A stretch of 64,000 nucleotides of DNA from Arthrobacter zhangbolii (GTDB taxonomy: Bacteria > Actinomycetota > Actinomycetes > Actinomycetales > Micrococcaceae), in the NCBI RefSeq assembly GCF_022869865.1, contig NZ_CP094984.1:3224001-3288000 (forward strand). Direction: 5' to 3'. The notes beneath the pieces are model-generated. The model saw nothing but the letters and a program-made list of their open reading frames with translations. It was not told the DNA's origin and did not search any database. This document shows, one piece after another, positions 1 to 64,000 of the stretch (position 1 is the stretch's first letter; every line of letters starts with the position of its first letter). A program made the translations under genes and the position numbers.

Positions 1-278
1 TTCTGCGCGCCCAGGTCCAGGTACTGCTTGAGCAGCACCGCATCCCCGATGGGCGGGCGGACCACGGCACTAACAGGGTAGCCGTGCACGGCCTGCAGCT
101 GCGCCAGCAGGGATTCAATCCCGTTGGGGCTGTGCTCGGCGTCGATCAGCAGCCAGTCCAGGCCGGAGCCGGCGCAGATTTCAGCGACCAGCGGGCTGCC
201 GGAGCAGACCCACATACCGGTCTGGCGGCCGCCGGCGGCAAGCCGGGCGGCGAAGGTTTGCTCTACTCGAAGCGGCAT
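1..278 (-). CDS. hpaI: HpaI/HpcH-type aldolase (N-terminal part, cut by window edge)
   Basis: This is the first part of a 4-hydroxy-2-oxoheptane-1,7-dioate aldolase, which makes pyruvate and succinate semialdehyde in the last step of homoprotocatechuate breakdown. The 92 visible codons start [13 protein letters not shown] and show the family's TGMWVCSG and LLIDAEHSPNG segments, then QAVHGYPVSAVVRPP. The ATG lies inside the 3' end of hpaH (16-base overlap), so translation is probably coupled. The C-terminus and the metal-site residues downstream lie outside the window. The family call is firm from the N-terminal motif and from operon context. Confidence 0.85.
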   Translation of the reverse strand, partial: MPLRVEQTFAARLAAGGRQTGMWVCSGSPLVAEICAGSGLDWLLIDAEHSPNGIESLLAQLQAVHGYPVSAVVRPPIGDAVLLKQYLDLGAQ

Positions 279-1048
279 GTGATGGTTCCCAACGGTCCGT
301 AGTCAGCGAAGACGGTATCGCCCTTGTAGACCCACATGGGCCGGGTGAACGATCCGGCAAGAATAATTTCCCCGGCCTGCAGCGAGGTGCCGTGCGCGGC
401 GAGCTTGTTCGCCAGCCAGTACACGCCGGCGGCGGGGTGGTTCAGCACGCCGGCTGCAACGCCGGTTTCCTCGATACCCTGGTTGCGGTAGAGCAGGGCG
501 GAGACCCAGCGGAGATCGACGTCGGCCGGTTTCACCGGGTTGCCGCCCACCACCATGGCGCCCATGGCCGCGTTGTCGGAGATGGTGTCCACAATGGTCC
601 GGCCGTCCATCTCGATCCGCGAATCCAGGATCTCCAGGGCCGGCACCACGTAGTCCGTGGCGTCCAGGACGTCGAAGAGCGTGCAATTCGGGCCGGCCAG
701 CGGCCTGCCCAGCACAAACGCCAGCTCCACCTCGATGCGGGGATGCGTGTAGGCATCCCACTGCAGAACGGCGCCGTTCTCCAGCACCATGTCATCCAGG
801 ATGACGCCGTAGTCCGGCTCGGTAATGCCGGTGGCTGCCTGCATGGCCTTGGAGGTCAGGCCGATCTTGTGCCCGGCCAGCTTCCGGCCGGAGGCTAGCA
901 GCCGGTCCGCCCAGAGGTTCTGCACCGCGTAGGAATCCTCCACGGTCATCTCGGGATAACGGGCGGTCAGCAGCGGCACCGGGGTCCGGGTCCGCTTGGC
1001 TTCGACCAGTTCATCGGCCACCGCCTTCAGGGTCTCTTTATCTAGCAC
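263..1048 (-). CDS. hpaH: 2-oxo-hept-3-ene-1,7-dioate hydratase
   Basis: A 261-aa cytoplasmic hydratase of the MhpD/HpaH family that hydrates 2-oxohept-3-enedioate ahead of the HpaI aldolase. The family signatures HKIGLTS (about residue 60), the metal-binding acidic pair in IEVELAFVL (about 105-113) and LAGSFTRP near the C-terminus are all present, and the length is normal. The start is a GTG (GTG CTA GAT) with only a weak GAAAG Shine-Dalgarno. It follows hpaD after about 130 bases that carry a hairpin, and its end overlaps hpaI. Substrate assignment rests on the operon; the fold call is secure. Confidence 0.92.
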
Positions 1049-1109
1049 CGTGCTGCTTTCTGTTCGTTAAAACTAAGGGTGGGACGGGGTGGGACCAGCG
1101 TCCGGGAGG

Positions 1110-1142
1110 ACGACGACGGCGCCGGGCTCGCGCCGCCGTCGT
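1110..1142. terminator. Hairpin with ACGACG clamp between hpaD and hpaH
   Basis: A 13-bp stem with one mismatch (arms 1110-1122 and 1130-1142) and a 7-base loop lies between hpaD and hpaH. There is no T-tract directly after it on the minus strand. It may be an attenuator or an mRNA stability element inside the operon, or a partial terminator. It shares its outer ACGACG sequence with several other hairpins in the window. Confidence 0.55.
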
Positions 1143-1180
1143 TACCGCGCCGTCGTCGGGCCTTTCCGGCGGGGCCGGCC

Positions 1181-2284
1181 CTAGAGCTGGGTACCGATCT
1201 TGAAGCCCTTGGCGGCCTCGCCCGCGTAGCTGCCCGACTCGTCGTCGGGCCGGGTGTAGGAGAACCCGTCCGCGCCGATGGTGACCGCCATTTCGGAGGT
1301 CTCCGTGCGCTTGGTCAGCGGCTGCGGGTTGCCGTCCAGGTCCAGGACCAGGGAGGCCTCGGTGTACCAGGACGGGACCACGGGGTTGCCCCACCAGTCG
1401 CGGCGCTGGTTGTCGTGGACGTCCCAGGTGATGGTGGGGTTGTCCGGATCACCGGTGTAGTAGTCCTGCGTGTAGATCTCGATGCGGTGGTCATCCGGAT
1501 CCAGGATGTAGAGGTAGAAGGCGTTGGATACCCCGTGCCGGCCGGGACCGCGTTCAATCCGGTCGGAAATGCGCAGCGCGCCCATCTTGTCGCAGATCTG
1601 GATGATGTTGTGCTTTTCGTGCGTGGCGAAGGCCATGTGGTGCATGCGCGGGCCGTCGCCGCCGGTCAGGGCGGTGTCATGCACGGTGTGCTTGCGGTGC
1701 ATCCAGGCGGCGTAGGTGACGCCGGCGGAGTCCTTGATGTCCTCGGAGACGCGGAAGCCCAGGTCCTCCAGGTAGGCGCGGCCGCGGGGCACGTCCGGGG
1801 TGACCTGGTTGAAGTGGTCCAGGCGGACCAGTTCGCCGGCGGAGTAGAGGTCGTAGCGCTGGGTGAGGCGTTCCACGTGCTCGGTTTCGTAGAAGAACTC
1901 GTAGGGGAAGCCCAGCGGGTCCTCCACACGCACGGAGTCGCCGATGCCCTTGACGAAGCCATCCTTCCGGCGCTCGGTGCGGCAGCCCAGTTCCTTGTAA
2001 TACGCCTCGGCCGTGTCCACGTCTTCGGGGCTGCGGACGCGGTAGGCCAGGGCGGCGACGGCGGCCACCGGGCCCTTGCGCAGCACCAGGTTGTGGTGGA
2101 TGAACTCCTCCAGCGAACGGAGATAGATGGCGTTTTCGTCCTCTTCGGTGACGTGCAGGCCGAGGACGTCCACGTAGAACTTCCGGGACCGTTCCAGGTC
2201 CGTGACCACCAGGTCCGTGTAGGCGCAGCGGACAATGTCCGGCGGGGCAATGCCGGGGGTGGGGGTGCGGTTTTCAATCTCCAT
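1181..2284 (-). CDS. hpaD: 3,4-dihydroxyphenylacetate 2,3-dioxygenase
   Basis: An extradiol ring-cleavage dioxygenase of the vicinal-oxygen-chelate fold, the type known from Arthrobacter (MndD, manganese) and Brevibacterium (iron). From the ATG at 2284 (AAAGGAG seven bases upstream) the protein has 367 residues. The metal ligands known as His155, His214 and Glu267 fall at H157, H216 and E269, and the acid/base residues His200 and Tyr257 at H202 and Y259, a constant offset of two. It opens homoprotocatechuate to 5-carboxymethyl-2-hydroxymuconate semialdehyde. A TTG at 2302 would add six residues but lies upstream of the ribosome binding site. The metal (Mn or Fe) cannot be read from sequence. 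Confidence 0.96.
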   Translation of the reverse strand: MEIENRTPTPGIAPPDIVRCAYTDLVVTDLERSRKFYVDVLGLHVTEEDENAIYLRSLEEFIHHNLVLRKGPVAAVAALAYRVRSPEDVDTAEAYYKELGCRTERRKDGFVKGIGDSVRVEDPLGFPYEFFYETEHVERLTQRYDLYSAGELVRLDHFNQVTPDVPRGRAYLEDLGFRVSEDIKDSAGVTYAAWMHRKHTVHDTALTGGDGPRMHHMAFATHEKHNIIQICDKMGALRISDRIERGPGRHGVSNAFYLYILDPDDHRIEIYTQDYYTGDPDNPTITWDVHDNQRRDWWGNPVVPSWYTEASLVLDLDGNPQPLTKRTETSEMAVTIGADGFSYTRPDDESGSYAGEAAKGFKIGTQL

Positions 2285-2328
2285 GGTTTTGCTCCTTTGC
2301 AAAAGTAAGGCGATGTGTCCGGGATTCT

Positions 2329-3846
2329 TTAGCCGTCAACCTTGGCGGCGTCGTCGGTCCCGAACTTGGGCGTGTGGACCTTGCCCAGGGTGATGTGCAC
2401 GGCCTGCTGGTCGGTGTAGAAGTCGATGGAGCGGTAGCCGCCCTCGTGGCCCAGGCCGGAGGCCTTCACGCCGCCGAACGGGGTGCGCAGGTCGCGGACG
2501 TTGTGGCTGTTGAGCCAGACCATGCCGGCCTCGGTGTTCTGCGCGAAGTTGTGGGCGCGGGTGAGGTCGGACGTCCAGATGTAGGCGGCCAGACCGTACT
2601 TGGTGTTGTTGGCCAGTTCCAGCGCTTCGGCTTCGGTGTCGAAGGGGGTGATGGCGACGACGGGGCCGAAGATTTCCTCCTGGAAGATCCGGGCGTCGGG
2701 GGCGACGTCGGCGAAGACGGTGGGGGCAATGTAGTTGCCCTCTTCCAGGCCTTCGGGGCGGCCGCCGCCGGCCAGTAGGCGGCCTTCGGTCTTGCCGATC
2801 TCCACGTAGGATGCGACCTTCTTGAAGTGCTCGGGGTGCACCAGGGCGCCCACCTGGGTCTTCGGGTCATGCGGGTCGCCGACGACGATGGTCTTGGCGC
2901 GGGCGGCGTAGCGTTCGCAGAACTCGTCGTAGACCGGACGCTCGACCAGGATGCGGGAGCCGGCGGTGCAGCGTTCGCCGTTGAGGGAGAAGACGCCGAA
3001 CAGGGCGGAGTCGATGGCGGCGTCCAGATCGGCGTCGGCGAAGATGACGCAGGGGCTCTTGCCGCCCAGCTCCATGGACAGGCCCTTCAGGTGTTCCGCG
3101 GCGTTGCGGAAGATGGTCTGCCCAGTGGTGGTTTCGCCGGTGAAGGAGATCAGCGGGACCTCGGGGTGCTTGACCAGTGCGTCGCCGGCTTCCTCGCCCA
3201 GGCCGTTGACCAGGTTAAACACACCGGCGGGGACGCCGGCTTCGGTGAAGATGTCCGCCCAGAGGGAGGCGGAGAGCGGGGTGAATTCGGCCGGCTTGAG
3301 CACCACGGTGTTTCCGGTGGCCAGGGCCGGGGCGAGCTTCCAGGACTCGAGCATAAACGGGGTGTTCCACGGGGTGATGAGCCCGGCCACGCCGATGGGC
3401 TTGCGGTTCACGTAGTTGATCTGGCTGCCGGGGACCTTCATGGCGTCGTCGAACTGGGCGACGATCAGGTCCGCGAAGAAGCGGAAGTTCTCCGCGGCGC
3501 GCAGGGCCTGGCCCTTGGCCTGGGTGATGGGCAGGCCGGTGTCGAAGGTTTCCATTTCGGCCAGGCGGGATTCCTGGGCTTCGACGGCGTCGGCAATTTT
3601 GTTGAGGATGCGGGCGCGTTCGCGCGGCTTCATCTTGGGCCACGGGCCGTTGACGAAGGCTTCGCGGGCGGCGGCGACAGCGGCGTCGATGTCTTCCTTC
3701 TGCCCGGCGGCGGCGGTGGCGTAGGTCTTGTTGGTCACCGGATCCAGTACGTCGAAGGTGGCGCCGTTGATGGAGTCCACAAACTTGCCGTTGATGAAGT
3801 GCTGGATGTGGGTGGGCAGGTTCTCCGGGACGAAGTGCGTGCTCAT
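2329..3846 (-). CDS. hpaE: 5-carboxymethyl-2-hydroxymuconate semialdehyde dehydrogenase
   Basis: A 505-aa NAD-dependent aldehyde dehydrogenase that oxidises the ring-cleavage product of HpaD. It carries the ALDH landmarks: PWNTPF with the oxyanion Asn161, FTGETTTGQ in the cofactor site, the general base Glu259 in SMELGGKSP, and the nucleophile Cys293 in NGERCTAGS. The ATG has AGAGGAAACC upstream. The gene sits between the GntR regulator and hpaD with short gaps, consistent with one transcript. Other ALDH substrates would fit the sequence alone; the neighbours fix the assignment. Confidence 0.94.
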   Translation of the reverse strand: MSTHFVPENLPTHIQHFINGKFVDSINGATFDVLDPVTNKTYATAAAGQKEDIDAAVAAAREAFVNGPWPKMKPRERARILNKIADAVEAQESRLAEMETFDTGLPITQAKGQALRAAENFRFFADLIVAQFDDAMKVPGSQINYVNRKPIGVAGLITPWNTPFMLESWKLAPALATGNTVVLKPAEFTPLSASLWADIFTEAGVPAGVFNLVNGLGEEAGDALVKHPEVPLISFTGETTTGQTIFRNAAEHLKGLSMELGGKSPCVIFADADLDAAIDSALFGVFSLNGERCTAGSRILVERPVYDEFCERYAARAKTIVVGDPHDPKTQVGALVHPEHFKKVASYVEIGKTEGRLLAGGGRPEGLEEGNYIAPTVFADVAPDARIFQEEIFGPVVAITPFDTEAEALELANNTKYGLAAYIWTSDLTRAHNFAQNTEAGMVWLNSHNVRDLRTPFGGVKASGLGHEGGYRSIDFYTDQQAVHITLGKVHTPKFGTDDAAKVDG

Positions 3847-3923
3847 GGTTTCCTCTGGTCTCGAATTCGGCGGGGTCTTTGGGTCTGGCTCGTTGGATCA
3901 GCGGCCGTTTGGATCGGGGCTCG

Positions 3924-4646
3924 TTAGATCGGCGACGGCGGCTGGTTGGCCTGGGCCAGGAAGGCGTTGAGGGTGTTGGTGCGGTGGGTGCGCGCGGCTA
4001 CTTCGATGACGCGCGGAGCGGCATGCGCCTCGATAAAATCCAGCAGCGCCGCGTGTTCCGCAACGGACGCGTGGGCCCGGTCCGGCACGTACCGGAAAAC
4101 GGAGGAGCGCATGCGGCCCAGCCGGTTCCAGCCGCGGTGGACCAGGTCCAGGATGTGCGGGTTGGGGCAGCGGGCGTAGAGCAGGGCATGGAATTCGGTG
4201 TTCAGCGCGGTGAAGCGGACCGGGTCGAAGGCGGCCAGCAGCTCGCGCATCTGGTCATTCAGATCCCTGGCCCGGGCAAGTTCCTCCGCACTGATCTCCG
4301 GGGCGGCCAGCGCGGTGGCGGCGCCTTCGATGATGCTGAGGGCCTGCATGGTGTGCAGGTACAGGTCCGGGTCGATGCCGGCCACGGTCGCACCCACATT
4401 GCGTTCAAAGTGCACCAGGCCTTCGGCTTCCAGCCGCCGGATGGCTTCGCGCACCGGGACCACACTGAATCCCATCTCCGCGGCGATGCTGCTGAGCACC
4501 AGGCGGTAGCCCGGGCTCATCTCGCCGCCGAGGATGCGCTCCTTCAGCTGGGTGTAGGCCTGCTCCGATTTGGAGCCGGTGGCGGTGCTTGTTGTTCCGT
4601 TCATGTCCGCGCTGATGGGTGCGGCGCTCATGGGTCCTTTGGTCAT
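3924..4646 (-). CDS. GntR-family (FadR/FCD type) regulator of the hpa operon
   Basis: A 240-aa transcription factor. A winged helix-turn-helix spans about residues 27-95 (VPVREAIRRLEAEGLV is the classic GntR recognition region). An all-helical FCD domain follows (about 105-225) with conserved FHALLYARC and EHAALLDF histidines that normally hold a metal or acid ligand. Its ATG overlaps the TGA of the upstream FAH-RraA gene by four bases, so it is translated as the second gene of the operon it probably controls. The likely operator is the palindrome at 6130-6155. The inducer is probably a pathway acid, which is an inference. Confidence 0.9.
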   Translation of the reverse strand: MTKGPMSAAPISADMNGTTSTATGSKSEQAYTQLKERILGGEMSPGYRLVLSSIAAEMGFSVVPVREAIRRLEAEGLVHFERNVGATVAGIDPDLYLHTMQALSIIEGAATALAAPEISAEELARARDLNDQMRELLAAFDPVRFTALNTEFHALLYARCPNPHILDLVHRGWNRLGRMRSSVFRYVPDRAHASVAEHAALLDFIEAHAAPRVIEVAARTHRTNTLNAFLAQANQPPSPI

Positions 4647-6118
4647 GCCTGTTCCGTTGCCCAGGCCTCGTACTTTTCCTTCCAGGCCGCGTTCATCGGG
4701 TAGAGCCCGTCCACGGCGTGGCCGGCCTTCACCATTTCCGCGATGAACTCTTCCTGGTGCTCCTGCCGAATGCTGGCCTCCGCCAGCTCCTCGGCGAGGG
4801 CCGGCGGGATGACCAGGATGCCGTCGTCGTCGGCCACAATGATGTCGCCGGGCTGCACGGTGGCGCCGCCGCAGGCAATGGTGATGTCGGTGTCCCAGGG
4901 GACGTGCCTGCGGCCGAGGACGGCGGGGTGCGGGTTGGCGCAGTAGACGGGCAGGTCGATGCCGGCCACGGTGGAGTAGTCGCGCACGCCGCCGTCGGTG
5001 ATGATGGCTGCGGCGCCGTTGTGCTTGGCGCGCAGGGCGAGGATGTCGCCCAGGGTGCCGGTGCCCTTTTCGCCGCGGGCTTCCATGACCAGGATTTCAC
5101 CCTCGCCCACGGAGTCGATGGCGCGTTTCTGCGCGTTGTAGCCGCCCCCGTGGGACTTGAAGAGGTCCTCGCGGTTGGGGACGAAGCGCAGGGTGCGGGC
5201 GGTGCCCACCACCTTGCGGCCGGTGCGGGTGCCGGTGAGGCCGTCGATGGAGACGTTGTTCAGGCCGCGGGCGCGCATCTGCGAAGACAGGGTGGCGGTG
5301 GCGACGGATTCCAGCTTGGCCTTCAGTTCCGGGGTGAGGGTCTTTTGCTGCTTTTCCGGCTGCGAGCCGAGGCCGGCCTTTTCGGCGGAGCCCCAGGCCT
5401 CTTCGCGCTGCTTGTCGTCGATCTTCGGCTGCGCGCCGAAGGGGGCGAGCGGCGTCGTGCCGTCGGCGACGGTGGTGGCGAGGCGGCCGGTGGTCTTCTC
5501 CGTGCCGGGGACATCCACTTCGACTTCGAGGCGGTCGCCGGGGACGGCCACGGAGGCACCGGCGGGGGTGCCGGTGAGGATCAGGTCGCCCGGTTCCAGG
5601 GTGAGCAGCTGGGAGAGGTCGGCCACCAGCTGGGCGAAGGGGAAGAGGAGGTCTGCGGTGGTGTCGTCCTGCGCGAGGTCGCCGTTGACCCAGGTGCGGA
5701 CGCGCAGGTTGCCGGGGTCGACGTCGGCCGCGTTGAGGATGGCGGGGCCCACGGGGGTGAAGCCGTCGCCGCCCTTGGAGCGGAGGTTGGAGCCCTTGTC
5801 TGCCCAGCGCAGGTCGTACACGCCCAGGTCGTTGCTGGCGGTCACTCCCCCGACGTAGCTCCAGGCGTCCTCGACGGTGACGCGGCGGGCGGTCTTGCCG
5901 ATGACGAGGGCGATTTCGCCTTCGAAGCCGAGCAGTTCGCAGCCGGCCGGGCGTTCCACGCTGCCGCCGGTCAGGGCCAGGGAGGAGCTGGGCTTGAGGA
6001 AGTAGGAGGGCTGTTCCGGGGTGCGTCCGCGTTCTGCTGCCCGTGAGGGGTAGTTGATGTGGACGGCGATGACCTTGCCGGCCTGCTTGAGCGTGTCCGT
6101 GGTGGCGTCGTTGCCCAT
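4643..6118 (-). CDS. hpaG: Fused FAH-domain isomerase/decarboxylase and RraA-like protein (HpcE/HpaG role)
   Basis: A 491-aa two-domain enzyme. Residues about 15-225 form a fumarylacetoacetate-hydrolase domain (FEGEIALVIGK metal-binding Glu pair, LILTGTPAG). A linker rich in Pro, Glu and Lys follows, then an RraA / 4-hydroxy-4-methyl-2-oxoglutarate-aldolase-like domain (about 265-480) with GTLGDILALRAK and AAIITDGGVRDYS. In enterobacteria the step from 5-oxopent-3-ene-1,2,5-tricarboxylate uses two tandem FAH domains (HpcE); here the second is replaced by RraA. RraA-like enzymes can decarboxylate oxaloacetate-type acids, so this half may be the decarboxylase. It is the first gene of the operon, with AGGAGAG just upstream of its ATG. 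Confidence 0.88.
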   Translation of the reverse strand: MGNDATTDTLKQAGKVIAVHINYPSRAAERGRTPEQPSYFLKPSSSLALTGGSVERPAGCELLGFEGEIALVIGKTARRVTVEDAWSYVGGVTASNDLGVYDLRWADKGSNLRSKGGDGFTPVGPAILNAADVDPGNLRVRTWVNGDLAQDDTTADLLFPFAQLVADLSQLLTLEPGDLILTGTPAGASVAVPGDRLEVEVDVPGTEKTTGRLATTVADGTTPLAPFGAQPKIDDKQREEAWGSAEKAGLGSQPEKQQKTLTPELKAKLESVATATLSSQMRARGLNNVSIDGLTGTRTGRKVVGTARTLRFVPNREDLFKSHGGGYNAQKRAIDSVGEGEILVMEARGEKGTGTLGDILALRAKHNGAAAIITDGGVRDYSTVAGIDLPVYCANPHPAVLGRRHVPWDTDITIACGGATVQPGDIIVADDDGILVIPPALAEELAEASIRQEHQEEFIAEMVKAGHAVDGLYPMNAAWKEKYEAWATEQA

Positions 6119-6129
6119 GTCTCTCCTGG

Positions 6130-6155
6130 ATCAAGTACGAAATCGTATATGATCA
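6130..6155. promoter_or_regulatory. Palindromic operator, probable GntR binding site of hpa operon
   Basis: A 26-bp inverted repeat with half-sites GATCA-NN-TACGA and TCGTA-NN-TGATC around a central AA. It lies immediately upstream of the ribosome binding site (6122-6128) of the first hpa gene. A TTGACG hexamer at 6179-6184 (minus strand) may be the -35 box; no convincing -10 is seen. A GntR dimer bound here would block transcription start or escape. Confidence 0.8.
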
Positions 6156-6200
6156 GGTTGACATGTGGTGCGGGTCACGTCAAGGGGTTGAAATGCCGGT

Positions 6201-8024
6201 TTAGGCCACCGTGGGACTCCCACCCTTGGTTTTGTTTGCTGTGCGGCGTCTCTGCGTCCGTGAGACCTGATGGGATGTTTCGGTTCTGGGCTGTCTGGAT
6301 TGCCCGGCTAATGGACCGGTACTCGTGTTCTGCACTCGTGAAACTAGATCATCCAGCAGGGGCTCCCACCGACCGTAGTCCGTAGCCTTGGCATGGCTCT
6401 CAAGCCAAAGTGGAAATTCATACTTCCCTCGAGGGGTGAAGTCGTAGCGGTACTCTCCACCGTGTTTCGCTTTGGACTTAAGGACTATCTCCTCACCTTG
6501 CTGCTCAACGAAATGTTGCATAAGCGCGGCGGGGAACATCCATTCGCTCTCTGCATCCTGCTGGCCTACGTAAGTGAGGTATTCCAGCACGGAGCGCTTG
6601 TCGAAACCGAATCTTCCGGTCATCAGGTTCCGCCCTGCCCTACCCTCCTCGTCTGAATCGAATAGGGCAACTATTTCCTGCGTGGCCTCTGCCCTCAAGA
6701 GGACCGACTGAGCAGCGACTGAGTAGGCTCCCTTGCAAGGAATGATCGTAAGACCAGCCAAGTCCTTGGACCGCCCCAGAGCCTTGATAGCCAATTCAAT
6801 GAACTGTTTGTCCGTTTCTCCCTCCACGACCAGGATCACTCTGCTGCGTGATGGAACAGAAGCGTATCGATCAAGGAGTTCCGGGATGACGGAATCAACA
6901 AAAAGACCCGACAAAAGGCTGGCATGCTCCTCATTTCCCTGAGCTGTACCGACGAGCTTCGAAACGCCATCTTTAACGGTTTTCTCCAAGGCGACGACTT
7001 GAGCGGCAGGCGATCTGGAGACGATATACGGTGAATGTGAAGTGACCAGTAGCGTAACGTCATCCCGTTCAGCAAGGCCCTCAAGGTCGTCTCGAAGAGA
7101 ATGTTGTGCAGCTGGGTGGAGGAAGGCTTCAGGTTCTTCAAGAGCGAATATAATAGATTGTTTACTCGCATCACTCAGATAACGAAGCAGGGCGATGAGG
7201 ACACCGCCAGCCACGCCAGTTCCCTTTGATGCTAGGTCCGTCTCCACGGAATCGGTGAGTCGTATCCCGATATTCGAGAGCGTGTCCTCCAGAGAGGTCA
7301 CGGCAGGAATGAGGCCAACTTCCGTAACCTCAGGAAAGAGACGTTTACTCAATTGAAGGATTTTGTCCCGCATCGGCGCAAGAAGACTTTGCTGCAGGTG
7401 TTCCTCATAAACAGTGCGAGCTTTTTCTGAGTCGCTATAAGCTGTGCCGAGTTCCTCCCGAAGTACTGAGTGTAGAATCTCACGGAATTGGCCAACGAGA
7501 AGCGCTTCAATACTCTGTCCGCTCTCGACGGAGACAAATCTAACGAGTTGACGGAACTTCTTTAGCGCTTGCTCGTTTAGCTTCGGGTCGCCGCGGCGCC
7601 CACCCACGCCTTTCGCCGCGAAATATTCTTGCCTAATCAATCCCGTGGTGCGACTGCCCCGGTATTTAACGACAAGGCGTATCTCTCCATTGGCTGCGTA
7701 TGTGGGTTTCCCGAGACCTACGACGCTCTCTTCGTATTCCGTCAAGTAGCGGATCAAGGTTTTCTCGGGACTGGTGCGAGGCTTGATTTTAAATGTCAGC
7801 ATTATGTGTGGATAGGCATAGCGAAGCTGCCCAGGAACGTCATTGTCGGGATTGAACTCATATGATGGGTCTAATGCGAGCTTGAGCGCTCTAACGAGGT
7901 TCGATTTTCCGCAGTTATTTGGTCCAACAAAGGAATTCATGCCGGAGACTAAGGGGACGTCAAAGGCGCCCACAAAGGAACGGAAGGATCTTATTTCTAA
8001 GCGCACTAACTTCAATTTCCACAT
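6201..8024 (-). CDS. OLD-family ATPase/TOPRIM nuclease, probable anti-phage protein
   Basis: A 607-aa protein starting at MWKLKLVRLEIRSFRSF. The N-terminal ABC-type ATPase has Walker A GPNNCGKSN, Walker B IIFALEEPEAFLHP and switch histidine in VTSHSPYIVS. A C-terminal TOPRIM nuclease follows, with VVEGETDKQF and ALFDSDEEG acidic motifs. This is the layout of overcoming-lysogenization-defect nucleases, and of GajA of Gabija; no UvrD-like GajB or other partner is adjacent, so it looks like a solitary class 1 OLD. Base composition is clearly lower than its neighbours (26 of 60 bases G+C at 7141-7200, against 42 of 60 at 9241-9300), a sign of transfer. An in-frame extension to 8129 is possible but looks non-coding. 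Confidence 0.85.
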   Translation of the reverse strand: MWKLKLVRLEIRSFRSFVGAFDVPLVSGMNSFVGPNNCGKSNLVRALKLALDPSYEFNPDNDVPGQLRYAYPHIMLTFKIKPRTSPEKTLIRYLTEYEESVVGLGKPTYAANGEIRLVVKYRGSRTTGLIRQEYFAAKGVGGRRGDPKLNEQALKKFRQLVRFVSVESGQSIEALLVGQFREILHSVLREELGTAYSDSEKARTVYEEHLQQSLLAPMRDKILQLSKRLFPEVTEVGLIPAVTSLEDTLSNIGIRLTDSVETDLASKGTGVAGGVLIALLRYLSDASKQSIIFALEEPEAFLHPAAQHSLRDDLEGLAERDDVTLLVTSHSPYIVSRSPAAQVVALEKTVKDGVSKLVGTAQGNEEHASLLSGLFVDSVIPELLDRYASVPSRSRVILVVEGETDKQFIELAIKALGRSKDLAGLTIIPCKGAYSVAAQSVLLRAEATQEIVALFDSDEEGRAGRNLMTGRFGFDKRSVLEYLTYVGQQDAESEWMFPAALMQHFVEQQGEEIVLKSKAKHGGEYRYDFTPRGKYEFPLWLESHAKATDYGRWEPLLDDLVSRVQNTSTGPLAGQSRQPRTETSHQVSRTQRRRTANKTKGGSPTVA

Positions 8025-8742
8025 CTCCAAGCTCTCGGAACCTGTCGTAATTCTTACATGGTCTATAGCGCTTGGTGGGCAGTGCGAAAGACGGCGTGTC
8101 GAATGTAACCCCTCTGGATGGATGGGCACTAGAAGTACTCCGGCAGCATATTCTTTGGTCGATTGTGCATGGGGATCAACCTAGCCATTGCTGTGGGTAT
8201 CATCGGTACGAGCGTCATCGAGGGGCCCACTTCGGATTTGAGTGCATCACTACAAGAACGCACACAGCCGAGGAAGCAGCCTGCGCCAGAAGTAGCGACT
8301 GGGAACATACCCCAGGATCAGGCTAAGCAGCAGCGGAACCAGCGCTCGAAGTGTGGTGTCCAGACGGCGCATCAGCGACCCGGCCTGGGCGCCGGGGATC
8401 GGTCCGAACGGGGTTTCCTTGGGCGGAAGAGTCCATCGGGCTGGCCCCGGTAGTCGCCCGGAGCCGACGTGCCAAACCCCACACCTGCCAGCAGGATCGC
8501 CCGCGCCGAGCAGCAACAGCACACAACGCCCGGGTCCACGACGCCAGCGCAGCAGCAGGCAGCACCGCGCCCACCGCCGGAACCGCAGCAAAGACCGCCA
8601 CAGCAATCACCCCTTGAGGCTTCCTCCATGTGAATTCGGACGCTCACGGAATATCCCTCGCAGCCCACATGGTTGCCCTAGGCATACCAACTGCAGCCAG
8701 GGAGAACCCACGTCCCGCTGCGAGCAACCGAAGGACCCCCAC
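8025..8742. other. Stretch without a supportable gene
   Basis: About 700 bases between the OLD nuclease and the old yellow enzyme. The left third keeps the low GC of the nuclease; from about 8300 the GC is high again. Overlapping minus-strand reading frames at 8250-8610 encode hydrophobic fragments in two different phases, which could be a frameshifted relic, but I recognise no family. The promoters of both flanking genes must lie here. Confidence 0.5.
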
Positions 8743-9822
8743 TTGAAACTCTTCACCCCCCTCACCGTCGGCACCATGGAACTGCCCAACCGCCTCGTCA
8801 TGGCACCGATGTCCCGCGTGCGCGCCGACCGCACCGGCGTGCCCACCGACATCATGGTCGAGCACTACCGCCAGCGCGCCTCCCTGGGCCTGATCATCAG
8901 TGACGGCATCTACCCCTCCTTCACCGGCCAGGGCAACGCCCTGATGCCCGGTCTGGTCACCGAGGAGCACGTGGCCGGCTGGAAGCGCGTCACCGACGCC
9001 GTGCACGAAGCCGGCGGCCGGATCGTCGCCCAGCTGATGCACTCCGGACGCGTCGCGCACGAGAACATCAACGGCGGACGCCAGCCGCAGGCCCCCAGCG
9101 CCATCGCGGTCGAGGGCATGGCGCACACCTACGACGGCAAGCAGCCCTTCCCGGTGCCGCACGCCCTCACCGAAGCCGAACTTCCGGGCGTCGTGCAGGA
9201 CTTCGTCTCCGCCGCGCGGAACGCGATGAAGGCAGGGTTCGACGGCGTCGAGCTGCACGGCGCCAACGGGTACCTGCTGCAGGAGTTCCTCTCCCCCGTC
9301 TCCAACACCCGCACCGACAACTACGGCGGCTCCCCGGAGAACCGCGCCCGGATGGTCATCGAGACCTTCCGTGCCGTGGCCGAGGCCGTCGGCGCCGAGC
9401 ACACCGGCATCCGCATCTCCCCGGAGCACAACATCCAGGGCGTGCTGGAAACCGACCGCGCCGATGTGACCGCCACCTACACCGCCCTGGTGGACGGCAT
9501 CGCCGACCTGAAGCCGGCCTACCTGTCCATCCTGCACGCCGACCCGGCGGACGAAATGGTCCAGGACCTGCGCCACCGCTTCGGTGGCCCGGTGCTGATG
9601 AACACCGGCTTCGGCACGGTCACCAGCCGCGAGGACGCCATCATGCTGCTCGAGGAGGACCTGGCCGACGCCGTCGTCGTCGGCCGCCCCGTCATCGCCA
9701 ACCCGGACCTGGCCCGCCGCTGGCAGGAAGACCACCCGCTGAACGAGATCGACCAGGCCAACGTCTACACCGACGGCGCCGCCGGCTACACGGACTACCC
9801 GGTGCTGGAACCGGTTTCCTAA
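8743..9822 (+). CDS. Old yellow enzyme family alkene reductase
   Basis: A 359-aa FMN-dependent NAD(P)H:flavin oxidoreductase that reduces activated C=C bonds (enones, nitro compounds, maleimides). The substrate-binding pair His172 and Asn175 and the proton donor Tyr177 stand in LHGANGYLLQEFLSP, followed by the FMN-phosphate-region signature NTRTDNYGG. The start is a TTG at 8743 with AAGGA eight bases upstream; no in-frame ATG fits, because the family N-terminus KLFTPLTVGTMELPNR begins there. It is a single gene ending in a perfect terminator. The last 14 codons recur as a relic at 13679-13722. Confidence 0.93.
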   Translation: MKLFTPLTVGTMELPNRLVMAPMSRVRADRTGVPTDIMVEHYRQRASLGLIISDGIYPSFTGQGNALMPGLVTEEHVAGWKRVTDAVHEAGGRIVAQLMHSGRVAHENINGGRQPQAPSAIAVEGMAHTYDGKQPFPVPHALTEAELPGVVQDFVSAARNAMKAGFDGVELHGANGYLLQEFLSPVSNTRTDNYGGSPENRARMVIETFRAVAEAVGAEHTGIRISPEHNIQGVLETDRADVTATYTALVDGIADLKPAYLSILHADPADEMVQDLRHRFGGPVLMNTGFGTVTSREDAIMLLEEDLADAVVVGRPVIANPDLARRWQEDHPLNEIDQANVYTDGAAGYTDYPVLEPVS

Positions 9823-9833
9823 CCCTGGAAGAA

Positions 9834-9880
9834 CGACGATGACGGCCCCTCCGCACCATGCGGAGGGGCCGTCATCGTCG
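9834..9880. terminator. Strong hairpin terminator after old yellow enzyme gene
   Basis: A perfect 22-bp stem (9834-9855 with 9859-9880) and a 3-base loop starts 11 bases after the stop codon. Its outer clamp is CGACGATGACGG / CCGTCATCGTCG. The run after it is only weakly T-rich. Confidence 0.85.
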
Positions 9881-9957
9881 ATTCAGACGTACTTTGCTTT
9901 TAGGCGCCTCAGCCGCGATGTATCTTTGCGCCGCCACACGCACTACGTGGATACCGA

Positions 9958-10608
9958 GTGCCAGGCAGTAGGCTCATCTGCGTATACAACCATGGGGGGC
10001 AAGTGGGAAAGACAAACACGCCTGCAGATGATGCTCTGGCACGACTACAGGAGGCGCGAACCGAGGCCGAGCATGCGCGCCGCGAACGAGAGGCGTGCAG
10101 GTACGCCCTGACCACCCAGCTCCTCCAAGTGACGAGCGTCGTAGAAAGGTTCACCCGACGCCGCGACCACCTGCTGGCAGCCGGAGAAGAAAACCCCGGG
10201 GAGGCCGGGCAAGCAGCTGAGCTGGCCAGCACGGCCGAACGACTCCGGAAGAATGCCGAAGGCACGCAGCAGTGGCTGGCCGACCGCATTGAACCAGCAT
10301 CGGAACAGGCTCGGAAGGCAGCAGATCTTGTGGTCCGCATCGACGCAGCGGCCAAGAAACTGGAGCAAGCCATGCACAGGCTTGAGCTGGCCAGCCTAGA
10401 GAAAGCGAACCGTGAACGCCTCGCTGATTTGGAACGCATCAGCGTGGCCAGACTCCATCAACTGGGTCGGGCGAAACCCGGTCCCCGCACCGGCAGCCTC
10501 GTACCGCCGCCGCTTGCGCAGTCCGGCCTCGATACCTATGTCAGGGACGTTACCCGCCTAGCCTACGAAGCCGAGGCCCTGGCCGACCTGCAGTTGAAGG
10601 GCATCTGA
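9958..10608 (+). CDS. Coiled-coil protein of unknown function
   Basis: A 216-aa protein (GTG start at 9958; an in-frame GTG at 10003 behind a run of six G is equally possible). Residues about 22-155 are Ala/Glu/Arg/Leu-rich heptads typical of a long coiled coil; the C-terminus (AKPGPRTGSLVPPP) is a proline-rich tail ending in a short helix. There is no signal peptide and no recognisable enzymatic motif. Its TGA overlaps the ATG of the next gene by one base, so the two are probably made together, perhaps as a membrane-recruited complex. Confidence 0.6.
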   Translation: MPGSRLICVYNHGGQVGKTNTPADDALARLQEARTEAEHARREREACRYALTTQLLQVTSVVERFTRRRDHLLAAGEENPGEAGQAAELASTAERLRKNAEGTQQWLADRIEPASEQARKAADLVVRIDAAAKKLEQAMHRLELASLEKANRERLADLERISVARLHQLGRAKPGPRTGSLVPPPLAQSGLDTYVRDVTRLAYEAEALADLQLKGI

Positions 10609-11255
10609 TGAAGCCGGTTTCCTTCAACCTCATCATGGCGTCGCATACGCAACGTGCTTCCAACCTTATTGTCATGATTGTTATTTTCCTGATTGCGGGG
10701 GCCCTTAGTCCACTGCTGCTGCCTATCCCGTTCTTTATCGCCGCATGTGTTGAAATCGTTTTTGAGCCCATCCGTTGTTGGCGCACACTCCGGTACCGGG
10801 AAGGGGAGGCAGCCTCGCTGACAGTCCGAATTCGCGGGATCTTTCCGAGCGCCCCGGACATCAGGCCCTCCCAGCTGGCGTCGTTGGTACGCCAAGGTCG
10901 CCTTACTGTCGACGGCGAGGACGGGTCTCGCCTTCGCCTGGTCCTAAGTGACGTGGTCCGCCTCAAGAAGCTCCGCGACGGGTACACGGTACGGGCGTCT
11001 TTCTGCCCGTCAGACTTCGGTCTCGGGGAGTTCGACAAAATTATGGGCGATTTGGTTCACAGCACCCCCGTGGCTACAGCCGTGCAGCGCATCAATGAGG
11101 AGGAGCGCAACCAGCGTCTGCGGGCGCCAATCGACCTGCCATACCCGGAAAAGCCTGATCTGGCCGTGACGGAAAAACCCGCGTTTTTGCAGCCACCCAA
11201 AAGTAAGGAAGGCATCTCCGACGAGAAGAAGGATCCGACTAAGACCGACGTCTGA
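10608..11255 (+). CDS. Small membrane protein with long cytoplasmic tail, unknown function
   Basis: A 215-aa protein. Residues about 18-52 form one long hydrophobic stretch with a central proline, best read as a two-helix membrane hairpin or a re-entrant segment (MIVIFLIAGALSPLLLPIP). The rest is a soluble domain (about 60-165) and a Lys/Pro/Glu-rich unstructured end. I do not recognise a family. It overlaps the coiled-coil gene by one base. Codon choice is less GC-biased than the metabolic genes nearby, which fits recently acquired accessory DNA. Confidence 0.65.
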   Translation: MKPVSFNLIMASHTQRASNLIVMIVIFLIAGALSPLLLPIPFFIAACVEIVFEPIRCWRTLRYREGEAASLTVRIRGIFPSAPDIRPSQLASLVRQGRLTVDGEDGSRLRLVLSDVVRLKKLRDGYTVRASFCPSDFGLGEFDKIMGDLVHSTPVATAVQRINEEERNQRLRAPIDLPYPEKPDLAVTEKPAFLQPPKSKEGISDEKKDPTKTDV

Positions 11256-11388
11256 AAAGTTTGCCAGACTAGAAGGCCTGCGGCCTGGAGATGATGCGTT
11301 CCACCTCGTTGGGCGCCTCGCCATGCGGTGCCCTACCGCCGGTAGCTCCGGGCAGTCGGCCGCCGCGTACGGCCGCCGGTCTCAGGCG

Positions 11389-12120
11389 TCACGGTGTGAG
11401 GATATGCCGCAGGTAACGGCCGGGCTCGTTCAGGTAGGACCTCCAGTTAGTCACCAGGTCCAGGTCATCCCACTCGCGGCGGGCTATCCCGTGGGCGCCT
11501 GTCTCATAGATGGTGGCCCCGGGAAGCGAGGCCAGCACGGGGGAATGCGTGGCACACAGAATCTGCGATCCGTTCGCTGCGAGATCGCTGAGCACGCCGA
11601 TCAGGGCAAGGGTGGCACTGAAGGACAATGCGGCTTCGGGCTCATCCAGGCAGTAAAACCCGCGGGTGTTGAGGTAGGTATCCGTAAGGGCCATAAAGGA
11701 CTCTCCGTGGCTCATGGCATGGAAGTTTCCGCCGCCGGCCTGGTCCTGGAAGGTGTAGTACCCGTGCATCGTTTCCGCCCGAAGGAAGAAGCCCCATTTC
11801 GGGGCACCCGGCTGCCGGACCAGGCTGATCCAGCTGCTCAGCGGGGATTCGGTTTGGTGCGTGCTGTGGGCCGAATGCACCGTTCCGCCCTCCGGCCCCA
11901 AGCCGTAGGCTGCCGCGACTGCCTCCACCAGCGTGGATTTGCCGCTGCCGTTCTCCCCCACCAAAAAGGTCACTCCGGGTGGAAGCTCCAATCCGGATTC
12001 CAGGACCGCAGCCACGGCCGGAACCGTAACGGGCCAGCCGGATGACGGAACATCCGCGTCCGCCCTGCGCCGGACTTCGCGGATCAGCCGTGGATCGTCA
12101 AGACCTCGGGAAGATGACAT
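11389..12120 (-). CDS. Small AAA ATPase (COG3910-like)
   Basis: A 243-aa stand-alone ATPase starting MSSSRGLDDPRL. Walker A is VGENGSGKST, the SMC/ABC-like Walker B is FYCLDEPEAALS, and the switch histidine is in CATHSPVL. This minimal ABC-ATPase core without a coiled-coil insertion is widespread in actinobacteria and of unknown role; in defence-related contexts such proteins act as sensors or switches. The frame stays open upstream of 12120, but that part is antisense to nothing conserved and rich in Pro/Ser, so I placed the start at the ATG before the conserved region. Confidence 0.82.
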   Translation of the reverse strand: MSSSRGLDDPRLIREVRRRADADVPSSGWPVTVPAVAAVLESGLELPPGVTFLVGENGSGKSTLVEAVAAAYGLGPEGGTVHSAHSTHQTESPLSSWISLVRQPGAPKWGFFLRAETMHGYYTFQDQAGGGNFHAMSHGESFMALTDTYLNTRGFYCLDEPEAALSFSATLALIGVLSDLAANGSQILCATHSPVLASLPGATIYETGAHGIARREWDDLDLVTNWRSYLNEPGRYLRHILTP

Positions 12121-12199
12121 CTGGCTATTCTGGCAGGCTGCAGTGACAAAACCCGGGACCTGTATTGTGGCAACACTCAGCTGTTGACGCAGGAGCGTG

Positions 12200-13393
12200 T
12201 CAGTCGGAGTCGACGGCTGGGGGCTTGTCCCCGTCGTCGCCCCTTCGCTGTTCGACGCCGGAAGCGCCGGAAGCGCCGGTTGCGCCGGCAACACCGGATA
12301 CGGGCGGAACCCGCCGCCAGGGACGCCGGTCGTAGATTGCCAGCAGCTGGGCACCCAGTCCAAGGAACACCATGGCCAGCCATACAACGATGTTCAGCCA
12401 CGGAATATGCAGCGCGACAATGAGAATCAGGCCGCCGACCAGCGCCTTCACCACCGGATGCTGGTTGCCGCGGAAAATGAGCCGGCCAATGAAATAGGCA
12501 CCGACAACAAAGGTGGCGAGCGTCAGCGTTATCCAGACCAACAGGACCGCCAGGGCCAGGGGCGCCCCGATGACCGTGGCCAGAAGGAGCACCACCACCA
12601 GGGGAACGGCGATTGATGCCACGAACCCGACGAGCAGCGCCAGCCATGGCCGGGGCAGGAGCCTGTCGGTCACCCGGTGCAGCAAACGGGGGAAGAGCCA
12701 GCCCGCGAGCACGGTGATAAGGCTCAGCGCAACCAGCGCATACAGCAGCCCGAGCAGCCACCCGACGAACTTCTCCCCCGCCGTGGGCTCCTGCTCGGGT
12801 TCCGGGGCGATGCGCTCCACGTTGCCGCTGACCGCATCCGCGGCGATGTTTGCCTCCTGGTCGGAGTTGTACGTGAGGTTGCCTCCGACCGTGCCGTTGA
12901 TGGTGAGGTTTCCGACGCCGACCTCGACATCCCGGCCGATCGCACCGGAGATGGCGATGTCACCGGCGGCGCCCACCAGGTCGTCTCCGAATGACCCGGC
13001 ATCGGTCACGGTGAGGGTTGCCGCGAAGATCGTTCCGCTGCGCGCAACCTCACCGCTGATGGTCACGTCCTGCCCGGCGAGCCGCACGTTTCCGTCCACG
13101 TTGCCGGTAATGGAAATCGTTTGGGCTGCCGCGATCACGTCCCCCGTGACATTTCCGCTGATGGTGACGCTCTGCCCGGAGACATACACGTCACCGGACA
13201 CGTCATCCTGGACGTCGATGTTCACTCCGCTGTAAAACTGCGGCCCGGAGCCGTCATTCACCACGGCAAAGGGTGCGGACTGCGGGCTGGACTCCGGGGA
13301 CACGGCGAATGCAGCCGCCCCCGTCGCCAGGACCAGAATGCAGACGGCTAGAAGTGCGGAGAAAGCCCGCCGGGCAAGAGAGGGAAGTCTCAT
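12200..13393 (-). CDS. Exported bactofilin-like beta-solenoid protein with membrane domain
   Basis: A 397-aa protein beginning with a signal peptide (LARRAFSALLAVCILVLATGAAAFA). Residues about 45-190 are repeats of the form SGNVxGDVxxxxxxITI, a right-handed beta-solenoid as in polymer-forming bactofilins, here outside the cytoplasm. About four transmembrane helices follow (215-345), then a charged tail. AAAGG lies seven bases before the ATG. Proteins of this type are annotated as polymer-forming cytoskeletal or DUF; the topology suggests a cell-envelope scaffold, which is an inference. It is separated by 79 bases from the downstream AAA ATPase on the same strand. Confidence 0.8.
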   Translation of the reverse strand: MRLPSLARRAFSALLAVCILVLATGAAAFAVSPESSPQSAPFAVVNDGSGPQFYSGVNIDVQDDVSGDVYVSGQSVTISGNVTGDVIAAAQTISITGNVDGNVRLAGQDVTISGEVARSGTIFAATLTVTDAGSFGDDLVGAAGDIAISGAIGRDVEVGVGNLTINGTVGGNLTYNSDQEANIAADAVSGNVERIAPEPEQEPTAGEKFVGWLLGLLYALVALSLITVLAGWLFPRLLHRVTDRLLPRPWLALLVGFVASIAVPLVVVLLLATVIGAPLALAVLLVWITLTLATFVVGAYFIGRLIFRGNQHPVVKALVGGLILIVALHIPWLNIVVWLAMVFLGLGAQLLAIYDRRPWRRVPPVSGVAGATGASGASGVEQRRGDDGDKPPAVDSD

Positions 13394-13579
13394 CGGAATG
13401 CCTTTCCGGGGGTACGGTGTTCGGCTGTTCTTCCTCGTCAGAGGGCTGATGCAGCGGCATCCCGCGGCTGGGCAGCCGCTGCGTATCCGGCGCCGCGCTC
13501 CTGCGGCCAATATCTTCAGTGTCCTGCAGATGTCCGCCGCGCAATAGAGGCGACGGCGACTGGGCGGCACTGAGGATGA

Positions 13580-13680
13580 TTACGGAGTTGGCAATACCTT
13601 CTCCGCCCTGCGTTGATTCATGGCCCGGTATTTTTCCGCCACGTCCCTGAGGGGAAGCCCGAGGTCAAAGACCTGGCCGC
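13580..13680 (-). pseudogene. 3' remnant of a zinc-type alcohol dehydrogenase gene
   Basis: Reading minus from about 13680 to a TAA at 13580-13582 gives GQVFDLGLPLRDVAEKYRAM and then about 12 further residues. This closely matches the last 34 codons of the intact alcohol dehydrogenase at 16078-17100 (GQVFDLTLPLEDAAEGYRAM). No start or catalytic part remains. The break is at 13680, exactly where the old-yellow-enzyme fragment begins on the other strand. Confidence 0.85.
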
Positions 13681-13722
13681 GTGCTACACGGACTACCCGG
13701 TGCTCGCTCCGGTTTCCCGGCT
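13679..13722 (+). pseudogene. 3' remnant of an old yellow enzyme gene
   Basis: The plus strand reads CYTDYPVLAPVS, matching the C-terminus GYTDYPVLEPVS of the enzyme encoded at 8743-9822, then runs on without the stop. Only the last 12-14 codons remain. It is followed by its own clamp-type terminator, as in the intact copy. Confidence 0.8.
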
Positions 13723-13727
13723 GAAAC

Positions 13728-13779
13728 AAACGACGACGGCAGGCCTGCCGCGGAATGCGGGGGCCTGCCGTCGTCGTTT
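13728..13779. terminator. Bidirectional hairpin terminator with ACGACG clamp
   Basis: A perfect stem of at least 17 bp begins AAACGACGACGGC and ends GCCGTCGTCGTTT, with a partly paired loop. It ends one base before the stop codon of the minus-strand gene at 13781, whose transcripts it can terminate (T-run on that side). On the plus side it follows the old-yellow-enzyme relic. Confidence 0.85.
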
Positions 13780-13780
13780 A

Positions 13781-14773
13781 TTAGCGCTTTGACGGCTGCG
13801 ACGAGCGGTCCTCTCCCAAGTACTGCGACTCGATGTCCTTGCTCCAGGCACGCGCGTAGAGGCCAAGAATCGCCTGTTCCCTATACGGGAAGCCCAGCCG
13901 GTTGAGTGCCAGCTGGCTGACACGCGTAGCCAGCTGCTGCGCACTGCGGCTGATGCGCTGCTTGTCAGCCCGGTACAAATACTCGTCAACGGCTCTGGCC
14001 CAGCGCTTGCGCCAGACCTCCACTGCCGTCTCTGCGGCCAACGCGGCCATTATTCGGTGGACGGGCACTACCCTGGGCGCAATCTGAGCCATCATTGTTG
14101 TGCGCACCTGTGTGGCATGCGGGCCCGCCGCACCGACACAGGTGCGCAGATGAGCGTCCCAGAAATAGTCCCAGCTAGTGGTCCTGCGGTCGGCCCAAAC
14201 AGAGGACCGGGGTCCGCGCATCATTGCGTGCCCCGTATCGAAGAGAAGCAGGGCACCCAGCATCGAACGCATGTTGGGGCTGGGGAAACGGTTGACCGCC
14301 CACAACGCCAGCGTCGATGACAGCTCGGAAATCTCCGCCGCCAGTTCCAAGCCCTTAAACCCGCCAAAGTATGCAAGAGGCGCTTCAAGCAACTCAGGCA
14401 CCGGTTCGCCCGGCGGCGGATAAACAACGCCAGGCGACTGGGTGATCTTGACCGCCCCCACTGTGGCTACGTTTTCGTCCGCCAGTGCACGCGCAAACTT
14501 CCAGGTGCGTTCGATGACATGCTCGGGGGCACGCAAATGCAGGTCCACGACGGGGGAAACGGGTTCCAGGCGCCGGACAAACCGAAACCTGTCCCCTTCC
14601 CCGGCCCGCAGCTGGGAAGAGAGAGGGCCAATAATATGGCGGACAATATCGTCGCCGGCCTCCTCACGATCCGGCTCAAGGGTCAGCATTGACCACAGCA
14701 TGGTGCTGGATCGCGGCTGAGGACGGGCAGGTACTCCTCGATGTACAGTGTCCGATTGGATTACGCGGTTCAT
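13781..14773 (-). CDS. Stand-alone SpaB_C (thiopeptide-type bacteriocin biosynthesis)-like protein, paralog 1
   Basis: A 330-aa protein. The order of motifs fits the C-terminal domain of lantibiotic dehydratases: an N-terminal LWSMLTLEP, a FRFVRRLEPVSPVVDLHLR strand pair (family FxRY...hLRLR), a YFGGFKGLELAAEISELSS block (family RYGG...S) and a C-terminal ALNRLGFPYREQAILGLYA (family HMhxNRL...E). In full LanB proteins this domain eliminates glutamate from Ser/Thr; split versions also serve thiopeptide and related pathways. No dehydratase N-domain, cyclase or precursor is near. The start at 14773 is chosen because the sequence before it matches that of paralog 2. Family assignment is by eye. 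Confidence 0.65.
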   Translation of the reverse strand: MNRVIQSDTVHRGVPARPQPRSSTMLWSMLTLEPDREEAGDDIVRHIIGPLSSQLRAGEGDRFRFVRRLEPVSPVVDLHLRAPEHVIERTWKFARALADENVATVGAVKITQSPGVVYPPPGEPVPELLEAPLAYFGGFKGLELAAEISELSSTLALWAVNRFPSPNMRSMLGALLLFDTGHAMMRGPRSSVWADRRTTSWDYFWDAHLRTCVGAAGPHATQVRTTMMAQIAPRVVPVHRIMAALAAETAVEVWRKRWARAVDEYLYRADKQRISRSAQQLATRVSQLALNRLGFPYREQAILGLYARAWSKDIESQYLGEDRSSQPSKR

Positions 14774-14996
14774 ATCATCCCCAAAAAAAGATCGTCCTGA
14801 CTTCGGGTGTGCTCCCAACGATGCGTTCCCAACACTGTGTTGCCAAAAAGCGAATGTCCATACAGATTCTTGAAAATCTTCATCCGTTTGCCTCGGGGCT
14901 TCCTTTTCTGCGTGCACATAGCCACCATGGAATGTTGCGGTAGGCGGCGCGCTGCGGCCGACCTCCCCGGTTTCTCACCAGTACAAGACGCACCTT
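14774..14996. other. Upstream region of SpaB_C-like paralog 1
   Basis: The frame of the downstream gene stays open here to a GTG at 14917 but the translation (rich in His, Ser, Phe) looks non-coding. Directly before the ATG the minus strand reads TTGGGGATGAT, nearly the same as before paralog 2 (TTGGGGATGAA). I see no separate gene in the rest. Confidence 0.4.
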
Positions 14997-15260
14997 CTAG
15001 GCGGACTTACCCGTGGTGCCCAGCTCCTCCCATAGGAAAGCCAGCATGGCGGCTCCGGCTTTGAGGATGTCGATCCGGGCGCTCTCGTCGCTGTGCCAGT
15101 TATCCTCCACCAGACCAGTCCCGAATCAGACCACGGGAATGTTCAGGGGCGAGGAGAGCAGTTCGGCTGGCCCGCCACCGGCGTTGCCCATCCGCCCCAC
15201 CTTGGGCGCCTGAAAGCCTCGAGCCATTGCGCGGTCCCTACGGAGAACCGGACCCGGACG
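14997..15260 (-). pseudogene. C-terminal remnant of an M20-family dipeptidase
   Basis: The minus strand translates as KVGRMGNAGGGPAELLSSPL, then NIPVV, an in-frame TGA at 15126-15128, then FGTGLVEDNWHS and DESARIDILKAGAAMLA, ending with TAG at 14997-14999. This is the conserved C-terminus of M20/M25 metallopeptidases (FGTGLxEDNWHSxDES). One codon appears lost in the HSSDES motif and the N-terminal catalytic domain is missing; an in-frame stop closes the frame at 15306. It is a decayed fragment. Confidence 0.85.
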
Positions 15261-15392
15261 GTCGTCGAGGCCGTCAGTTCGGCGCCCGAAGCCCTCGCGA
15301 AGCTGTCAAGAGGTCCGATCCCGCCCGGCCGGGCACTATTCTGCAGAGAAAATACCGGCGAGGCCACCTCAAAACATGGAATGATCCGTTCC

Positions 15393-16007
15393 ATGACGTC
15401 CAGCCTGGATCCAGCGACCGAACCTGTCAGCCAACAGAGTGAAGCTGCAGGCAGCGCATCGACGACGGAATACAGAGTGCTCTCCGTCAGCCGAAGCAGT
15501 AAGCACAACTTCAGCAAGGACCGGTTGGAATCGGTTCTGCTGGTGGAAGGGCTCGGCATCGACGGAGACGCTCATTCCGGTACTACCGTGCAGCATGTGT
15601 TCAGGAAGAAGTCGCACCCCGCGGAGCCCAACCTGCGGCAAGTACACCTGATCCAGGCGGAACTGTTCGACGAACTGGCGCAGGACGGCTTCGAAGTGCG
15701 TCCCGGCGACCTCGGGGAAAACATCACCACCCGCGGCATCGACCTGCTGAACCTGCCGGAGGGCACCCTCCTGCGGATCGGACCCGACGCCGTCGTCCAG
15801 ATAACCGGCCTGCGGAACCCCTGCCGGCAGATCGACCGCTTCCAACCCGGCCTGCTCAAGGCCGTGTTGCCCCGCGACAGCGCCGGAAAAGTTGTGCGCA
15901 AGACGGGAGTGATGGGCATCGTCCTGACCGGTGGAATGGTAAGCATCGACGATGAAATCCGCGTGGAGGTTCCTGACGGGCCGCAGCGCCGGCTTAGGTG
16001 TGTCTGA
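15393..16007 (+). CDS. MOSC domain protein
   Basis: A 204-aa MOSC (MoCo sulfurase C-terminal) domain protein of the YiiM type. Seen motifs are EGLGIDGDAHSG near residue 50, the GDLGENITTRGIDL block, and the invariant cysteine in GLRNPCRQIDRF. Such proteins transfer sulfur to or from metal cofactors and help detoxify N-hydroxylated bases. The start is uncertain: the ATG at 15393 has GGA 12 bases upstream, and an ATG at 15381 adds four residues. It stands alone, facing the M20 relic on one side and convergent with the alcohol dehydrogenase on the other. Confidence 0.88.
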   Translation: MTSSLDPATEPVSQQSEAAGSASTTEYRVLSVSRSSKHNFSKDRLESVLLVEGLGIDGDAHSGTTVQHVFRKKSHPAEPNLRQVHLIQAELFDELAQDGFEVRPGDLGENITTRGIDLLNLPEGTLLRIGPDAVVQITGLRNPCRQIDRFQPGLLKAVLPRDSAGKVVRKTGVMGIVLTGGMVSIDDEIRVEVPDGPQRRLRCV

Positions 16008-16077
16008 GCAGCCAGGCGCCGACACCGACGGAACCCGGGACGGGCAAAACCCGACAGCATCCGCGCCTAAAACGCCG

Positions 16078-17100
16078 TTACGGAGTCAGCAGCACTTTCA
16101 CCGCCCGGCGCTCATCCATGGCCCGGTAGCCTTCCGCGGCATCCTCGAGGGGAAGCGTGAGATCAAAGACCTGACCCGGATCGATGCTCCGGTTCCAGAT
16201 CAGCTCGATCAATTCGGGCAGGAACCGGCGGACCGGCGCCGGGCCGCCAAGCATGTTGATTTCGGCGAAGAATAATTCCAGCCCCGGCAGGGCGACGTCG
16301 TGGGAGACACCCACGAACCCCATGTGCCCGCCGGGACGGGTGGAACGGACCGCCTGCATCATCGACTCCTGTGTGCCCACGGCCTCCACCACCGAGTGCG
16401 CGCCGAGCCCGTTGGTCATGTCCTTGATGACGGCCACGCCGTCGTCGCCCCGTTCGGCGACAATGTCCGTGGCGCCGAACCGGCGGGCCATTTCCTGCCG
16501 TTTCGGGTGCCTGCTCATGGCGATGACCCGCTCGGCGCCGAGTTGGCGTGCGGCCAGAACGGCAAGGAGCCCGACGGCGCCGTCGCCCACCACTGCCACG
16601 GTCTTGCCGGGACCTGCCTGTGCCGCCACGGCACCGAACCAGCCGGTACCGAGCACATCGGAGGCGGCCATCAGCGAAGGCAGCAGGCCGGCGTCGGGCT
16701 GGCCGGGAGTAGCGACCAGGGTGCCGTCGGCTAGCGGAATCCGCGCGAACTGCGCCTGGGTGCCGATCGCACCCATGGGATAGGCCTGCACGCAGCGGCT
16801 CTGGTAGCCGGCCCGGCAGATCTCGCAGGTGTTATCGGAGGCCCAGAAGGAGCCGACCACAAAGTCCCCGGGTTTCAGCGTGCGGACGTCGGCCCCGATC
16901 TCCGTGACCGTTCCCACGTACTCGTGGCCCATCGGCGCAGCGGATGACACCTCTTCAATGCCTCGGTACGGCCAGAGGTCGGAACCGCAGATGCAGGTTG
17001 CGGCGAGTTGGATGACAGCGTCCGTGGGCTCCAGGATCCGCGGGTCCTCCCGGTCCTGGACGCGGATATCTCCGGGGGCATGAATGACAACTCCGCGCAT
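16078..17100 (-). CDS. Zinc-dependent alcohol dehydrogenase family protein
   Basis: A 340-aa medium-chain dehydrogenase. The N-terminal GroES-like domain has CGSDLWPYRG and GHEYVG (catalytic-zinc Cys, His and Glu). A structural-zinc loop shows only three of the usual four cysteines (CEICRAGYQSRC). The Rossmann domain carries GDGAVGLLAVLAARQLGA for NAD(P). GAAGGAG lies six to seven bases before the ATG. The substrate is unknown; neighbours do not help. A second, mostly deleted copy of this gene exists at 13580-13680. Confidence 0.9.
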   Translation of the reverse strand: MRGVVIHAPGDIRVQDREDPRILEPTDAVIQLAATCICGSDLWPYRGIEEVSSAAPMGHEYVGTVTEIGADVRTLKPGDFVVGSFWASDNTCEICRAGYQSRCVQAYPMGAIGTQAQFARIPLADGTLVATPGQPDAGLLPSLMAASDVLGTGWFGAVAAQAGPGKTVAVVGDGAVGLLAVLAARQLGAERVIAMSRHPKRQEMARRFGATDIVAERGDDGVAVIKDMTNGLGAHSVVEAVGTQESMMQAVRSTRPGGHMGFVGVSHDVALPGLELFFAEINMLGGPAPVRRFLPELIELIWNRSIDPGQVFDLTLPLEDAAEGYRAMDERRAVKVLLTP

Positions 17101-17371
17101 GAGTGTGCTCCTTCGAAGGATCCAGTGCTGTCACTTTCCAGCAGAGCACCCGGCACCTTCCCCGGGAAGTCCAAAACCTTGACGGCGAACACCGGCGGGC
17201 CATTTCGCCGGCGCGCCCGCTGCAGGAGGATGGGCGGCGGGGAACCATCGTTTCGCCGGGCGAACCCCACGCGCAGATTCGCTTGCCGCCTCCAGATCCG
17301 CGGCGCCCGGGTGTTCGGCATGGAGGTCGATCCAGCCCATGCCGCGCAGCCGTGGCCACTACGCTGGAACA

Positions 17372-18010
17372 ATGACGCACAGCTTCGACAAGGACTACTG
17401 GGAGCAGCACTGGCACGAAGCCCCGGACACTGATCCGGACACGGGCCACGAGCCGCCCGCCAACCCCTACGTGGCACGCCTCGCGGCCGAACTTCCGGCG
17501 GGCACCGCACTGGACGCCGGCTGCGGCACGGGAGCCGAAGCCCTGGAACTGGCTGCCGCCGGCTGGGATGTGGTCGGCGCCGATGTTTCTGCGTCGGCCC
17601 TCGCCACGGCAGCCCGCCGGGCCGAAGCGCAGACCCTGTCCGGCAGCGTGACGTGGACGGAAGCTGACCTGACAGCTTGGGAGCCCAGCCGTCGCTTCGA
17701 CCTGGTCACCACCAACTACGCCCACCCGGCGATGCCGCAGCTGGCGTTCTACTCCCGCGTCGCCGAGTGGGTGGCTCCGGGCGGGACGCTGCTGATTGTC
17801 GGGCACGCGCACGACGACGATGCCTCCACCGCGCACGGGCACCACCCGCCGGAGGAAGCGACGGTGACGGCCGAAGCCATCCGGGCACTCCTGGACCCGG
17901 CGGCATGGGACATCACCGTTGCTGAGGAACATCCGCGCTCCATGACCGCGCCGGACGGCACCCGGGTCACCCTGCGCGACGTCGTCGTCTCCGCCACGCG
18001 CCGCACCTAA
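17372..18010 (+). CDS. Class I SAM-dependent methyltransferase
   Basis: A 212-aa soluble protein with the Rossmann-type SAM site: motif I LDAGCGTGAEALEL, acidic motif II VVGADVS, then ADLTAWEP and a hydrophobic strand LLIVGHAH. The start is the ATG at 17372 with GGAAC upstream. Methyltransferases of this size act on small molecules or tellurite; a more exact substrate cannot be read. The 270 bases before it, towards the divergent alcohol dehydrogenase, hold the two promoters and no gene I can support. Confidence 0.85.
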   Translation: MTHSFDKDYWEQHWHEAPDTDPDTGHEPPANPYVARLAAELPAGTALDAGCGTGAEALELAAAGWDVVGADVSASALATAARRAEAQTLSGSVTWTEADLTAWEPSRRFDLVTTNYAHPAMPQLAFYSRVAEWVAPGGTLLIVGHAHDDDASTAHGHHPPEEATVTAEAIRALLDPAAWDITVAEEHPRSMTAPDGTRVTLRDVVVSATRRT

Positions 18011-18114
18011 CCCGGCTGCCCGGACGGAATTTTCACAGCACCGCGGATGCTGAACCCTGCAAGGAGCAGCGCCCCACCGGCGTTGCCGACTGAACACCAC
18101 CGAAGGGGTACGCA

Positions 18115-18831
18115 ATGCCGACACTTGGAATCATTGGAAGCGGAAACATCGGCTCAGGCGTCGCGCGGCTGGCCGTTGCGGCCGGAATGAACGTGGTCAT
18201 CGCCAACTCGCGCGGGCCCGAGTCCCTGCAGGACCTGGTCGCCGAATTTGGGCCGCTGGCCCAGGCAGGCACCGTGGAGGACGCAGCGAAACTCGGCGAC
18301 GCCGTCGTACTCTCCATTCCCCTGAAGGCGGTGCAAGAGCTGCCGGAAGGGCTGCTGGAGGGCAGGTTTGTCCTCGACACCAGCAACTACTACCCCTCCC
18401 GGGACGGTCGCATCGCGGAGCTCGACGCCGGGACGGTGACCACCAGCGAACTGGTCTCCGGCTGGCTGCCCGGCGTGCGCTACGTCAAGGCCTTCAACAA
18501 CATCCTGGCCCACCACCTGCCGCAGCTGGCCCGCCCCTCCGGAGCCCCGGACCGCTCCGCACTCCCGATTGCCGGCGACGACGACCAGGCCAAGGCCGAA
18601 GCGCAGGCGATCATCGATGCGCTGGGGTATGACACCGTGGACGCCGGACCGCTGTCCGAGAGCTGGAGGTTCGAGCCGGAATCGGCCGGGTACACGCGCA
18701 TCTACCTCGCAGATCCGAACACCCCGGATGACCAGCTGCTGAGCTCGGTTCCCGGGCCGACGCCGGCCGACCGGGTCGAATCCGCCCTGGCCTCCGCCAG
18801 CCGGGTGAACGTGGCAGACCGCGTCTTCTAA
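18115..18831 (+). CDS. NADPH-dependent F420 reductase-like NAD(P)-binding protein
   Basis: A 238-aa protein whose N-terminus is a dinucleotide-binding fold (LGIIGSGNIGSGVARLA, then IANSRGPE, where the Ser-Arg suggests NADP). The middle part (LDTSNYYPSRDG, VKAFNNILAHHL) matches the F420:NADPH-oxidoreductase/COG2085 family. Whether it uses F420 is open, as many actinobacterial members do not. GAAGGGG precedes the ATG. It is followed by two hairpins and by the convergent SpaB_C-like gene. Confidence 0.85.
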   Translation: MPTLGIIGSGNIGSGVARLAVAAGMNVVIANSRGPESLQDLVAEFGPLAQAGTVEDAAKLGDAVVLSIPLKAVQELPEGLLEGRFVLDTSNYYPSRDGRIAELDAGTVTTSELVSGWLPGVRYVKAFNNILAHHLPQLARPSGAPDRSALPIAGDDDQAKAEAQAIIDALGYDTVDAGPLSESWRFEPESAGYTRIYLADPNTPDDQLLSSVPGPTPADRVESALASASRVNVADRVF

Positions 18832-18843
18832 GCATCAGGGGCT

Positions 18844-18866
18844 TCCGCCGGGTCCGGCCCGGCGGA
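18844..18866. terminator. Hairpin terminator after the F420-reductase-like gene
   Basis: A 9-bp perfect stem (18844-18852 with 18858-18866) with a 5-base loop lies 13 bases past the stop codon. Confidence 0.65.
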
Positions 18867-18872
18867 CCCCTG

Positions 18873-18910
18873 CCGGATGCCCGCCGACTGCCGGCCCAGC
18901 GGGCATCCGG
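18873..18910. terminator. Second hairpin, between convergent genes
   Basis: A 12-bp perfect stem (18873-18884 with 18899-18910) with a 14-base loop lies six bases from the stop of the minus-strand SpaB_C-like gene. With the first hairpin it forms a back-to-back terminator pair. Confidence 0.7.
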
Positions 18911-18916
18911 GATGGG

Positions 18917-19906
18917 TTATCCCTCGCCTGAATAGTGCGCTTCGGCCTCCTTGCTCCACGCGCGCGCATAGAGTCCCAGGGTTGCCTCTTCGCGGAGGGA
19001 AATGCCCAGCCGGTTGAGCATCAGCCCGCTCGCAGCCATGGTCAGCCGCTGCGCACTCCGGCTGACCCGCTGCTTATCCGCCCGGTACAGATACAGATCG
19101 ATGGCCTGCCCCCAGCGCTTGCGCCACAGATCCACCGCCGGCTCGGAGGCAAGGGCGGCCATCACCCGGTGCATGGGCATAATCCGCGGTGCCATCCGTG
19201 CCACCATGGCCCTGCGGACATGCTCTGCGGGCTGACCGGAGGCTCCTATGCAGGCCTGCAGATGGGCATTCCAGTAATAGTCCCAGCTGGTGGCCCTGCG
19301 GTCAGGCCAGAGGGCGGACCGGCGGCCGCGCATCATGGCATGGGCGGCGTCGAAGAGCAGCAGGGCCCCCAGCGTGGAGCGCATGCTCGGGCCTGGAAAG
19401 CGGTTCACCGCCCACATGGCCAGATCCGCGGACAACTCCGAAACCTCCGCCACCAGTTTCAGGCCGTGTTCCCCGCCGAACCGGGCAAACGTGGCTTCCA
19501 TGAGCTCAGGGACCGGTTCGCCCGGAAGCGGCGGGTAAACAATGTCGATCGGTGTGGAGAGCTTCACCGGTCCCAGCGCTGCAGCATTCCCGTCCGCCAG
19601 CGTCCGGGCAAACTTCCACGCACGTCCAACAACAACTTCGGCGGCGCGCAAATGCAGGTGTACCGCGGGATGATCCGGGGCCGGGTTCCGGGTGAACCCA
19701 AACCGGTACCCGCCCCAGGCGCGTGCCTGGGCACTGAGCGGGACGGCAACGCGGCGGATAACCGCATCCCCCCAGTCCCTGTGCTCCGGTTCAGGTGCCG
19801 CCGATTCTATGGTCAGGATGGACCACAGGGTGCTCTCTGACAGCTGTCCCGCAGATCGGCCGGGCAGTTCTCTCCGTACGGCATGTGCTTGCGTTGTCTG
19901 GCTCAT
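18917..19906 (-). CDS. Stand-alone SpaB_C (thiopeptide-type bacteriocin biosynthesis)-like protein, paralog 2
   Basis: A 329-aa paralog of the protein at 13781-14773, similar end to end (WAVNRFPGPSMRSTLGALLL against WAVNRFPSPNMRSMLGALLL). The SpaB_C signature is clearer here: FGFTRNPAPDHPAVHLHLR, ATFARFGGEHGLKLVAEVS and LMLNRLGISLREEATLGLYA. The family's usual His before Met-x-x-Asn-Arg is missing in both copies, so activity may differ from glutamate elimination. Both start behind TTGGGGATGA. No modification partners or short precursor genes are visible within several kb, so these could act in trans on a peptide encoded elsewhere or have a new role. Confidence 0.68.
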   Translation of the reverse strand: MSQTTQAHAVRRELPGRSAGQLSESTLWSILTIESAAPEPEHRDWGDAVIRRVAVPLSAQARAWGGYRFGFTRNPAPDHPAVHLHLRAAEVVVGRAWKFARTLADGNAAALGPVKLSTPIDIVYPPLPGEPVPELMEATFARFGGEHGLKLVAEVSELSADLAMWAVNRFPGPSMRSTLGALLLFDAAHAMMRGRRSALWPDRRATSWDYYWNAHLQACIGASGQPAEHVRRAMVARMAPRIMPMHRVMAALASEPAVDLWRKRWGQAIDLYLYRADKQRVSRSAQRLTMAASGLMLNRLGISLREEATLGLYARAWSKEAEAHYSGEG

Positions 19907-20096
19907 TTCATCCCCAAGATTGTTTGGCCTTTGGCTTCCCCCGCAACAAACAGACCCCCTGAGCGGGAGTCTTTGCGCCGTGCCCGGTGAACCGAAACCG
20001 GGCTGCGATACTCGTTTCCTGCGCGGAAATAGCGATTATGGCTGGCTGAGCCGGAGGGCACACGGGTAGTCGGGGTGTGGCCGGGCAGTGCCGGCC

Positions 20097-20882
20097 TCAG
20101 AGCTCCTTGACGGCCCGGATGGCGGCGACAGTGCGCGGAAAACCGATGTACGGGAAACAGTGCACCAGCGCGGCGACCACCGTCTGCCGGGAATTGCCCA
20201 CCTGCAGGCAGGCCCGGCCGTGCGGCCCCAGCTGCGCGGCCGTGTCGCCGAGCGTGGCCAGGGCACAGAGCACCAGCAGTTCCCGCTCCGCACGCGTCAG
20301 CCCGCCGCGGGTGTAGAAGTCCCCGAAACAGAACTCCGTCAGGAACCGGGGCAGGGCCTCGTTGAAGGGCTCGGGCAGATCGGCCAGGTTGTCCCTGATC
20401 TCAGTGCCGTACAGGGGCAGCTGTTCGGCGAGTCCGCGCTGGTAGCGCCCGGCGTCGTCGTCCTCCGTTCCCTGGGCCGGCAGCGGAAGCGGAATCCCGC
20501 GGTCCCGGAACACGGCGTTGATGGTGGACAGCGCGTTGAGGGTGCGGGGAAACCCGATAAAGGGCGCCAGCTGGTACACGGCCTCGCGGATCTGCACCGG
20601 GGTGACGCCTACGTGCAGCGCCCCCGCCGTGTGGGCCGTCAGCTGCGGCAGGGTCTGCATGCAGGCAAGAACGGTCACCGTAATCAGTTCCCGGGTCCGG
20701 TCATCCAGGACGCCGGTACCGAAGACGTCGGCGAAAATGAAGCACCGCAGGATCTCCATCAGTTCGGGGTCATCCTCGTGCACGTCCCGGTCACGCGGCC
20801 CGAAGAGCCGGGCAAACGTCGCTTCTGCCTGCTCCCGGCGGGCCTCGGTGTCCTGCGGTGAACGGGGGTCCTCTGCCGTCAT
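20097..20882 (-). CDS. Tandem carboxymuconolactone decarboxylase-like protein
   Basis: A 261-aa protein with two CMD/AhpD-type domains (about 45-125 and 170-255). Each has the helix pair with RELITVTVLACMQTLPQL or RELLVLCALATLG and an IGFPRT motif near the end. The first half has one cysteine in the AhpD-like position, not the CxxC of peroxide reductases, so a hydrolase, decarboxylase or oligomeric scaffold role is more likely. The ATG at 20882 follows AAGGAG by six bases. It is divergent from an aldo-keto reductase, and the 221 bases between them hold both promoters. Confidence 0.87.
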   Translation of the reverse strand: MTAEDPRSPQDTEARREQAEATFARLFGPRDRDVHEDDPELMEILRCFIFADVFGTGVLDDRTRELITVTVLACMQTLPQLTAHTAGALHVGVTPVQIREAVYQLAPFIGFPRTLNALSTINAVFRDRGIPLPLPAQGTEDDDAGRYQRGLAEQLPLYGTEIRDNLADLPEPFNEALPRFLTEFCFGDFYTRGGLTRAERELLVLCALATLGDTAAQLGPHGRACLQVGNSRQTVVAALVHCFPYIGFPRTVAAIRAVKEL

Positions 20883-21103
20883 GGTGTGCTCCTTAGGCCC
20901 GGGCCGTCCTTCCCATGCAAGCACTCCGCCGCGGCGCCCGCCAGCAGCCGGGGAAAAACCTGCCGCCGGCCGGGTCCATCCGGCGTGCGCCGGAATTCGC
21001 TGGACGAGCCGCGTCCCGCCTCAATGCCCGTTCCCCTTCCCCGCAGACTGCGGGACCATGGCAGTCAAGAGCGTGTTCCGCCGATCGGCGAGGAGCCGGA
21101 ACC

Positions 21104-21958
21104 ATGATCCTGAACGAGACCTACATGCTGACCGACGGGCGGCCCATTCCGAAGCTGGGCCTGGGCACCTGGTTTATTGACGACGGCGCCGCAGCGCAGG
21201 CGGTCCGCGACGCGATCGGGATCGGTTACCGGAACATTGACACCGCCCAGGCCTACGGCAACGAGCGCGGGGTGGGTGAGGGCGTGCGCACCGGCGGGGT
21301 TCCCCGCGGTGAGCTGTTTGTCTCCAGCAAGCTGGCGGCAGAGATCAAGGACTACGACGACGCCGTGGCCGCCATTGACGGGTCCCTGGCCACCATGGGC
21401 CTGGAGTACCTGGACCTGATGCTGATCCACGCGCCCCAGCCCTGGAACGACTGGCGAGGCGGCACCTACGCGGAGGGAAACCGGGCGGCCTGGCGGGCGC
21501 TGGAAGAAGCGCAGCAGGCGGGCAAGCTCCGCTCCATCGGCGTCTCCAACTTCGAACAGTCCGATGTGGAGAACATCATCGAGGTCTGCACGGTGGCCCC
21601 GCAGGTGAACCAGGTGCTGTTCCACGTGGGCAACACCCCGGATGATCTTCTCTCCTACTGCACCGGGCAGGGCATCCTCATTGAGGCCTACTCCCCCATC
21701 GCCCACGGAGAGATCCTGGAGAACGCCGACGTCGCCGAGATGGCTGCACGCTACTCGGTGACCGTCCCGCAGCTGTGCATCCGTTATGCCCTGCAGCTGG
21801 GCACGGTCCCGCTGCCCAAAACGGCGAATCCGGACCATATGCGCGAGAACGCACAGGTGGACTTCACCATCTCCGACGAGGACATCAACACGCTGTGGCG
21901 GCTGCGCATCAGCGACTACGGCCAGTCCAGCCGGTTCCCGGTGTTCAGCGGTAAGTAG
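21104..21958 (+). CDS. Aldo/keto reductase
   Basis: A 284-aa NADPH-dependent TIM-barrel reductase with the catalytic tetrad Asp46, Tyr51, Lys76 and His109 (RNIDTAQAYGNE, VSSKL, LMLIHAP) and the cofactor-binding LPKTANPDHMREN near the C-terminus. It resembles 2,5-diketo-D-gluconate reductases; the true substrate is unknown. GAGGAGCC lies upstream of the ATG. It converges on the Rv2629-like gene with 16 bases between stop codons. Confidence 0.92.
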   Translation: MILNETYMLTDGRPIPKLGLGTWFIDDGAAAQAVRDAIGIGYRNIDTAQAYGNERGVGEGVRTGGVPRGELFVSSKLAAEIKDYDDAVAAIDGSLATMGLEYLDLMLIHAPQPWNDWRGGTYAEGNRAAWRALEEAQQAGKLRSIGVSNFEQSDVENIIEVCTVAPQVNQVLFHVGNTPDDLLSYCTGQGILIEAYSPIAHGEILENADVAEMAARYSVTVPQLCIRYALQLGTVPLPKTANPDHMRENAQVDFTISDEDINTLWRLRISDYGQSSRFPVFSGK

Positions 21959-21974
21959 CCGCCACTGACCGCCG

Positions 21975-23120
21975 CTACGTTGAGAGGCCGCCGGGAGCTT
22001 CGGGGCCGGTGGGCCAGCGCAGCAGCGCGGCGACGCCGGCACCGCCGGGCAGCACGCCGTCGGGCACCAGAAGCAGGCTGGCGTCCGTCAGTGACGCCGC
22101 CCGCAGCATTGCGGACGGCGCGGACACGTGTCCCAGGACTTCCGCGCCGAGGGCGTGCTCCTCCGCGGTGGCAAGCCAGGGCTCGGCGCCCAGGGCCAGC
22201 ATCTGCCGGTCGGCGAGCGCACTGTCGTTGAGGATCAGCACGTCCACCTGCGCCTGCTGCAGTGCAGTGACCACTGCTCCCACGCCCATGGCCGATTCGG
22301 GGTTCGCCTGCCCTTCCTGCAGGGCAAGCCGGTCCATGATTTGATCCTGTTCGGCTGCCCACTGCAGGGCAACGCGTTCCAGGACCCGGTCCTGGAAAAC
22401 CTGCTGGTGGGAGTCTTCGGGGCGGGGCTCGGAATCGATCATGCTGACCAGCGGCTTGTGCGCCTCCGCCAGCTGTTCCTGCACCAGCCCCCGGGCGCGG
22501 ACATCCCCGGCAAGCACAATCAGCCGGGCGCCGCTGCTGTCCACCACCCGGTCGATCGTTTCGGCCATGTCCTCCGCGTTGCGGCGCCAGACTTCCTCCG
22601 TGCGGCGCTGCATCTTGTCCTGCCCCCAGATGCCGCCGGACACTTTGTGGATGTCCTCGGTGGAACCTTCGACGTCCTCCACGGACGGAGGGCCGGGCCG
22701 GCCGACATATTCCAGCCGGATCTCCCCGCCCTCGCGTGATACGTCGGCAACAATGTACGGGAATTCCTCGGGACGGTGCTTGAGCAGCGGCAGCAGATCC
22801 GGCACCAGGTCAACGGAAACCTGCTGCGGGGACACCATTGGACCGGGGAGCAGCTCGTTCAGTTCCACCCCGCCCTGCCGGACCAGGACAAAACGCGAGA
22901 TCGGGGCGGGCAGCCCGTAGGCAGGATCCACTGCGGTTTCCATCGCCTGCTGGTCCTCCGGTGGTGCCCCCTGCGCGGCCAGCGCTGCGAGGACATCCCC
23001 GGGACGGACCTCGGCGGCCTCCTTGGCGTCCACCGTGCCGGCACCGGCGTCAACATAGGCGGCGCACCACGGCCCTTGTCCCCGATACAGATCCGCAAAT
23101 TTGTGGAGCTTCTCCGTCAT
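21975..23120 (-). CDS. Rv2629/Balon-like eRF1-fold protein, possible ribosome hibernation factor
   Basis: A 381-aa cytoplasmic protein that matches the actinobacterial Rv2629 family in length and pattern: an N-terminal acidic domain, a central eRF1-like domain with GARLIVLAGDVRARGLVQEQL, and a C-terminal domain with AMGVGAVVTALQQAQVDVLILND (release-factor/pelota-like). Rv2629 and its mycobacterial relatives belong to the aeRF1 homologues that include Balon, which enters the A site of idle ribosomes. AAGGAG sits seven bases before the ATG. The hibernation role is inferred from the family. It overlaps no neighbour. Confidence 0.75.
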   Translation of the reverse strand: MTEKLHKFADLYRGQGPWCAAYVDAGAGTVDAKEAAEVRPGDVLAALAAQGAPPEDQQAMETAVDPAYGLPAPISRFVLVRQGGVELNELLPGPMVSPQQVSVDLVPDLLPLLKHRPEEFPYIVADVSREGGEIRLEYVGRPGPPSVEDVEGSTEDIHKVSGGIWGQDKMQRRTEEVWRRNAEDMAETIDRVVDSSGARLIVLAGDVRARGLVQEQLAEAHKPLVSMIDSEPRPEDSHQQVFQDRVLERVALQWAAEQDQIMDRLALQEGQANPESAMGVGAVVTALQQAQVDVLILNDSALADRQMLALGAEPWLATAEEHALGAEVLGHVSAPSAMLRAASLTDASLLLVPDGVLPGGAGVAALLRWPTGPEAPGGLST

Positions 23121-23218
23121 GTCGATCTCCTTCGCACAAGGGCTGCTGCGGTGAATCAGTTTCCTCCAGCTAACACCGGTTCCGCCGGTAGTTAAAGGGT
23201 TGGGCGGACCGTGGGGCG

Positions 23219-23560
23219 TCAGGCGGCAGGATCGTAGGCGAAGGCCCGCACTTCCTGGGCGCACCGGCAGGCAGCGGCGAACTTCGCAGCCCATTCCAGT
23301 GCCGCCTCGCGGGTGGGTACTTCCAGTACCGTGTAGCCGCCCTCGATCTGTCGGGTCTGCGGATAGGTGCCGTCAATAACGGTCCCCTCACCGTCGACCA
23401 TCACAGGCGGGACACTCTCATCGATGCCGCCGCCGAACACCCAGACGCCGGCGTCCTTGGCTTCCTGCGTCACGGCGTGGGCGGCGTCCGCCACGGACTG
23501 CATTTCCTGCTGCGGGACAATCATGGCGCTGCTGGGAAAGGAGATCAGGTACTTAGTCAT
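23219..23560 (-). CDS. YCII/DGPF-domain protein
   Basis: A 113-aa single-domain protein of the YCII superfamily (small ferredoxin-like fold, often beside ECF sigma factors). It shows the typical MTKYLISF start, GVWVFGGGIDES, and an IEGGYTVLEVPTREAALEWA block. No sigma factor gene is next to it. The molecular role of the family is unsettled. It is transcribed away from the small membrane protein upstream, with a 123-base gap. Confidence 0.87.
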   Translation of the reverse strand: MTKYLISFPSSAMIVPQQEMQSVADAAHAVTQEAKDAGVWVFGGGIDESVPPVMVDGEGTVIDGTYPQTRQIEGGYTVLEVPTREAALEWAAKFAAACRCAQEVRAFAYDPAA

Positions 23561-23683
23561 GGCGGCGGACCCTTCTCGGATAGCTGGCAGGTGCCGTCCA
23601 TTCTTGCGGACAACAGCACACCCGGCGAGGGGTGCGGGGCGGAAACCCGTACAGAAAACCCGGCGGACACCGGACCCGCAGAC

Positions 23684-23893
23684 CTAGACCGCCGCTGTCT
23701 CCGAGGCAGACCGGGCCTCATCCCCGGCGCGGGAGCGGCGATACAGGACCATGTGAATGACATTCAGCACCGCAACTGCCACCAGGATGCCGAAAGCCAC
23801 CCAGTTTTCCACGATCGCGTTCATCACGCAGGCAATCAACACCAGGACCAGCGTCATGATCTGCAGGGAAAGGATGGATTTCGAAGCGGACAT
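23684..23893 (-). CDS. Two-helix small membrane protein
   Basis: A 69-aa protein with two predicted transmembrane helices (about 9-28 and 33-51) and a short, charged C-terminal tail (RRSRAGDEARSASE). A good AGAGGAG stands three bases before the ATG, which supports expression. No family is recognised. It precedes the YCII gene on the same strand. Confidence 0.65.
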   Translation of the reverse strand: MSASKSILSLQIMTLVLVLIACVMNAIVENWVAFGILVAVAVLNVIHMVLYRRSRAGDEARSASETAAV

Positions 23894-24006
23894 TGCTCCT
23901 CTTTCGGCGGTCGGTCTGGGGTTCTCAGCTAAGAATCTACCTGCCGGACGTACCCCGGCCCTTTACCCGACTCCGTGCGCGTCCTTTGAGATCACGCCAA
24001 ACCGGC

Positions 24007-24321
24007 CTAGTGCAGTGACTTCAACCCGATCACGCCGCCCACAATCATGGCCAGGAACAGGATTTTCAGCAGGGACACCGACTCCGCGCCCGTAGCCATG
24101 GCGTAAACGACGGTCAGGGTGGCGCCGATCCCCACCCACACGGCATACGAGGTGCCCAGCGGCAGTTCCCGCATGGCGAAGGCCAGCCCGGCCATGCTGG
24201 CCACCAGCGCGGTAACGAAAATAGCCGACGGCCAGAAACGGCTGAAGCCCTGCGACTTATCCAGCGCGGTGGCCCATACTGCTTCCAGGACGCCGGACAG
24301 CACCAACACAACCCATGACAT
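24007..24321 (-). CDS. sugE: SMR-family guanidinium exporter (SugE/Gdx)
   Basis: A 104-aa four-helix small multidrug resistance protein of the SugE/Gdx branch. The start MSWVVLVLSGVLEAVWATALDK carries the essential membrane Glu13 and the Gdx-type motif around it; GTSYAVWVGIGA is the SMR signature. Gdx proteins export guanidinium in exchange for protons. The gene sits directly behind a guanidine-III riboswitch (24335-24377), which strongly supports guanidinium as the substrate. GGGAG lies six bases before the ATG. Confidence 0.94.
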   Translation of the reverse strand: MSWVVLVLSGVLEAVWATALDKSQGFSRFWPSAIFVTALVASMAGLAFAMRELPLGTSYAVWVGIGATLTVVYAMATGAESVSLLKILFLAMIVGGVIGLKSLH

Positions 24322-24334
24322 AAAAATCTCCCAC

Positions 24335-24377
24335 GGGCCGTCTTGTCGCACACCGGGTACGGCACCCCTCGTCCGGG
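24335..24377 (-). promoter_or_regulatory. Guanidine-III riboswitch (ykkC-III / PRE3 type)
   Basis: On the minus strand the segments CCGGACGAGG, GCCGTACCCGG and CGACAAGACGGC follow each other with the spacing of the guanidine-III aptamer consensus, forming its pseudoknot. The aptamer ends a few bases before the GGGAG ribosome binding site of sugE, so ligand binding probably frees that site (translational control). Recognised by comparison with the published consensus from memory. Confidence 0.85.
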
Positions 24378-24502
24378 AGACCGTGGAGCGGCCTCCCTTC
24401 CACGGTCGCACGCCCGGTTGCCGGGGGCAACTCGGGGCGGAACCGGGTTGCGGTGGAGGTTCCGGACCGGCCGCCAACAAAACGGTGCTTGTCATCCAAC
24501 GG

Positions 24503-24530
24503 TTGACAAATCACCGATCCACAGTAGGTT
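24503..24530 (+). promoter_or_regulatory. Promoter for a leaderless transcript
   Basis: TTGACA (24503-24508), a 16-base spacer and TAGGTT (24525-24530) lie before the ATG at 24537. Transcription would begin at or next to the A of the start codon, and there is no Shine-Dalgarno, so the mRNA is probably leaderless. Confidence 0.6.
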
Positions 24531-24536
24531 GGGGGC

Positions 24537-25217
24537 ATGGATTCCCCGGACACCGAGCCCCTGGCGCAGCTTAAGCGGCTGGTGGATCAGGCACATGGGC
24601 TCGCCGCCGGCGCGGACAAGAACGACGACGGCGCCCCGGACGCAGCAGCCGCCGTCGCCGTCGCCGTCGGCATTGAACGGGCCGCCGAGGCGCACCTGCG
24701 CTCCGCCGTCGCGGCAGCCCGCGCGGCCGGAGTGTCCTGGCAGCTCATTGGCGAGGCGCTGGGGATCTCCCGGCAGGCCGCGTTCAAACGGTTCGGATCG
24801 GCAGCAGCACTTGAAACAGGAGGAGAACTCATGACCCAGCCCGTGGTAAATCTCGAGGAACGCACCGAAGAGGTGTTCCGGATGCTCAGCAAGGGCGACT
24901 ACGCCGGGGTCAAGGCACTGATGACCTTCACCTGTTCGCGCACGCTCACCAAGAAAAAGGTGATGCAGGTCTGGGATGGCGTGGTGCAGAAGACCGGGGC
25001 CCTGGAGTCGCTGTCAGACACCGTCACCCAGACCGCAGACGGCCGCAACATTGTGCTGCAGCAGATCAACCAGCTGCTGGGCGGCGGGCTGGTGGGGCAG
25101 ACGCAGCTGAACCACGAGGCCGGGGAATGGATTGGCCGGGTGGCCTACAACGGTTCCGGAAAAATCACCGGAATGCTCATCGTCCATCCCATGAGCGCCT
25201 CCAACCTTCCCTTCTGA
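24537..25217 (+). CDS. Helix-turn-helix protein with DUF3887 domain
   Basis: A 226-aa protein. Residues about 40-88 form a helix-turn-helix ([22 protein letters not shown]). From about 105 a cystatin/NTF2-like DUF3887 domain begins ([44 protein letters not shown]-like end). In other bacteria DUF3887 domains precede hydrolases or stand alone as secreted sensors; here it is coupled to a DNA-binding module and has no signal peptide. It is divergent from sugE, but control of sugE by it is only a possibility given the riboswitch. Confidence 0.82.
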
Positions 25218-25337
25218 CAACGCCGCGTCGGCGCGGACCATCGAACGGGCCGGTGGCATCCGGCCCGCACCGGCCCGGCCACCCGAACCCTCGGCAATGC
25301 ATTGACGCCGGCCGGAACCGCGGGTCAGCGTGGAGGC

Positions 25338-26789
25338 ATGACGCAGTCGGGCAATCGGGATGCAGACGGCGGCGGGCACGGCCCCGGCGCCGGGAACCCC
25401 CTCCCGGATGTGCCCGCGACAGCCGCCGCTTCCACGGCGGGCGAAACCGGCACCACCGACCCGGGTCCGGGACCGCAGCCGGCCTCCACTGCCCTGGACT
25501 GGGCCTTCTTCGCGTTCAGCGGTCTCGCGTCCATCTGGTTCGCCATCCTGTTGTTCCAGACCTCCCTGGAAATAGGACATATCGGCTTCCTGGTGGTTTT
25601 CTGGGCCGCACTGGCTTATCTGGTGCTGCCACGGCTGGACCGGATCCTGACCAAGATCTTTATCCCGGATTACTTCATGGGACGGACCCGCACCAATGCC
25701 GGACTGTTCGGCGACGCCGTCAACCTCGCCTTCCTGGGCAACGAGGAGCAGCTGCGCGGGGCACTCGGCCGGGCCGGCTGGCATCTCGCGGACCCGGTGA
25801 CTCTGGCCAGCAGCTGGGGAATCGTCAGCTCCACCCTGCTGCACCGCAGCTATCCGAATGCCCCGGTCAGTCCGCTGCTGCTCTTTGGCCGGGAACAGGA
25901 CTTTGCCTACGAGCAGGAGGTGGACGGGAACCCGCGCCAACGCCACCATGTGCGGTTCTGGCGCTGTCCGGAAGGCTGGATGCTGCCCGGCGGCATCGCC
26001 TCGGACTGGCTGGCCGCCGCCTCCTTTGACCGCGCCGTCGGGCTGTCCCTGTTTACGCTGCAGGTCACCCACCGGGTCGGAGAGAACATCGACGCCGAAC
26101 GGGACTACCTCGTCGCGTCGCTGCAGCAGGTTTCGCCGGACGTCTCCGTCGACGTCATTAAGAATTTTTCCACCGGGTACCACTCGCGCAACGGCGGCGG
26201 GGACGCGATTGCCACTGATGGAGACCTGCCCGTGGTTGACGTGGGGCGCCTGCCGGAGCGGCCGGGCGAGCAGGAGGAACTGGCAGCGATCAACCGGACC
26301 GGCATCGGAACGCTGTCCCGGCTCCCGCTCCGCCGGCCGGCGCCGGTGGTCTTCGGCGCCGTGCTGGTGTTCCTGCGCGGGGTAGCCGCCCTGACGGTGG
26401 CCTCTCCCTTCCTTGCCCGCTTTGCCAATGGGCCGTGGGTGACCCAGATGCTGGGCGAGGAGAGCCAGGGGCTGGCGGACATGGGCAGCACCTACGCCCC
26501 GGCCAGTGTCTCGCTAACCGTCTTCGCCTGCGTGGAAGCGGTGCTGGCACTGTTGATCCTGCGCGGCAACAACATTGCCCGGGTCACCGCCATGTCCCTC
26601 AGCGCGGCGGCGATTATCCTGCAAATGATTGCGGTGGCCACCGGCCCGGCCGTTCCGCTGGCCGCCAACCTGTTCGGCTATTCCTTCGACATCCTGCTGA
26701 TCCTGGCGCTGTCCAGCAGCCGTGCCAGGATTTACGCGCGCATGCACAGCCGCCGTCGCCGTCACCGGGTGCGCGGCGCCGGGAGCTAA
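25338..26789 (+). CDS. LssY C-terminal-domain membrane protein
   Basis: A 483-aa protein. A disordered Gly/Pro/Thr-rich start (1-50) is followed by two helices (about 55-100), a cytoplasmic or external LssY_C domain (about 110-260; LLFGREQDFAYEQEV and RHHVRFWR are its hallmarks) and at least three more helices (about 335-475). LssY_C domains occur alone or fused to PAP2 phosphatases and DedA proteins in envelope functions that are not defined. GGAGG is only one base from the ATG at 25338, so a TTG at 25302 remains possible. Confidence 0.85.
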   Translation: MTQSGNRDADGGGHGPGAGNPLPDVPATAAASTAGETGTTDPGPGPQPASTALDWAFFAFSGLASIWFAILLFQTSLEIGHIGFLVVFWAALAYLVLPRLDRILTKIFIPDYFMGRTRTNAGLFGDAVNLAFLGNEEQLRGALGRAGWHLADPVTLASSWGIVSSTLLHRSYPNAPVSPLLLFGREQDFAYEQEVDGNPRQRHHVRFWRCPEGWMLPGGIASDWLAAASFDRAVGLSLFTLQVTHRVGENIDAERDYLVASLQQVSPDVSVDVIKNFSTGYHSRNGGGDAIATDGDLPVVDVGRLPERPGEQEELAAINRTGIGTLSRLPLRRPAPVVFGAVLVFLRGVAALTVASPFLARFANGPWVTQMLGEESQGLADMGSTYAPASVSLTVFACVEAVLALLILRGNNIARVTAMSLSAAAIILQMIAVATGPAVPLAANLFGYSFDILLILALSSSRARIYARMHSRRRRHRVRGAGS

Positions 26790-26795
26790 AGGACC

Positions 26796-27713
26796 TCATT
26801 CGCTGACGCGCACGCGGCTCCGGTACTGCAGGGGCGACTCGCCCACGCTGCGCTTGAACGCCGTGCTGAAGGAACTTTCCGAGGAGTAGCCCAGCTCCAG
26901 TGCGAGGGCACGGACGCGGGTATCCCCGCCCCGCAGTTCCCGCTGCGCCACCAGCATCCGCCAGTTGTTCAGGTAGGTGCGCGGAGGTGTGCCCGCCACC
27001 TCACGGAAATGCTCCGCAAAAGCGGTGCGGGACATGGCGGACGCGCGTGCCAGGTCCTGGAGGCTCCAGGGCCGGGACGGCGAGGCATGGATCATGGCCA
27101 GGGCCGGCCGGAGCCGCTCGTCTGCCAGCAGTTTCAGCCACCCCTGCGGCAGATCCGCATCAGCGACAAAGGCCCGGAGGACATCCAACAGCAGCAGCTG
27201 CCCGTACTGGCGCACCGCAAACTCCCAGCCCATCCGCTGCCCGGAGAGTTCCTCGAACAACCGTTGAATCAGGATGTGCAGAAGCGGTGCGGATACTGTG
27301 CCGGAACGGATGTGCGCCACGGGCGGCAGGGTCTGCAGCAGCAGTTCCCTGCCCGCGGCATTCACGGTCACCCGGCCGCCGATGATGATGTCCCGGGCAC
27401 TGCCGTCTCCGCTACGGACAAAACTGCCGCTGGCGGGAGGCTCCAGCCGGACGGGCGGGCCGTCACCGCTGCCGCCCTCCAACAGCAGCTCGGTGCGGCC
27501 GTTAAGGACGACGACGTCGCCGGCTTCCAGCAGCAGCGGCGTCTTCAGCCCGTCCGTGCTTAGCCGCATGCTGCCCTGCACCAAGGCGAAGAACTTCAGG
27601 TCTTCATCAATCCGGGAGCGGGATTCCCAGCGTCCGCTCACTGTCATGCCGCCGGAGATCATGCTCCGGACGCTGATGAATTCCAGGACTTCGGACAGCC
27701 GGTCACTTTCCAT
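26796..27713 (-). CDS. AraC-family regulator with cupin sensor domain
   Basis: A 305-aa regulator: an N-terminal cupin (about 20-180, AraC_binding type) and two C-terminal helix-turn-helix motifs (WSLQDLARASAMSRTAFAEHF and VRALALELGYSSESSFSTAF) with the family end GESPLQYR. It is divergent from the SDR gene and probably controls it through the two direct repeats at 27720-27746. The stop lies six bases after that of the convergent LssY_C gene. Confidence 0.92.
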   Translation of the reverse strand: MESDRLSEVLEFISVRSMISGGMTVSGRWESRSRIDEDLKFFALVQGSMRLSTDGLKTPLLLEAGDVVVLNGRTELLLEGGSGDGPPVRLEPPASGSFVRSGDGSARDIIIGGRVTVNAAGRELLLQTLPPVAHIRSGTVSAPLLHILIQRLFEELSGQRMGWEFAVRQYGQLLLLDVLRAFVADADLPQGWLKLLADERLRPALAMIHASPSRPWSLQDLARASAMSRTAFAEHFREVAGTPPRTYLNNWRMLVAQRELRGGDTRVRALALELGYSSESSFSTAFKRSVGESPLQYRSRVRVSE

Positions 27714-27719
27714 GGTTGT

Positions 27720-27746
27720 ACTCTAGGGCAAAAAATCAGGACTCTA
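27720..27746. promoter_or_regulatory. Paired direct repeats, probable AraC-type operator
   Basis: ACTCTA occurs at 27720-27725 and again at 27741-27746, exactly 21 bases (two helix turns) apart, in the AT-richer divergent promoter region. Direct repeats at this spacing are usual for AraC-family half-sites. Confidence 0.5.
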
Positions 27747-27829
27747 CATTATTCACCGTACGGATTCGGACGGGCAGAGTGGACTTACGCTTCCCGCAGC
27801 GGGAAGGACCGAACTTTCCAGGAGTCCCC

Positions 27830-28567
27830 ATGAATGACAGCATGATTGCCCTCGTGACCGGTGCCAACAAGGGCATTGGACGTCAGATAGCCAGCCAGCT
27901 CGCCGCCCTTGGCCACACGGTGGTGGTGGCCGCACGTAACGCCGATGCCGGTGAGCGGGCTGCCGCGGAAATGCGGGCGGAGGGCGGCAACGCCGTCGCC
28001 GTAGTCCTGGATGTCACGAACCGCGCCTCGGTGGAAGCCGCAGCGGATGCCATCAAGACCCGCTTCGGCCGGCTGGACGCCCTGGTGAACAATGCCGGTA
28101 TTGTCGCGACGCCGGGCGTCAGCTTCGCTGCCCAGCAGCCGGGCTCGGCCGAGGTGGAGGAAATCCGCGCGGTATTCGAGACCAACTTCTTTGGCGTCAT
28201 TTCCGTGACCGCCGCTTTCCTGCCGCTGCTGCGTCTCTCCGATGCCCCGCGCATTGTCAACGTTTCCAGCGTGGCCGGCTCCCTGGCCGCAGTGTCCGAT
28301 CCGGCCAACACGAACCCGCTTGCCGCCGGCTACGCACCCTCCAAGACCGCGCTGACCTCCCTGACCCTGCAGTATGCGAAGGGCCTGGCGCCGGAGGGGA
28401 TCCTGGTCAATGCGGTCTGCCCCGGCTTCGTGGCCACGGACCTGAATGGCTTCCGCGGCACCCGCACCCCGGAGCAGGGTGCCCGGGCCGCCGTACGCAT
28501 GGCGACCATACCCGGCGACGGTCCCACCGGGACTTTCAGTGACGAGGACGGTCCGCTGCCCTGGTAG
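27830..28567 (+). CDS. Short-chain dehydrogenase/reductase
   Basis: A 245-aa classical SDR of the carbonyl-reductase-like type: TGANKGIG cofactor motif, NNAG at about residue 86, catalytic Ser in NVSSVAGS and YAPSK with Tyr and Lys. The Arg in VVVAARNAD suggests NADP. AGGAG lies six bases before the ATG. It is likely under the divergent AraC regulator; both may respond to a xenobiotic carbonyl compound, which is an inference. Confidence 0.93.
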   Translation: MNDSMIALVTGANKGIGRQIASQLAALGHTVVVAARNADAGERAAAEMRAEGGNAVAVVLDVTNRASVEAAADAIKTRFGRLDALVNNAGIVATPGVSFAAQQPGSAEVEEIRAVFETNFFGVISVTAAFLPLLRLSDAPRIVNVSSVAGSLAAVSDPANTNPLAAGYAPSKTALTSLTLQYAKGLAPEGILVNAVCPGFVATDLNGFRGTRTPEQGARAAVRMATIPGDGPTGTFSDEDGPLPW

Positions 28568-28653
28568 CCGGACCGGCAGCGGCTCAGTAGGTGGCGGACC
28601 GGTGTAGCGTGCTGACCGGCCAAGACCGGGACCCGCCCGGCTCCGGGCATTCG

Positions 28654-29166
28654 CTAAGCGCTGCCCGAGCTAGCCTCGGCGGGCCAGACCACCTCGAAGC
28701 GCTCGAACACCAGCTCGTCGGACTCGGACCAGCTGCCGCCCCGCGCCGCAGCGGTGCGCTGCCAGAACCTGCGATGTTCACGCCGCCAGGAGTCCAGGCT
28801 GAGATCATCCTCGCCCTCATCGCGGGCAAACGCCTCATCGGCATCGTCAAAAGTGCCAAGCCGCAGCTCCGTGGTCCGCAGGATCACGTGAGGTTCCCCG
28901 GCGCCGTCGCACACAATCCAGTGCACGCCGATCCGCGGCAAAGGTTCACCCTCAGCGGCGTATCCGGCGACGTCGGAGGAGGTGGCACGCTTGCGGCCGT
29001 CAAGAACCAGAGACAGGAGTTCATCGGCCAGCGCGGGTGAATCTCCGAACGCTTCAACGGTGTATTCCCCGGCTGCCGCTGCCCGGCCGGGGTGCGCCTC
29101 GGCGTAGGCGTCCCAAAGGCGGGCGGCGGCCTCGAAATCCAGCGGGATGGGAGAAGGTGTGTCCAT
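28654..29166 (-). CDS. ASCH-domain protein
   Basis: A 170-aa protein of the ASCH superfamily (PUA-like fold). The hallmark is FGDSPALADELLSLVLDGRKRATSS near residue 45, with GxKxxT-type residues, then IVCDGAGEPHVILRT and a WRREHRRFW segment. ASCH proteins bind RNA or hydrolyse modified cytidines; the exact role here is unknown. It is divergent from the metallopeptidase gene, and the start ATG at 29166 has only a weak ribosome binding site. Confidence 0.87.
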   Translation of the reverse strand: MDTPSPIPLDFEAAARLWDAYAEAHPGRAAAAGEYTVEAFGDSPALADELLSLVLDGRKRATSSDVAGYAAEGEPLPRIGVHWIVCDGAGEPHVILRTTELRLGTFDDADEAFARDEGEDDLSLDSWRREHRRFWQRTAAARGGSWSESDELVFERFEVVWPAEASSGSA

Positions 29167-29339
29167 ACCGGTAAGTCTGACATTCCGGCCGGAGGCCAAA
29201 GAAACGCCCCGGCAGATAAAGTGCGCTATTTTCAGCAGTGCGGAATGGATGCCGGTCCGCAATATCGTGGCTGCGATTACTCGCAAGTCCCCCAACTTCG
29301 CGACGACGGGCTGCGGACCGGCACCTCCACCGTACATGA

Positions 29340-29355
29340 TCGGAACATGTTCCGA
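29340..29355. promoter_or_regulatory. Perfect 16-bp palindrome at the start of the metallopeptidase gene
   Basis: TCGGAACATGTTCCGA is a perfect inverted repeat. It covers the ATG at 29347 and lies just upstream of a second in-frame ATG at 29362. It is a candidate operator for the EspR-like regulator encoded at the end of the same unit. It differs in half-site spacing from the actinobacterial LexA box. Confidence 0.55.
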
Positions 29356-29865
29356 AATAGAATGGCTGTTCGCCCGGAATTGAGGATCCCCGCTTTGAAT
29401 AAGCAGCTGCAGGAAACGGCATTGGATGCGTTCAAACGCCTCCGGCTGCCTGCGCGCGTCACTCTCGATTCCCTGATTGAACACCTGCAGGTTCTCCGGG
29501 GTCGCCGAATCGTGATTATCGAAAGTGCGCATCTGACGGGCAGCAAAATCTGCGGACTGTGGATTCCCCGCGAGCAGGTGGACGTTGTTTACCACGCAGC
29601 TGCCAAAGGGCTGCTCCACCGCCGGCAAATGATTCTTCATGAACTGGCACATATGATTCTCCGGCATGATGAAGCGGAAGATGCCACCTGGCAGGGCATC
29701 AGGGTTTTCCGGGAACTCTCCGGCGAAGTGGTGGCCAAAGCCCTGGCCCGGGGCGATTTCCGGTCCGATCTGGAAGCCACCGCAGAGTATCTTGCCGACC
29801 TGCTGGCCGCTGCCATTCGGGAATCCAGCCAGGAAATCTACAGCTATGAGGCCTACTTCGAATGA
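29347..29865 (+). CDS. ImmA/IrrE-like HExxH metallopeptidase
   Basis: A 172-aa protein with the zinc site HELAHMILRHD (two His and Glu) and a third acidic ligand probably in LEATAEYLADLLAAA. This is the compact ImmA/IrrE fold; relatives cleave XRE-type repressors in response to a signal. The start is uncertain (ATG at 29347, GGA upstream, or ATG at 29362). The frame is open further upstream but looks non-coding. Its stop overlaps the ATG of the membrane protein gene (ATGA). An EspR-like HTH protein, a possible target, is encoded three genes on. Confidence 0.82.
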   Translation: MFRNRMAVRPELRIPALNKQLQETALDAFKRLRLPARVTLDSLIEHLQVLRGRRIVIIESAHLTGSKICGLWIPREQVDVVYHAAAKGLLHRRQMILHELAHMILRHDEAEDATWQGIRVFRELSGEVVAKALARGDFRSDLEATAEYLADLLAAAIRESSQEIYSYEAYFE

Positions 29866-30869
29866 GCACTATTGTTGTTGCCGCCTTTATGTGGCTGCTT
29901 GTCCTGACCCTGCTGCTGCGTGCCCGTTCCCGCCCGGATAACACCATGGTCAAAGCCGCGGTGGTCATTGCCGCTTCGCTGACCACCAACATCAACGGCG
30001 TTTACCTGTGGGCATCTGACGGCCTGCCCTGGCCCAATGCCCTGGACCTGGTGTCCAACATCCTACTGATTATCGGCGTCTACTATTTGTCCCGCGCCAT
30101 TGTCCGCGGCGCCGGGGCAGGGGACGGCTCGGTGGACCGGGCTCAGCGCTGGAGTGCCGTCGCTGCCACCGGAACCGTCCTCGTGATGGTGGTGGCCTTT
30201 TGCCTCATCGACGATCCGCGCGCCTCCACCACGTTCATGCTGGACTTCGGTGACCAGCCGGCCGCCGGCATTTATTCGGGGGTCCAATACCTCTACATCT
30301 TCGCCGTAATGGCACGAACCCTGTCCACCTGTATCCGCAATGTGCCACAGATGCGGCGCAGGCGCTTCCGGGTCGGATTCCGGCTGATCGGTGCCGGCTG
30401 CGGGGTGGGCCTGGTGCTATGCACATCGGTGATCGTGATGGACATTGCCCATGTTGCCGGAGCCGAGAGCCTCATGCGGGCCGTCGGCACCGTATATGAC
30501 ATTTCCTACGCCCTGACCGTGGTGCTGCTGGCCTCCGGGCTGGCCGTTCCGCCACTGGGCCGGGTGCTGAATGACATCAGTGTGCGCCGGGAGGTCCGCG
30601 AGCTGGAACCGCAGGTGAAGGCCATCTGGCTTTCAACCGTCGCCCTGGCCCCGGCCGTGAGCCTGCTCGGAACCACGGCCCGCTCCCTCGAATCGGACCG
30701 GGAACACACCACCCGGGACGCCACCGATGCCATCCACCGGCTGGTGATTGAAATCCATGACTGGCTCAACGTCGGCGGCAGCACCGCTCCGGAGCTCTCC
30801 GCAGAGCACCAATCCGTGCTGGAGCGCGCCGAAGCGCTGTGCCTGAAGCAGGGACGGTCCGTCCGGTGA
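29862..30869 (+). CDS. MAB_1171c-type seven-helix membrane protein
   Basis: A 335-aa protein with about seven hydrophobic segments between residues 1 and 240 and a soluble C-terminal part (about 245-335) containing ELEPQVKAIWLSTVALAP and a His-rich stretch (TRDATDAIHRLVIEIHDW). This resembles the MAB_1171c family of putative transporters, usually found beside HTH and HExxH genes in actinobacteria. The tail looks more like a sensor output helix bundle than a transporter domain. It overlaps the metallopeptidase by four bases and the hydrolase gene by four (GTGA). Confidence 0.78.
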   Translation: MSTIVVAAFMWLLVLTLLLRARSRPDNTMVKAAVVIAASLTTNINGVYLWASDGLPWPNALDLVSNILLIIGVYYLSRAIVRGAGAGDGSVDRAQRWSAVAATGTVLVMVVAFCLIDDPRASTTFMLDFGDQPAAGIYSGVQYLYIFAVMARTLSTCIRNVPQMRRRRFRVGFRLIGAGCGVGLVLCTSVIVMDIAHVAGAESLMRAVGTVYDISYALTVVLLASGLAVPPLGRVLNDISVRREVRELEPQVKAIWLSTVALAPAVSLLGTTARSLESDREHTTRDATDAIHRLVIEIHDWLNVGGSTAPELSAEHQSVLERAEALCLKQGRSVR

Positions 30870-32044
30870 ACCGGCCCGGCACCGTGCTCCTGGTCTCCGC
30901 CGCCGTCACTGCCGCCGTCGCCGCTGCTCTGCCCCTGCTGGCCGGGCCGCTGGTCCGCGCCAGGGTGACCGACGCCGGTCCCAGCCGGCGGCTGGTCCCG
31001 GTCCGGGGCCACGGGGGGCAGGATTCCCAGACGTACCTGGAGTTTGATCCTGATGGTTTCGCCGCCCATCCCGGCCGGCTGAGCCTGCGGGCCGCGTCCG
31101 GCGGCGGGCTCACCGTCCTGGGCCCGCCGCGCTGGGACGCCACACACCGGGGACGCGCACTGCGCAGGACCGTGGAGCGGGGAGATCCCTCCCGCGTCCT
31201 GCTCGACGGCAAGGGACAGCTCAGCGGTCACCTGGGCGAGACCCCGGAGGATTTCGGTTTTACGTATGAGGACCACCGGATTGGCGGGCTACCTGCCTGG
31301 GTCATCCCGGCGGAGGGGCCCGGCGACGTCTGGGTCATCCATGTGCACGGGCTGGGAAGTTCCCGGAGCCAGTGCCTGCGCGGGGTGGCAGCGTTTTCCC
31401 GCCTCGGCTTCACCTCGCTGCTGCCCTCCTACCGGACCTCCCTGGACCTCCCCGGGCGGCAGCACCGCAGCCATCTGGGCGTCAGCGAGTGGGCCGAAAT
31501 TGACGCGGCGAGGCGCTATGCCCTCTCCCGCGGCGCCCGCAAAGTCCTTTTTGTCGGCTGGTCCCTGGGCGCCTCCATTGTCCTGCGCACCCTGCAGCAG
31601 GCGCCGGACCCCAGCACTGCCGGAGCACTGCTGGTCTCACCCGCGCTGGACTGGCCGGCCATCATCAGTGCACAGCTGCAGAAGGCCGGGTGCCCGGCCT
31701 TTGCCGCCCGCCGGGTGCCCTCCACCTTCAATCTCCTTCGCCGCAAGGGTGAACCGGTGGTGCGCTGGAAGGAAATGCCGGGTTGTTTCATGCAAAACTA
31801 TTCACCTGTCCCGACTATGATTTTTCATGGTTCGGGTGACCAATCAGTACCCGTCGAGCTTTCCCGGCAATTCGCCTCGAGGCAGCAGGATCCTGTCCCG
31901 CTTGTCGAGTTTGCCGGCGCTCATCACACGCTGGAGTGGAATTCCGCCCCGGCACTCTGGGACCAGACAGTGACAGCCTGGTGCCGCTCCCTCGGATTGG
32001 ACGCTGGAAAAGGGTCGATCCAAGAATTTTCGGAGGCGAAGTAG
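30866..32044 (+). CDS. Membrane-anchored alpha/beta hydrolase
   Basis: A 392-aa protein. A single N-terminal anchor (TVLLVSAAVTAAVAAALPLLAG) precedes a prolyl-oligopeptidase/lysophospholipase-like hydrolase facing outside. HVHGLGSSRSQ is the oxyanion region, VGWSLGAS holds the nucleophile, FHGSGDQSVP the acid and GAHHTLEW the histidine. I chose the GTG at 30866, which overlaps the preceding TGA, over a GTG at 30839. It belongs to the same overlapping unit as the peptidase and membrane protein, so it may make or destroy an extracellular signal. Confidence 0.88.
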   Translation: MNRPGTVLLVSAAVTAAVAAALPLLAGPLVRARVTDAGPSRRLVPVRGHGGQDSQTYLEFDPDGFAAHPGRLSLRAASGGGLTVLGPPRWDATHRGRALRRTVERGDPSRVLLDGKGQLSGHLGETPEDFGFTYEDHRIGGLPAWVIPAEGPGDVWVIHVHGLGSSRSQCLRGVAAFSRLGFTSLLPSYRTSLDLPGRQHRSHLGVSEWAEIDAARRYALSRGARKVLFVGWSLGASIVLRTLQQAPDPSTAGALLVSPALDWPAIISAQLQKAGCPAFAARRVPSTFNLLRRKGEPVVRWKEMPGCFMQNYSPVPTMIFHGSGDQSVPVELSRQFASRQQDPVPLVEFAGAHHTLEWNSAPALWDQTVTAWCRSLGLDAGKGSIQEFSEAK

Positions 32045-32049
32045 AAAGC

Positions 32050-32481
32050 ATGACCGCTGAAAGTGCTGCCCAGCGCAACCTGAAAGAATCGCAGATCCTT
32101 GCCCGGAAAATAGATCTGCTGCTGGACGTCATGGTGACCGCCGAGGGCAGGCCCTATGAGTTCCAGGACATTCAGTCAGCGTTGGCGGAACAGGGCGTCA
32201 AACTTTCCCGCACCCGCTGGCACCACATTAAGACCGGGGACACCACCGTCCGGCAGCCCAGGGAAGTAATCGCTGCGCTGGCGGAGTTTTTCGACGTCAA
32301 CCCGGCGTACCTGCTTCACGCCGACGGGCCCGTCCCCGAGCGGATCCAGCATGAGCTGGAGCTCCTGGCAGCCATGCGGCGGGCCAAGGTGAAGGAATTC
32401 GCCACCCGCACCCTGGCCGAAGTGGACAACAAAACCCTGGACGCCATCGCGGCACTCCTGGACGATTCGGCGAAGTACTAA
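32050..32481 (+). CDS. EspR-like helix-turn-helix regulator
   Basis: A 143-aa DNA-binding protein. The HTH (about 40-85) reads IQSALAEQGVKLSRTRWHHIKTG, followed by VIAALAEFFDVNPAYLL and a C-terminal dimerisation helix pair (LELLAAMRRAKVKEFATRT). This layout matches mycobacterial EspR, a nucleoid-associated regulator of secretion genes. It is the last gene of the metallopeptidase unit, six bases after the hydrolase stop, and ends in a strong terminator. It may be the substrate of the HExxH protein and bind the palindrome at 29340. Confidence 0.83.
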   Translation: MTAESAAQRNLKESQILARKIDLLLDVMVTAEGRPYEFQDIQSALAEQGVKLSRTRWHHIKTGDTTVRQPREVIAALAEFFDVNPAYLLHADGPVPERIQHELELLAAMRRAKVKEFATRTLAEVDNKTLDAIAALLDDSAKY

Positions 32482-32492
32482 ACCGTGGCAGT

Positions 32493-32535
32493 ACGACGAC
32501 GGCGGCACCCGCCCGGGTGCCGCCGTCGTCGTTTT
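32493..32535. terminator. Strong intrinsic terminator with ACGACG clamp
   Basis: Nearly perfect 18-19-bp stem from 32493 to about 32531 with clamp ACGACGACGG / CCGTCGTCGT, followed by TTTT on the plus strand. It ends the metallopeptidase-regulator unit and lies 15 bases from the stop of the convergent hydroxylase. Confidence 0.9.
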
Positions 32536-32549
32536 GCTGCGGAGACTCC

Positions 32550-34448
32550 TTAGTGCTGGGCCTGCCGGGCGGGCAGCAGCGGGGCGAAGAAGTCTGCCAG
32601 TTCGGCGGTCGCCCCCAGCGGCAGCACATTGGCCACGTACTGGTCCGGGCGGACCACCACTACGGCGCCGTCCCGGGAAATGCCACGCTCGGTGAAGATG
32701 TCCGAGGCCGGATTCAGGCCGTAGACCTTGGACAGGTCAGTGAGCTGGAACGGACCGACCTGCGGCTTGAACACCGCGGGCACCTTGTTGATATCAATGG
32801 CCGCGTGTTCCTGCTGGTAAATGACCTTCACATCGAACCAGGCGTCGCGGTCCGAGCCGGCGGGCATGGCGGCCAGCGGTGAATCCGGTGCGGTGTCCAG
32901 CCACTCGGCAAGCTCGGTGACGGCCGAGGGTGCGCCCGCAGCGGCAGCGTCAGCGAAAACGTAGATCCGCCAGCGGCCGTCCGCCGTCGCCTGATGGCCC
33001 AGGTGTACCGGGTTGGTGTCGCAGACCCGTTGCACCATGGCGGACTTGAAGCGCTTGCCGATCGGGAAACCGGACGCCAGGTCCTGGTGGGCGGGTTCGG
33101 CGATGAGCATGGAGGGCGTGTACTGCGTCATAAAGCCGGCCGGGAACTCGGCGGTGCGGACGTAGAAGTCCTCCAGATCCGAGGGGTTCTCGAACTCCTC
33201 GGGCTTCTTCGCCATGAGGGTGGACCATTCCTTGTCGAAATCAATGAGGTTTTTGGCCACCACCTGCCGTTCGGCGGAGTAGGTGGAGAGCAGGGCCTCC
33301 GGGCTGCGGCCGTCCAGCACGTGGCCGAGCTTCCAGCCGATGTTGAAGCCGTCCTGCATGGAGACGTTCATGCCCTGCCCGGCCTTGGCGCTGTGTGTGT
33401 GGCAGGCGTCGCCGGTGATGAACACCCGCGGGGTGCGGGTGCCCAGGTCCTCGGGCAGTACGTCGTCGAACCGGTCGGTGAGCCGGTGGCCCACCTCGTA
33501 GACGCTGTGCCAGGCGACGTTGCGGACGTCCAGCGTGTAGGGGGCCAGGATGGAGTTGGCCGTGGCAATGATCTGGTCAATGGTGGTTTTGCGGACCGCA
33601 CCGTTGTCATCCTCGGGGACCACACCCAAGTCCACGTACATGCGGAACAGGTGCCCGCCCTCGCGCGGGATGAGCAGGATGGATCCGCCGTTGGAGGACT
33701 GGATGGCGCACTTGGTGCGGATGTCCGGGAAATCGGTGTTGGCGAGGATGTCCATCACGCCCCAGGCGTGGTTGGCCTTGTCGCCCTCCAGGGTGCAGCC
33801 GATGGACTGGCGGACCTGGCTGCGCGCGCCGTCGGCACCCACCACGTACTTGGCCTTCACCGTACGCTCGGTGCCCTCCTTCGGACCCGCGGTGTGCAGG
33901 AGGGTGACGGTGACCGGGTACTCGGCGTCGTCGTCGACCTCCAGGCCGCGGAACTCGAAGCCGTAGTCAGGCACCATGCGGGTGGGGGCGTTGGCCATGA
34001 CCCGGGCGAAGTAGTCCAGCACGCGGGCCTGGTTGACGATCAGGTGCGGGAATTCGCTGATCCCGTGCGGATCATCCAGGGCGCGGCCGGAGCGGACAAT
34101 GTTTTCCGGGTGTTCCGGGTCGGGGCGCCAGAAGCACATCTCGCTGATGCGGTAGGCCTCGGCGGTGATTTCCTCGGCGAAGCCGAAGGCCTGGAAGGTT
34201 TCCACACTGCGGGCCTGGATGCCGTCCGCCTGGCCAATGGCCAGCCGGCTGTCCCGGCGCTCGACAATCCGGGTGGTGATGTTCGGGAACTGGGACAGCT
34301 GCGCCGCCGTGAGCATACCGGCCGGTCCGGTACCCACAATCAGCACGTCCACCTCCTCGGGCAGCGCGGCCGGGCGGTCGACGCCGGTGCCTGCGGCCGG
34401 CTGAATGCGCGGGTCTCCGGATACGTAGCCGTGATGGTGGAACTGCAC
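32550..34448 (-). CDS. FAD-dependent aromatic hydroxylase (3-hydroxybenzoate 4-monooxygenase/phenol hydroxylase type)
   Basis: A 632-aa flavoprotein hydroxylase: GTGPAGMLTAAQLSQ FAD motif near residue 40, YVVGADGARSQVR (DG motif), FITGDACHTHSAKAGQGMN (GD motif), and a C-terminal thioredoxin-like domain as in MobA and fungal phenol hydroxylase. The length matches MobA. The start is the GTG at 34448 with GAGG six bases before it. A phenolic substrate is certain in class only; 3-hydroxybenzoate would give protocatechuate, but no protocatechuate genes are in the window. Confidence 0.85.
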   Translation of the reverse strand: MQFHHHGYVSGDPRIQPAAGTGVDRPAALPEEVDVLIVGTGPAGMLTAAQLSQFPNITTRIVERRDSRLAIGQADGIQARSVETFQAFGFAEEITAEAYRISEMCFWRPDPEHPENIVRSGRALDDPHGISEFPHLIVNQARVLDYFARVMANAPTRMVPDYGFEFRGLEVDDDAEYPVTVTLLHTAGPKEGTERTVKAKYVVGADGARSQVRQSIGCTLEGDKANHAWGVMDILANTDFPDIRTKCAIQSSNGGSILLIPREGGHLFRMYVDLGVVPEDDNGAVRKTTIDQIIATANSILAPYTLDVRNVAWHSVYEVGHRLTDRFDDVLPEDLGTRTPRVFITGDACHTHSAKAGQGMNVSMQDGFNIGWKLGHVLDGRSPEALLSTYSAERQVVAKNLIDFDKEWSTLMAKKPEEFENPSDLEDFYVRTAEFPAGFMTQYTPSMLIAEPAHQDLASGFPIGKRFKSAMVQRVCDTNPVHLGHQATADGRWRIYVFADAAAAGAPSAVTELAEWLDTAPDSPLAAMPAGSDRDAWFDVKVIYQQEHAAIDINKVPAVFKPQVGPFQLTDLSKVYGLNPASDIFTERGISRDGAVVVVRPDQYVANVLPLGATAELADFFAPLLPARQAQH

Positions 34449-35107
34449 GGGTGTCCTCACTTCGTTGTGCCAGTAGTGCCGCCGCCCGGGTGTTCGCAGT
34501 GTGAACAAAAGTTCGTTAGTCGAGCGTGCGCGGTGTCAATACTCTACGGGAGGCATGACACAGGTCACAACCGGCGGCTTTCGGAGTCCTTTCATCGCTT
34601 TCGCAGGCGCCCGGCCAACCGGCCCGGCGGGATTCTAGGGCGTGCGGAGCCGGTGGGTACCCGGCCGAACCGGCCACACTAAATTGCAGGACGTGGGGAG
34701 CCCGTGAATACCCGGCGGAACTGGCCTGGCGGGATTCCGGGGCGTGGGGAGCCGGTGGGTACCCGGCGGAACCGCCCCGGCGGGATTCCGAGCCGATCGC
34801 TACCCGGCCGGTCTTCACCTCCGCTCCACCAGCGTCAGCCGGACGGTTTGTCCCCTGCCCGGCAGGAACCGCACTCCCGCCGCCCCTCGGCGCCCTCCGC
34901 GTCCACCACCAGCAGGCCCGACGGGTTAAAGTCCCATGTCCGCCGGACAATCTGGCATGGCCGGGTGTGGAACACCCAGCCGGACTTCATGACGTACACC
35001 TGCCCCGGCCCCAGCTGCGGCGGCACGCCCCCGCCGCCCTTTGCGCCCGCCGGTCCGTTCCCGGTGCCGGGCTGTCCAATATCTCCGTAAATTCGCGCTC
35101 TGTCCCC
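34449..35107. other. Gene-poor stretch upstream of the hydroxylase
   Basis: Apart from the minisatellite (34628-34798) and the small gene at 34835-35110, I see only the hydroxylase promoter region (34449-34560) and Pro/Gly-rich sequence. The minus-strand frame through the repeats is open but its translation is only the repeat itself. Confidence 0.5.
34628..34798. repeat. Degenerate tandem repeat of about 51 bp
   Basis: Three to four imperfect copies of a unit built from GGCGGGATTC, GGGGCGTGGGGAGCC, GGTGGGTACCCGG and CGGAACCGG. The second copy has lost its GGCGGGATTC start and the last copy is truncated. Because the unit is 17 codons long the frame stays open on the minus strand, but no start or protein family supports a gene. 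Confidence 0.8.
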
Positions 35108-35110
35108 CAT
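34835..35110 (-). CDS. Small cysteine-containing hypothetical protein
   Basis: A 91-aa protein. The first 35 residues are Gly/Pro-rich; the conserved-looking core reads [18 protein letters not shown] and [20 protein letters not shown], with a Cys-x-x-Cys end that could bind zinc. Similar short proteins occur in related actinobacteria as far as I recall. The start is unsure (ATG at 35110, or an ATG four codons earlier right behind GAGGGGG). Moderate confidence that it is expressed. Confidence 0.5.
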
Positions 35111-35233
35111 GCAGCAGATCATCCCCCTCGGGTCTGACAATTTGCCGTGAACGGGCGCGCACCCCATCTTCCGGTGCGTACCTGCCCCGGCATCAGGCCG
35201 CATGCGGGCCAATCGGAGCCGGACCGGTCATCT

Positions 35234-35309
35234 CAGTACCGCCTGCGCATCGGCGCCGGACCGGTCACTCAGAGCCGCAGTACCGCAGTACCGCCTGCGC
35301 ATCGGCGCC
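35234..35309. repeat. 24-bp direct repeat, two copies
   Basis: The sequence CAGTACCGCCTGCGCATCGG plus CGCC occurs at 35234-35257 and again at 35286-35309, 52 bases apart, upstream of the ynfA gene. A shorter GACCGGTCA motif also repeats between them. No function is evident. Confidence 0.75.
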
Positions 35310-35355
35310 TCGGGGGGCCACCCGGCATCGGACCGGGTACGGCAGGATGGATGCC

Positions 35356-35697
35356 ATGACCATTGCAAAGACCGTCCTGCTGTTCGGGCTGGCCGCGGCC
35401 GCGGAAATCGGCGGCGCCTGGCTGATCTGGCAGGCCGTCCGGGAGGACCGCGCCTGGTGGTGGGCCGGGCTTGGCGTGATGGCCCTGGGCCTCTACGGAT
35501 TTGTCGCCACACTGCAGCCGGACGCGAACTTCGGCCGGATCCTGGCAGCATACGGCGGCGTGTTTGTGGCCGGTTCGCTGGTCTGGGGCATGGTCTTTGA
35601 CGGTTTCCGGCCCGACCGGTGGGACATCGCAGGCTCGCTGATCTGCCTGGCCGGGGTGGCAGTGATCATGTTCGCCCCGCGCAGCCCTGGAGCCTGA
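35356..35697 (+). CDS. ynfA: YnfA/UPF0060 family membrane protein
   Basis: A 113-aa protein with four transmembrane helices; [18 protein letters not shown] is the family signature and the [21 protein letters not shown] loop is conserved. YnfA proteins belong to the drug/metabolite superfamily, and some act as small multidrug pumps. The start at 35356 has AGGA eight bases upstream; an ATG at 35347 would add three residues. It is a single gene. Confidence 0.93.
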
Positions 35698-35724
35698 CCG
35701 CCCGTCCACGCCCGGGAAATCCGG

Positions 35725-35812
35725 ACAGTTTGCGAAAAACCGACCACTTTGGGAGAAACCGACCAGCTAAAACTGGCCGAATTTCCTTAAAGTGGCAGGA
35801 ATTTCCCAAACC
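35725..35812. repeat. Imperfect inverted repeat downstream of ynfA
   Basis: Arms GCGAAAAACCGACCACTTT and AAAGTGGCAGGAATTTCCC pair at 14 of 19 positions, and an inner CCAG...CTGG stem pairs perfectly. It lies between the convergent ynfA and UvrA-like genes and may terminate both. The style resembles the larger palindrome at 62490-62555. Confidence 0.5.
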
Positions 35813-35860
35813 GGCAGCGGAATCCCAAACCGGCAGCAGAATCCCCGCCCGGCAGCAGAA
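35804..35860. repeat. Three tandem copies of a 19-bp unit
   Basis: TCCCAAACCGGCAGCGGAA (35804-35822), the same with one change (35823-35841), and a third copy with three further changes (35842-35860), ending just before the stop codon of the UvrA-like gene. Confidence 0.85.
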
Positions 35861-35862
35861 AC

Positions 35863-38262
<2,400 letters not shown>

Positions 38263-38350
38263 TGCCCGCTCCGTCCGTCGGTTCGATTCTGCCCCGTGCA
38301 CGGTGGCCGGGCAACGCCTTACGACGACGGCGGGTGGCCGGCGCGGGCGG

Positions 38351-38752
38351 TCAGGCCTGCTGCCCCAGGGCGATGAGCACCCAGGGCGCCGCCCAGAGCA
38401 GGAACATGCCCAGCAAACCCCAGGCGCCCATCTTGGGACTCCCGCTGCGGGCGCCGACCACGAGCAGGATGATGCCCAGGCTCAGCCCCGCAGCCCATCC
38501 CGGACCCATCCACACGGCCGCACCCGTCCAGCCGTCGATCTCCAGCGTGAGCCGGAAGAGGGCGAACGCCGGCAACAGGGTCAGCAGGAAACAGGTGATG
38601 CCCAGCCCCAGCGCGATGCCGCCGGACCAGCCCAGCCTTCCGGGCCGCTCGGGTGCACCCGAGATTCCCGGCTGCTCCGGCTGTGCGGGCGCGGCTGTCC
38701 TGCGTGTATCCGTCCTATTTCCCGGCAGATCCTGCGGGTCATCCTTCGCCAT
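38351..38752 (-). CDS. Small three-helix membrane protein
   Basis: A 133-aa protein. A Pro/Arg-rich cytoplasmic start (about 1-40) is followed by three hydrophobic helices (IALGLGITCFLLTLLPAFALF, GWAAGLSLGIILLVVGA, GLLGMFLLWAAPWVLIAL). No family recognised. It lies just upstream of the UvrA-like gene on the same strand (88 bases) and is divergent from the hydrolase gene at 38865. Confidence 0.7.
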   Translation of the reverse strand: MAKDDPQDLPGNRTDTRRTAAPAQPEQPGISGAPERPGRLGWSGGIALGLGITCFLLTLLPAFALFRLTLEIDGWTGAAVWMGPGWAAGLSLGIILLVVGARSGSPKMGAWGLLGMFLLWAAPWVLIALGQQA

Positions 38753-38864
38753 TCCGGCCCTTCCAGTCGCGGGTGCTTTCCCGGGACTCTACCGTGTTAA
38801 CTACACCCGCCCCGCCGGATCCGGCGTCGGGCGGAGCAGGATTCCGGCACCAAAGGGCATCGCC

Positions 38865-39848
38865 ATGGCAAAGCTTGATCTGCGGGTACGGCTGCTCGGC
38901 AGGGTACTGAAGCGGTTTTCGGTGGCCGGCAAGAGCGAGGCGCGGATTCGCGCGGAACAGAAACTGTCCGTCCGGCACAACCCCGTGACGGACTTTATGC
39001 TGGGCGGCCTCGCTGCCGGAGTGGACGTTATCAATGACACCGCTGCAGGCTCCGGAGTCCGGATTCCCGTCCGGATTTACCGTCCTGCGCAGACCGCGGA
39101 AAGCCTGCCGCTGGTGGTGTTTATGCACGGCGGCGGCTGGACCTTCGGAACCCTGAACGTCTATGACGGCATCGCCAGCACCATTGCCCGGGACGCGCGC
39201 GCCGTCGTCGTTTCCCTGGCCTACCGGCTGGCCCCCGCGCATCCCTGGCCCGCCGCGGTCGAGGACTGCTACGCCGCAATGCTGGAGGTGTCCGAACGCG
39301 CCGCGGAATGGGCGGCGGACGCCCGCCGGCTGGCGGTGGTGGGCGACAGTGCCGGCGGCAATCTGGCAGCGGTCCTGACCCTGTTGGCGCGGGACCGCTC
39401 CGGACCTGCGCTCTCCTTTCAGGGTCTGGTGTACCCGGCCACCGACCTGACCATGGGCAGCGCTTCGATTGAGGAAAATGCCAACGCGCCTATGCTCACC
39501 AAGCAGGACATGCTCCGCTACCGCAGTCTTTATGCCCCGCAGGCGGAGGATTACACCAACCCGTGTGCTTCCCCGTTGCTGGCTCCGGACCACAGCAGGC
39601 TGCCGCCGGCACTGATCCAGGTGGCCGAACACGATCCCCTCCGCGACGACGGGCTGCGTTATGCCGATGCGCTGCGGGCTGCGGGCGTGCCGGTCCGGGT
39701 GACCACGTACGTGGGGATGCCGCACGGTTATCTGGGCTTCCCCCGCGTGTTCCGCAGCGCCCCGCAGGCGCTGGCCGAACTCGCTGCGGAGCTACACCGG
39801 CATCTGGCTCCGGAGAATGTGCTGCATCCGCGGCCTGAGGGCGCTTGA
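38865..39848 (+). CDS. HSL-type alpha/beta hydrolase (esterase)
   Basis: A 327-aa carboxylesterase of the hormone-sensitive-lipase family: oxyanion motif FMHGGGWTFG, nucleophile serine in VVGDSAGGNLA, acid in AEHDPLRDDG, histidine in GMPHGYLGF. No signal peptide, so it is probably cytoplasmic. AAAGGG is seven bases before the ATG. Substrate unknown; short-chain esters are usual. The next gene starts 23 bases after its stop. Confidence 0.93.
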   Translation: MAKLDLRVRLLGRVLKRFSVAGKSEARIRAEQKLSVRHNPVTDFMLGGLAAGVDVINDTAAGSGVRIPVRIYRPAQTAESLPLVVFMHGGGWTFGTLNVYDGIASTIARDARAVVVSLAYRLAPAHPWPAAVEDCYAAMLEVSERAAEWAADARRLAVVGDSAGGNLAAVLTLLARDRSGPALSFQGLVYPATDLTMGSASIEENANAPMLTKQDMLRYRSLYAPQAEDYTNPCASPLLAPDHSRLPPALIQVAEHDPLRDDGLRYADALRAAGVPVRVTTYVGMPHGYLGFPRVFRSAPQALAELAAELHRHLAPENVLHPRPEGA

Positions 39849-39871
39849 GGAAGGTCAGGTACGCTCCCGCC

Positions 39872-41041
39872 ATGGGGAAAACAGTAGTAAAACCGCTTCT
39901 TTTGCCGGCTGCCGTGGCGCTGCTCTGGCTGCTTTCGGGCTGGGGGTATGAGGCGCTGCTGACGGCCGGCAACGGCAGAATACCGGTATGGCTGGCGGCC
40001 GTGGTTGCCCCCGACACCATGCCGGTCCGTATCCGCTCGCTGCTGGACGGGCCGGCTTTGGTCCTCGCGGCCTCGCTCTCGGCTCTGGCGGTATCGGCTC
40101 TGACCCTGGCACTGCTGCCGGCAGGCACCGGGGCAGGCAGGCCGGCGCGCGGCACGCTGTTCCTGGCCAGCTGGATGAGCGTGGTCCTGGCAGCCGTGGC
40201 CGGCTCAGCGGTGCTGGCTACGGCAGGCATCCTCGCGGCATGGCCGTTGGGCCGGGTGCAGTGGATCTTCGACATGCTCAGCCCCTCGCTGCTGACCGGC
40301 GCGTACTGGGGAGTGAGCTGGGGCTGGATGCCTGCGCTTCTTGCCGTCTACCTGCGTCCCCAGCCGGAGGACGGCCACCGGGACGACGACGGCGGCGGCT
40401 ACGCTGCCGCAGGTGAGGCCACTTCCCCGGGGCGGCAGCGGGCATGGGCACTGGGTGCCTTCGCCCTTTTCTCTGTTGCCCTGCTGGTGACCCTGCCGCT
40501 CACCGCCCGGGATTCCTCCCAGTCGGCACCGGTCCCGGAGAGCACCCCCACTCCGGAGCCGACGGTCTATGGCGCGGAAGCGGTGGCTGCCGCGGTCTCG
40601 GAGATCGATCCGCAGTGGTGCACCGGCGATGAAGTGGCAGTGTCCATCGGCGGCTGGGATGCGGCCACCGGACACCGCGGCGCCCGGATCACCCTGGAAA
40701 ACACCGGCACCCGGACGTGCACCGTACAGGGGTACCCGGATCTGGATTTTGAAAGCAGCGACGGCTGGGTCATGGGCATCACCGCCGTCCATGGCGGCTC
40801 CATGATGACCGAGGATGCCGGGGCAGATACGGTGACCCTGGCACCGGGAGCGGAAGCCACGGCGTCCATCGGCTGGCGCGGCACCGCCGGGGCGGACATG
40901 GTCCGGGTGGGGACGCTGCTGGTGGCACCCTATGCGGGAACCTTGCGGCAGGAGCTGGAAGCGGATATTGATCTGGCGGAGCCCGGGTTCCTGACAGTCA
41001 CGGCCTGGACACCCGCCGGAGGAGAGGCATCAGCCGGCTAA
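39872..41041 (+). CDS. Membrane protein with extracellular DUF4232 domain
   Basis: A 389-aa protein with about four helices in the first 150 residues and a fifth near 200 (ALGAFALFSVALLVTLPL). A Pro/Thr linker (PESTPTPEPT) leads to a DUF4232 domain (about 240-385) with a disulfide-type pair in WCTGDEVAV and RTCTVQGYPDL. DUF4232 domains are found outside the cell in actinobacterial lipoproteins. A TTG at 39845 overlapping the esterase stop is an alternative start. Possibly co-transcribed with the esterase. Confidence 0.82.
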   Translation: MGKTVVKPLLLPAAVALLWLLSGWGYEALLTAGNGRIPVWLAAVVAPDTMPVRIRSLLDGPALVLAASLSALAVSALTLALLPAGTGAGRPARGTLFLASWMSVVLAAVAGSAVLATAGILAAWPLGRVQWIFDMLSPSLLTGAYWGVSWGWMPALLAVYLRPQPEDGHRDDDGGGYAAAGEATSPGRQRAWALGAFALFSVALLVTLPLTARDSSQSAPVPESTPTPEPTVYGAEAVAAAVSEIDPQWCTGDEVAVSIGGWDAATGHRGARITLENTGTRTCTVQGYPDLDFESSDGWVMGITAVHGGSMMTEDAGADTVTLAPGAEATASIGWRGTAGADMVRVGTLLVAPYAGTLRQELEADIDLAEPGFLTVTAWTPAGGEASAG

Positions 41042-41111
41042 GTCTGCGGTCACGCACTGCGTATGTCGCCCGGGCCTGCCCCCTTGCCGTGGCTGGCAGG
41101 CGGGGACGCGG

Positions 41112-41354
41112 TCAGGCTTTGCCGTTGGCCATCACGCCGGCCACGGAGCGCGAGGACATGATGGATCCGGCCGAAAGCCAGGACATCACCGCCAGCACGG
41201 ACAACGCCGATCCGACGGCCAGCACCGAGCCAAAGGACCCGATGGATCCGACGGAGCACGCTGAGCCCAAGCTGCCGATGGACAGCACGGAGTTCTTCGA
41301 TCCGATCGACAGCACGGACCCTGAAGACCACAGCGACAACACAGAACTCTCCAC
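41112..41354 (-). CDS. Tiny serine-triplet repeat protein
   Basis: An 80-aa protein made almost entirely of Ser-x-x triplets (SVLSIGSKNSVLSIGS...), where x is mostly Val, Leu, Ile or Gly. At the DNA level the serines use TCC, TCG, TCA and AGC, so the protein pattern, not a recent DNA repeat, is conserved. A three-residue period with small and branched residues suits a narrow triangular beta-solenoid. The GTG start is five bases after the stop of the aldo-keto reductase, behind an AGG. I believe similar proteins exist in other actinobacteria; function unknown. The plus-strand frame over it is a shadow. Confidence 0.7.
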   Translation of the reverse strand: MESSVLSLWSSGSVLSIGSKNSVLSIGSLGSACSVGSIGSFGSVLAVGSALSVLAVMSWLSAGSIMSSRSVAGVMANGKA

Positions 41355-41359
41355 GGAAC

Positions 41360-42205
41360 CTACTCCATCCTGACTCCGCTGAGCCGGGCCACTGCTTCCG
41401 GGTCGCGGTGGTCGAAAAAGAGTGAGTGCCCGGTATCCAGATCGGCGATAGCGGCCATTTCCTGCGGGCTGAGTTCGAAGTCGAACACCTGCAGGTTCTC
41501 GGCCATCCGGTCCGGCCGCACTGACTTGGGGATCACCACAATCCCCCGCTGGATCAGCCAGCGCAGCACAACCTGGGCAACGGACTTCCCGTGTCCGGAG
41601 GCCACGGCCGTCAGCGTAGGATCCGAGAAAAGGTTGTTCTTTCCTTCGGCAAACGGAGCCCAGGATTCATGCCGCACGCCGCGATCCGTCATCAATTGGT
41701 TCTCGACGGCGCGCTGGTAGAAGGGGTTCGTTTCAATCTGGTTTACCGCCGGGACCACGTCATTGTGGATGATCAGGTCCACCAGCCGGTCCGAGCCGAA
41801 GTTCGAAACCCCGATGGCGCGGGCGGCGCCGTCGTTATAGAGCTGTTCCATCACCCGCCACTCGCCGTAAACGTCGCCGAAGGGCTGGTGGATCAGATAG
41901 AGGTCTACGTATTCGGTGCCAAGGTTCTGCAGTGAGGTCTCAAAGGCCCGGCTGGTGGTGGCTTCCCCGTTGTCCTGGATCCACAGCTTGGTGGTGATGA
42001 AAAGTTCGTTGCGCGCAATGCCGCTCTTCTGCACGGCACGCCCCACCGCGTCCTCGTTCCGGTAGGCCGCCGCGGTGTCCAGTGAGCGGTAACCGGCAGC
42101 CAGGGCATTGGTGACGGCTTCTTCGGTCTGGTCCGGCGGGACCTGGTAGACGCCGAAACCCAGGATCGGCATTTCCACGCCGTTGTTCAGGGTGATGTAT
42201 TCCAT
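41360..42205 (-). CDS. Aldo/keto reductase
   Basis: A 281-aa NADPH-dependent reductase with the tetrad Asp43, Tyr48, Lys73 and His106 ([24 protein letters not shown]) and [13 protein letters not shown] at the cofactor site. It is closest to the YvgN/2,5-diketogluconate reductase group. GAAAGGAC lies upstream of the ATG. It forms a probable operon with the cupin gene before it and the serine-triplet gene after it. Confidence 0.94.
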
Positions 42206-42247
42206 CGGGTTGTCCTTTCGGTGGCGGTTCCTGCGACTGCCGGCGGC

Positions 42248-42646
42248 CTAACGCGCGCTGTATTCCACGTCGGTGACCTGTTCTCCCCATTCGGCCTCGG
42301 GCCCCACCGGCGGCGCCTCCCACATGGCCAGATGCGTCATAAAACTGTCCGGTCCGGCGCCGTGCCAGTGCCACTCCCCCGGCGGTGTGTACACGGTGTC
42401 TCCGGGGCGCATGTGGACAACGAGTCCTCCGTAGGACTGGATCAGCCCGTACCCCTCGGTCACATGCAGGGTCTGCCCCACGGCATGTGAATGCCACGCT
42501 GTGCGGGCGCCCGGGGCGAAATGAACCCAGTTGACCCGCATCCGGGACGGGGACGGCCTCGGTGCGGCAAGTACTTCAAACCAGACGTCGCCCGTGAACA
42601 TATTGGCGGGTCCCTTGGTGCTGGGCTGGCGTGGTTCCAGTTGCAT
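42248..42646 (-). CDS. Cupin-domain protein
   Basis: A 132-aa single-domain cupin: AWHSHAVGQTLHVTEG is cupin motif 1 (two His, and Gln in place of the usual metal-binding Glu region) and PGDTVYTPPGEWHWHGA is motif 2. Metal-binding cupins of this size act as dioxygenases, isomerases or quercetinase-like enzymes. GGGAG lies six bases before the ATG at 42646. The aldo-keto reductase follows after 42 bases. Confidence 0.9.
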   Translation of the reverse strand: MQLEPRQPSTKGPANMFTGDVWFEVLAAPRPSPSRMRVNWVHFAPGARTAWHSHAVGQTLHVTEGYGLIQSYGGLVVHMRPGDTVYTPPGEWHWHGAGPDSFMTHLAMWEAPPVGPEAEWGEQVTDVEYSAR

Positions 42647-42918
42647 GGCATCTCCCTGCCGGTGGGTGGGAACGGCTTCGCTCAGGGCGGTTTCGCGCGG
42701 CACCGGACGGGATTCAAACCGCCGGACCGGCCTGCGGCCGCAAACCTGATTTCGACATTACAAGGGCTACTGGCGATGCGGGAGGGGAAAGCCCCGCTGC
42801 GCCGTTATGCCCCGCAGGAAGAGCGGCAGCCGGGGGCGGGCGAGACCCGCCGCTCCGGCTGCCGTGTTCCCCTGCCGGTGCTCCGGCCGGAGATATCCCG
42901 GCCGGCGAAACACCGGGC

Positions 42919-43770
42919 TTAGCCGTGGCGGCCGCGGGGCATGAGGGTCAGCGCGATGACCACAACACCGGCCGCCAACGTGCCCAGGCCAAGGACCGCC
43001 ATCCCGACAGGGAAGCCGCTTTCTTCGATGCCGGTGTAGGCCAGCGCACTGGCGCAGGGCTGAACAGTGTTACCGCTGACGGGGTCCACCAGAGCGCCGT
43101 CAGGCCCCGTGGTGGGCACCGGAAGCCCTGCCGCTTCGGCAGCTGCAATGGCGGCTGCGGCGTCCGGGCAGGTGCAGTTGGCTGCGCCTCCGCCGCCGGC
43201 AGCAGCGCCCCCGCCCTGCGAGGCGGTGCCGGTGGGACTGGTTGTCGGTGCGCCACTGGTCGGATCCGTTGTCGGTGCCCCCGTCGTGGGATCCGTTGTC
43301 GGCGTCCCCGTGGTCGGATCCGGCGTCGGCGTCCCCGTGGTCGGTGACGGCGTCGGCGTTGCGGTAGTCGGCGTGGGGACCGGCGTATCCGTGGTGGGAC
43401 AGGGGGTGGGGGCGGGCGAGGTGGTGGGTGGTGCGTCCGAGCAGCCGTTGGCCAGGAACTGTGCGGCCCGGACAGGGTCCTCGCGCCATGTCGCGCTTCC
43501 GCTGTAGCCCTCAAACGGCGGCACTATGTCCCCCTGGTGGCTGTCATGGCCGTTGCCGCCAAACACGCTGGACGTACTCACGGATTGATAGTTGTAGACA
43601 CCCTCCGGCTGGCCCTGCGGGTGGTGGCAAATATTGACTTTGCCGGCACCCAGGTTGGGGGACGTTTGCGTCGGCATGCTCACTGCCTGTGCCGATCCGG
43701 CAATTCCAAGGAAAGCGAGCACAAAAACTGCTAGGAAACTCAGGACACGGAGTTGGCGGATTTTTTTCAT
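42919..43770 (-). CDS. Sortase-anchored surface protein (LAYTG signal)
   Basis: A 283-aa exported protein. A signal peptide (SFLAVFVLAFLGIAGSAQA) precedes a small domain (VNICHHPQGQPEGVYNYQSV, HDSHQGDIVPPF) common in actinobacterial surface proteins. A Thr/Pro repeat linker (about 120-185; units like PTTGTPT) follows, then an Ala/Cys segment (NCTCPDAAAAIAAAEAAG). The C-terminus has LAYTG, a hydrophobic helix and RGRHG, the sorting signal of class E sortases. No sortase gene is in the window. GGAG is ten bases before the ATG. Confidence 0.88.
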   Translation of the reverse strand: MKKIRQLRVLSFLAVFVLAFLGIAGSAQAVSMPTQTSPNLGAGKVNICHHPQGQPEGVYNYQSVSTSSVFGGNGHDSHQGDIVPPFEGYSGSATWREDPVRAAQFLANGCSDAPPTTSPAPTPCPTTDTPVPTPTTATPTPSPTTGTPTPDPTTGTPTTDPTTGAPTTDPTSGAPTTSPTGTASQGGGAAAGGGGAANCTCPDAAAAIAAAEAAGLPVPTTGPDGALVDPVSGNTVQPCASALAYTGIEESGFPVGMAVLGLGTLAAGVVVIALTLMPRGRHG

Positions 43771-44058
43771 GGCGGTGATGCTCCTGCCGACGAGGGTGCG
43801 CTTCGTCAGCCGTACCCACCGAACGGCAGGCATGGCCGGATGCAGGCCCGGCGGGGAATGGACACAACGCCAACGTAAGGGAGTGGTCCGTTCCGATAAT
43901 CCGCCTGCCTGGCAGTGGTGTCAGATACCGGGTGAATTGCTGCTAGCTGGACCGAGCCTACGCAGCACCTAAGTACCGGAATAGGGTGTTTCCCGATACT
44001 GGTTCAGGTAGTTCCGAATTTTTTCGCAGGTATGGGGCTGCTGTCTTCCAGCCGGATC
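43771..44058. other. Intergenic region
   Basis: Promoter region of the surface-protein gene; no coding frame stands out. A short inverted pair (GATAATCC...GGTGTCAGATACC area) is too weak to call. Confidence 0.4.
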
Positions 44059-44090
44059 CCGCGGGCCGGCGCTCTCCCGCCGGCCCGCGG
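44059..44090. terminator. Hairpin terminator after the MerR gene
   Basis: A perfect 12-bp GC stem (44059-44070 with 44079-44090) and 8-base loop lie five bases past the stop of the MerR gene. No T-run follows. Confidence 0.75.
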
Positions 44091-44095
44091 CTGCC

Positions 44096-44899
44096 TTACG
44101 GCCGTTCCACCGGCTGCTGCAGCTCGGTCACCCAGTTTTGCTGGTCCGCGGTGTCTGAGCGCAGGTACACCTCCCGGCACGGACCCGAGGGCGCGAAACC
44201 GCGGGCGATAATCTCCGCGTGCACCGCCTGCCAGCTGTCACCGATCCGATCCATGGAACCCAGATGCACTCCGCAAATGGCAGCAGGGACCGCGGGCAGG
44301 TCCACCGTGAGCAGGTCCCCCGGCACCTCCGCGGAGACGGTGAAACCCACCACAATGTCCATTCCGTCCTCGCCCATGGCGTACTGGGCAACCGGGGTTC
44401 CGAGGGTTCCTCCGGCGGACGTCAGGGCAGCGCCGACGGCGTCGAACAGCGGTCCGACGACGCCGGCCACCTCCGGCTGTTCGGCGACGGCGGCGGTACG
44501 CGCCGCCAGGCGGAGGGCGGGCAGGGGCTTGGAGATGATTTCGATCTGAGACATGGCATTTTCCTTTTCGATGAGACGGAGCCTGCGCTCCACGTCGGCG
44601 AGCCTGGCGGTGGCCGTCCGCTGTTCGTTCTCCACTTCGGCACGCCGGATGCGCAGCAGCTGCGCAATCCGGCCGGCGTCAACGCCGGCGTCGAGGATGG
44701 AGGCAATGTCCTCCAGGCCGAAACCGAGCTGGCGGAGGGCAACGATCCGGTGCAGCCGTTCCAGCTGCGCGGGATCGTAGGAACGGTAACCGCTGAACCC
44801 GTCCACGTGGGCGGGAACGAGCAGCCCGGAGGTGTCCCAGTGCCGCAGCATGCGGTGGGTTACCTGCCCGATCTGCGCGAACGCTCCGATGGATAACAT
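44096..44899 (-). CDS. MerR-family regulator with GyrI-like ligand domain
   Basis: A 267-aa regulator: winged HTH (MLSIGAFAQIGQVTHRMLRHWDTSGLL), a long dimerisation helix (about 75-115) and a GyrI/BmrR-like effector domain (about 120-260; MGEDGMDIVVGFTV, AAICGVHLGSMDRIGDSW). This is the layout of multidrug-sensing regulators such as BmrR. No pump lies next to it; it is divergent from the histidine kinase gene, with 136 bases between, so it may regulate itself. Confidence 0.92.
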   Translation of the reverse strand: MLSIGAFAQIGQVTHRMLRHWDTSGLLVPAHVDGFSGYRSYDPAQLERLHRIVALRQLGFGLEDIASILDAGVDAGRIAQLLRIRRAEVENEQRTATARLADVERRLRLIEKENAMSQIEIISKPLPALRLAARTAAVAEQPEVAGVVGPLFDAVGAALTSAGGTLGTPVAQYAMGEDGMDIVVGFTVSAEVPGDLLTVDLPAVPAAICGVHLGSMDRIGDSWQAVHAEIIARGFAPSGPCREVYLRSDTADQQNWVTELQQPVERP

Positions 44900-45035
44900 G
44901 CTTCAGTTCTCTTCTCTGCCACTGTGTCAGGGTCAAGTATCGCCTCCGATCGGCTTCATAACGGGGGTTTTCCCTACCCCGGCCCGGCGGCGCGCCCGGT
45001 GTCCGCAGGCCTCCGGGCACCGGCAGACTTGGATC

Positions 45036-46370
45036 ATGACGCAATCACTGCCCGCCGCCTCCCGCCGAAACGGCGTCCCGGCCCTCTTCCGCGGGGAAAC
45101 CTGGCGCGCTTTCGGCCATCACTGGATTTCCTTGGTGCTGACACCGCTCGCCTTTACCTACGCAGTGGCCACCGTGTCCCTTGGCGCCTCGCTGGCGTTC
45201 TCCTGGGCGGGACTCGTGATTCCGGCGGCCATGATTGTGGGTGCCCGCGGCTGGGGCAGCCTCAACCGCAGCCTGGCGCGACACCTGCTGGGCACCGATC
45301 TGCAGGCGCCGGTGCCGTTTACACCCCGCCGCGGTTTCGTCGGCTTCCTCCGCAGCGGGCTGACTGACGGGGCCGGCTGGCGGGCGATTGTGCATATGGA
45401 GGTCTCTTTTGTCCTCTCGCTGATCGCATTCACCTTCAGCACCACGTTCCTGGCGCTAGGGCTCGGCGGCGTCACGCACTGGTTCTGGTACCGGTTCATC
45501 CCGCTGCAGCAAAGTGCCGACGGTTCCTGGCACCGGGGCACCCAGGTCTTCCCCGAGGTTTATGCCGACACCCCCATGTGGCAGTGGATCTATGCGGGCG
45601 CCGGGCTGCTGATCCTGTTCTTCGTCTGGCCCTGGGTCAACAACGTCACCGCCCGGCTGCAGGCCCTGCTGGCCGCGGCGCTGCTGACACCGACGGCTTC
45701 AAGCCTGCGGGTGCGGACGCTGGAACAGTCCCGCAGCGCCTCCGTGGACGACGCCGATGCGCGGCTTCGGCGGATTGAACGCGACCTCCACGACGGCACT
45801 CAGGCGCAACTGGTGGCCATCGCCATGAAGGTGGGCGATGTCCGCGAGCGCCTCGCTTCCGCAGACGCCGATCCGGAGGTCCTGGCCCTGCTGGACAGCG
45901 CCAACGGCACCGCGAAGGAAGCCCTGACCGACCTGCGCGGCCTGGCCCGCGGCATCCGTCCCGCCGCCTTGGAGGATGGCCTGGACACCGCGCTGGAAAC
46001 CCTGGCCGCCGGTGCCGCCCTGCCCGTTACGGTGGCCTATGCCCTGGCCCGCCGGCCGGACCCGGCCATCGAAGCAATTGCCTATTTCTGCGCGGCGGAG
46101 CTGGTGACCAATGCCGTCCGCCACGCCCGTGCCACCCGGATCGACATCAGCGTCACTGCGCACAACGACGGCGAGGGGCTGCTGCTGATCGTCACCGATG
46201 ACGGACGCGGCGGCGCCGCCGTCGGCCGCCGCACCGCCGACGGCAACCGCACCGGCTTGGCCGGGCTGCAGGAGCGGGCCGGATCTGTGGACGGCTGGCT
46301 GGAGATCGATTCCCCGGCGGGCGGGCCCACACGGATCACGGTGGAGCTTCCGCTATCCTCGAAGGCATGA
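45036..46370 (+). CDS. Sensor histidine kinase (NarL/DesK class)
   Basis: A 444-aa membrane kinase. Four hydrophobic helices, with an extracytoplasmic loop (WYRFIPLQQSADGSWH), fill residues about 25-215. The HisKA_3 dimerisation domain has the phospho-acceptor His in RIERDLHDGTQAQLV; the ATPase domain shows AAELVTNAVRHA (N box), VTDDGRGGA and GLAGLQERAG. The family controls LuxR-type response regulators, and one follows. A sensor domain of the DUF1707/PspC-like kind seems absent, so the signal is unknown. Confidence 0.92.
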   Translation: MTQSLPAASRRNGVPALFRGETWRAFGHHWISLVLTPLAFTYAVATVSLGASLAFSWAGLVIPAAMIVGARGWGSLNRSLARHLLGTDLQAPVPFTPRRGFVGFLRSGLTDGAGWRAIVHMEVSFVLSLIAFTFSTTFLALGLGGVTHWFWYRFIPLQQSADGSWHRGTQVFPEVYADTPMWQWIYAGAGLLILFFVWPWVNNVTARLQALLAAALLTPTASSLRVRTLEQSRSASVDDADARLRRIERDLHDGTQAQLVAIAMKVGDVRERLASADADPEVLALLDSANGTAKEALTDLRGLARGIRPAALEDGLDTALETLAAGAALPVTVAYALARRPDPAIEAIAYFCAAELVTNAVRHARATRIDISVTAHNDGEGLLLIVTDDGRGGAAVGRRTADGNRTGLAGLQERAGSVDGWLEIDSPAGGPTRITVELPLSSKA

Positions 46371-46413
46371 CTCCGGCGCACCCCGACCTCCCCTGCCCTG
46401 CCGCGGCTGCCGC

Positions 46414-47073
46414 ATGAGGATAGCGCTGGCCGAGGACTCCACCCTGCTGCGCGTTGGCCTGACCGAGCTGCTCACCGGCCGCGGACACCAGGTGGGCACC
46501 GCCGTCGACAATGCCGCGGACCTGATCGCCGCCCTGAACGGCGCGGACGGCGGCGAGTTGCCCGACGTCGTGGTGCTGGATAACCGGATGCCGCCCACCT
46601 TCACCAACGAGGGCATCCGGGCAGCACTGACGCTGCGTCGCACCCATCCGGGCGTGGGTGTGCTGGTGCTGTCGCAGTATGTGGAGACACGGTATGCCGC
46701 GGAGCTGCTGGCGGGTACTCCTGCCGGCGTCGGGTATCTGCTCAAGGACCGGGTGGCCGACGTCGGTGATTTCCTTGATGCCCTGACGCGGCTGGCGCGC
46801 GGTGAGACGGTGCTGGATCCCGAGGTGGTACAGCAGCTGATGGGCGCTTCCCGGCACCGTTCGGACCTGGACCGGCTGACGCCGCGCGAGACGGAGGTGC
46901 TGGAGCTGATGGCGCAGGGCCGCACCAATGCCGCCGTCGGCAGCACCCTGTTCCTCTCCGCCGGTGCGGTGGAAAAGAACATCACCTCCATCTTCGCCAA
47001 GCTGGGCCTGCAGCAGAGTCCGGCGGACCACCGGCGCGTGCTCGCGGTGTTGGCGTACCTGCAGTCGGCCTAG
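46414..47073 (+). CDS. LuxR-family response regulator
   Basis: A 219-aa regulator, partner of the kinase 43 bases upstream. The receiver domain starts MRIALAEDSTLLRVGL (acidic pocket), with the phospho-acceptor Asp in VVVLDNRMPP and the conserved Lys in LLKDRVADV. The C-terminal HTH reads LTPRETEVLELMAQGRTNAAVGSTLFLSAGAVEKNITSIFAKL in sequence (LuxR type, described here by its start and end). Targets are unknown. Confidence 0.93.
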   Translation: MRIALAEDSTLLRVGLTELLTGRGHQVGTAVDNAADLIAALNGADGGELPDVVVLDNRMPPTFTNEGIRAALTLRRTHPGVGVLVLSQYVETRYAAELLAGTPAGVGYLLKDRVADVGDFLDALTRLARGETVLDPEVVQQLMGASRHRSDLDRLTPRETEVLELMAQGRTNAAVGSTLFLSAGAVEKNITSIFAKLGLQQSPADHRRVLAVLAYLQSA

Positions 47074-47187
47074 CCTGCGTAAACCCACATCGCATCGGCG
47101 GTCATTGCTGCCCCTCCCTGGCATCCTGCGGCTAGGCTGGCGGCGTAATGGTAATCCCGGTCATGCCGGGTGAAGGACGGTGTGATT

Positions 47188-47811
47188 ATGACTCTCGACA
47201 GCAATCCGGGACGGGCAGCCGAGCTGTGCATCGAAGCGCAGGAGCGGTTGATGCGTTCCGTGTCCGGCCTGGCCGACAACGACGTCCGTGCGCCAAGCCT
47301 GCTGCCCGGCTGGACGGTCGGGCATGTCCTCACCCATCTGGCCCGCAATGCCGATGGGATCGGGCGGCGCCTTTCCGGGGCGTTGGAGGGTCTCGATCTC
47401 CCCAAGTACCCCGGCGGCACGGCGCAGCGCGAGGATGAGATCGAAGCCGGGTCCGGCAGGTCAGCACCGGAGATCATCAGCGATCTCGCAGCCAGCCAAA
47501 AAGCGCTCGAGGCCGTTTTGACCCGATATGGTGAGGCCGGTTTCCCGAACGGCCACTTCCTCGGCGGGGAGCATTACGGGGTGGTGGAATGCCCGGCGCA
47601 CCGGCTGCGCGAGGTGGAAATGCACCACGCGGATCTGGGTCTCGGCTACGGACCGGAGGACTGGCCGGAGGAGTATGTGGCATGGGACCTTCCGGTGCTG
47701 CTGGCCACCGTTCCGGAACGGCTCACTACGGCGGCGGACCGGCAGACGTTCATGGCCTGGCTCGCCGGCCGCGGACCGCTGGATGCCGCGCCGACCCTGG
47801 CCCCCTGGTGA
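47188..47811 (+). CDS. Mycothiol-dependent maleylpyruvate isomerase family protein
   Basis: A 207-aa DinB-like four-helix protein of the MDMPI type. The metal-binding triad is visible: His in VGHVLTHLARNADG, and Glu and His in RLREVEMHHADLGLGY. True maleylpyruvate isomerase acts in gentisate breakdown with mycothiol as cofactor; no other gentisate genes are here, so the reaction may differ. The start ATG at 47188 is preferred to a GTG at 47170. It converges on a serine hydrolase with four bases between stops. Confidence 0.9.
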   Translation: MTLDSNPGRAAELCIEAQERLMRSVSGLADNDVRAPSLLPGWTVGHVLTHLARNADGIGRRLSGALEGLDLPKYPGGTAQREDEIEAGSGRSAPEIISDLAASQKALEAVLTRYGEAGFPNGHFLGGEHYGVVECPAHRLREVEMHHADLGLGYGPEDWPEEYVAWDLPVLLATVPERLTTAADRQTFMAWLAGRGPLDAAPTLAPW

Positions 47812-47815
47812 GTTC

Positions 47816-48940
47816 CTACAGGCTTTGGCGCAACGCCGCGAACGGCTCCCAGAAGTAGTCGAAATTATCCTGTGGCCCGCTCATAAAGCGCTGGGTGAAC
47901 ACCACGCCGATATCCCCGTTGGGATAGACCGCTGCGCTCGTCCCCGATCCGCCCGCCCAGCCCCACATGCCGGGTTCGGACCAGTGCGCCCCCAGCCCGG
48001 TCTGCACTGCGGTCATAAAGCCCCAGGACTCATCCGGACCGGACATTTCGATCATGCCTTCGCGCTGCGGCGAGGTCAGCTGGTCATCAGTCATCTGTTC
48101 CCGGAGATCCGCGGGCAGCACGACGTCGTCGGCCAACCCGGCCAGAAAGCGCAGGTAGTCCGGCACCGTGGACACCATGCCGCCGGCCAGGGATTCGAAC
48201 TTCGGCGGCACCGCCATGGCGTCCCGGTAGAGTGCCGCTTCCTGCAGCCTGCCGTTCACTTCCTGGTAGACAGCGGGGAAGGTTTCCGCCCCGGTGGGAA
48301 ACCCCGTGCCGCTCAGGCCAAACGGTTCGCTGATCCGCTCCTGCAGCAGCTCGCCCACCGATGCATCGGCTGCCTTGGCCAGCACCACCGAGAGCAGATC
48401 CGCGCACGCGTGGTACATCCAGCGCTCACCCGGCTGATGGGCCAGCGGCAGGGCAGTAATCCGGGCCAGATACTCCTCCGGCGTAAAGTCCGGCGGGTTC
48501 GGCCCCCACAGCAGGTCCCTGGTGGCGGCAGCGTACGGAGTCGGAGCAAAGTCGACACCGAGCCCGGCGGTGAAGGTCAGCAGGTGCCGAACGGTGATCG
48601 GGCCGCGGGCTGGAACCGAGACGGTCAGCGGTGCATCCGGAGTCGCGAGCACCCGGAGGTGGCCCAGCGCCGGCAGCATACGGGACACGTCCTCTTCCAG
48701 CCCCAGCGTTTCGTCCGCCACCAGGCTCAACGCCAGGGCGCCGCCGTAGAGCTTGCTGAGCGAGGAGATGCGGAACGGGGTGTCTTCGGCCATGGGCACC
48801 GCCTGCCCAAAATCCAGCGATCCGGTGGCAAACACTTCGGTTTGCCCGTTCACCCGGATACCGGCAACCAGCCCGGGGCACCATCCTGACTCAACGGTCT
48901 CGGACAGCTTCTCCCACAGCGGTGCGCCGATGCCTGGCAT
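47816..48940 (-). CDS. Serine beta-lactamase-like hydrolase
   Basis: A 374-aa class C beta-lactamase-fold protein. The nucleophile is in SSLSKLYGG (SxxK), the tyrosine in WMYHACADLL (YxN variant, here Tyr-His-Ala), and the third motif probably GWAGGSGT. No signal peptide is visible, so it is more likely an esterase or peptidase than a resistance enzyme. The start at 48940 gives the usual length. It is divergent from the VOC protein. Confidence 0.88.
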   Translation of the reverse strand: MPGIGAPLWEKLSETVESGWCPGLVAGIRVNGQTEVFATGSLDFGQAVPMAEDTPFRISSLSKLYGGALALSLVADETLGLEEDVSRMLPALGHLRVLATPDAPLTVSVPARGPITVRHLLTFTAGLGVDFAPTPYAAATRDLLWGPNPPDFTPEEYLARITALPLAHQPGERWMYHACADLLSVVLAKAADASVGELLQERISEPFGLSGTGFPTGAETFPAVYQEVNGRLQEAALYRDAMAVPPKFESLAGGMVSTVPDYLRFLAGLADDVVLPADLREQMTDDQLTSPQREGMIEMSGPDESWGFMTAVQTGLGAHWSEPGMWGWAGGSGTSAAVYPNGDIGVVFTQRFMSGPQDNFDYFWEPFAALRQSL

Positions 48941-49020
48941 GGGTCCACTGTCCGCCGGTGCCGCCGGAGAGTCAACGGGCACTGGCGCTGCGGCGGGTTC
49001 AGGTATGTATGCTGTCCGCC

Positions 49021-49431
49021 ATGACGGCGCCCCTGGTCTATGTCCTGTTCCCGGCAACTGCCCGCGAAGCCCTCACGTTTTACGCCCGGATCTTCGGCGG
49101 TGAACTGTCCCTGCACACCAACGCGGAGTTCGGCAGCGGAGGAGCGCCGGACGCCATTGCGCACGGGATGCTGGACGGCGTCGTTTCACTGGCCGGGGCG
49201 GATGCGGATCTGCCTGGGACCAGTGTCCGGATGGAGGGCATGATGCTCTCGCTCCTCGGCACCGCTGAGCCGGCGCGTCTGCACGAGTGGTTTGACCTCC
49301 TCGCCGCCAACGGGCGGATCGTGGATCCGCTCGGACCCAAGCCGTGGGGGGCATCGGACGGGCAGGTCATCGACCAATACGGACTGCACTGGCTGATCGG
49401 ATACGAACCCGAACCGGAGGAGACAAAATGA
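49021..49431 (+). CDS. PhnB-like VOC protein
   Basis: A 136-aa glyoxalase-fold protein (TAPLVYVLFPATAREALTFY, ARIFGGELSLHTNAEFG, then LHEWFDLLAANGRIVDPLG and YGLHWLIGYEP), as in PhnB/3-demethylubiquinone-type proteins. No Shine-Dalgarno is seen before the ATG. It overlaps the next gene by four bases, suggesting a joint function. Confidence 0.9.
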   Translation: MTAPLVYVLFPATAREALTFYARIFGGELSLHTNAEFGSGGAPDAIAHGMLDGVVSLAGADADLPGTSVRMEGMMLSLLGTAEPARLHEWFDLLAANGRIVDPLGPKPWGASDGQVIDQYGLHWLIGYEPEPEETK

Positions 49432-50549
49432 GCGGCCGCATTGTCCTGCTCGGCGCCACCGGATATACCGGCGGGCTGGTCCTGGGGGCACTGTTCCGGC
49501 GTGGTCTGCGGCCCGTCCTGGCCGGACGCAATACTGATGCGCTGGCCGGACTGGCTGAGGAACACGGCGGGCTGGAGTTCGCTGCGGCAGACGCGACCGA
49601 CCCGGCCAGCGTCCGCCGCCTGTTGGATCCGGGTGACGTGCTGATTACCACCGCGGGACCGTTCGAACGCGTCGGCCTGCCGGTGGCCGAAGCAGCCGTG
49701 CGGGCCGGCGCCCGGTACATCGACACCACCGGTGAGGTGGGGTTTGTCCGCACACTGCAGGAGCGGTTCCACCGGCAGGCGCAGGACACCGGTGCCGTGC
49801 TGCTGCCGGCCTTCGGTTATGACTATGTGCCGGGCATCCTGGCCGGCGCCATGGCGGCGCAGCAGGCCGGAGATGCCGGGCGAAAGCTCGACGTCGGCTA
49901 TTTCACTGCCGGCGCGCTAAACCCGGGGCTCAGCCAGGGCACCCGGGCCACCATGCGCGACGGATTGTTCCTGCCCGCCGTGCGTTTTGCCAACGGCCGC
50001 CTGGTCGAAGAGCGTGCAGCGGCTGAGGTCCACGATTTCCCGGTGAGCGGGGCGCGCCGTAGCCGTAAGGCGGGATTCCTTGTACCGGGAACGGAGGTTC
50101 TTTTCCTGCCAAAGGCCTTCCCGCAGCTGGACGCCGTGTCGGTGTACAACGGCTGGTTTGCCGACCTCAGCCGGGCAATAAGCCTGATGTCCGCCGCCTC
50201 CCACACGATGGCCCGCTCCGCCCGGGGCCGCCGCCTGCTGGAGAGACTTACCGCGCCGATGCTCGGAAAACCGGGCGGGCCGGACAGCAGCCAGCGGGCA
50301 AAAACACGCACCCAGGTGGTAGCCACGGTGACGGGCACAGACGGAAACCTGCTGGCCGCCGTGCAGCTCACCGGCCCGAACGTCTACACCCTGACCGGTG
50401 AGCTGATCGCATGGGGAGCCGAGCAGCTGCGCGACCGTCAGGATCTCACCCCCGGTGTGGCCGGCCCCCTGGATGCCTTCGGCCTCGACGGACTCACCAG
50501 GGGATGCGCCGCGTTGGGCCTGGTCCCGGTAGAGTCCCGCCGCGGCTAG
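49428..50549 (+). CDS. Saccharopine dehydrogenase-like (trans-acting enoyl reductase) protein
   Basis: A 373-aa NADP-binding oxidoreductase. The N-terminus IVLLGATGYTGGLVLGAL and VLAGRNTDALAGL are the Rossmann signature of the family that includes saccharopine dehydrogenase and mycobacterial trans-acting enoyl reductases. ITTAGPFERVGLPVAEA and YIDTTGEVGFVR continue the pattern. GGAGGAG stands six bases before the ATG, which overlaps the VOC stop. Its TAG shares the bases CTAG with the stop of the convergent acetyltransferase. Confidence 0.9.
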   Translation: MSGRIVLLGATGYTGGLVLGALFRRGLRPVLAGRNTDALAGLAEEHGGLEFAAADATDPASVRRLLDPGDVLITTAGPFERVGLPVAEAAVRAGARYIDTTGEVGFVRTLQERFHRQAQDTGAVLLPAFGYDYVPGILAGAMAAQQAGDAGRKLDVGYFTAGALNPGLSQGTRATMRDGLFLPAVRFANGRLVEERAAAEVHDFPVSGARRSRKAGFLVPGTEVLFLPKAFPQLDAVSVYNGWFADLSRAISLMSAASHTMARSARGRRLLERLTAPMLGKPGGPDSSQRAKTRTQVVATVTGTDGNLLAAVQLTGPNVYTLTGELIAWGAEQLRDRQDLTPGVAGPLDAFGLDGLTRGCAALGLVPVESRRG

Positions 50550-51118
50550 GCGGGCTTTTCGCCGTTCCGTATTGCCGAATAAATGAGCACGTCCCGGCGC
50601 TGCCCGGAGATTTCCATGTAGCTGCGCAGCAGCCCCTCCCGCTCAAAACCGGCATGTTCTGCACTGCGGAAGGACGCGGTGTTCCATGGTTCGATATACA
50701 GCTCCACGCGGTGCACCTCCGGGATGCTCCAGGTAAATGCCAGCAGCGCGGTGAGTGCCTGGGCGGCGACACCTGCACCCCGCTCACCCGGCACCACTGC
50801 ATAGCCGGCCTGGGTGCGGCCCTGCTGCAGTTCCCAGCCCCACAGGCCCATCTGGCCGATGGCCCGGTCCGTGGCGGCGTCGGCAATGGCGAAGGAGTAC
50901 CCGGTTCCCCGGACATGCATATACCGCTGGCGTTCGAGCCAGTCCAGTGCCTGTTCATGGGTTGCCCGTGCCGGCAGGCTGCCCACAGTGGGGATGTAGG
51001 TGTCCTGGGCAAGGTCCACGGCCATGCCGGCGTCCTCGTCCCGGAACGGACGGAGCCGGATGCTGCCACTGGAGGGTTCAACCGCGGGCCACGGCGGAAT
51101 TCCGGTGCTGGTTTCCAT
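50546..51118 (-). CDS. GNAT acetyltransferase (RimJ-like)
   Basis: A 190-aa N-acetyltransferase. IRLRPFRDEDAG is the first strand, GYAVVPGERGAGVAAQAL the acetyl-CoA pyrophosphate loop, VHRVELYIEPWNTASFRSAE and GFEREGLLRSY the end of the fold as in RimJ/RimL-type enzymes. It probably modifies a small amine or protein N-terminus. The stop overlaps that of the convergent reductase gene. Confidence 0.92.
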   Translation of the reverse strand: METSTGIPPWPAVEPSSGSIRLRPFRDEDAGMAVDLAQDTYIPTVGSLPARATHEQALDWLERQRYMHVRGTGYSFAIADAATDRAIGQMGLWGWELQQGRTQAGYAVVPGERGAGVAAQALTALLAFTWSIPEVHRVELYIEPWNTASFRSAEHAGFEREGLLRSYMEISGQRRDVLIYSAIRNGEKPA

Positions 51119-51167
51119 AGGCACAGCCTGCCACGGCCGTGCCTGCGTGTCCCGGAGGCGGAGGCAC

Positions 51168-51362
51168 CTACTTGCGGCCGAACAGCTTTCCGAGCCAGCT
51201 GCTGCCGCCGGAAGGCTGGGCACCTACAGCCGTCTTGCCTGCATTTGCGCTGCAGGTGCAGCGCTCACCCTTGGGCACATTACGCATCACCTGGTCCACG
51301 TGGTTGCCGCATCCTGCCCAGGTGGTCTTTCCGCACTTCCTGCATGTAGCTGCCCTGCACAT
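51168..51362 (-). CDS. Small zinc-ribbon-like protein
   Basis: A 64-aa protein with CRAATCRKCGKTTWAGCGNH and ERCTCSANAG, seven cysteines and a histidine suited to one or two zinc sites, then a Gly/Lys tail ending WLGKLFGRK. Short proteins with this CxxCGKTTWxGCGxHV pattern are common in actinobacteria and of unknown function. GGAG lies eight bases before the ATG. It is divergent from the sulfur locus. Confidence 0.85.
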   Translation of the reverse strand: MCRAATCRKCGKTTWAGCGNHVDQVMRNVPKGERCTCSANAGKTAVGAQPSGGSSWLGKLFGRK

Positions 51363-51417
51363 TGTTCGAACTCCGTTTCGGATCGATGGAAAAGTCTTGG
51401 TTCGACCATCCTGACAG

Positions 51418-51433
51418 ATACCCCCTAGGGTAT
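51418..51433. promoter_or_regulatory. CstR-type operator 1
   Basis: ATACCCCCTAGGGTAT, an inverted repeat of ATACCC and GGGTAT around four bases, upstream of the cstB-like gene. It is also near the start of the divergent zinc-ribbon gene. Confidence 0.85.
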
Positions 51434-51461
51434 GCAAAGCCACGTCCGGCAAGTTGCAGCT

Positions 51462-51477
51462 ATACCCCCTTGGGTAT
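51462..51477. promoter_or_regulatory. CstR-type operator 2
   Basis: ATACCCCCTTGGGTAT, the same palindrome, 44 bases after operator 1. Confidence 0.85.
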
Positions 51478-51496
51478 TAGCGTGGGAGCGGATCGG

Positions 51497-51512
51497 ATAC
51501 CCCCGGGGGTGT
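51497..51512. promoter_or_regulatory. CstR-type operator 3
   Basis: ATACCCCCGGGGGTGT, 35 bases after operator 2 and 25 bases before the ATG of the cstB-like gene. One half-site is slightly changed. Confidence 0.82.
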
Positions 51513-51536
51513 CCAACGGCAACCAAAGGAGACAAC

Positions 51537-52934
51537 ATGCTGCTCGAACGCATCTATGACGAGGACCTGGCCCAGGCGAGCTATTTCATCGGCTGCCAGC
51601 GCAAGGGCGAAGCTGTCGTCGTTGACGCCCGCCGGGACATCGACACCTATTTGGAACTTGCTGCCGCCAACGGCATGCGCATCGTGGCAGTGACGGAAAC
51701 CCATATCCACGCCGATTACCTCTCCGGCACGCGGGAACTGGCTGCCGCCACCGGCGCCGAAATGTACGTTTCCGGCGAAGGCGGAGAGGACTGGCAGTAC
51801 CGCTTCGCGGCGGAGCGCCTCCATGACGGCGACGCCATCAGCATTGGCAACATCATGCTGAAGGCAGTGCACACCCCCGGCCACACCCCGGAACACCTGT
51901 CCTTCCTGGTCACCGACGGCGCCTTCAGCAAGGACCCCGGCTACCTGCTCTCGGGCGACTTCGTGTTCTCCGGCGACCTGGGCCGTCCGGACCTGCTGGA
52001 TGAGGCCGCCGGCGGCGTCGACACCCGTTTCGAGGGTGCTCGGCAGATTTTCCGCAGCCTGCAGGAGAAGTTCGTGACCCTGCCGGACCATGTCCAGGTC
52101 TACCCCGGCCACGGCTCCGGCAGCGCCTGCGGCAAGGCCCTGGGCGCGCTCCCGTCCACCACAGTGGGCTACGAACGGCTGTATGCCTGGTGGGGTCCGT
52201 ACGTTGAAGCCGGCGACGAGCAGGGTTTTGTGGACGAGCTGCTCAACGGACAGCCCGACGCCCACGCCTACTTCGGCCGGATGAAGCGTGAAAACCGCCA
52301 GGGTCCGGACGTTATGGGCGAGCGCCCTGACCTGGAAGAGCTCGCGTCCGACGACGTCGCCGGCCGGCTCGCACAGGACAGCATCACCTTCGTAGACACC
52401 CGGCCGCACACTGCAGTGCATGAGCGAACCGTCACCGGTTCAGTGAATATCCCCGCAGGCAAAAAAACCGCCAGCTTCGGCGCCTGGGCAGTGGATCCGG
52501 AAACGGATGACCGCCCGCTGGTGCTGCTGGCCGAGGACGGCGCCGCCGCGCGGGAAATGTGGGACCACCTGGTCCGCGTGGGCATTGACCGCGTGGCCGG
52601 CTACACCACCAGCCTGGACGGACTGCCGACCACCACGCCGAAGCGGATCAGCCCGGAGGAACTGGAGAACTTCGACACCGCCCTGGTGCTGGACGTCCGC
52701 AACAAGACCGAACACGCGGACGGACATATTCCCGGATCAGACCAGCTCAGTGCCGGCCGGGTGCTGTGGAACCTGGATCAGCTGCCAGCAGACGGCGCCA
52801 TCGTGACTTACTGCCAGAGCGGGGTGCGCAACTCCGTGGCCGCGAGCGCCCTGCGCCGCGCCGGCTTCGACGTCGTTGAGCTTGAAGGCAGCTACGCAGG
52901 CTGGTCGCAGTGGAAGGCCGCGCAGCCGGCCTAA
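51537..52934 (+). CDS. cstB: CstB-like persulfide dioxygenase-rhodanese
   Basis: A 465-aa three-domain protein for removal of reactive sulfur. The metallo-beta-lactamase dioxygenase domain (about 1-245) has His56, His58 and Asp60 in THIHADYLSG, VHTPGHTPEHLSF and GDFVFSGDLGRPDL. A middle rhodanese-like domain (about 265-355) lacks the active cysteine (VLLAEDGAAAREM). The C-terminal rhodanese (about 375-460) has it in TYCQSGVRNS. This is the order of Staphylococcus CstB, which turns low-molecular-weight persulfide into thiosulfate. AAAGGAG lies upstream of the ATG, and three CstR-type operators precede it. Confidence 0.92.
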   Translation: MLLERIYDEDLAQASYFIGCQRKGEAVVVDARRDIDTYLELAAANGMRIVAVTETHIHADYLSGTRELAAATGAEMYVSGEGGEDWQYRFAAERLHDGDAISIGNIMLKAVHTPGHTPEHLSFLVTDGAFSKDPGYLLSGDFVFSGDLGRPDLLDEAAGGVDTRFEGARQIFRSLQEKFVTLPDHVQVYPGHGSGSACGKALGALPSTTVGYERLYAWWGPYVEAGDEQGFVDELLNGQPDAHAYFGRMKRENRQGPDVMGERPDLEELASDDVAGRLAQDSITFVDTRPHTAVHERTVTGSVNIPAGKKTASFGAWAVDPETDDRPLVLLAEDGAAAREMWDHLVRVGIDRVAGYTTSLDGLPTTTPKRISPEELENFDTALVLDVRNKTEHADGHIPGSDQLSAGRVLWNLDQLPADGAIVTYCQSGVRNSVAASALRRAGFDVVELEGSYAGWSQWKAAQPA

Positions 52935-52948
52935 CCCGGAGCACAAGA

Positions 52949-52981
52949 AAGGGGGTGCTCCACATTGCGAAGCACCCCCTT
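52949..52981. terminator. Bidirectional hairpin terminator
   Basis: An 11-bp perfect stem AAGGGGGTGCT / AGCACCCCCTT with an 11-base loop lies between the convergent cstB-like and cstR-like genes. Confidence 0.85.
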
Positions 52982-52992
52982 CCCCGCGCCCG

Positions 52993-53297
<305 letters not shown>

Positions 53298-53379
53298 ACC
53301 GGACAGCAGTGGCGGGCACCCCAAACCGCATCAATCCAAAGCACCACAACAGCAACACAACCATAAGAAATGAGACCAT

Positions 53380-53970
53380 ATGGCCTCCGCACTTCCCGCC
53401 GTATCCGAACTCGACGCCGAAGCATTGCTGGAAATGACCGGCAACTCTGAAGATCTGGTCATCATCGATGTCCGCTCCGCTGCCGAATTTGAATCCCTGC
53501 ACATCCGCGGTTCCTACAACGTGCCCCTTCCCCTGCTCTCCGAGCACACCGGCACACTGGCCGAGCGCCTCGGTGGCAGCGTAGTGCTCGTCTGCCAATC
53601 CGGAGTCCGTGCCGAACAGGCACGCGGGCACCTGGCAGGCGCCGGCGTCGAGCGCGCAATGGTCCTCAATGGCGGTGTACCCGCCTTTGCCGCCGCCGGC
53701 GGCGAGGTTGTCCGCGGCGCCCAGCGCTGGTCGCTGGAACGCCAGGTCCGCATGGCGGCAGGCACGCTCGTTGTTGCCGGGCTTGCCGGGGGCCGGTTCG
53801 TTTCCCCCAAGGTCCGCTTCCTTGCCGGAGGGATCGGTGCCGGGCTGGCCTTCTCGGCCGCAACCAATACCTGTGCCATGGGCCAGGTCCTGGCCAAGAT
53901 GCCTTGGAACAAGACTGCCGCCGAGCCCACCGCACAGTCCGCCATCGGGCAGCTGCCCGCTTCCCGCTAG
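53380..53970 (+). CDS. Membrane rhodanese (YgaP-like)
   Basis: A 196-aa protein: a rhodanese domain (about 8-110; IIDVRSAAEFESLHI and the active-site cysteine in LVCQSGVRAEQ) followed by two transmembrane helices (AAGTLVVAGLAGGRF and FLAGGIGAGLAFSAATNTCAMG), as in E. coli YgaP. It handles sulfane sulfur or thiocyanate at the membrane. A weak ribosome binding site precedes the ATG. The TauE/SafE gene follows after 70 bases. Confidence 0.9.
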   Translation: MASALPAVSELDAEALLEMTGNSEDLVIIDVRSAAEFESLHIRGSYNVPLPLLSEHTGTLAERLGGSVVLVCQSGVRAEQARGHLAGAGVERAMVLNGGVPAFAAAGGEVVRGAQRWSLERQVRMAAGTLVVAGLAGGRFVSPKVRFLAGGIGAGLAFSAATNTCAMGQVLAKMPWNKTAAEPTAQSAIGQLPASR

Positions 53971-54040
53971 CCCCGCCGCAGCGGACACCGCTTTGTGCGG
54001 ACGGCCGCTGCCCGCCGCCGCTTCAACCCTAGGACCCACC

Positions 54041-54802
54041 ATGACCCTCGCCCTCGCGGCAACCCTGTTGCTATCCGTATTGATCGGCCTTTCGCTCGGC
54101 CTGCTCGGCGGCGGCGGTTCCATCCTGACCGTCCCCATCCTGACCTACGTTGCCGGCCTCAGCCCGCGTGAAGCGATCGCCTCCTCCCTGTTCGTAGTAG
54201 GCGTAACCTCGGCAGTCAGTGCCATCGGGCACGCCCGCAAGGGCCGGGTGAAATGGCGTACCGGTCTGATCTTCGGCGCGGCCGGCATGGTGGGCGCCTT
54301 TGGCGGCGGACTGCTGGGTGGCCGGATCCCCGGCACCATCCTGATGATCGCCTTTGCCCTGATGATGGTGGCCACCTCTGCAGCCATGATTCGCGGACGC
54401 AAAACCGTGAAGGCGGCAGGTGACGGTGAACTCCGCGTCGGCAAGGTGATCTTCGAGGGCCTGGTCGTCGGCCTGGTCACCGGCCTCGTGGGTGCCGGCG
54501 GCGGCTTCCTGGTGGTGCCCGCCCTCGCACTGCTGGGCGGACTGTCCATGCCGGTGGCCGTGGGCACCTCGCTGGTGGTCATTGCCATGAAGTCCTTCGC
54601 AGGCCTTGGCGGATACCTGACCACGGTGTCCCTAAATTGGCCCCTGATCGCAGCTGTCACCGTCGCCGCCATCCTGGGTTCGCTCATCGGCGCCCGGCTG
54701 GCCGGACGCATCCCGGAAGCTGCACTGCGGCGCGGGTTCGGCATCTTTGTCCTGGTCATGGGCATCTTCGTCCTGGCCCAGGAGCTGCTGGGCCTCCGCT
54801 GA
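54041..54802 (+). CDS. TauE/SafE-family sulfite/anion exporter
   Basis: A 253-aa permease with about eight transmembrane helices in two repeats; LGLLGGGGSILTVPILTYV and LVTGLVGAGGGFLVVPALALLGG are the duplicated family motifs. In cst-type loci this protein (TauE/CstA-associated) moves sulfite or thiosulfate made by CstB out of the cell. AGGA is seven bases before the ATG. A strong terminator ends the unit. Confidence 0.93.
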   Translation: MTLALAATLLLSVLIGLSLGLLGGGGSILTVPILTYVAGLSPREAIASSLFVVGVTSAVSAIGHARKGRVKWRTGLIFGAAGMVGAFGGGLLGGRIPGTILMIAFALMMVATSAAMIRGRKTVKAAGDGELRVGKVIFEGLVVGLVTGLVGAGGGFLVVPALALLGGLSMPVAVGTSLVVIAMKSFAGLGGYLTTVSLNWPLIAAVTVAAILGSLIGARLAGRIPEAALRRGFGIFVLVMGIFVLAQELLGLR

Positions 54803-54816
54803 GCCGGAGCAGCAGC

Positions 54817-54856
54817 AAAAGGACCGGCCGGGGCGCTTGCCACGGCCGGTCCTTTT
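54817..54856. terminator. Intrinsic terminator of the sulfur locus
   Basis: A 14-bp perfect stem AAAAGGACCGGCCG / CGGCCGGTCCTTTT (54817-54830 and 54843-54856) with a 12-base loop and TTTT on the plus strand. Confidence 0.92.
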
Positions 54857-55121
54857 GTGCTCAGCGGTTGGATCGAGTCCGCAAGATTTACTGGTTTCGG
54901 CAGCTAGTCTGAAAATTTTGCAGATTGGATGCGCTGTTGCCTTCCGTGGAACAGATTTTCCCACGCTCTGGTGCAAGTGGTGCAGATGTTTCCCCATCCG
55001 AAACTCCAGCCACACTCCGTGGGATCTTGGGCGCGTCGAACGATCTTCAGCCCCGGAAATGGATCGGTTCGGGATGCTCCCGCCATTTTGGGAACATCCT
55101 GCGGCACAGTTTGCCTGCGCT
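54857..55121. other. Lower-GC intergenic stretch
   Basis: About 265 bases between the sulfur locus and the DUF2254 gene, less GC-rich than the genes around it. Short frames exist on both strands, but none has a recognisable family or good start. A minus-strand frame with a Cys-Thr-Thr-Cys pair (54904-55125) might be a relic of a zinc-ribbon protein; I cannot support it. Confidence 0.4.
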
Positions 55122-56504
55122 TCACACTGACCGGGTTTCTCCGGCCCGGTCAGTGAAGGCAGCGTCAAGGTCTCCGGCTAGGGCCTCCTCGACCCGACGG
55201 CCCATATCGCGGATCTCCTCCTCATCAGCCACCACCATTTCGCCGCGGACAGTCTCCAGCACCAGCGAATTCTGCCGGCGGATTTCCTCCCGCTGCCCGT
55301 CGTTGACGGCCGTGGCGGCGCAGTCCCGCAGCAGGCGCAGCACCGCCGTCAGCACAATCGGTTCCGACTGGGCATAGCGGCGCACCGGACCGCAGACCAG
55401 GTCCAGGAAGTACCGGTAGTCCCGGCCCTCCGTGACCAGCCGCTGCACCCCCTCGGCATCACGGTGCGCTTCAGCGCCCAGCCTGCGGCGTTGCAGATCC
55501 ACCAGCAGATCCGCGCAATAACCGGCGGCATGGGCTGCAGTAATGGGATCGTTGATGCTGGGAGAAATGGCTTTCACCGCAATATCGGTCAGCTGCCGCA
55601 GCCCGAGAGCCGCATCCTGCTCCGGCGTCCGCTCATAACCAATCTCCAAGGCCTCCGCCAGCGCCTTGCGCACCGCCGGCAGCGTCACCTCCCCGCCGTC
55701 GTCGGCCCACACCCGCGCCACCGGTGACCCGAAGGTGACATGGTCACCCGGCTGAACCATCACCCGCATGCTCAACCGGTGCTGCTGCAATACCGTCATC
55801 AGCGGTTTCCACTCCACGGCCTGCACAATACCGCTGCGCCCCACGGACACCAGCGTTCCGCCCTCGGGCTGCTCAAATTCCTGCACCTCACCCGTTTCGG
55901 AGAGCGGATAGGTTTCCCGCAGGACCGTCAGGCAACCCTGGTGCGCGTTGCGCATCATGGTGTCCACGCGCAGCGAGCGGGCAATATGCCCAATGAACAG
56001 CAGCAGCACAATCCCGGAGGCTATGCCCAGCACGTAGACCAGACCGACCACCAGCACCGGCACCGGCCGGCCCGGATCCATCCCGTGCAGCCCGGTGATG
56101 CTGACCAGGAATGTGCCGAGCAGTACACCCAGGACCGCCTGGGTGCGCACATCCCGGGCAAACTCACGCAGCAACCGCGGAGAGAACTGCTGTGAGGCCA
56201 GCTGCAGCGCCACCACAGTGAGCGAGAACGTCACAGTGGCCGCGGTCATCACACTGGTGGCCACAGTCTGCAGCAGACTGGACGCGGCCTCGACGCCGGC
56301 GGGCCAGATCCACTGCGCCCAGGCAGCGTCATCCCCAGGGCGGACCTGCATTAGCAACAGGGACACCACGAGCGCTGCAAGCGAGGCGCAGCTGGGCCAA
56401 AACCATAAGGACGCACGCAGCCCCTCCCGCGAGAACCGGAGCCGCGGCTCCGGGCCACGGGGATCGGGCGGAACGGTGGTTGCACCGTGGACGGGCTTAG
56501 CCAT
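55122..56504 (-). CDS. DUF2254 membrane protein
   Basis: A 460-aa protein with four transmembrane helices in the first 190 residues and a large cytoplasmic part with the DUF2254 hallmarks: TVTFSLTVVALQLASQQFSPRLL, IGHIARSLRVDTMM and KAISPSINDPITAAHA. Its role is unknown; the conserved loops look like those of channel or sensor proteins. GAGGGG is four to five bases before the ATG. It is divergent from the efflux pump gene. Confidence 0.92.
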   Translation of the reverse strand: MAKPVHGATTVPPDPRGPEPRLRFSREGLRASLWFWPSCASLAALVVSLLLMQVRPGDDAAWAQWIWPAGVEAASSLLQTVATSVMTAATVTFSLTVVALQLASQQFSPRLLREFARDVRTQAVLGVLLGTFLVSITGLHGMDPGRPVPVLVVGLVYVLGIASGIVLLLFIGHIARSLRVDTMMRNAHQGCLTVLRETYPLSETGEVQEFEQPEGGTLVSVGRSGIVQAVEWKPLMTVLQQHRLSMRVMVQPGDHVTFGSPVARVWADDGGEVTLPAVRKALAEALEIGYERTPEQDAALGLRQLTDIAVKAISPSINDPITAAHAAGYCADLLVDLQRRRLGAEAHRDAEGVQRLVTEGRDYRYFLDLVCGPVRRYAQSEPIVLTAVLRLLRDCAATAVNDGQREEIRRQNSLVLETVRGEMVVADEEEIRDMGRRVEEALAGDLDAAFTDRAGETRSV

Positions 56505-56692
56505 GGGGACCCCTCTGAACGCAGGACTACTCTGGATCCCAGTCTGCCCGGCTTCGTGGCGGGGCTCCACTTCCCGGCCGCCACCAGATGCGCCTAAACG
56601 AGCGGGCAGCCGACGACGTCGCCAACAACCGCCCGTTAGATCCCTCACAACCACCGCTAAGCGAGCACCCTGCAGCATTGCCGGGCACTATA

Positions 56693-56708
56693 GTTGACTT
56701 AAATCAAC
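56693..56708. promoter_or_regulatory. MarR-type operator, copy 1
   Basis: GTTGACTTAAATCAAC, an inverted repeat of GTTGA and TCAAC, upstream of the efflux pump gene. Confidence 0.75.
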
Positions 56709-56710
56709 CT

Positions 56711-56724
56711 TTGACCTGAGTCAA
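56711..56724. promoter_or_regulatory. MarR-type operator, copy 2
   Basis: TTGACCTGAGTCAA, a second palindrome with the same half-site, centred 17 bases from copy 1. The pair probably binds the MarR protein encoded at 58494. Confidence 0.75.
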
Positions 56725-56740
56725 CCAATTTGGAGTATGC

Positions 56741-58492
56741 ATGTCCGTCTCCCCTGCCCTGCAGGATGCCCGCGCCGAGGCCGAAGCCGCGGCCAAACGC
56801 AAACACCGCGAAGTCCTTCAGGCCCTGACCGGCCTGCTGTTGGGCATGTTCGTCTCGATGCTGGCCAGCACCGTGGTGAGCACCTCGCTGCCGGTGATCA
56901 TTTCCGACCTCGACGGCGACCAGGCGGCCTTCACCTGGGTGGTCACCGCCACCCTGCTGGCCACTGCGGTTTCCACCCCGGTCTGGGGCAAGCTCGCGGA
57001 TCTGCTCAACCGCAAGGTCCTGGTGCAGCTGGCACTGATCATCTTCATCGTGGCCAGTGCAGCAGCCGGTTTCGCGCAGAACACCGACTGGCTGATTGCC
57101 ATGCGCGTGATCCAGGGCATCGGTGCCGGCGGACTCGGCGCACTGACGCAGATCATCATGGCGGACATCATCTCCCCGCGTGAACGCGGCCGCTACATGG
57201 GCCTGTTCGGTGCGGTGATGGCCCTCTCCACCGTGGGCGGACCGCTGATCGGCGGCGTCATCACTGACTTCGCCAACTGGCGCTGGAACTTCTACATCGC
57301 GGTGCCGCTGGCCGCCGTCGCACTGTTCATGATCCAGAAGACCCTGCACCTTCCCGCTTTGAAGAAGCGCAAGGTCACCATCGACTACGCCGGCATTGTG
57401 CTGCTCGCGGCATCGGTGTCCGTGCTGCTGATCTGGGTCTCCCTGGTCGGCACCGACTTTGATTGGATCAGTGCCGCCACCGCCTGGATGGTCGGCGGCT
57501 CCCTCGTGGGCCTGGCCGCCTTCGTGGCCGTCGAGCTGAAGTCCTCCGAGCCGCTGATTCCGCTCACACTGTTCCGCAACCGCACCTTCACCTTCTCTGT
57601 GATCGGTTCCCTCGCCGTCGGCGTGGCCATGTTCGGCACCTCCGTGTTCCTGTCCCAGTACATGCAGCTGGCCCGCGGCGCTTCAGCAACAATGTCCGGC
57701 ATCATGACCATTCCGATGATGGGCGGATTGCTGGTCGTCTCCACCATTGTGGGCAAGATGATCACCAAGACCGGCAAGTGGAAGGCCTACGTGGTTTCCG
57801 GGTCGGTCATCCTCACCGTGGCTCTGGTGCTGATGGGCACCATTGAATACGACACCAACTTCTGGCTGGTTTCGCTCTACATGTTCCTGCTTGGCGCCGG
57901 CGTCGGCATGGTCATGCAGAACCTGGTCCTGGTGGTGCAGAACGATGTGCCCACCCGCGACCTCGGCGTGGCCAGCTCCGGCATCAACTTCTTCCGCACC
58001 ATCGGCGGCACCATCGGCGTCTCCGCACTCGGCGCCGTGCTGGCCACCCAGGTCACCGACCGGATGGCACAAAAGCAGGGCGAGCTGATGGGCGCCATTG
58101 CCGCCCTCGGCGACCAGGGCAAGGACATTGCTGCCTCCCTGGCCTCCGGCAGCATTCCAGCGGTCAGCGCCCTGCCTGAATCGGTGCGCGTGATTGTGGA
58201 ATCGGTTTACGGCTCGTCGGTGGCGCACATCTTTATGATTGCCGCCCCGCTGGGCGTGCTAACTCTGCTCGCCGTGCTGTTCCTGCCGAACCTGGAACTA
58301 GGCAGCATGACGCGCCACGAAAAAATGCAGGCCGAAGAATCCGCCAAAGCCGCCGCCACTGCAGTCAGCGGTGCGCCCGCCCTTGAAACACCGGAGGAAA
58401 CTCCGGGCGACACCGCCGCCCGCATAGCTTCCGACGCCGAGGCAGCCGCCGGACAGAATCCGGACCTTCCGGCCGGAAAGCGGGGGAACTAG
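56741..58492 (+). CDS. DHA2-type MFS multidrug exporter (14 helices)
   Basis: A 583-aa proton-driven exporter. LASTVVSTSLPVIISDLDG is the DHA2 N-terminal motif D1-like region, GKLADLLNRKVL is motif A, and VIQGIGAGGLGALTQIIM and GVVMALSTVGGPLIGGV-type motif C (here FGAVMALSTVGGPLIGG) identify an antiporter. About 14 hydrophobic segments fit between residues 25 and 540; the C-terminal 50 residues are an Ala/Glu-rich tail. GGAG is five bases before the ATG. The MarR gene follows after one base, so pump and repressor share an operon. Confidence 0.93.
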   Translation: MSVSPALQDARAEAEAAAKRKHREVLQALTGLLLGMFVSMLASTVVSTSLPVIISDLDGDQAAFTWVVTATLLATAVSTPVWGKLADLLNRKVLVQLALIIFIVASAAAGFAQNTDWLIAMRVIQGIGAGGLGALTQIIMADIISPRERGRYMGLFGAVMALSTVGGPLIGGVITDFANWRWNFYIAVPLAAVALFMIQKTLHLPALKKRKVTIDYAGIVLLAASVSVLLIWVSLVGTDFDWISAATAWMVGGSLVGLAAFVAVELKSSEPLIPLTLFRNRTFTFSVIGSLAVGVAMFGTSVFLSQYMQLARGASATMSGIMTIPMMGGLLVVSTIVGKMITKTGKWKAYVVSGSVILTVALVLMGTIEYDTNFWLVSLYMFLLGAGVGMVMQNLVLVVQNDVPTRDLGVASSGINFFRTIGGTIGVSALGAVLATQVTDRMAQKQGELMGAIAALGDQGKDIAASLASGSIPAVSALPESVRVIVESVYGSSVAHIFMIAAPLGVLTLLAVLFLPNLELGSMTRHEKMQAEESAKAAATAVSGAPALETPEETPGDTAARIASDAEAAAGQNPDLPAGKRGN

Positions 58493-58493
58493 C

Positions 58494-58949
58494 ATGACGG
58501 CGCCGGCTCCCGGGGAGGCCGCTGCGAAGTCCTCGATCGAGGAGGTGGAGCGTCAGTTCGCGCACATGCTGGCGGCTGCGCGGCGCACCTTCAAGGAATC
58601 CGCCCTGGCCGTGCACCCTTCGCTGCAGCCGTTGGGCTTCACTGTCCTGATGACCCTTTACCAGGGTGCGGAATGCCAGCAGGGTGCCGTGGCGGAAACA
58701 TTGCAGGTGGATAAGGCACTCCTGAGCCGCACCGTTTCCCAGCTTGAATCGCTGGGACTGGTATGCCGGCGCTCCGACCCCGCTGATGGAAGGGCGCAGC
58801 TGCTGACCCTGACGGCCGAGGGGCGGGCCCGGTTCGAGTCCGCCCACTCCGCCAAGCGCTCCCGGCTGCGGGACCGGCTGGAAACCTGGCACCCCGACGA
58901 GGTGGAGCGGCTCTCGGAGCTGTTGAACAAGCTCAACGAGCGGGACTAG
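58494..58949 (+). CDS. MarR-family regulator of the efflux operon
   Basis: A 151-aa winged-helix repressor (about 45-125): LGFTVLMTLYQGAECQQGAVAE, LLSRTVSQLESLGLVCRRS and the wing DPADGRAQLLTLTAEG. It starts one base after the pump stop. It likely represses the pump and itself through the tandem palindromes at 56693-56724, with a drug-like ligand as inducer. Confidence 0.92.
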   Translation: MTAPAPGEAAAKSSIEEVERQFAHMLAAARRTFKESALAVHPSLQPLGFTVLMTLYQGAECQQGAVAETLQVDKALLSRTVSQLESLGLVCRRSDPADGRAQLLTLTAEGRARFESAHSAKRSRLRDRLETWHPDEVERLSELLNKLNERD

Positions 58950-58964
58950 GTCTTTTGAGATGCG

Positions 58965-58994
58965 GCGGCCGGCGGCCTTCGGGCTGCCGACCGC
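58965..58994. terminator. Hairpin with TTCG tetraloop after the marR gene
   Basis: A GC-rich stem with one G-T pair and one mismatch closes on TTCG (58978-58981), 16 bases after the stop codon. No T-run follows. Confidence 0.55.
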
Positions 58995-59034
58995 TGCCGT
59001 GCTCAGGTCGCACCATCCCCAACACATCGGATTG

Positions 59035-59505
59035 TTAGCGGCGCTTCCCACTCCCTTGGGGAGCACCTAGCCTCACTCTCCGCCAGCCTGCGTCTGTCTC
59101 TAGGTCTTGACTGGGCGCATCTCGGAATGTTGACCAGTGCAGCTCTCCCGCACTTAGATTGTTTGGATTCTTAAATACTTCTTTTCCGGACTTGGGCCTC
59201 TTGCCTGGCAGCGGCAATACCTCCGGACGCTCCCTGACAACCACTACACGCGGATTGTTTGGTGCTTTAGCGCCAGCCCTGGACCGTCTACGTTCAGAGA
59301 CTTGCGGTTGTCGCTGACTTGTCCTTTTTGGCTTCACGCTGGATCCCTGTTTCGCGCGTTTTGATCCATTGAAGGCCGGTCGGCCACTTCCGCTGCATAA
59401 CTCACCAGCGCCACCAGAATGCTTGCCTGCCAAACCATTCAAAGGCTTTCCGACCAAGGTCTTCTGACAAATCAAGCACTGCCACTTCGGTCCTGCAGAT
59501 GCCAC
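59035..59505 (-). CDS. Basic protein with an N-terminal CxxC...H...C zinc motif
   Basis: A 156-aa protein (GTG start eight bases after GGGGGAGG; an ATG at 59541 is possible). Residues about 9-42 read WQCLICQKTLVGKPLNG, then GKHSGGAGELCSGSGRPA, a Cys-x2-Cys...His...Cys pattern seen in many small actinobacterial and phage proteins. The rest is Lys/Arg-rich and probably disordered, so nucleic-acid binding is plausible. GC is lower than in neighbours, a hint of transfer. The long basic tail could also be run-on non-coding frame. Confidence 0.5.
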   Translation of the reverse strand: MASAGPKWQCLICQKTLVGKPLNGLAGKHSGGAGELCSGSGRPAFNGSKRAKQGSSVKPKRTSQRQPQVSERRRSRAGAKAPNNPRVVVVRERPEVLPLPGKRPKSGKEVFKNPNNLSAGELHWSTFRDAPSQDLETDAGWRRVRLGAPQGSGKRR

Positions 59506-59588
59506 AGCGCATCCCTCCCCCAGAGAAAATCGACTCCACATTCTATGCGGGGAATAGCCCGATTAGCAGTTACATCGGGCACGAGTCC

Positions 59589-60065
59589 TCACGTATCCGT
59601 GTTTCTCTTTACCGGCACCAGCTCCCCCAGGATCCGGGCGAGCTCGGCCCGGTCCCCCGGCTCCAGTACCGAGAAGAACTCGTCCGCCTCGCGCTTGCGA
59701 TCCGCCAGCACCTTTTCGCGCAGCTCCTCCCCCGCACCGGTCAGCGTCAGCAGGGTGGCCCGCCGGTCCGCGGGGTGGGCGCTGCGGTCCACCAGCCCTT
59801 TGGCGGTGAGCTGATCCACCACCTCTGTAGCCGAGCGCGGCGCGATGTGCAGCCGCTCGGCCAGCTCCTTCAGGCGCAGACCGGGTGCGGCACCTTCGGG
59901 GCTTCCAGCCTGATCCGCCGCCCGGCCGACAGCGTTTAGCGCCCGGAACTGGTGCGGAGTCAGCTCGAACGGTGCCAGCTGGAACATCCATCGCTTCCGC
60001 AGGCCCCGGAACGCGGAGTGCATCAGTTCACCCAAGGCGGCCGGATCGGCAGGGACATCAGTCAT
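59589..60065 (-). CDS. MarR-family regulator
   Basis: A 158-aa winged-helix regulator (FELTPHQFRALNAVGRA, LKELAERLHIAPRSATEVVDQL, wing HPADRRATLLTLTGAG). It is divergent from the ABC exporter, with 91 bases between the start codons, and most likely represses it. No clear palindrome is seen in the gap; GTAACC occurs twice as a direct repeat (near 60085 and 60102). Confidence 0.91.
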   Translation of the reverse strand: MTDVPADPAALGELMHSAFRGLRKRWMFQLAPFELTPHQFRALNAVGRAADQAGSPEGAAPGLRLKELAERLHIAPRSATEVVDQLTAKGLVDRSAHPADRRATLLTLTGAGEELREKVLADRKREADEFFSVLEPGDRAELARILGELVPVKRNTDT

Positions 60066-60156
60066 GGTTTCAGTGTACCCATTTCGCTGTAACCACATAG
60101 TGAGGTAACCTCTGCAATAGCTGCCGTGTACGTTCCCGGCAGCGTCAGGAGGATCC

Positions 60157-62073
60157 ATGGTTATACCCGGCATCGACACGGGCCGTCCCGGCGGCGGATC
60201 AGGTGCACCCCGCGGCGAGCGCGCAGCAGGCACACCAGGCGGTGGCCGCGGTCCCGCAAAGCTCAACCCGGCGGATAAAAAACAGCTGAAACAGCACCCC
60301 GTCTCCCTGCGCCGTATCGCGGCGCTTTTCGCCCCGCACAAGGGAACCATCGCCGTCGTTGTGCTGCTCATCAGTGCTTCCTCCGTGGTCAACCTGGCCC
60401 AGCCGTTCCTGGTCCGAGGGGTGATCGACAACGCGCTGCCGCAGCAGGACATCCGGCTGCTGGCCGTCCTGACCGCCTCCATGGTGGCGGTTGCCGCCGT
60501 GACCGCCGTGATCGGCGTCGTGCAGACCTGGCTGGCCACCAAAATGGGCCAGCGCGTAATGCACACCCTGCGCGTGAACCTCTTTACCCATCTGCAGGCG
60601 CAGTCGCTGGGCTTTTTCACCCGGACCCGCGGCGGGGAGGTGCAGTCCCGGCTCACGCACGACATTTCCGGCATGCAGTCAGTGGTCACCACCACCGCCA
60701 CCGGAGTCGCCTCCAACCTCACGACGGCGGTGGCCACCGCCGTCGCAATGGTCGCCCTCTCCCCCGGGCTGAGCCTGATCTCGCTGGTGGTGCTGCCGCC
60801 GGCCATCTGGCTCTCCCGCCGGGTCGCGAAGATCCGCCGCGAGGTCACCGACGAACGCCAGCGCGAACTGGCCGCCCTGCACACGCAGGTGGAGGAAGGC
60901 CTCTCCGTTTCCGGCGTGCGCCTGGCCAAAACCCTGGGCACCGGTCCGCGGGATGCGGAGCGGTTCCGCAACCGTTCCGAAAAACTGGTGGGACTGGAAC
61001 TGCGCAGCCAGCTGGCCGGGCGCTGGCGGATGGCCACCATGCAGATGGTCTTCGCCGCGATTCCCGCAGTCATTTACCTGGCCGCAGGCTTCCCGGCCAC
61101 CAGCGGCGGCATGACCATCGGCACCCTGGTCGCCTTCACCGGCCTGCAGGGAGCCATCTTCCGTCCGGTGATGGGCCTGCTGAACATCGGTGTGCAGTGG
61201 GTGACGGCCCTGGCGTTCTTCAGCCGGATCTTTGAATATCTGGACCTGGTCCCGGGGATCCGGCCTGCCGCGAAGCCTGTCCGGCTGGATCCCGCCACGG
61301 TGCGCGGTGAGGTCCGGTTCGAGGGGGTGCGCTTCGCGTACGACGACGGCGCGGAGGTCCTGCACGGCATCGACCTGACGCTTCCGGCCGGGACATCCAC
61401 CGCCGTCGTCGGATCCACCGGCTCCGGCAAGAGCACCCTCGCCTCGCTGCTGCCGCGGCTCAACGACGCTACCGCCGGCACGGTGCTCATTGACGGTGTG
61501 GACGTACGTGAGATAGCGCCCGGGGACCTGGCCCGGATTGTCGGCGTCGTTTCCCAGGAGACCTATCTGATCCACGCCTCGGTGCGGGAGAACCTGCTCC
61601 TGGCCGATCCCGACGCCACCGATGAGCAGCTGTGGTCCGCCCTGGCCGCCGCCCGGATGGCCGATACCGTGGGTGCCCTGCCCGAGGGCCTGGACACCCT
61701 GGTGGGTGCACGCGGCCACCGCTTCTCCGGCGGCGAGCAGCAGCGCCTGGCGATTGCCCGCACCATCCTGCGCAATCCTCCGGTGCTGGTGCTGGACGAG
61801 GCCACCTCGGCGCTGGACAACACCACCGAAGCGCAGGTTCAGGCCGCGCTGGAGCGGCTCGCTGCCGGGCGGACCACACTGACCATTGCGCACCGGCTCT
61901 CCACCGTGGAGAACGCGGACCAGGTGGTAGTGCTCGACGCCGGCCGGATCGTGGAGCGCGGCGCCCCGGCCGAGCTGCGGGCCGGGGACGGCCCGTATGC
62001 CCGCCTGGCCGCGCACAGTGCCGGGCTGGAGGATGCCGCACCGGCAGGCGGGGCACTGCAGCCCGGGCATTAA
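60157..62073 (+). CDS. ABC exporter with fused membrane and ATPase domains
   Basis: A 638-aa half-transporter of the multidrug/lipid exporter type. A Gly/Pro-rich start (1-45), six transmembrane helices (about 60-350), then the ATPase: Walker A VVGSTGSGKSTL, Q-loop VVSQETYLIHASV, signature FSGGEQQRLAIA, Walker B VLVLDEATSALD and H-loop TIAHRLSTV. It should work as a homodimer. AGGAGGATCC gives a strong ribosome binding site. The divergent MarR gene suggests induction by a toxic compound. Confidence 0.94.
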   Translation: MVIPGIDTGRPGGGSGAPRGERAAGTPGGGRGPAKLNPADKKQLKQHPVSLRRIAALFAPHKGTIAVVVLLISASSVVNLAQPFLVRGVIDNALPQQDIRLLAVLTASMVAVAAVTAVIGVVQTWLATKMGQRVMHTLRVNLFTHLQAQSLGFFTRTRGGEVQSRLTHDISGMQSVVTTTATGVASNLTTAVATAVAMVALSPGLSLISLVVLPPAIWLSRRVAKIRREVTDERQRELAALHTQVEEGLSVSGVRLAKTLGTGPRDAERFRNRSEKLVGLELRSQLAGRWRMATMQMVFAAIPAVIYLAAGFPATSGGMTIGTLVAFTGLQGAIFRPVMGLLNIGVQWVTALAFFSRIFEYLDLVPGIRPAAKPVRLDPATVRGEVRFEGVRFAYDDGAEVLHGIDLTLPAGTSTAVVGSTGSGKSTLASLLPRLNDATAGTVLIDGVDVREIAPGDLARIVGVVSQETYLIHASVRENLLLADPDATDEQLWSALAAARMADTVGALPEGLDTLVGARGHRFSGGEQQRLAIARTILRNPPVLVLDEATSALDNTTEAQVQAALERLAAGRTTLTIAHRLSTVENADQVVVLDAGRIVERGAPAELRAGDGPYARLAAHSAGLEDAAPAGGALQPGH

Positions 62074-62144
62074 CCAGCCCCCGTTCCAGGTGACCCGTAC
62101 ACTGGACCCTGCCGGACTCCGGCCAGCCGTCCATGGGGGAAGAA

Positions 62145-62480
62145 ATGAAGAAAGCCGTCGCAGCAGCCGCCTTGGCCGCCGTCGCCGTTTGCGGCCTGAG
62201 TGCCTGCTCATCGCCGGCCTTGAGCACGGAGGATACCTGCCTGGAGCTTCGTGCCATCGTGGCCGACTTCCCTAACAGTGAGCCCGCGGATGAGGTCCTG
62301 GCGGACATCGGCAAGCAGTTCAACGACCTTGCGCGGAAGAGTTCGGACACGCTGAAGGACGACATCAGGACCGCCGGGAAGGTCATCTCGGCAGGTCCTG
62401 ACGGCGGTGAGCCTACCGAGGACGACAGGAAAGCCCTGGACCGGCTCGATGAGAGCTGCAACCTCAGCAGCGTTCGCTAG
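62145..62480 (+). CDS. Small lipoprotein
   Basis: A 111-aa exported lipoprotein. The signal peptide ends in the lipobox LSAC (VAVCGLSACSSPAL), so the mature protein begins at the second of these cysteines. The rest is a soluble helical domain with two cysteines (DTCLELRAIVADFP and DESCNLSSV) that could form a disulfide. GGGGGAAGAA precedes the ATG at 62145. No family recognised. Confidence 0.82.
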   Translation: MKKAVAAAALAAVAVCGLSACSSPALSTEDTCLELRAIVADFPNSEPADEVLADIGKQFNDLARKSSDTLKDDIRTAGKVISAGPDGGEPTEDDRKALDRLDESCNLSSVR

Positions 62481-62489
62481 CCCTGAAGA

Positions 62490-62555
62490 ATCTACGGCCG
62501 GTTTGCAGGTTTTCGTCCGGTTTAAACCGGGCGAAAAAGCTTAAAACGGACGTAG
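62490..62555. repeat. Large two-arm palindrome between convergent genes
   Basis: Two adjoining 33-base arms pair at 25 of 33 positions with no spacer. The core (62510-62537) is TTTTCG-N-CCGGTTTAAACCGG-N-CGAAAA and the ends are TCTACG/CGTAGA. It lies between the lipoprotein and VOC genes and could end both transcripts. It could also be a small repeat element. Confidence 0.75.
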
Positions 62556-62583
62556 AAGTTCGAAGTGGGCCAAGACTCGCCGG

Positions 62584-62958
62584 TTAGCCCTGGCAGAGGC
62601 AGAACGGGTGCCCGGCCGGATCCAGGAAGACCCGGAAGCTTTTCCCCGGCTGATACGCGTGCTTGGTGGCGCCGAGGAGCAGCACGGCGGCTTCTCCCTC
62701 ATCCAGGTCATCAACGTCCACGTCAATGTGCATCTGCTGCGGAATGTCCTGTTCGGGCCAAACCGGCGGGGTGTAGTTCTCCACCTGCTGGAAGCAGTAG
62801 CGCTGGCCGGTGGCGTCGTCGGCGATGTCCGTCCAGTCGCCGTCCGGGCCATCCTCGTGCAGGTTCACCTTCCAGTCGAGCAGGGCACCGTAGAAGGTGG
62901 CGAGGGCAACCGCGTCGGGGCAGTCAAGGACAGTGGTGGGGTTGCGTGCAATAGCCAT
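62584..62958 (-). CDS. VOC (glyoxalase-fold) protein
   Basis: A 124-aa protein of the actinobacterial VOC type (TTVLDCPDAVALATFYGALL, WKVNLHEDGPDGDW, QQMHIDVDVDDLDEGEAAV, VFLDPAGHPFCLC). Members bind small hydrophobic ligands or metal; no specific reaction can be named. Single gene. Confidence 0.9.
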   Translation of the reverse strand: MAIARNPTTVLDCPDAVALATFYGALLDWKVNLHEDGPDGDWTDIADDATGQRYCFQQVENYTPPVWPEQDIPQQMHIDVDVDDLDEGEAAVLLLGATKHAYQPGKSFRVFLDPAGHPFCLCQG

Positions 62959-63044
62959 GGCCGGAAGCCTAGGGCCCTTTGCTGCGTTCGGCTAGACCCA
63001 ATGCCCGGAGCTGCCCCGCCATGCTTCCGCTCCATCCAAACGGA

Positions 63045-63088
63045 AACGGCAGGTGCCGCTCCCCGTTCGGGAAGCGGCACCTGCCGTT
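63045..63088. terminator. Strong hairpin terminator of the MMPL gene
   Basis: A 16-bp perfect stem (63045-63060 with 63073-63088) with a 12-base loop, about 18 bases past the stop of the minus-strand MMPL gene. A short TTTCC follows on that strand. Confidence 0.85.
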
Positions 63089-63105
63089 GTGGCTATCCGG
63101 TCAGA

Positions 63106-64000
63106 CTAGCTGCGCACGGGGGTTTCGACGCCGTCCGACGCCGGCTGCTCCTCGGCGTGCGGGTGGGCACGTTCCAGGGAAGCCCCCTCAACGTCGACGT
63201 CCGGCAGGATCTTATCCAGCCACTTCGGCAGCCACCAGGCCTTGTCGCCGGCAAGGTGCATCAGCGCCGGGATCAGCAGCATCCGCACCACAAACGCGTC
63301 CACCAGCACACCGAAGGCCAGGGCGAAACCAATGGGCCGGATCATGGTGCTGTGCGAGAAGATGAAGCCGCCGAACACGGAGACCATGATGATCGCGGCC
63401 GCCGTGACCACTGAACGGCCGGCGCGGAAGCCCTGCATTACGGCCACCCGGGCCGGGGAACCGTGAACGAAGGCTTCGCGCATGCCCGAGCCCAGGAAGA
63501 GCATGTAGTCCATGGCCAGGCCGAACAGGATGCCCACCAGGATGGTCGGCAGGAAGTTCAGTACCGGGCCCGGCGTCTCCACGCCGAACACGCCGGCCAG
63601 CCAGCCCCACTGGTAGATGGCCACCACGCCGCCGATGGCCGCGAAGTAGGACAGGATGAAGCCCAGCGTCGCGATCACCGGAACAAAGATGGACCGGAAG
63701 ACCAGGATCAGGATCAGCAGGGACAGTCCCACCACTACGCCCAGGTAGATCGGCAGCGCTTCGGAGAGCTTCTCGGAGATGTCGATGTTGCCGCTGGCGG
63801 TTCCGGCCACGCCCAGCTTCACGTCACCGTTTTCGGTCTCGAGCGGAGACAGGTCCCGCAGGGTGTGCACCAGTTCCTGGGTGGATTCGCTGGTGGGACC
63901 CTCCTCCGGGATGACCTGGAAGGCAGTGACGGTGCGGTCTTCGGAGGAGCCGATGGGAGCCACGGCCGCCACGTTGTCCTGGTCGAAGAGAGTACGGGCA
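63106..64000 (-). CDS. MMPL/RND-family transporter (C-terminal part, cut by window edge)
   Basis: The last 298 or so residues of an MMPL protein. The end of the second external domain is followed by helices 7-12: YLGVVVGLSLLILILVFRSI, FLPTILVGILFGLAMDYMLF with the proton-relay Asp-Tyr pair, and IGFALAFGVLVDAFVVRMLL. A charged tail ends the protein. Actinobacterial MMPL proteins export lipids or drugs. The frame runs through 64000, so start and first half are outside the window. Confidence 0.92.
   Translation of the reverse strand, partial: ARTLFDQDNVAAVAPIGSSEDRTVTAFQVIPEEGPTSESTQELVHTLRDLSPLETENGDVKLGVAGTASGNIDISEKLSEALPIYLGVVVGLSLLILILVFRSIFVPVIATLGFILSYFAAIGGVVAIYQWGWLAGVFGVETPGPVLNFLPTILVGILFGLAMDYMLFLGSGMREAFVHGSPARVAVMQGFRAGRSVVTAAAIIMVSVFGGFIFSHSTMIRPIGFALAFGVLVDAFVVRMLLIPALMHLAGDKAWWLPKWLDKILPDVDVEGASLERAHPHAEEQPASDGVETPVRS

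Follow-up and report, generated by a model that had tools for sequence, protein, structure and literature searches.

Stand-alone SpaB_C-family proteins of Arthrobacter zhangbolii and a core paralog encoded between two short peptide genes

Related systems

The elimination domain of the lanthipeptide dehydratase LanB (NisB) and the C-proteins of split LanBs belong to the same profile family as the proteins described here, and have the YGG-type block and the NRL motif in common with them. They differ from the present case in three respects. No LanB N-domain was found in this genome or genus, the two copies in the stretch analysed lack the elimination histidine, and a core copy elsewhere in the genome is paired with two peptides for which no description was found. 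The thiopeptide pyridine synthases TbtD and PbtD (NF045556) are likewise stand-alone SpaB_C proteins, of about 310-330 aa. The two copies, however, have no match to the NF045556 equivalog profile, and there is no LanB N-domain here to make dehydroalanines.

Stand-alone LanB elimination domains occur in class I lanthipeptide clusters, and one study suggests a modification other than elimination for them (PMC7268733). The lone domains of that study stand beside a complete LanB in clusters anchored on LanC, whereas in this genus no LanB N-domain was found. The same study raises the possibility that stand-alone SpaB_C proteins serve a purpose that is neither glutamate elimination nor pyridine formation (PMC7268733). 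The RRNPP-type pairs of Bacillota, as outlined in a second source, have a small propeptide adjoining a cytoplasmic regulator, which is also the arrangement in the module described below (PMC10075063). The regulator here differs from theirs in being actinobacterial and in having a LuxR-type helix-turn-helix (HTH), a TrmB match below threshold and no match to TPR. Actinobacterial signals are typically small molecules, according to that source (PMC10075063).

The two copies in the window

The window is the whole 64,000-nucleotide stretch of A. zhangbolii DNA that was analysed, and the two genes lie on its minus strand (Table 1).

Table 1. Positions within the window of the two SpaB_C-like genes and their leaders
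Feature	Position	Strand	Description
Lone SpaB_C-like gene, copy 1	13781..14773	-	330 aa, ATG at 14773; PF14028
Lone SpaB_C-like gene, copy 2	18917..19906	-	329 aa, ATG at 19906
Leader with TTGGGGATGA before copy 1	14774..14784	-	Read directly; probable ribosome-binding region
Leader with TTGGGGATGA before copy 2	19907..19917	-	Read directly; probable ribosome-binding region

In the Pfam profile search copy 1 matched PF14028 (Lant_dehydr_C) over residues 30-304 with 28.6 bits, the cut-off being 24.4. Copy 2 alone had no Pfam match and is linked to the family by its 58% identity to copy 1 over 328 aligned columns. The NCBIfam search gave no match for either copy, including TIGR03891 (the thiopeptide-type bacteriocin biosynthesis domain, threshold 48.45 bits) and NF045556. 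The top identity of copy 1 is 72%, to a protein of Arthrobacter zhaoxinii (L005), and copy 2 is 66% identical to one of Arthrobacter yangruifuii (L004).

An alignment set the window copies beside the C-termini of four LanBs and the C-proteins of two split LanBs. Both copies preserve the motif order of the LanB C-termini, with LHLR rather than LRLR as the second strand. The histidine of the HMxxNRL motif is replaced by Q in copy 1 and by G in copy 2; this residue corresponds to the catalytic H961 of NisB, which has arginine partners. At the level of sequence comparison, both copies are thus confirmed as paralogs of the LanB elimination (SpaB_C, PF14028) family. The initial annotation had described two such paralogs behind the same leader, with the last-motif histidine changed in both, and all of this was borne out. 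Its motif order also stood, except for the LRLR of the second strand, and of the two profiles it named for comparison PF14028 recognized copy 1 and TIGR03891 neither copy.

A PDB sequence search with copy 2 returned nothing, and a PDB search with the SpaB_C family profile gave two matches at chance level. The AlphaFold model of copy 2, built on an alignment of seven sequences, has a mean pLDDT of 49 and reaches moderate confidence only at about residues 30-120. Foldseek found no match to this low-confidence model at E 0.001; TbtD (5wa4) ranked first in the PDB with E 0.002, and unrelated ferredoxin-like and other proteins were ranked between TbtD and NisB. For these reasons the model was set aside as evidence for the fold.

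Distribution of the family and of the LanB N-domain

The SpaB_C family is present in all 29 Arthrobacter genomes, with at least 1-6 PF14028 matches per genome, and the A. zhangbolii genome holds five copies. Neither this spread nor the peptide genes beside the core copy had been noticed in the initial annotation. The core protein matched nothing in the plasmid and phage collections searched, which therefore gave no hint that it came from a mobile element.

The LanB glutamylation domain PF04738 had no match in the profile search of this genome, nor in any of the 29 Arthrobacter genomes, A. zhangbolii among them. Of 296 genomes sampled across the phylum, nine hold PF14028 and eight of these PF04738 as well; the ninth is A. 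zhangbolii. PF04738 itself matched 10 of the 296 (nine above the cut-off), which shows that the search for the N-domain works. Nevertheless, a genuine split LanB (G050) scored just 21.7 bits in the genome scan, which leaves some room for a divergent N-domain, or a PEARL, encoded at another locus and glutamylating substrates for the SpaB_C proteins. This is extremely unlikely, given the empty PF04738 search of the genus, the loss of the elimination histidine from the window copies, and the result of a profile built from two rows, the nearest split LanBs, which matched none of 49 other genomes (29 of the genus and 20 family members with a SpaB_C gene) and only the two genomes it came from, a weak negative. 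The modification apparatus had been reported as absent; this holds for the LanB N-domain, as searched for genome-wide. A role for the window copies outside canonical lanthipeptide or thiopeptide making is supported.

The core copy and its module

The core SpaB_C gene lies outside the window at C1:3324560-3325519 of the genome, and is orthologous across five genera. Its product scores 66.1 bits against PF14028, and a core copy from another genus scores 48.2 bits against TIGR03891 (cut-off 48.45). The gene upstream of it encodes a very short peptide (wxw) that ends around W-x-W, the gene directly downstream a second peptide (c6), and a LuxR-HTH regulator gene is divergent. No description of this module was recognized among the matches listed in a literature search, most subscription papers and all preprints lying outside its scope.

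The c6 peptide is 55-63 aa long and ends in ..YLRDAAWADxxWx. Cys is missing from its conserved tail, and most rows also lack a Ser or Thr there that could be dehydrated. The peptide was found in 26 of 149 family genomes, all of them within the 30 that carry the SpaB_C family. Its start overlaps the SpaB_C stop by 4 bp in 7 of 28 cases, as called, and one locus (L103, genome G036) has the SpaB_C gene and the regulator without c6 being found by the search. Both members of the pair are constrained, with dN/dS of 0.03-0.12 for c6 (8 pairs) and 0.03-0.10 for six core SpaB_C pairs. A DNA-binding HTH was considered for c6 and dropped, as the peptide has no Pfam or NCBIfam match and its N-terminal half is not conserved across genera.

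The two peptides occur together. Among 85 distinct family members, the wxw pattern was found in 35 of the 36 linked to c6 and in none of the 49 others; the 36th (L088) misses the pattern and has GVWDWPQQ repeats by reading. In 586 other upstream regions the pattern matched twice, once in an ORF overlapping the module of L094 itself; a looser first pattern had matched 24 of the 28 rows linked to c6, with chance matches in 3 of 45 others. The HMxxNRL histidine is present in 34 of the 36 c6-linked and 14 of the 49 other members, and is retained in 26 of 28 c6-linked core copies; the divergent regulator is likewise found at 26 of 28. Other basic positions of the core proteins vary from R to K or H in the alignment, which suggests that core catalysis may be absent. 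Its association with two conserved short peptides fits a role of the core protein in peptide modification, as judged from gene order and conservation.

Descent of the window copies

In a tree of 69 rows both window copies fall inside a peptide-less clade of 35 rows with a support of 99/100. Neighbourhood and pattern checks showed no c6- or wxw-type peptide gene beside them. The coding pattern of the c6 tail (A-W-A-[D/G-type]-x-x-W) had no match in the window, which is weakly informative because the mean chance expectation is just 1.4. The best reading of these comparisons is that the window genes are derived duplicates of the Micrococcaceae stand-alone SpaB_C protein, probably tied to c6 by descent only. 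The phylogeny proposed in the initial annotation places both copies in one well-supported clade. Its suggestion of peptide modification, and the context of homologues to which it pointed, agree with the core ortholog and its two peptides. For the window copies, beside which no such peptide gene was seen, modification in trans or a new use of the fold would be possible roles.

The copies might instead be what is left of lost RiPP clusters, now functionless and under relaxed selection. They are solitary, have lost the histidine, belong to a family of variable copy number, and have higher dN/dS values (0.20-0.26 against their nearest relatives) than the core pairs. These values nevertheless lie well under 1 at substantial divergence, with several dS estimates close to saturation, and suggest that the genes are not decaying freely. 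Both window genes are also full length behind a common ribosome-binding leader, and their being remnants appears rather unlikely.

Proposed roles of the peptides and the regulator

The wxw peptide is MMKSWDWF in A. zhangbolii. In Arthrobacter it is leaderless, with 7-17 codons of which two are Trp codons, whereas in the other four genera its position is occupied by peptides of at least 44 aa with N-termini judged signal-like from a simple rule and visual inspection. Some of these peptides repeat SWDWPK or GVWDWPQQ, and WDWP occurs up to six times. A simple hairpin lies shortly 3' of the wxw stop in all 19 Arthrobacter rows with varied sequence, with z-scores of -2.1 to +0.7. Relatives of the regulator elsewhere sometimes adjoin signal-like, W-ended peptides, which makes a pheromone family possible. 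None of 12 extended loci of such relatives contained a SpaB_C-family relative, in a search whose profile may miss distant members.

We tentatively favor, at somewhat less than an even chance, a joint reading in which the core SpaB_C protein handles c6, wxw signals through the regulator, and the window copies are derived accessory proteins. The core protein would bind c6 as a RiPP-like substrate and modify or chaperone it without glutamate elimination. The divergent regulator would control the SpaB_C-c6 pair in response to wxw, which has no leader in Arthrobacter and a Sec-like signal in the other four genera. The window copies would have lost their peptide neighbours, the regulator and the elimination histidine, and now probably act in trans, as peptide-binding or accessory proteins that do not eliminate. 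Several observations count against this reading: the lack of Cys and mostly of Ser and Thr in the c6 tail, the varied basic positions of the core proteins, the L103 locus, the attenuator-like features of the Arthrobacter wxw ORF, the histidine kept by 14 peptide-less members, and some peptide-less pairs with a constraint equal to that of core pairs (dN/dS 0.03 and 0.07).

Alternatively, wxw rather than c6 might be the substrate, with c6 as a helper. In lanA-lanB operons a precursor gene is followed by a read-through hairpin and then by the enzyme gene; the order of genes here and the hairpin after wxw are similar, and W-x-W is preserved across genera. However, the hairpin z-scores reach only from -2.1 to +0.7, W-peptides adjoin regulator relatives at loci where the family profile found no SpaB_C relative, and RiPP precursors that are modified in the cytoplasm do not usually carry Sec signals, all of which makes this assignment unlikely. 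Less likely still is that the Arthrobacter wxw ORF is a Trp-codon leader attenuating the SpaB_C-c6 operon, with no signalling. Its length, two Trp codons and nearby hairpin would suit an attenuator, but the long signal-like peptides of the other genera would not, and an unsystematic inspection noticed no T run or alternative hairpin.

The joint reading of signal, c6 handling and accessory duplicates can be widened, as a possible though doubtful whole, to an unrecognized actinobacterial pheromone family, a minimal RiPP pair of Micrococcaceae and neofunctionalized window duplicates. The pheromones would be Sec-exported or leaderless, with short Trp tails (WDW, SWDWPK, DTGWD, DPGWQ) that are sometimes repeated, and their sensors would be regulators that combine a LuxR-type HTH with a TrmB-like part. 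Within Micrococcaceae the pheromone would drive a lone SpaB_C protein and the ..RDAAWADxxW peptide, without glutamylation or elimination.

Implications

The genus provides a natural case of SpaB_C proteins without a LanB N-domain having been found, and the two co-conserved peptides make an alternative role of SpaB_C directly testable. If the pairing of regulator and peptide is true, it would be a genetically simple candidate for peptide signalling in a phylum whose signals are described as mostly small molecules (PMC10075063). The position of the core gene between two short peptide genes for which no description was found hints at an unrecognized peptide system in the soil bacterium A. zhangbolii.

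The two SpaB_C-like genes of the window

The two genes reported by the initial annotation are real and intact (see the table), and each is preceded by the same leader, TTGGGGATGA. Their products are paralogs, as proposed, with a mutual identity of 58%. Membership in the LanB elimination domain family (PF14028) holds for copy 1 (28.6 bits, cut-off 24.4) but copy 2 gives no match by itself, and neither copy matches NCBIfam. When they are aligned with the C-termini of four LanBs and the C-proteins of two split LanBs, the claimed order of motifs is retained, with LHLR in place of the LRLR-type strands. The histidine of HMxxNRL is indeed altered in both copies, to Q in copy 1 and G in copy 2.

A low-confidence structure model (mean pLDDT 49) ranked the pyridine synthase TbtD first of 350,542 PDB chains. 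Its top 20 matches also include NisB, TsrL and MadB. All four have E values of only 0.002-0.01 and low TM-scores, and they are interspersed with unrelated ferredoxin-like folds. The likeness of the modeled protein to the TbtD/NisB group is thus only a hint.

Coordinates of the genes and loci discussed
Feature	Location	Strand	Description
Copy 1	window 13781-14773	minus	lone SpaB_C-like gene
Copy 2	window 18917-19906	minus	lone SpaB_C-like gene
Core SpaB_C	C1:3324560-3325519		ortholog common to five genera
Release factor	window 21978-23117	minus	bacterial archaeo-eukaryotic release factor family 2 (PF18844, 139 bits)
Long ORF	window 6201-8129	minus	GPNNCGKS, P-loop-like motif
Split core SpaB_C	G006:C8:1067001-1068198		two overlapping pieces
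Split-LanB cluster	L104:3232-10967		826-827 aa LanB N-protein, SpaB_C protein
Split-LanB cluster	L105:3578-9815		826-827 aa LanB N-protein, SpaB_C protein
Peptide-less paralogs	L125:916-13103		four, few kb apart
Peptide-less paralogs	L118:221-9840		three, few kb apart
Peptide-less paralogs	L124:8401-11099		two, few kb apart

Distribution of the family

This 3.46 Mb genome carries five SpaB_C-family copies, the window pair included. PF14028 occurs in all 29 Arthrobacter genomes with 1 to 6 matches each, counts that are lower bounds because the Pfam model recovers just three of the five A. zhangbolii copies. The LanB glutamylation domain (PF04738) is found in none of the 29, in agreement with the reported lack of a LanB N-domain. 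In a phylum sample of 296 genomes, PF14028 is present in 9 and PF04738 in 10; eight of the nine also carry PF04738, the exception being A. zhangbolii. A profile built for the family matches 30 of 149 genomes of the bacterial family (9 of 32 genera) and, all weakly, 3 of 295 in the phylum sample without A. zhangbolii. Plasmid and phage collections gave no match to the core protein.

The core module

The SpaB_C family is explained by its core copy, which forms a module with a downstream peptide (c6, 55-63 aa), a far shorter upstream W-x-W peptide (wxw) and a divergent regulator. The c6 gene lies directly behind SpaB_C on the same strand in 28 of the 73 member ORFs of the first locus set (four duplicates included), overlapping it by 4 bp, as called, in seven. 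It occurs in 26 of the 149 genomes and 5 of the 32 genera, always among the 30 SpaB_C holders. The four holders lacking it are G036; G093, whose contig stops inside the SpaB_C gene; and the pair G033 and G050, in which an 826-827 aa LanB N-protein (PF04738, 48.4 and 30.1 bits) precedes the SpaB_C protein. Selection constrains the peptide strongly (dN/dS 0.03-0.12 across eight pairs, with high synonymous divergence). Its tail reads Y-x-R-D-A-x-W-A-x-x-x-W in all 19 aligned rows, and its N-terminal half varies from genus to genus.

The core gene of genome G006 is split by an apparent frameshift or sequencing error, and the c6 frame behind it remains open. The split-LanB cluster at L105 has an additional weak SagB-type dehydrogenase match; that at L104 has a protein of similar size with no match, and a regulator of the core-module family.

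When the gap between regulator and SpaB_C was aligned for 11 Arthrobacter loci, it revealed a ribosome-binding site together with a 7-17-codon ORF whose product ends in KSW[D/E]WF or KVWDWI. In the other four genera this position holds longer peptides with signal-like N-termini, having MKKIIGAAAGLLVAAAALAPATPAVGAASWDWPKTISASWDWPK, four to six GVWDWPQQ repeats, a tail IWDWKN or IWGWPQKT, or a C-terminal AAWDW. A loose W-x-W pattern matches 24 of the 28 c6-linked rows; its 3 matches among the 45 other rows are chance ones. A stricter pattern finds the peptide at 35 of 36 c6-linked members versus 0 of 49 others (85 distinct members, from 130 ORFs); in 586 other upstream regions it matches twice, once overlapping the module of L094 itself. 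Variants YDWP and WAWP were read by eye at L103 and L106, where c6 is not in view. A small hairpin follows the wxw stop in 19 of 19 Arthrobacter rows (z-scores -2.1 to +0.7; -4.0 to +1.0 in 12 rows from other genera).

The divergent regulator

The LuxR-type HTH of the regulator scores above cut-off; its TrmB match is only sub-threshold. It is present at 26 of 28 c6-linked copies, with a more distant version at L103. With at most five candidates scored per genome, relatives were detected in 27 of the 396 phylum genomes, spread over 14 genera; 11 of the 27 belong to one genus with genomes of 6-10 Mb. At 29 such loci outside A. zhangbolii (about 1.5 kb flank each), a small signal-like peptide was seen by eye near seven (L150, L155, L156, L158, L160, L169, L177), some of which were extended as L178-L185. 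The tails include DTGWD, DNGWW, DPGWQ, DLPWTR and IFDIG, the last three repeated.

A rule for small signal-like ORFs carrying a W among their five C-terminal residues found nine in 111 kb of regulator loci, three of which look spurious. It found three in 222 kb of Micrococcaceae and two in 42 kb of LanB-region controls, the latter rate being not far below that of the regulator loci. Relatives of this particular SpaB_C family were absent from 12 regulator loci extended to about 17 kb. The W-tailed peptide therefore seems to follow the regulator, and c6 follows SpaB_C.

Descent and possible role of the window copies

The window copies fall inside a 35-row peptide-less clade (support 99/100, 69-row tree), copy 1 beside A. 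zhaoxinii copies and copy 2 beside those of G016 and A. yangruifuii. Neither module peptide nor module regulator was seen adjoining them. Their neighbors are MOSC, alcohol dehydrogenase, methyltransferase, F420-type oxidoreductase and carboxymuconolactone decarboxylase genes and a bactofilin-like protein (profile match below cut-off). Around the long ORF, perhaps a recently acquired ATPase gene, G+C is 53.5% versus about 66% in adjoining stretches.

The dN/dS of the window copies is 0.20-0.26 against their nearest relatives and 0.27 against each other; it is 0.03-0.10 in six core SpaB_C pairs and 0.03 to 0.62 in other peptide-less pairs, the L118 copies at 221 and 7168 giving 0.62. The alternative that the window copies are leftovers without function is considered less likely than the combined reading below. 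The family, its distribution, the module anatomy, the co-occurrence and the constraint are established. Tentatively, the core SpaB_C would handle c6, the wxw peptide would act as a signal, and the window copies may act in trans on peptides without elimination chemistry.

Stand-alone elimination domains occur in class I lanthipeptide clusters, where PMC7268733 suggests a different modification; that survey would probably miss the present family because its mining was anchored on LanC. The sections consulted of PMC4748050, PMC9659744 and PMC13220807 show no comparable system. No description of the module was recognised in searches of the openly licensed literature, which leaves its absence from print unproven. 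According to PMC10075063, signals are typically small molecules in actinobacteria and oligopeptides in Bacillota. The regulator relatives and small signal-like peptides of other actinobacteria possibly represent a wider signaling family.
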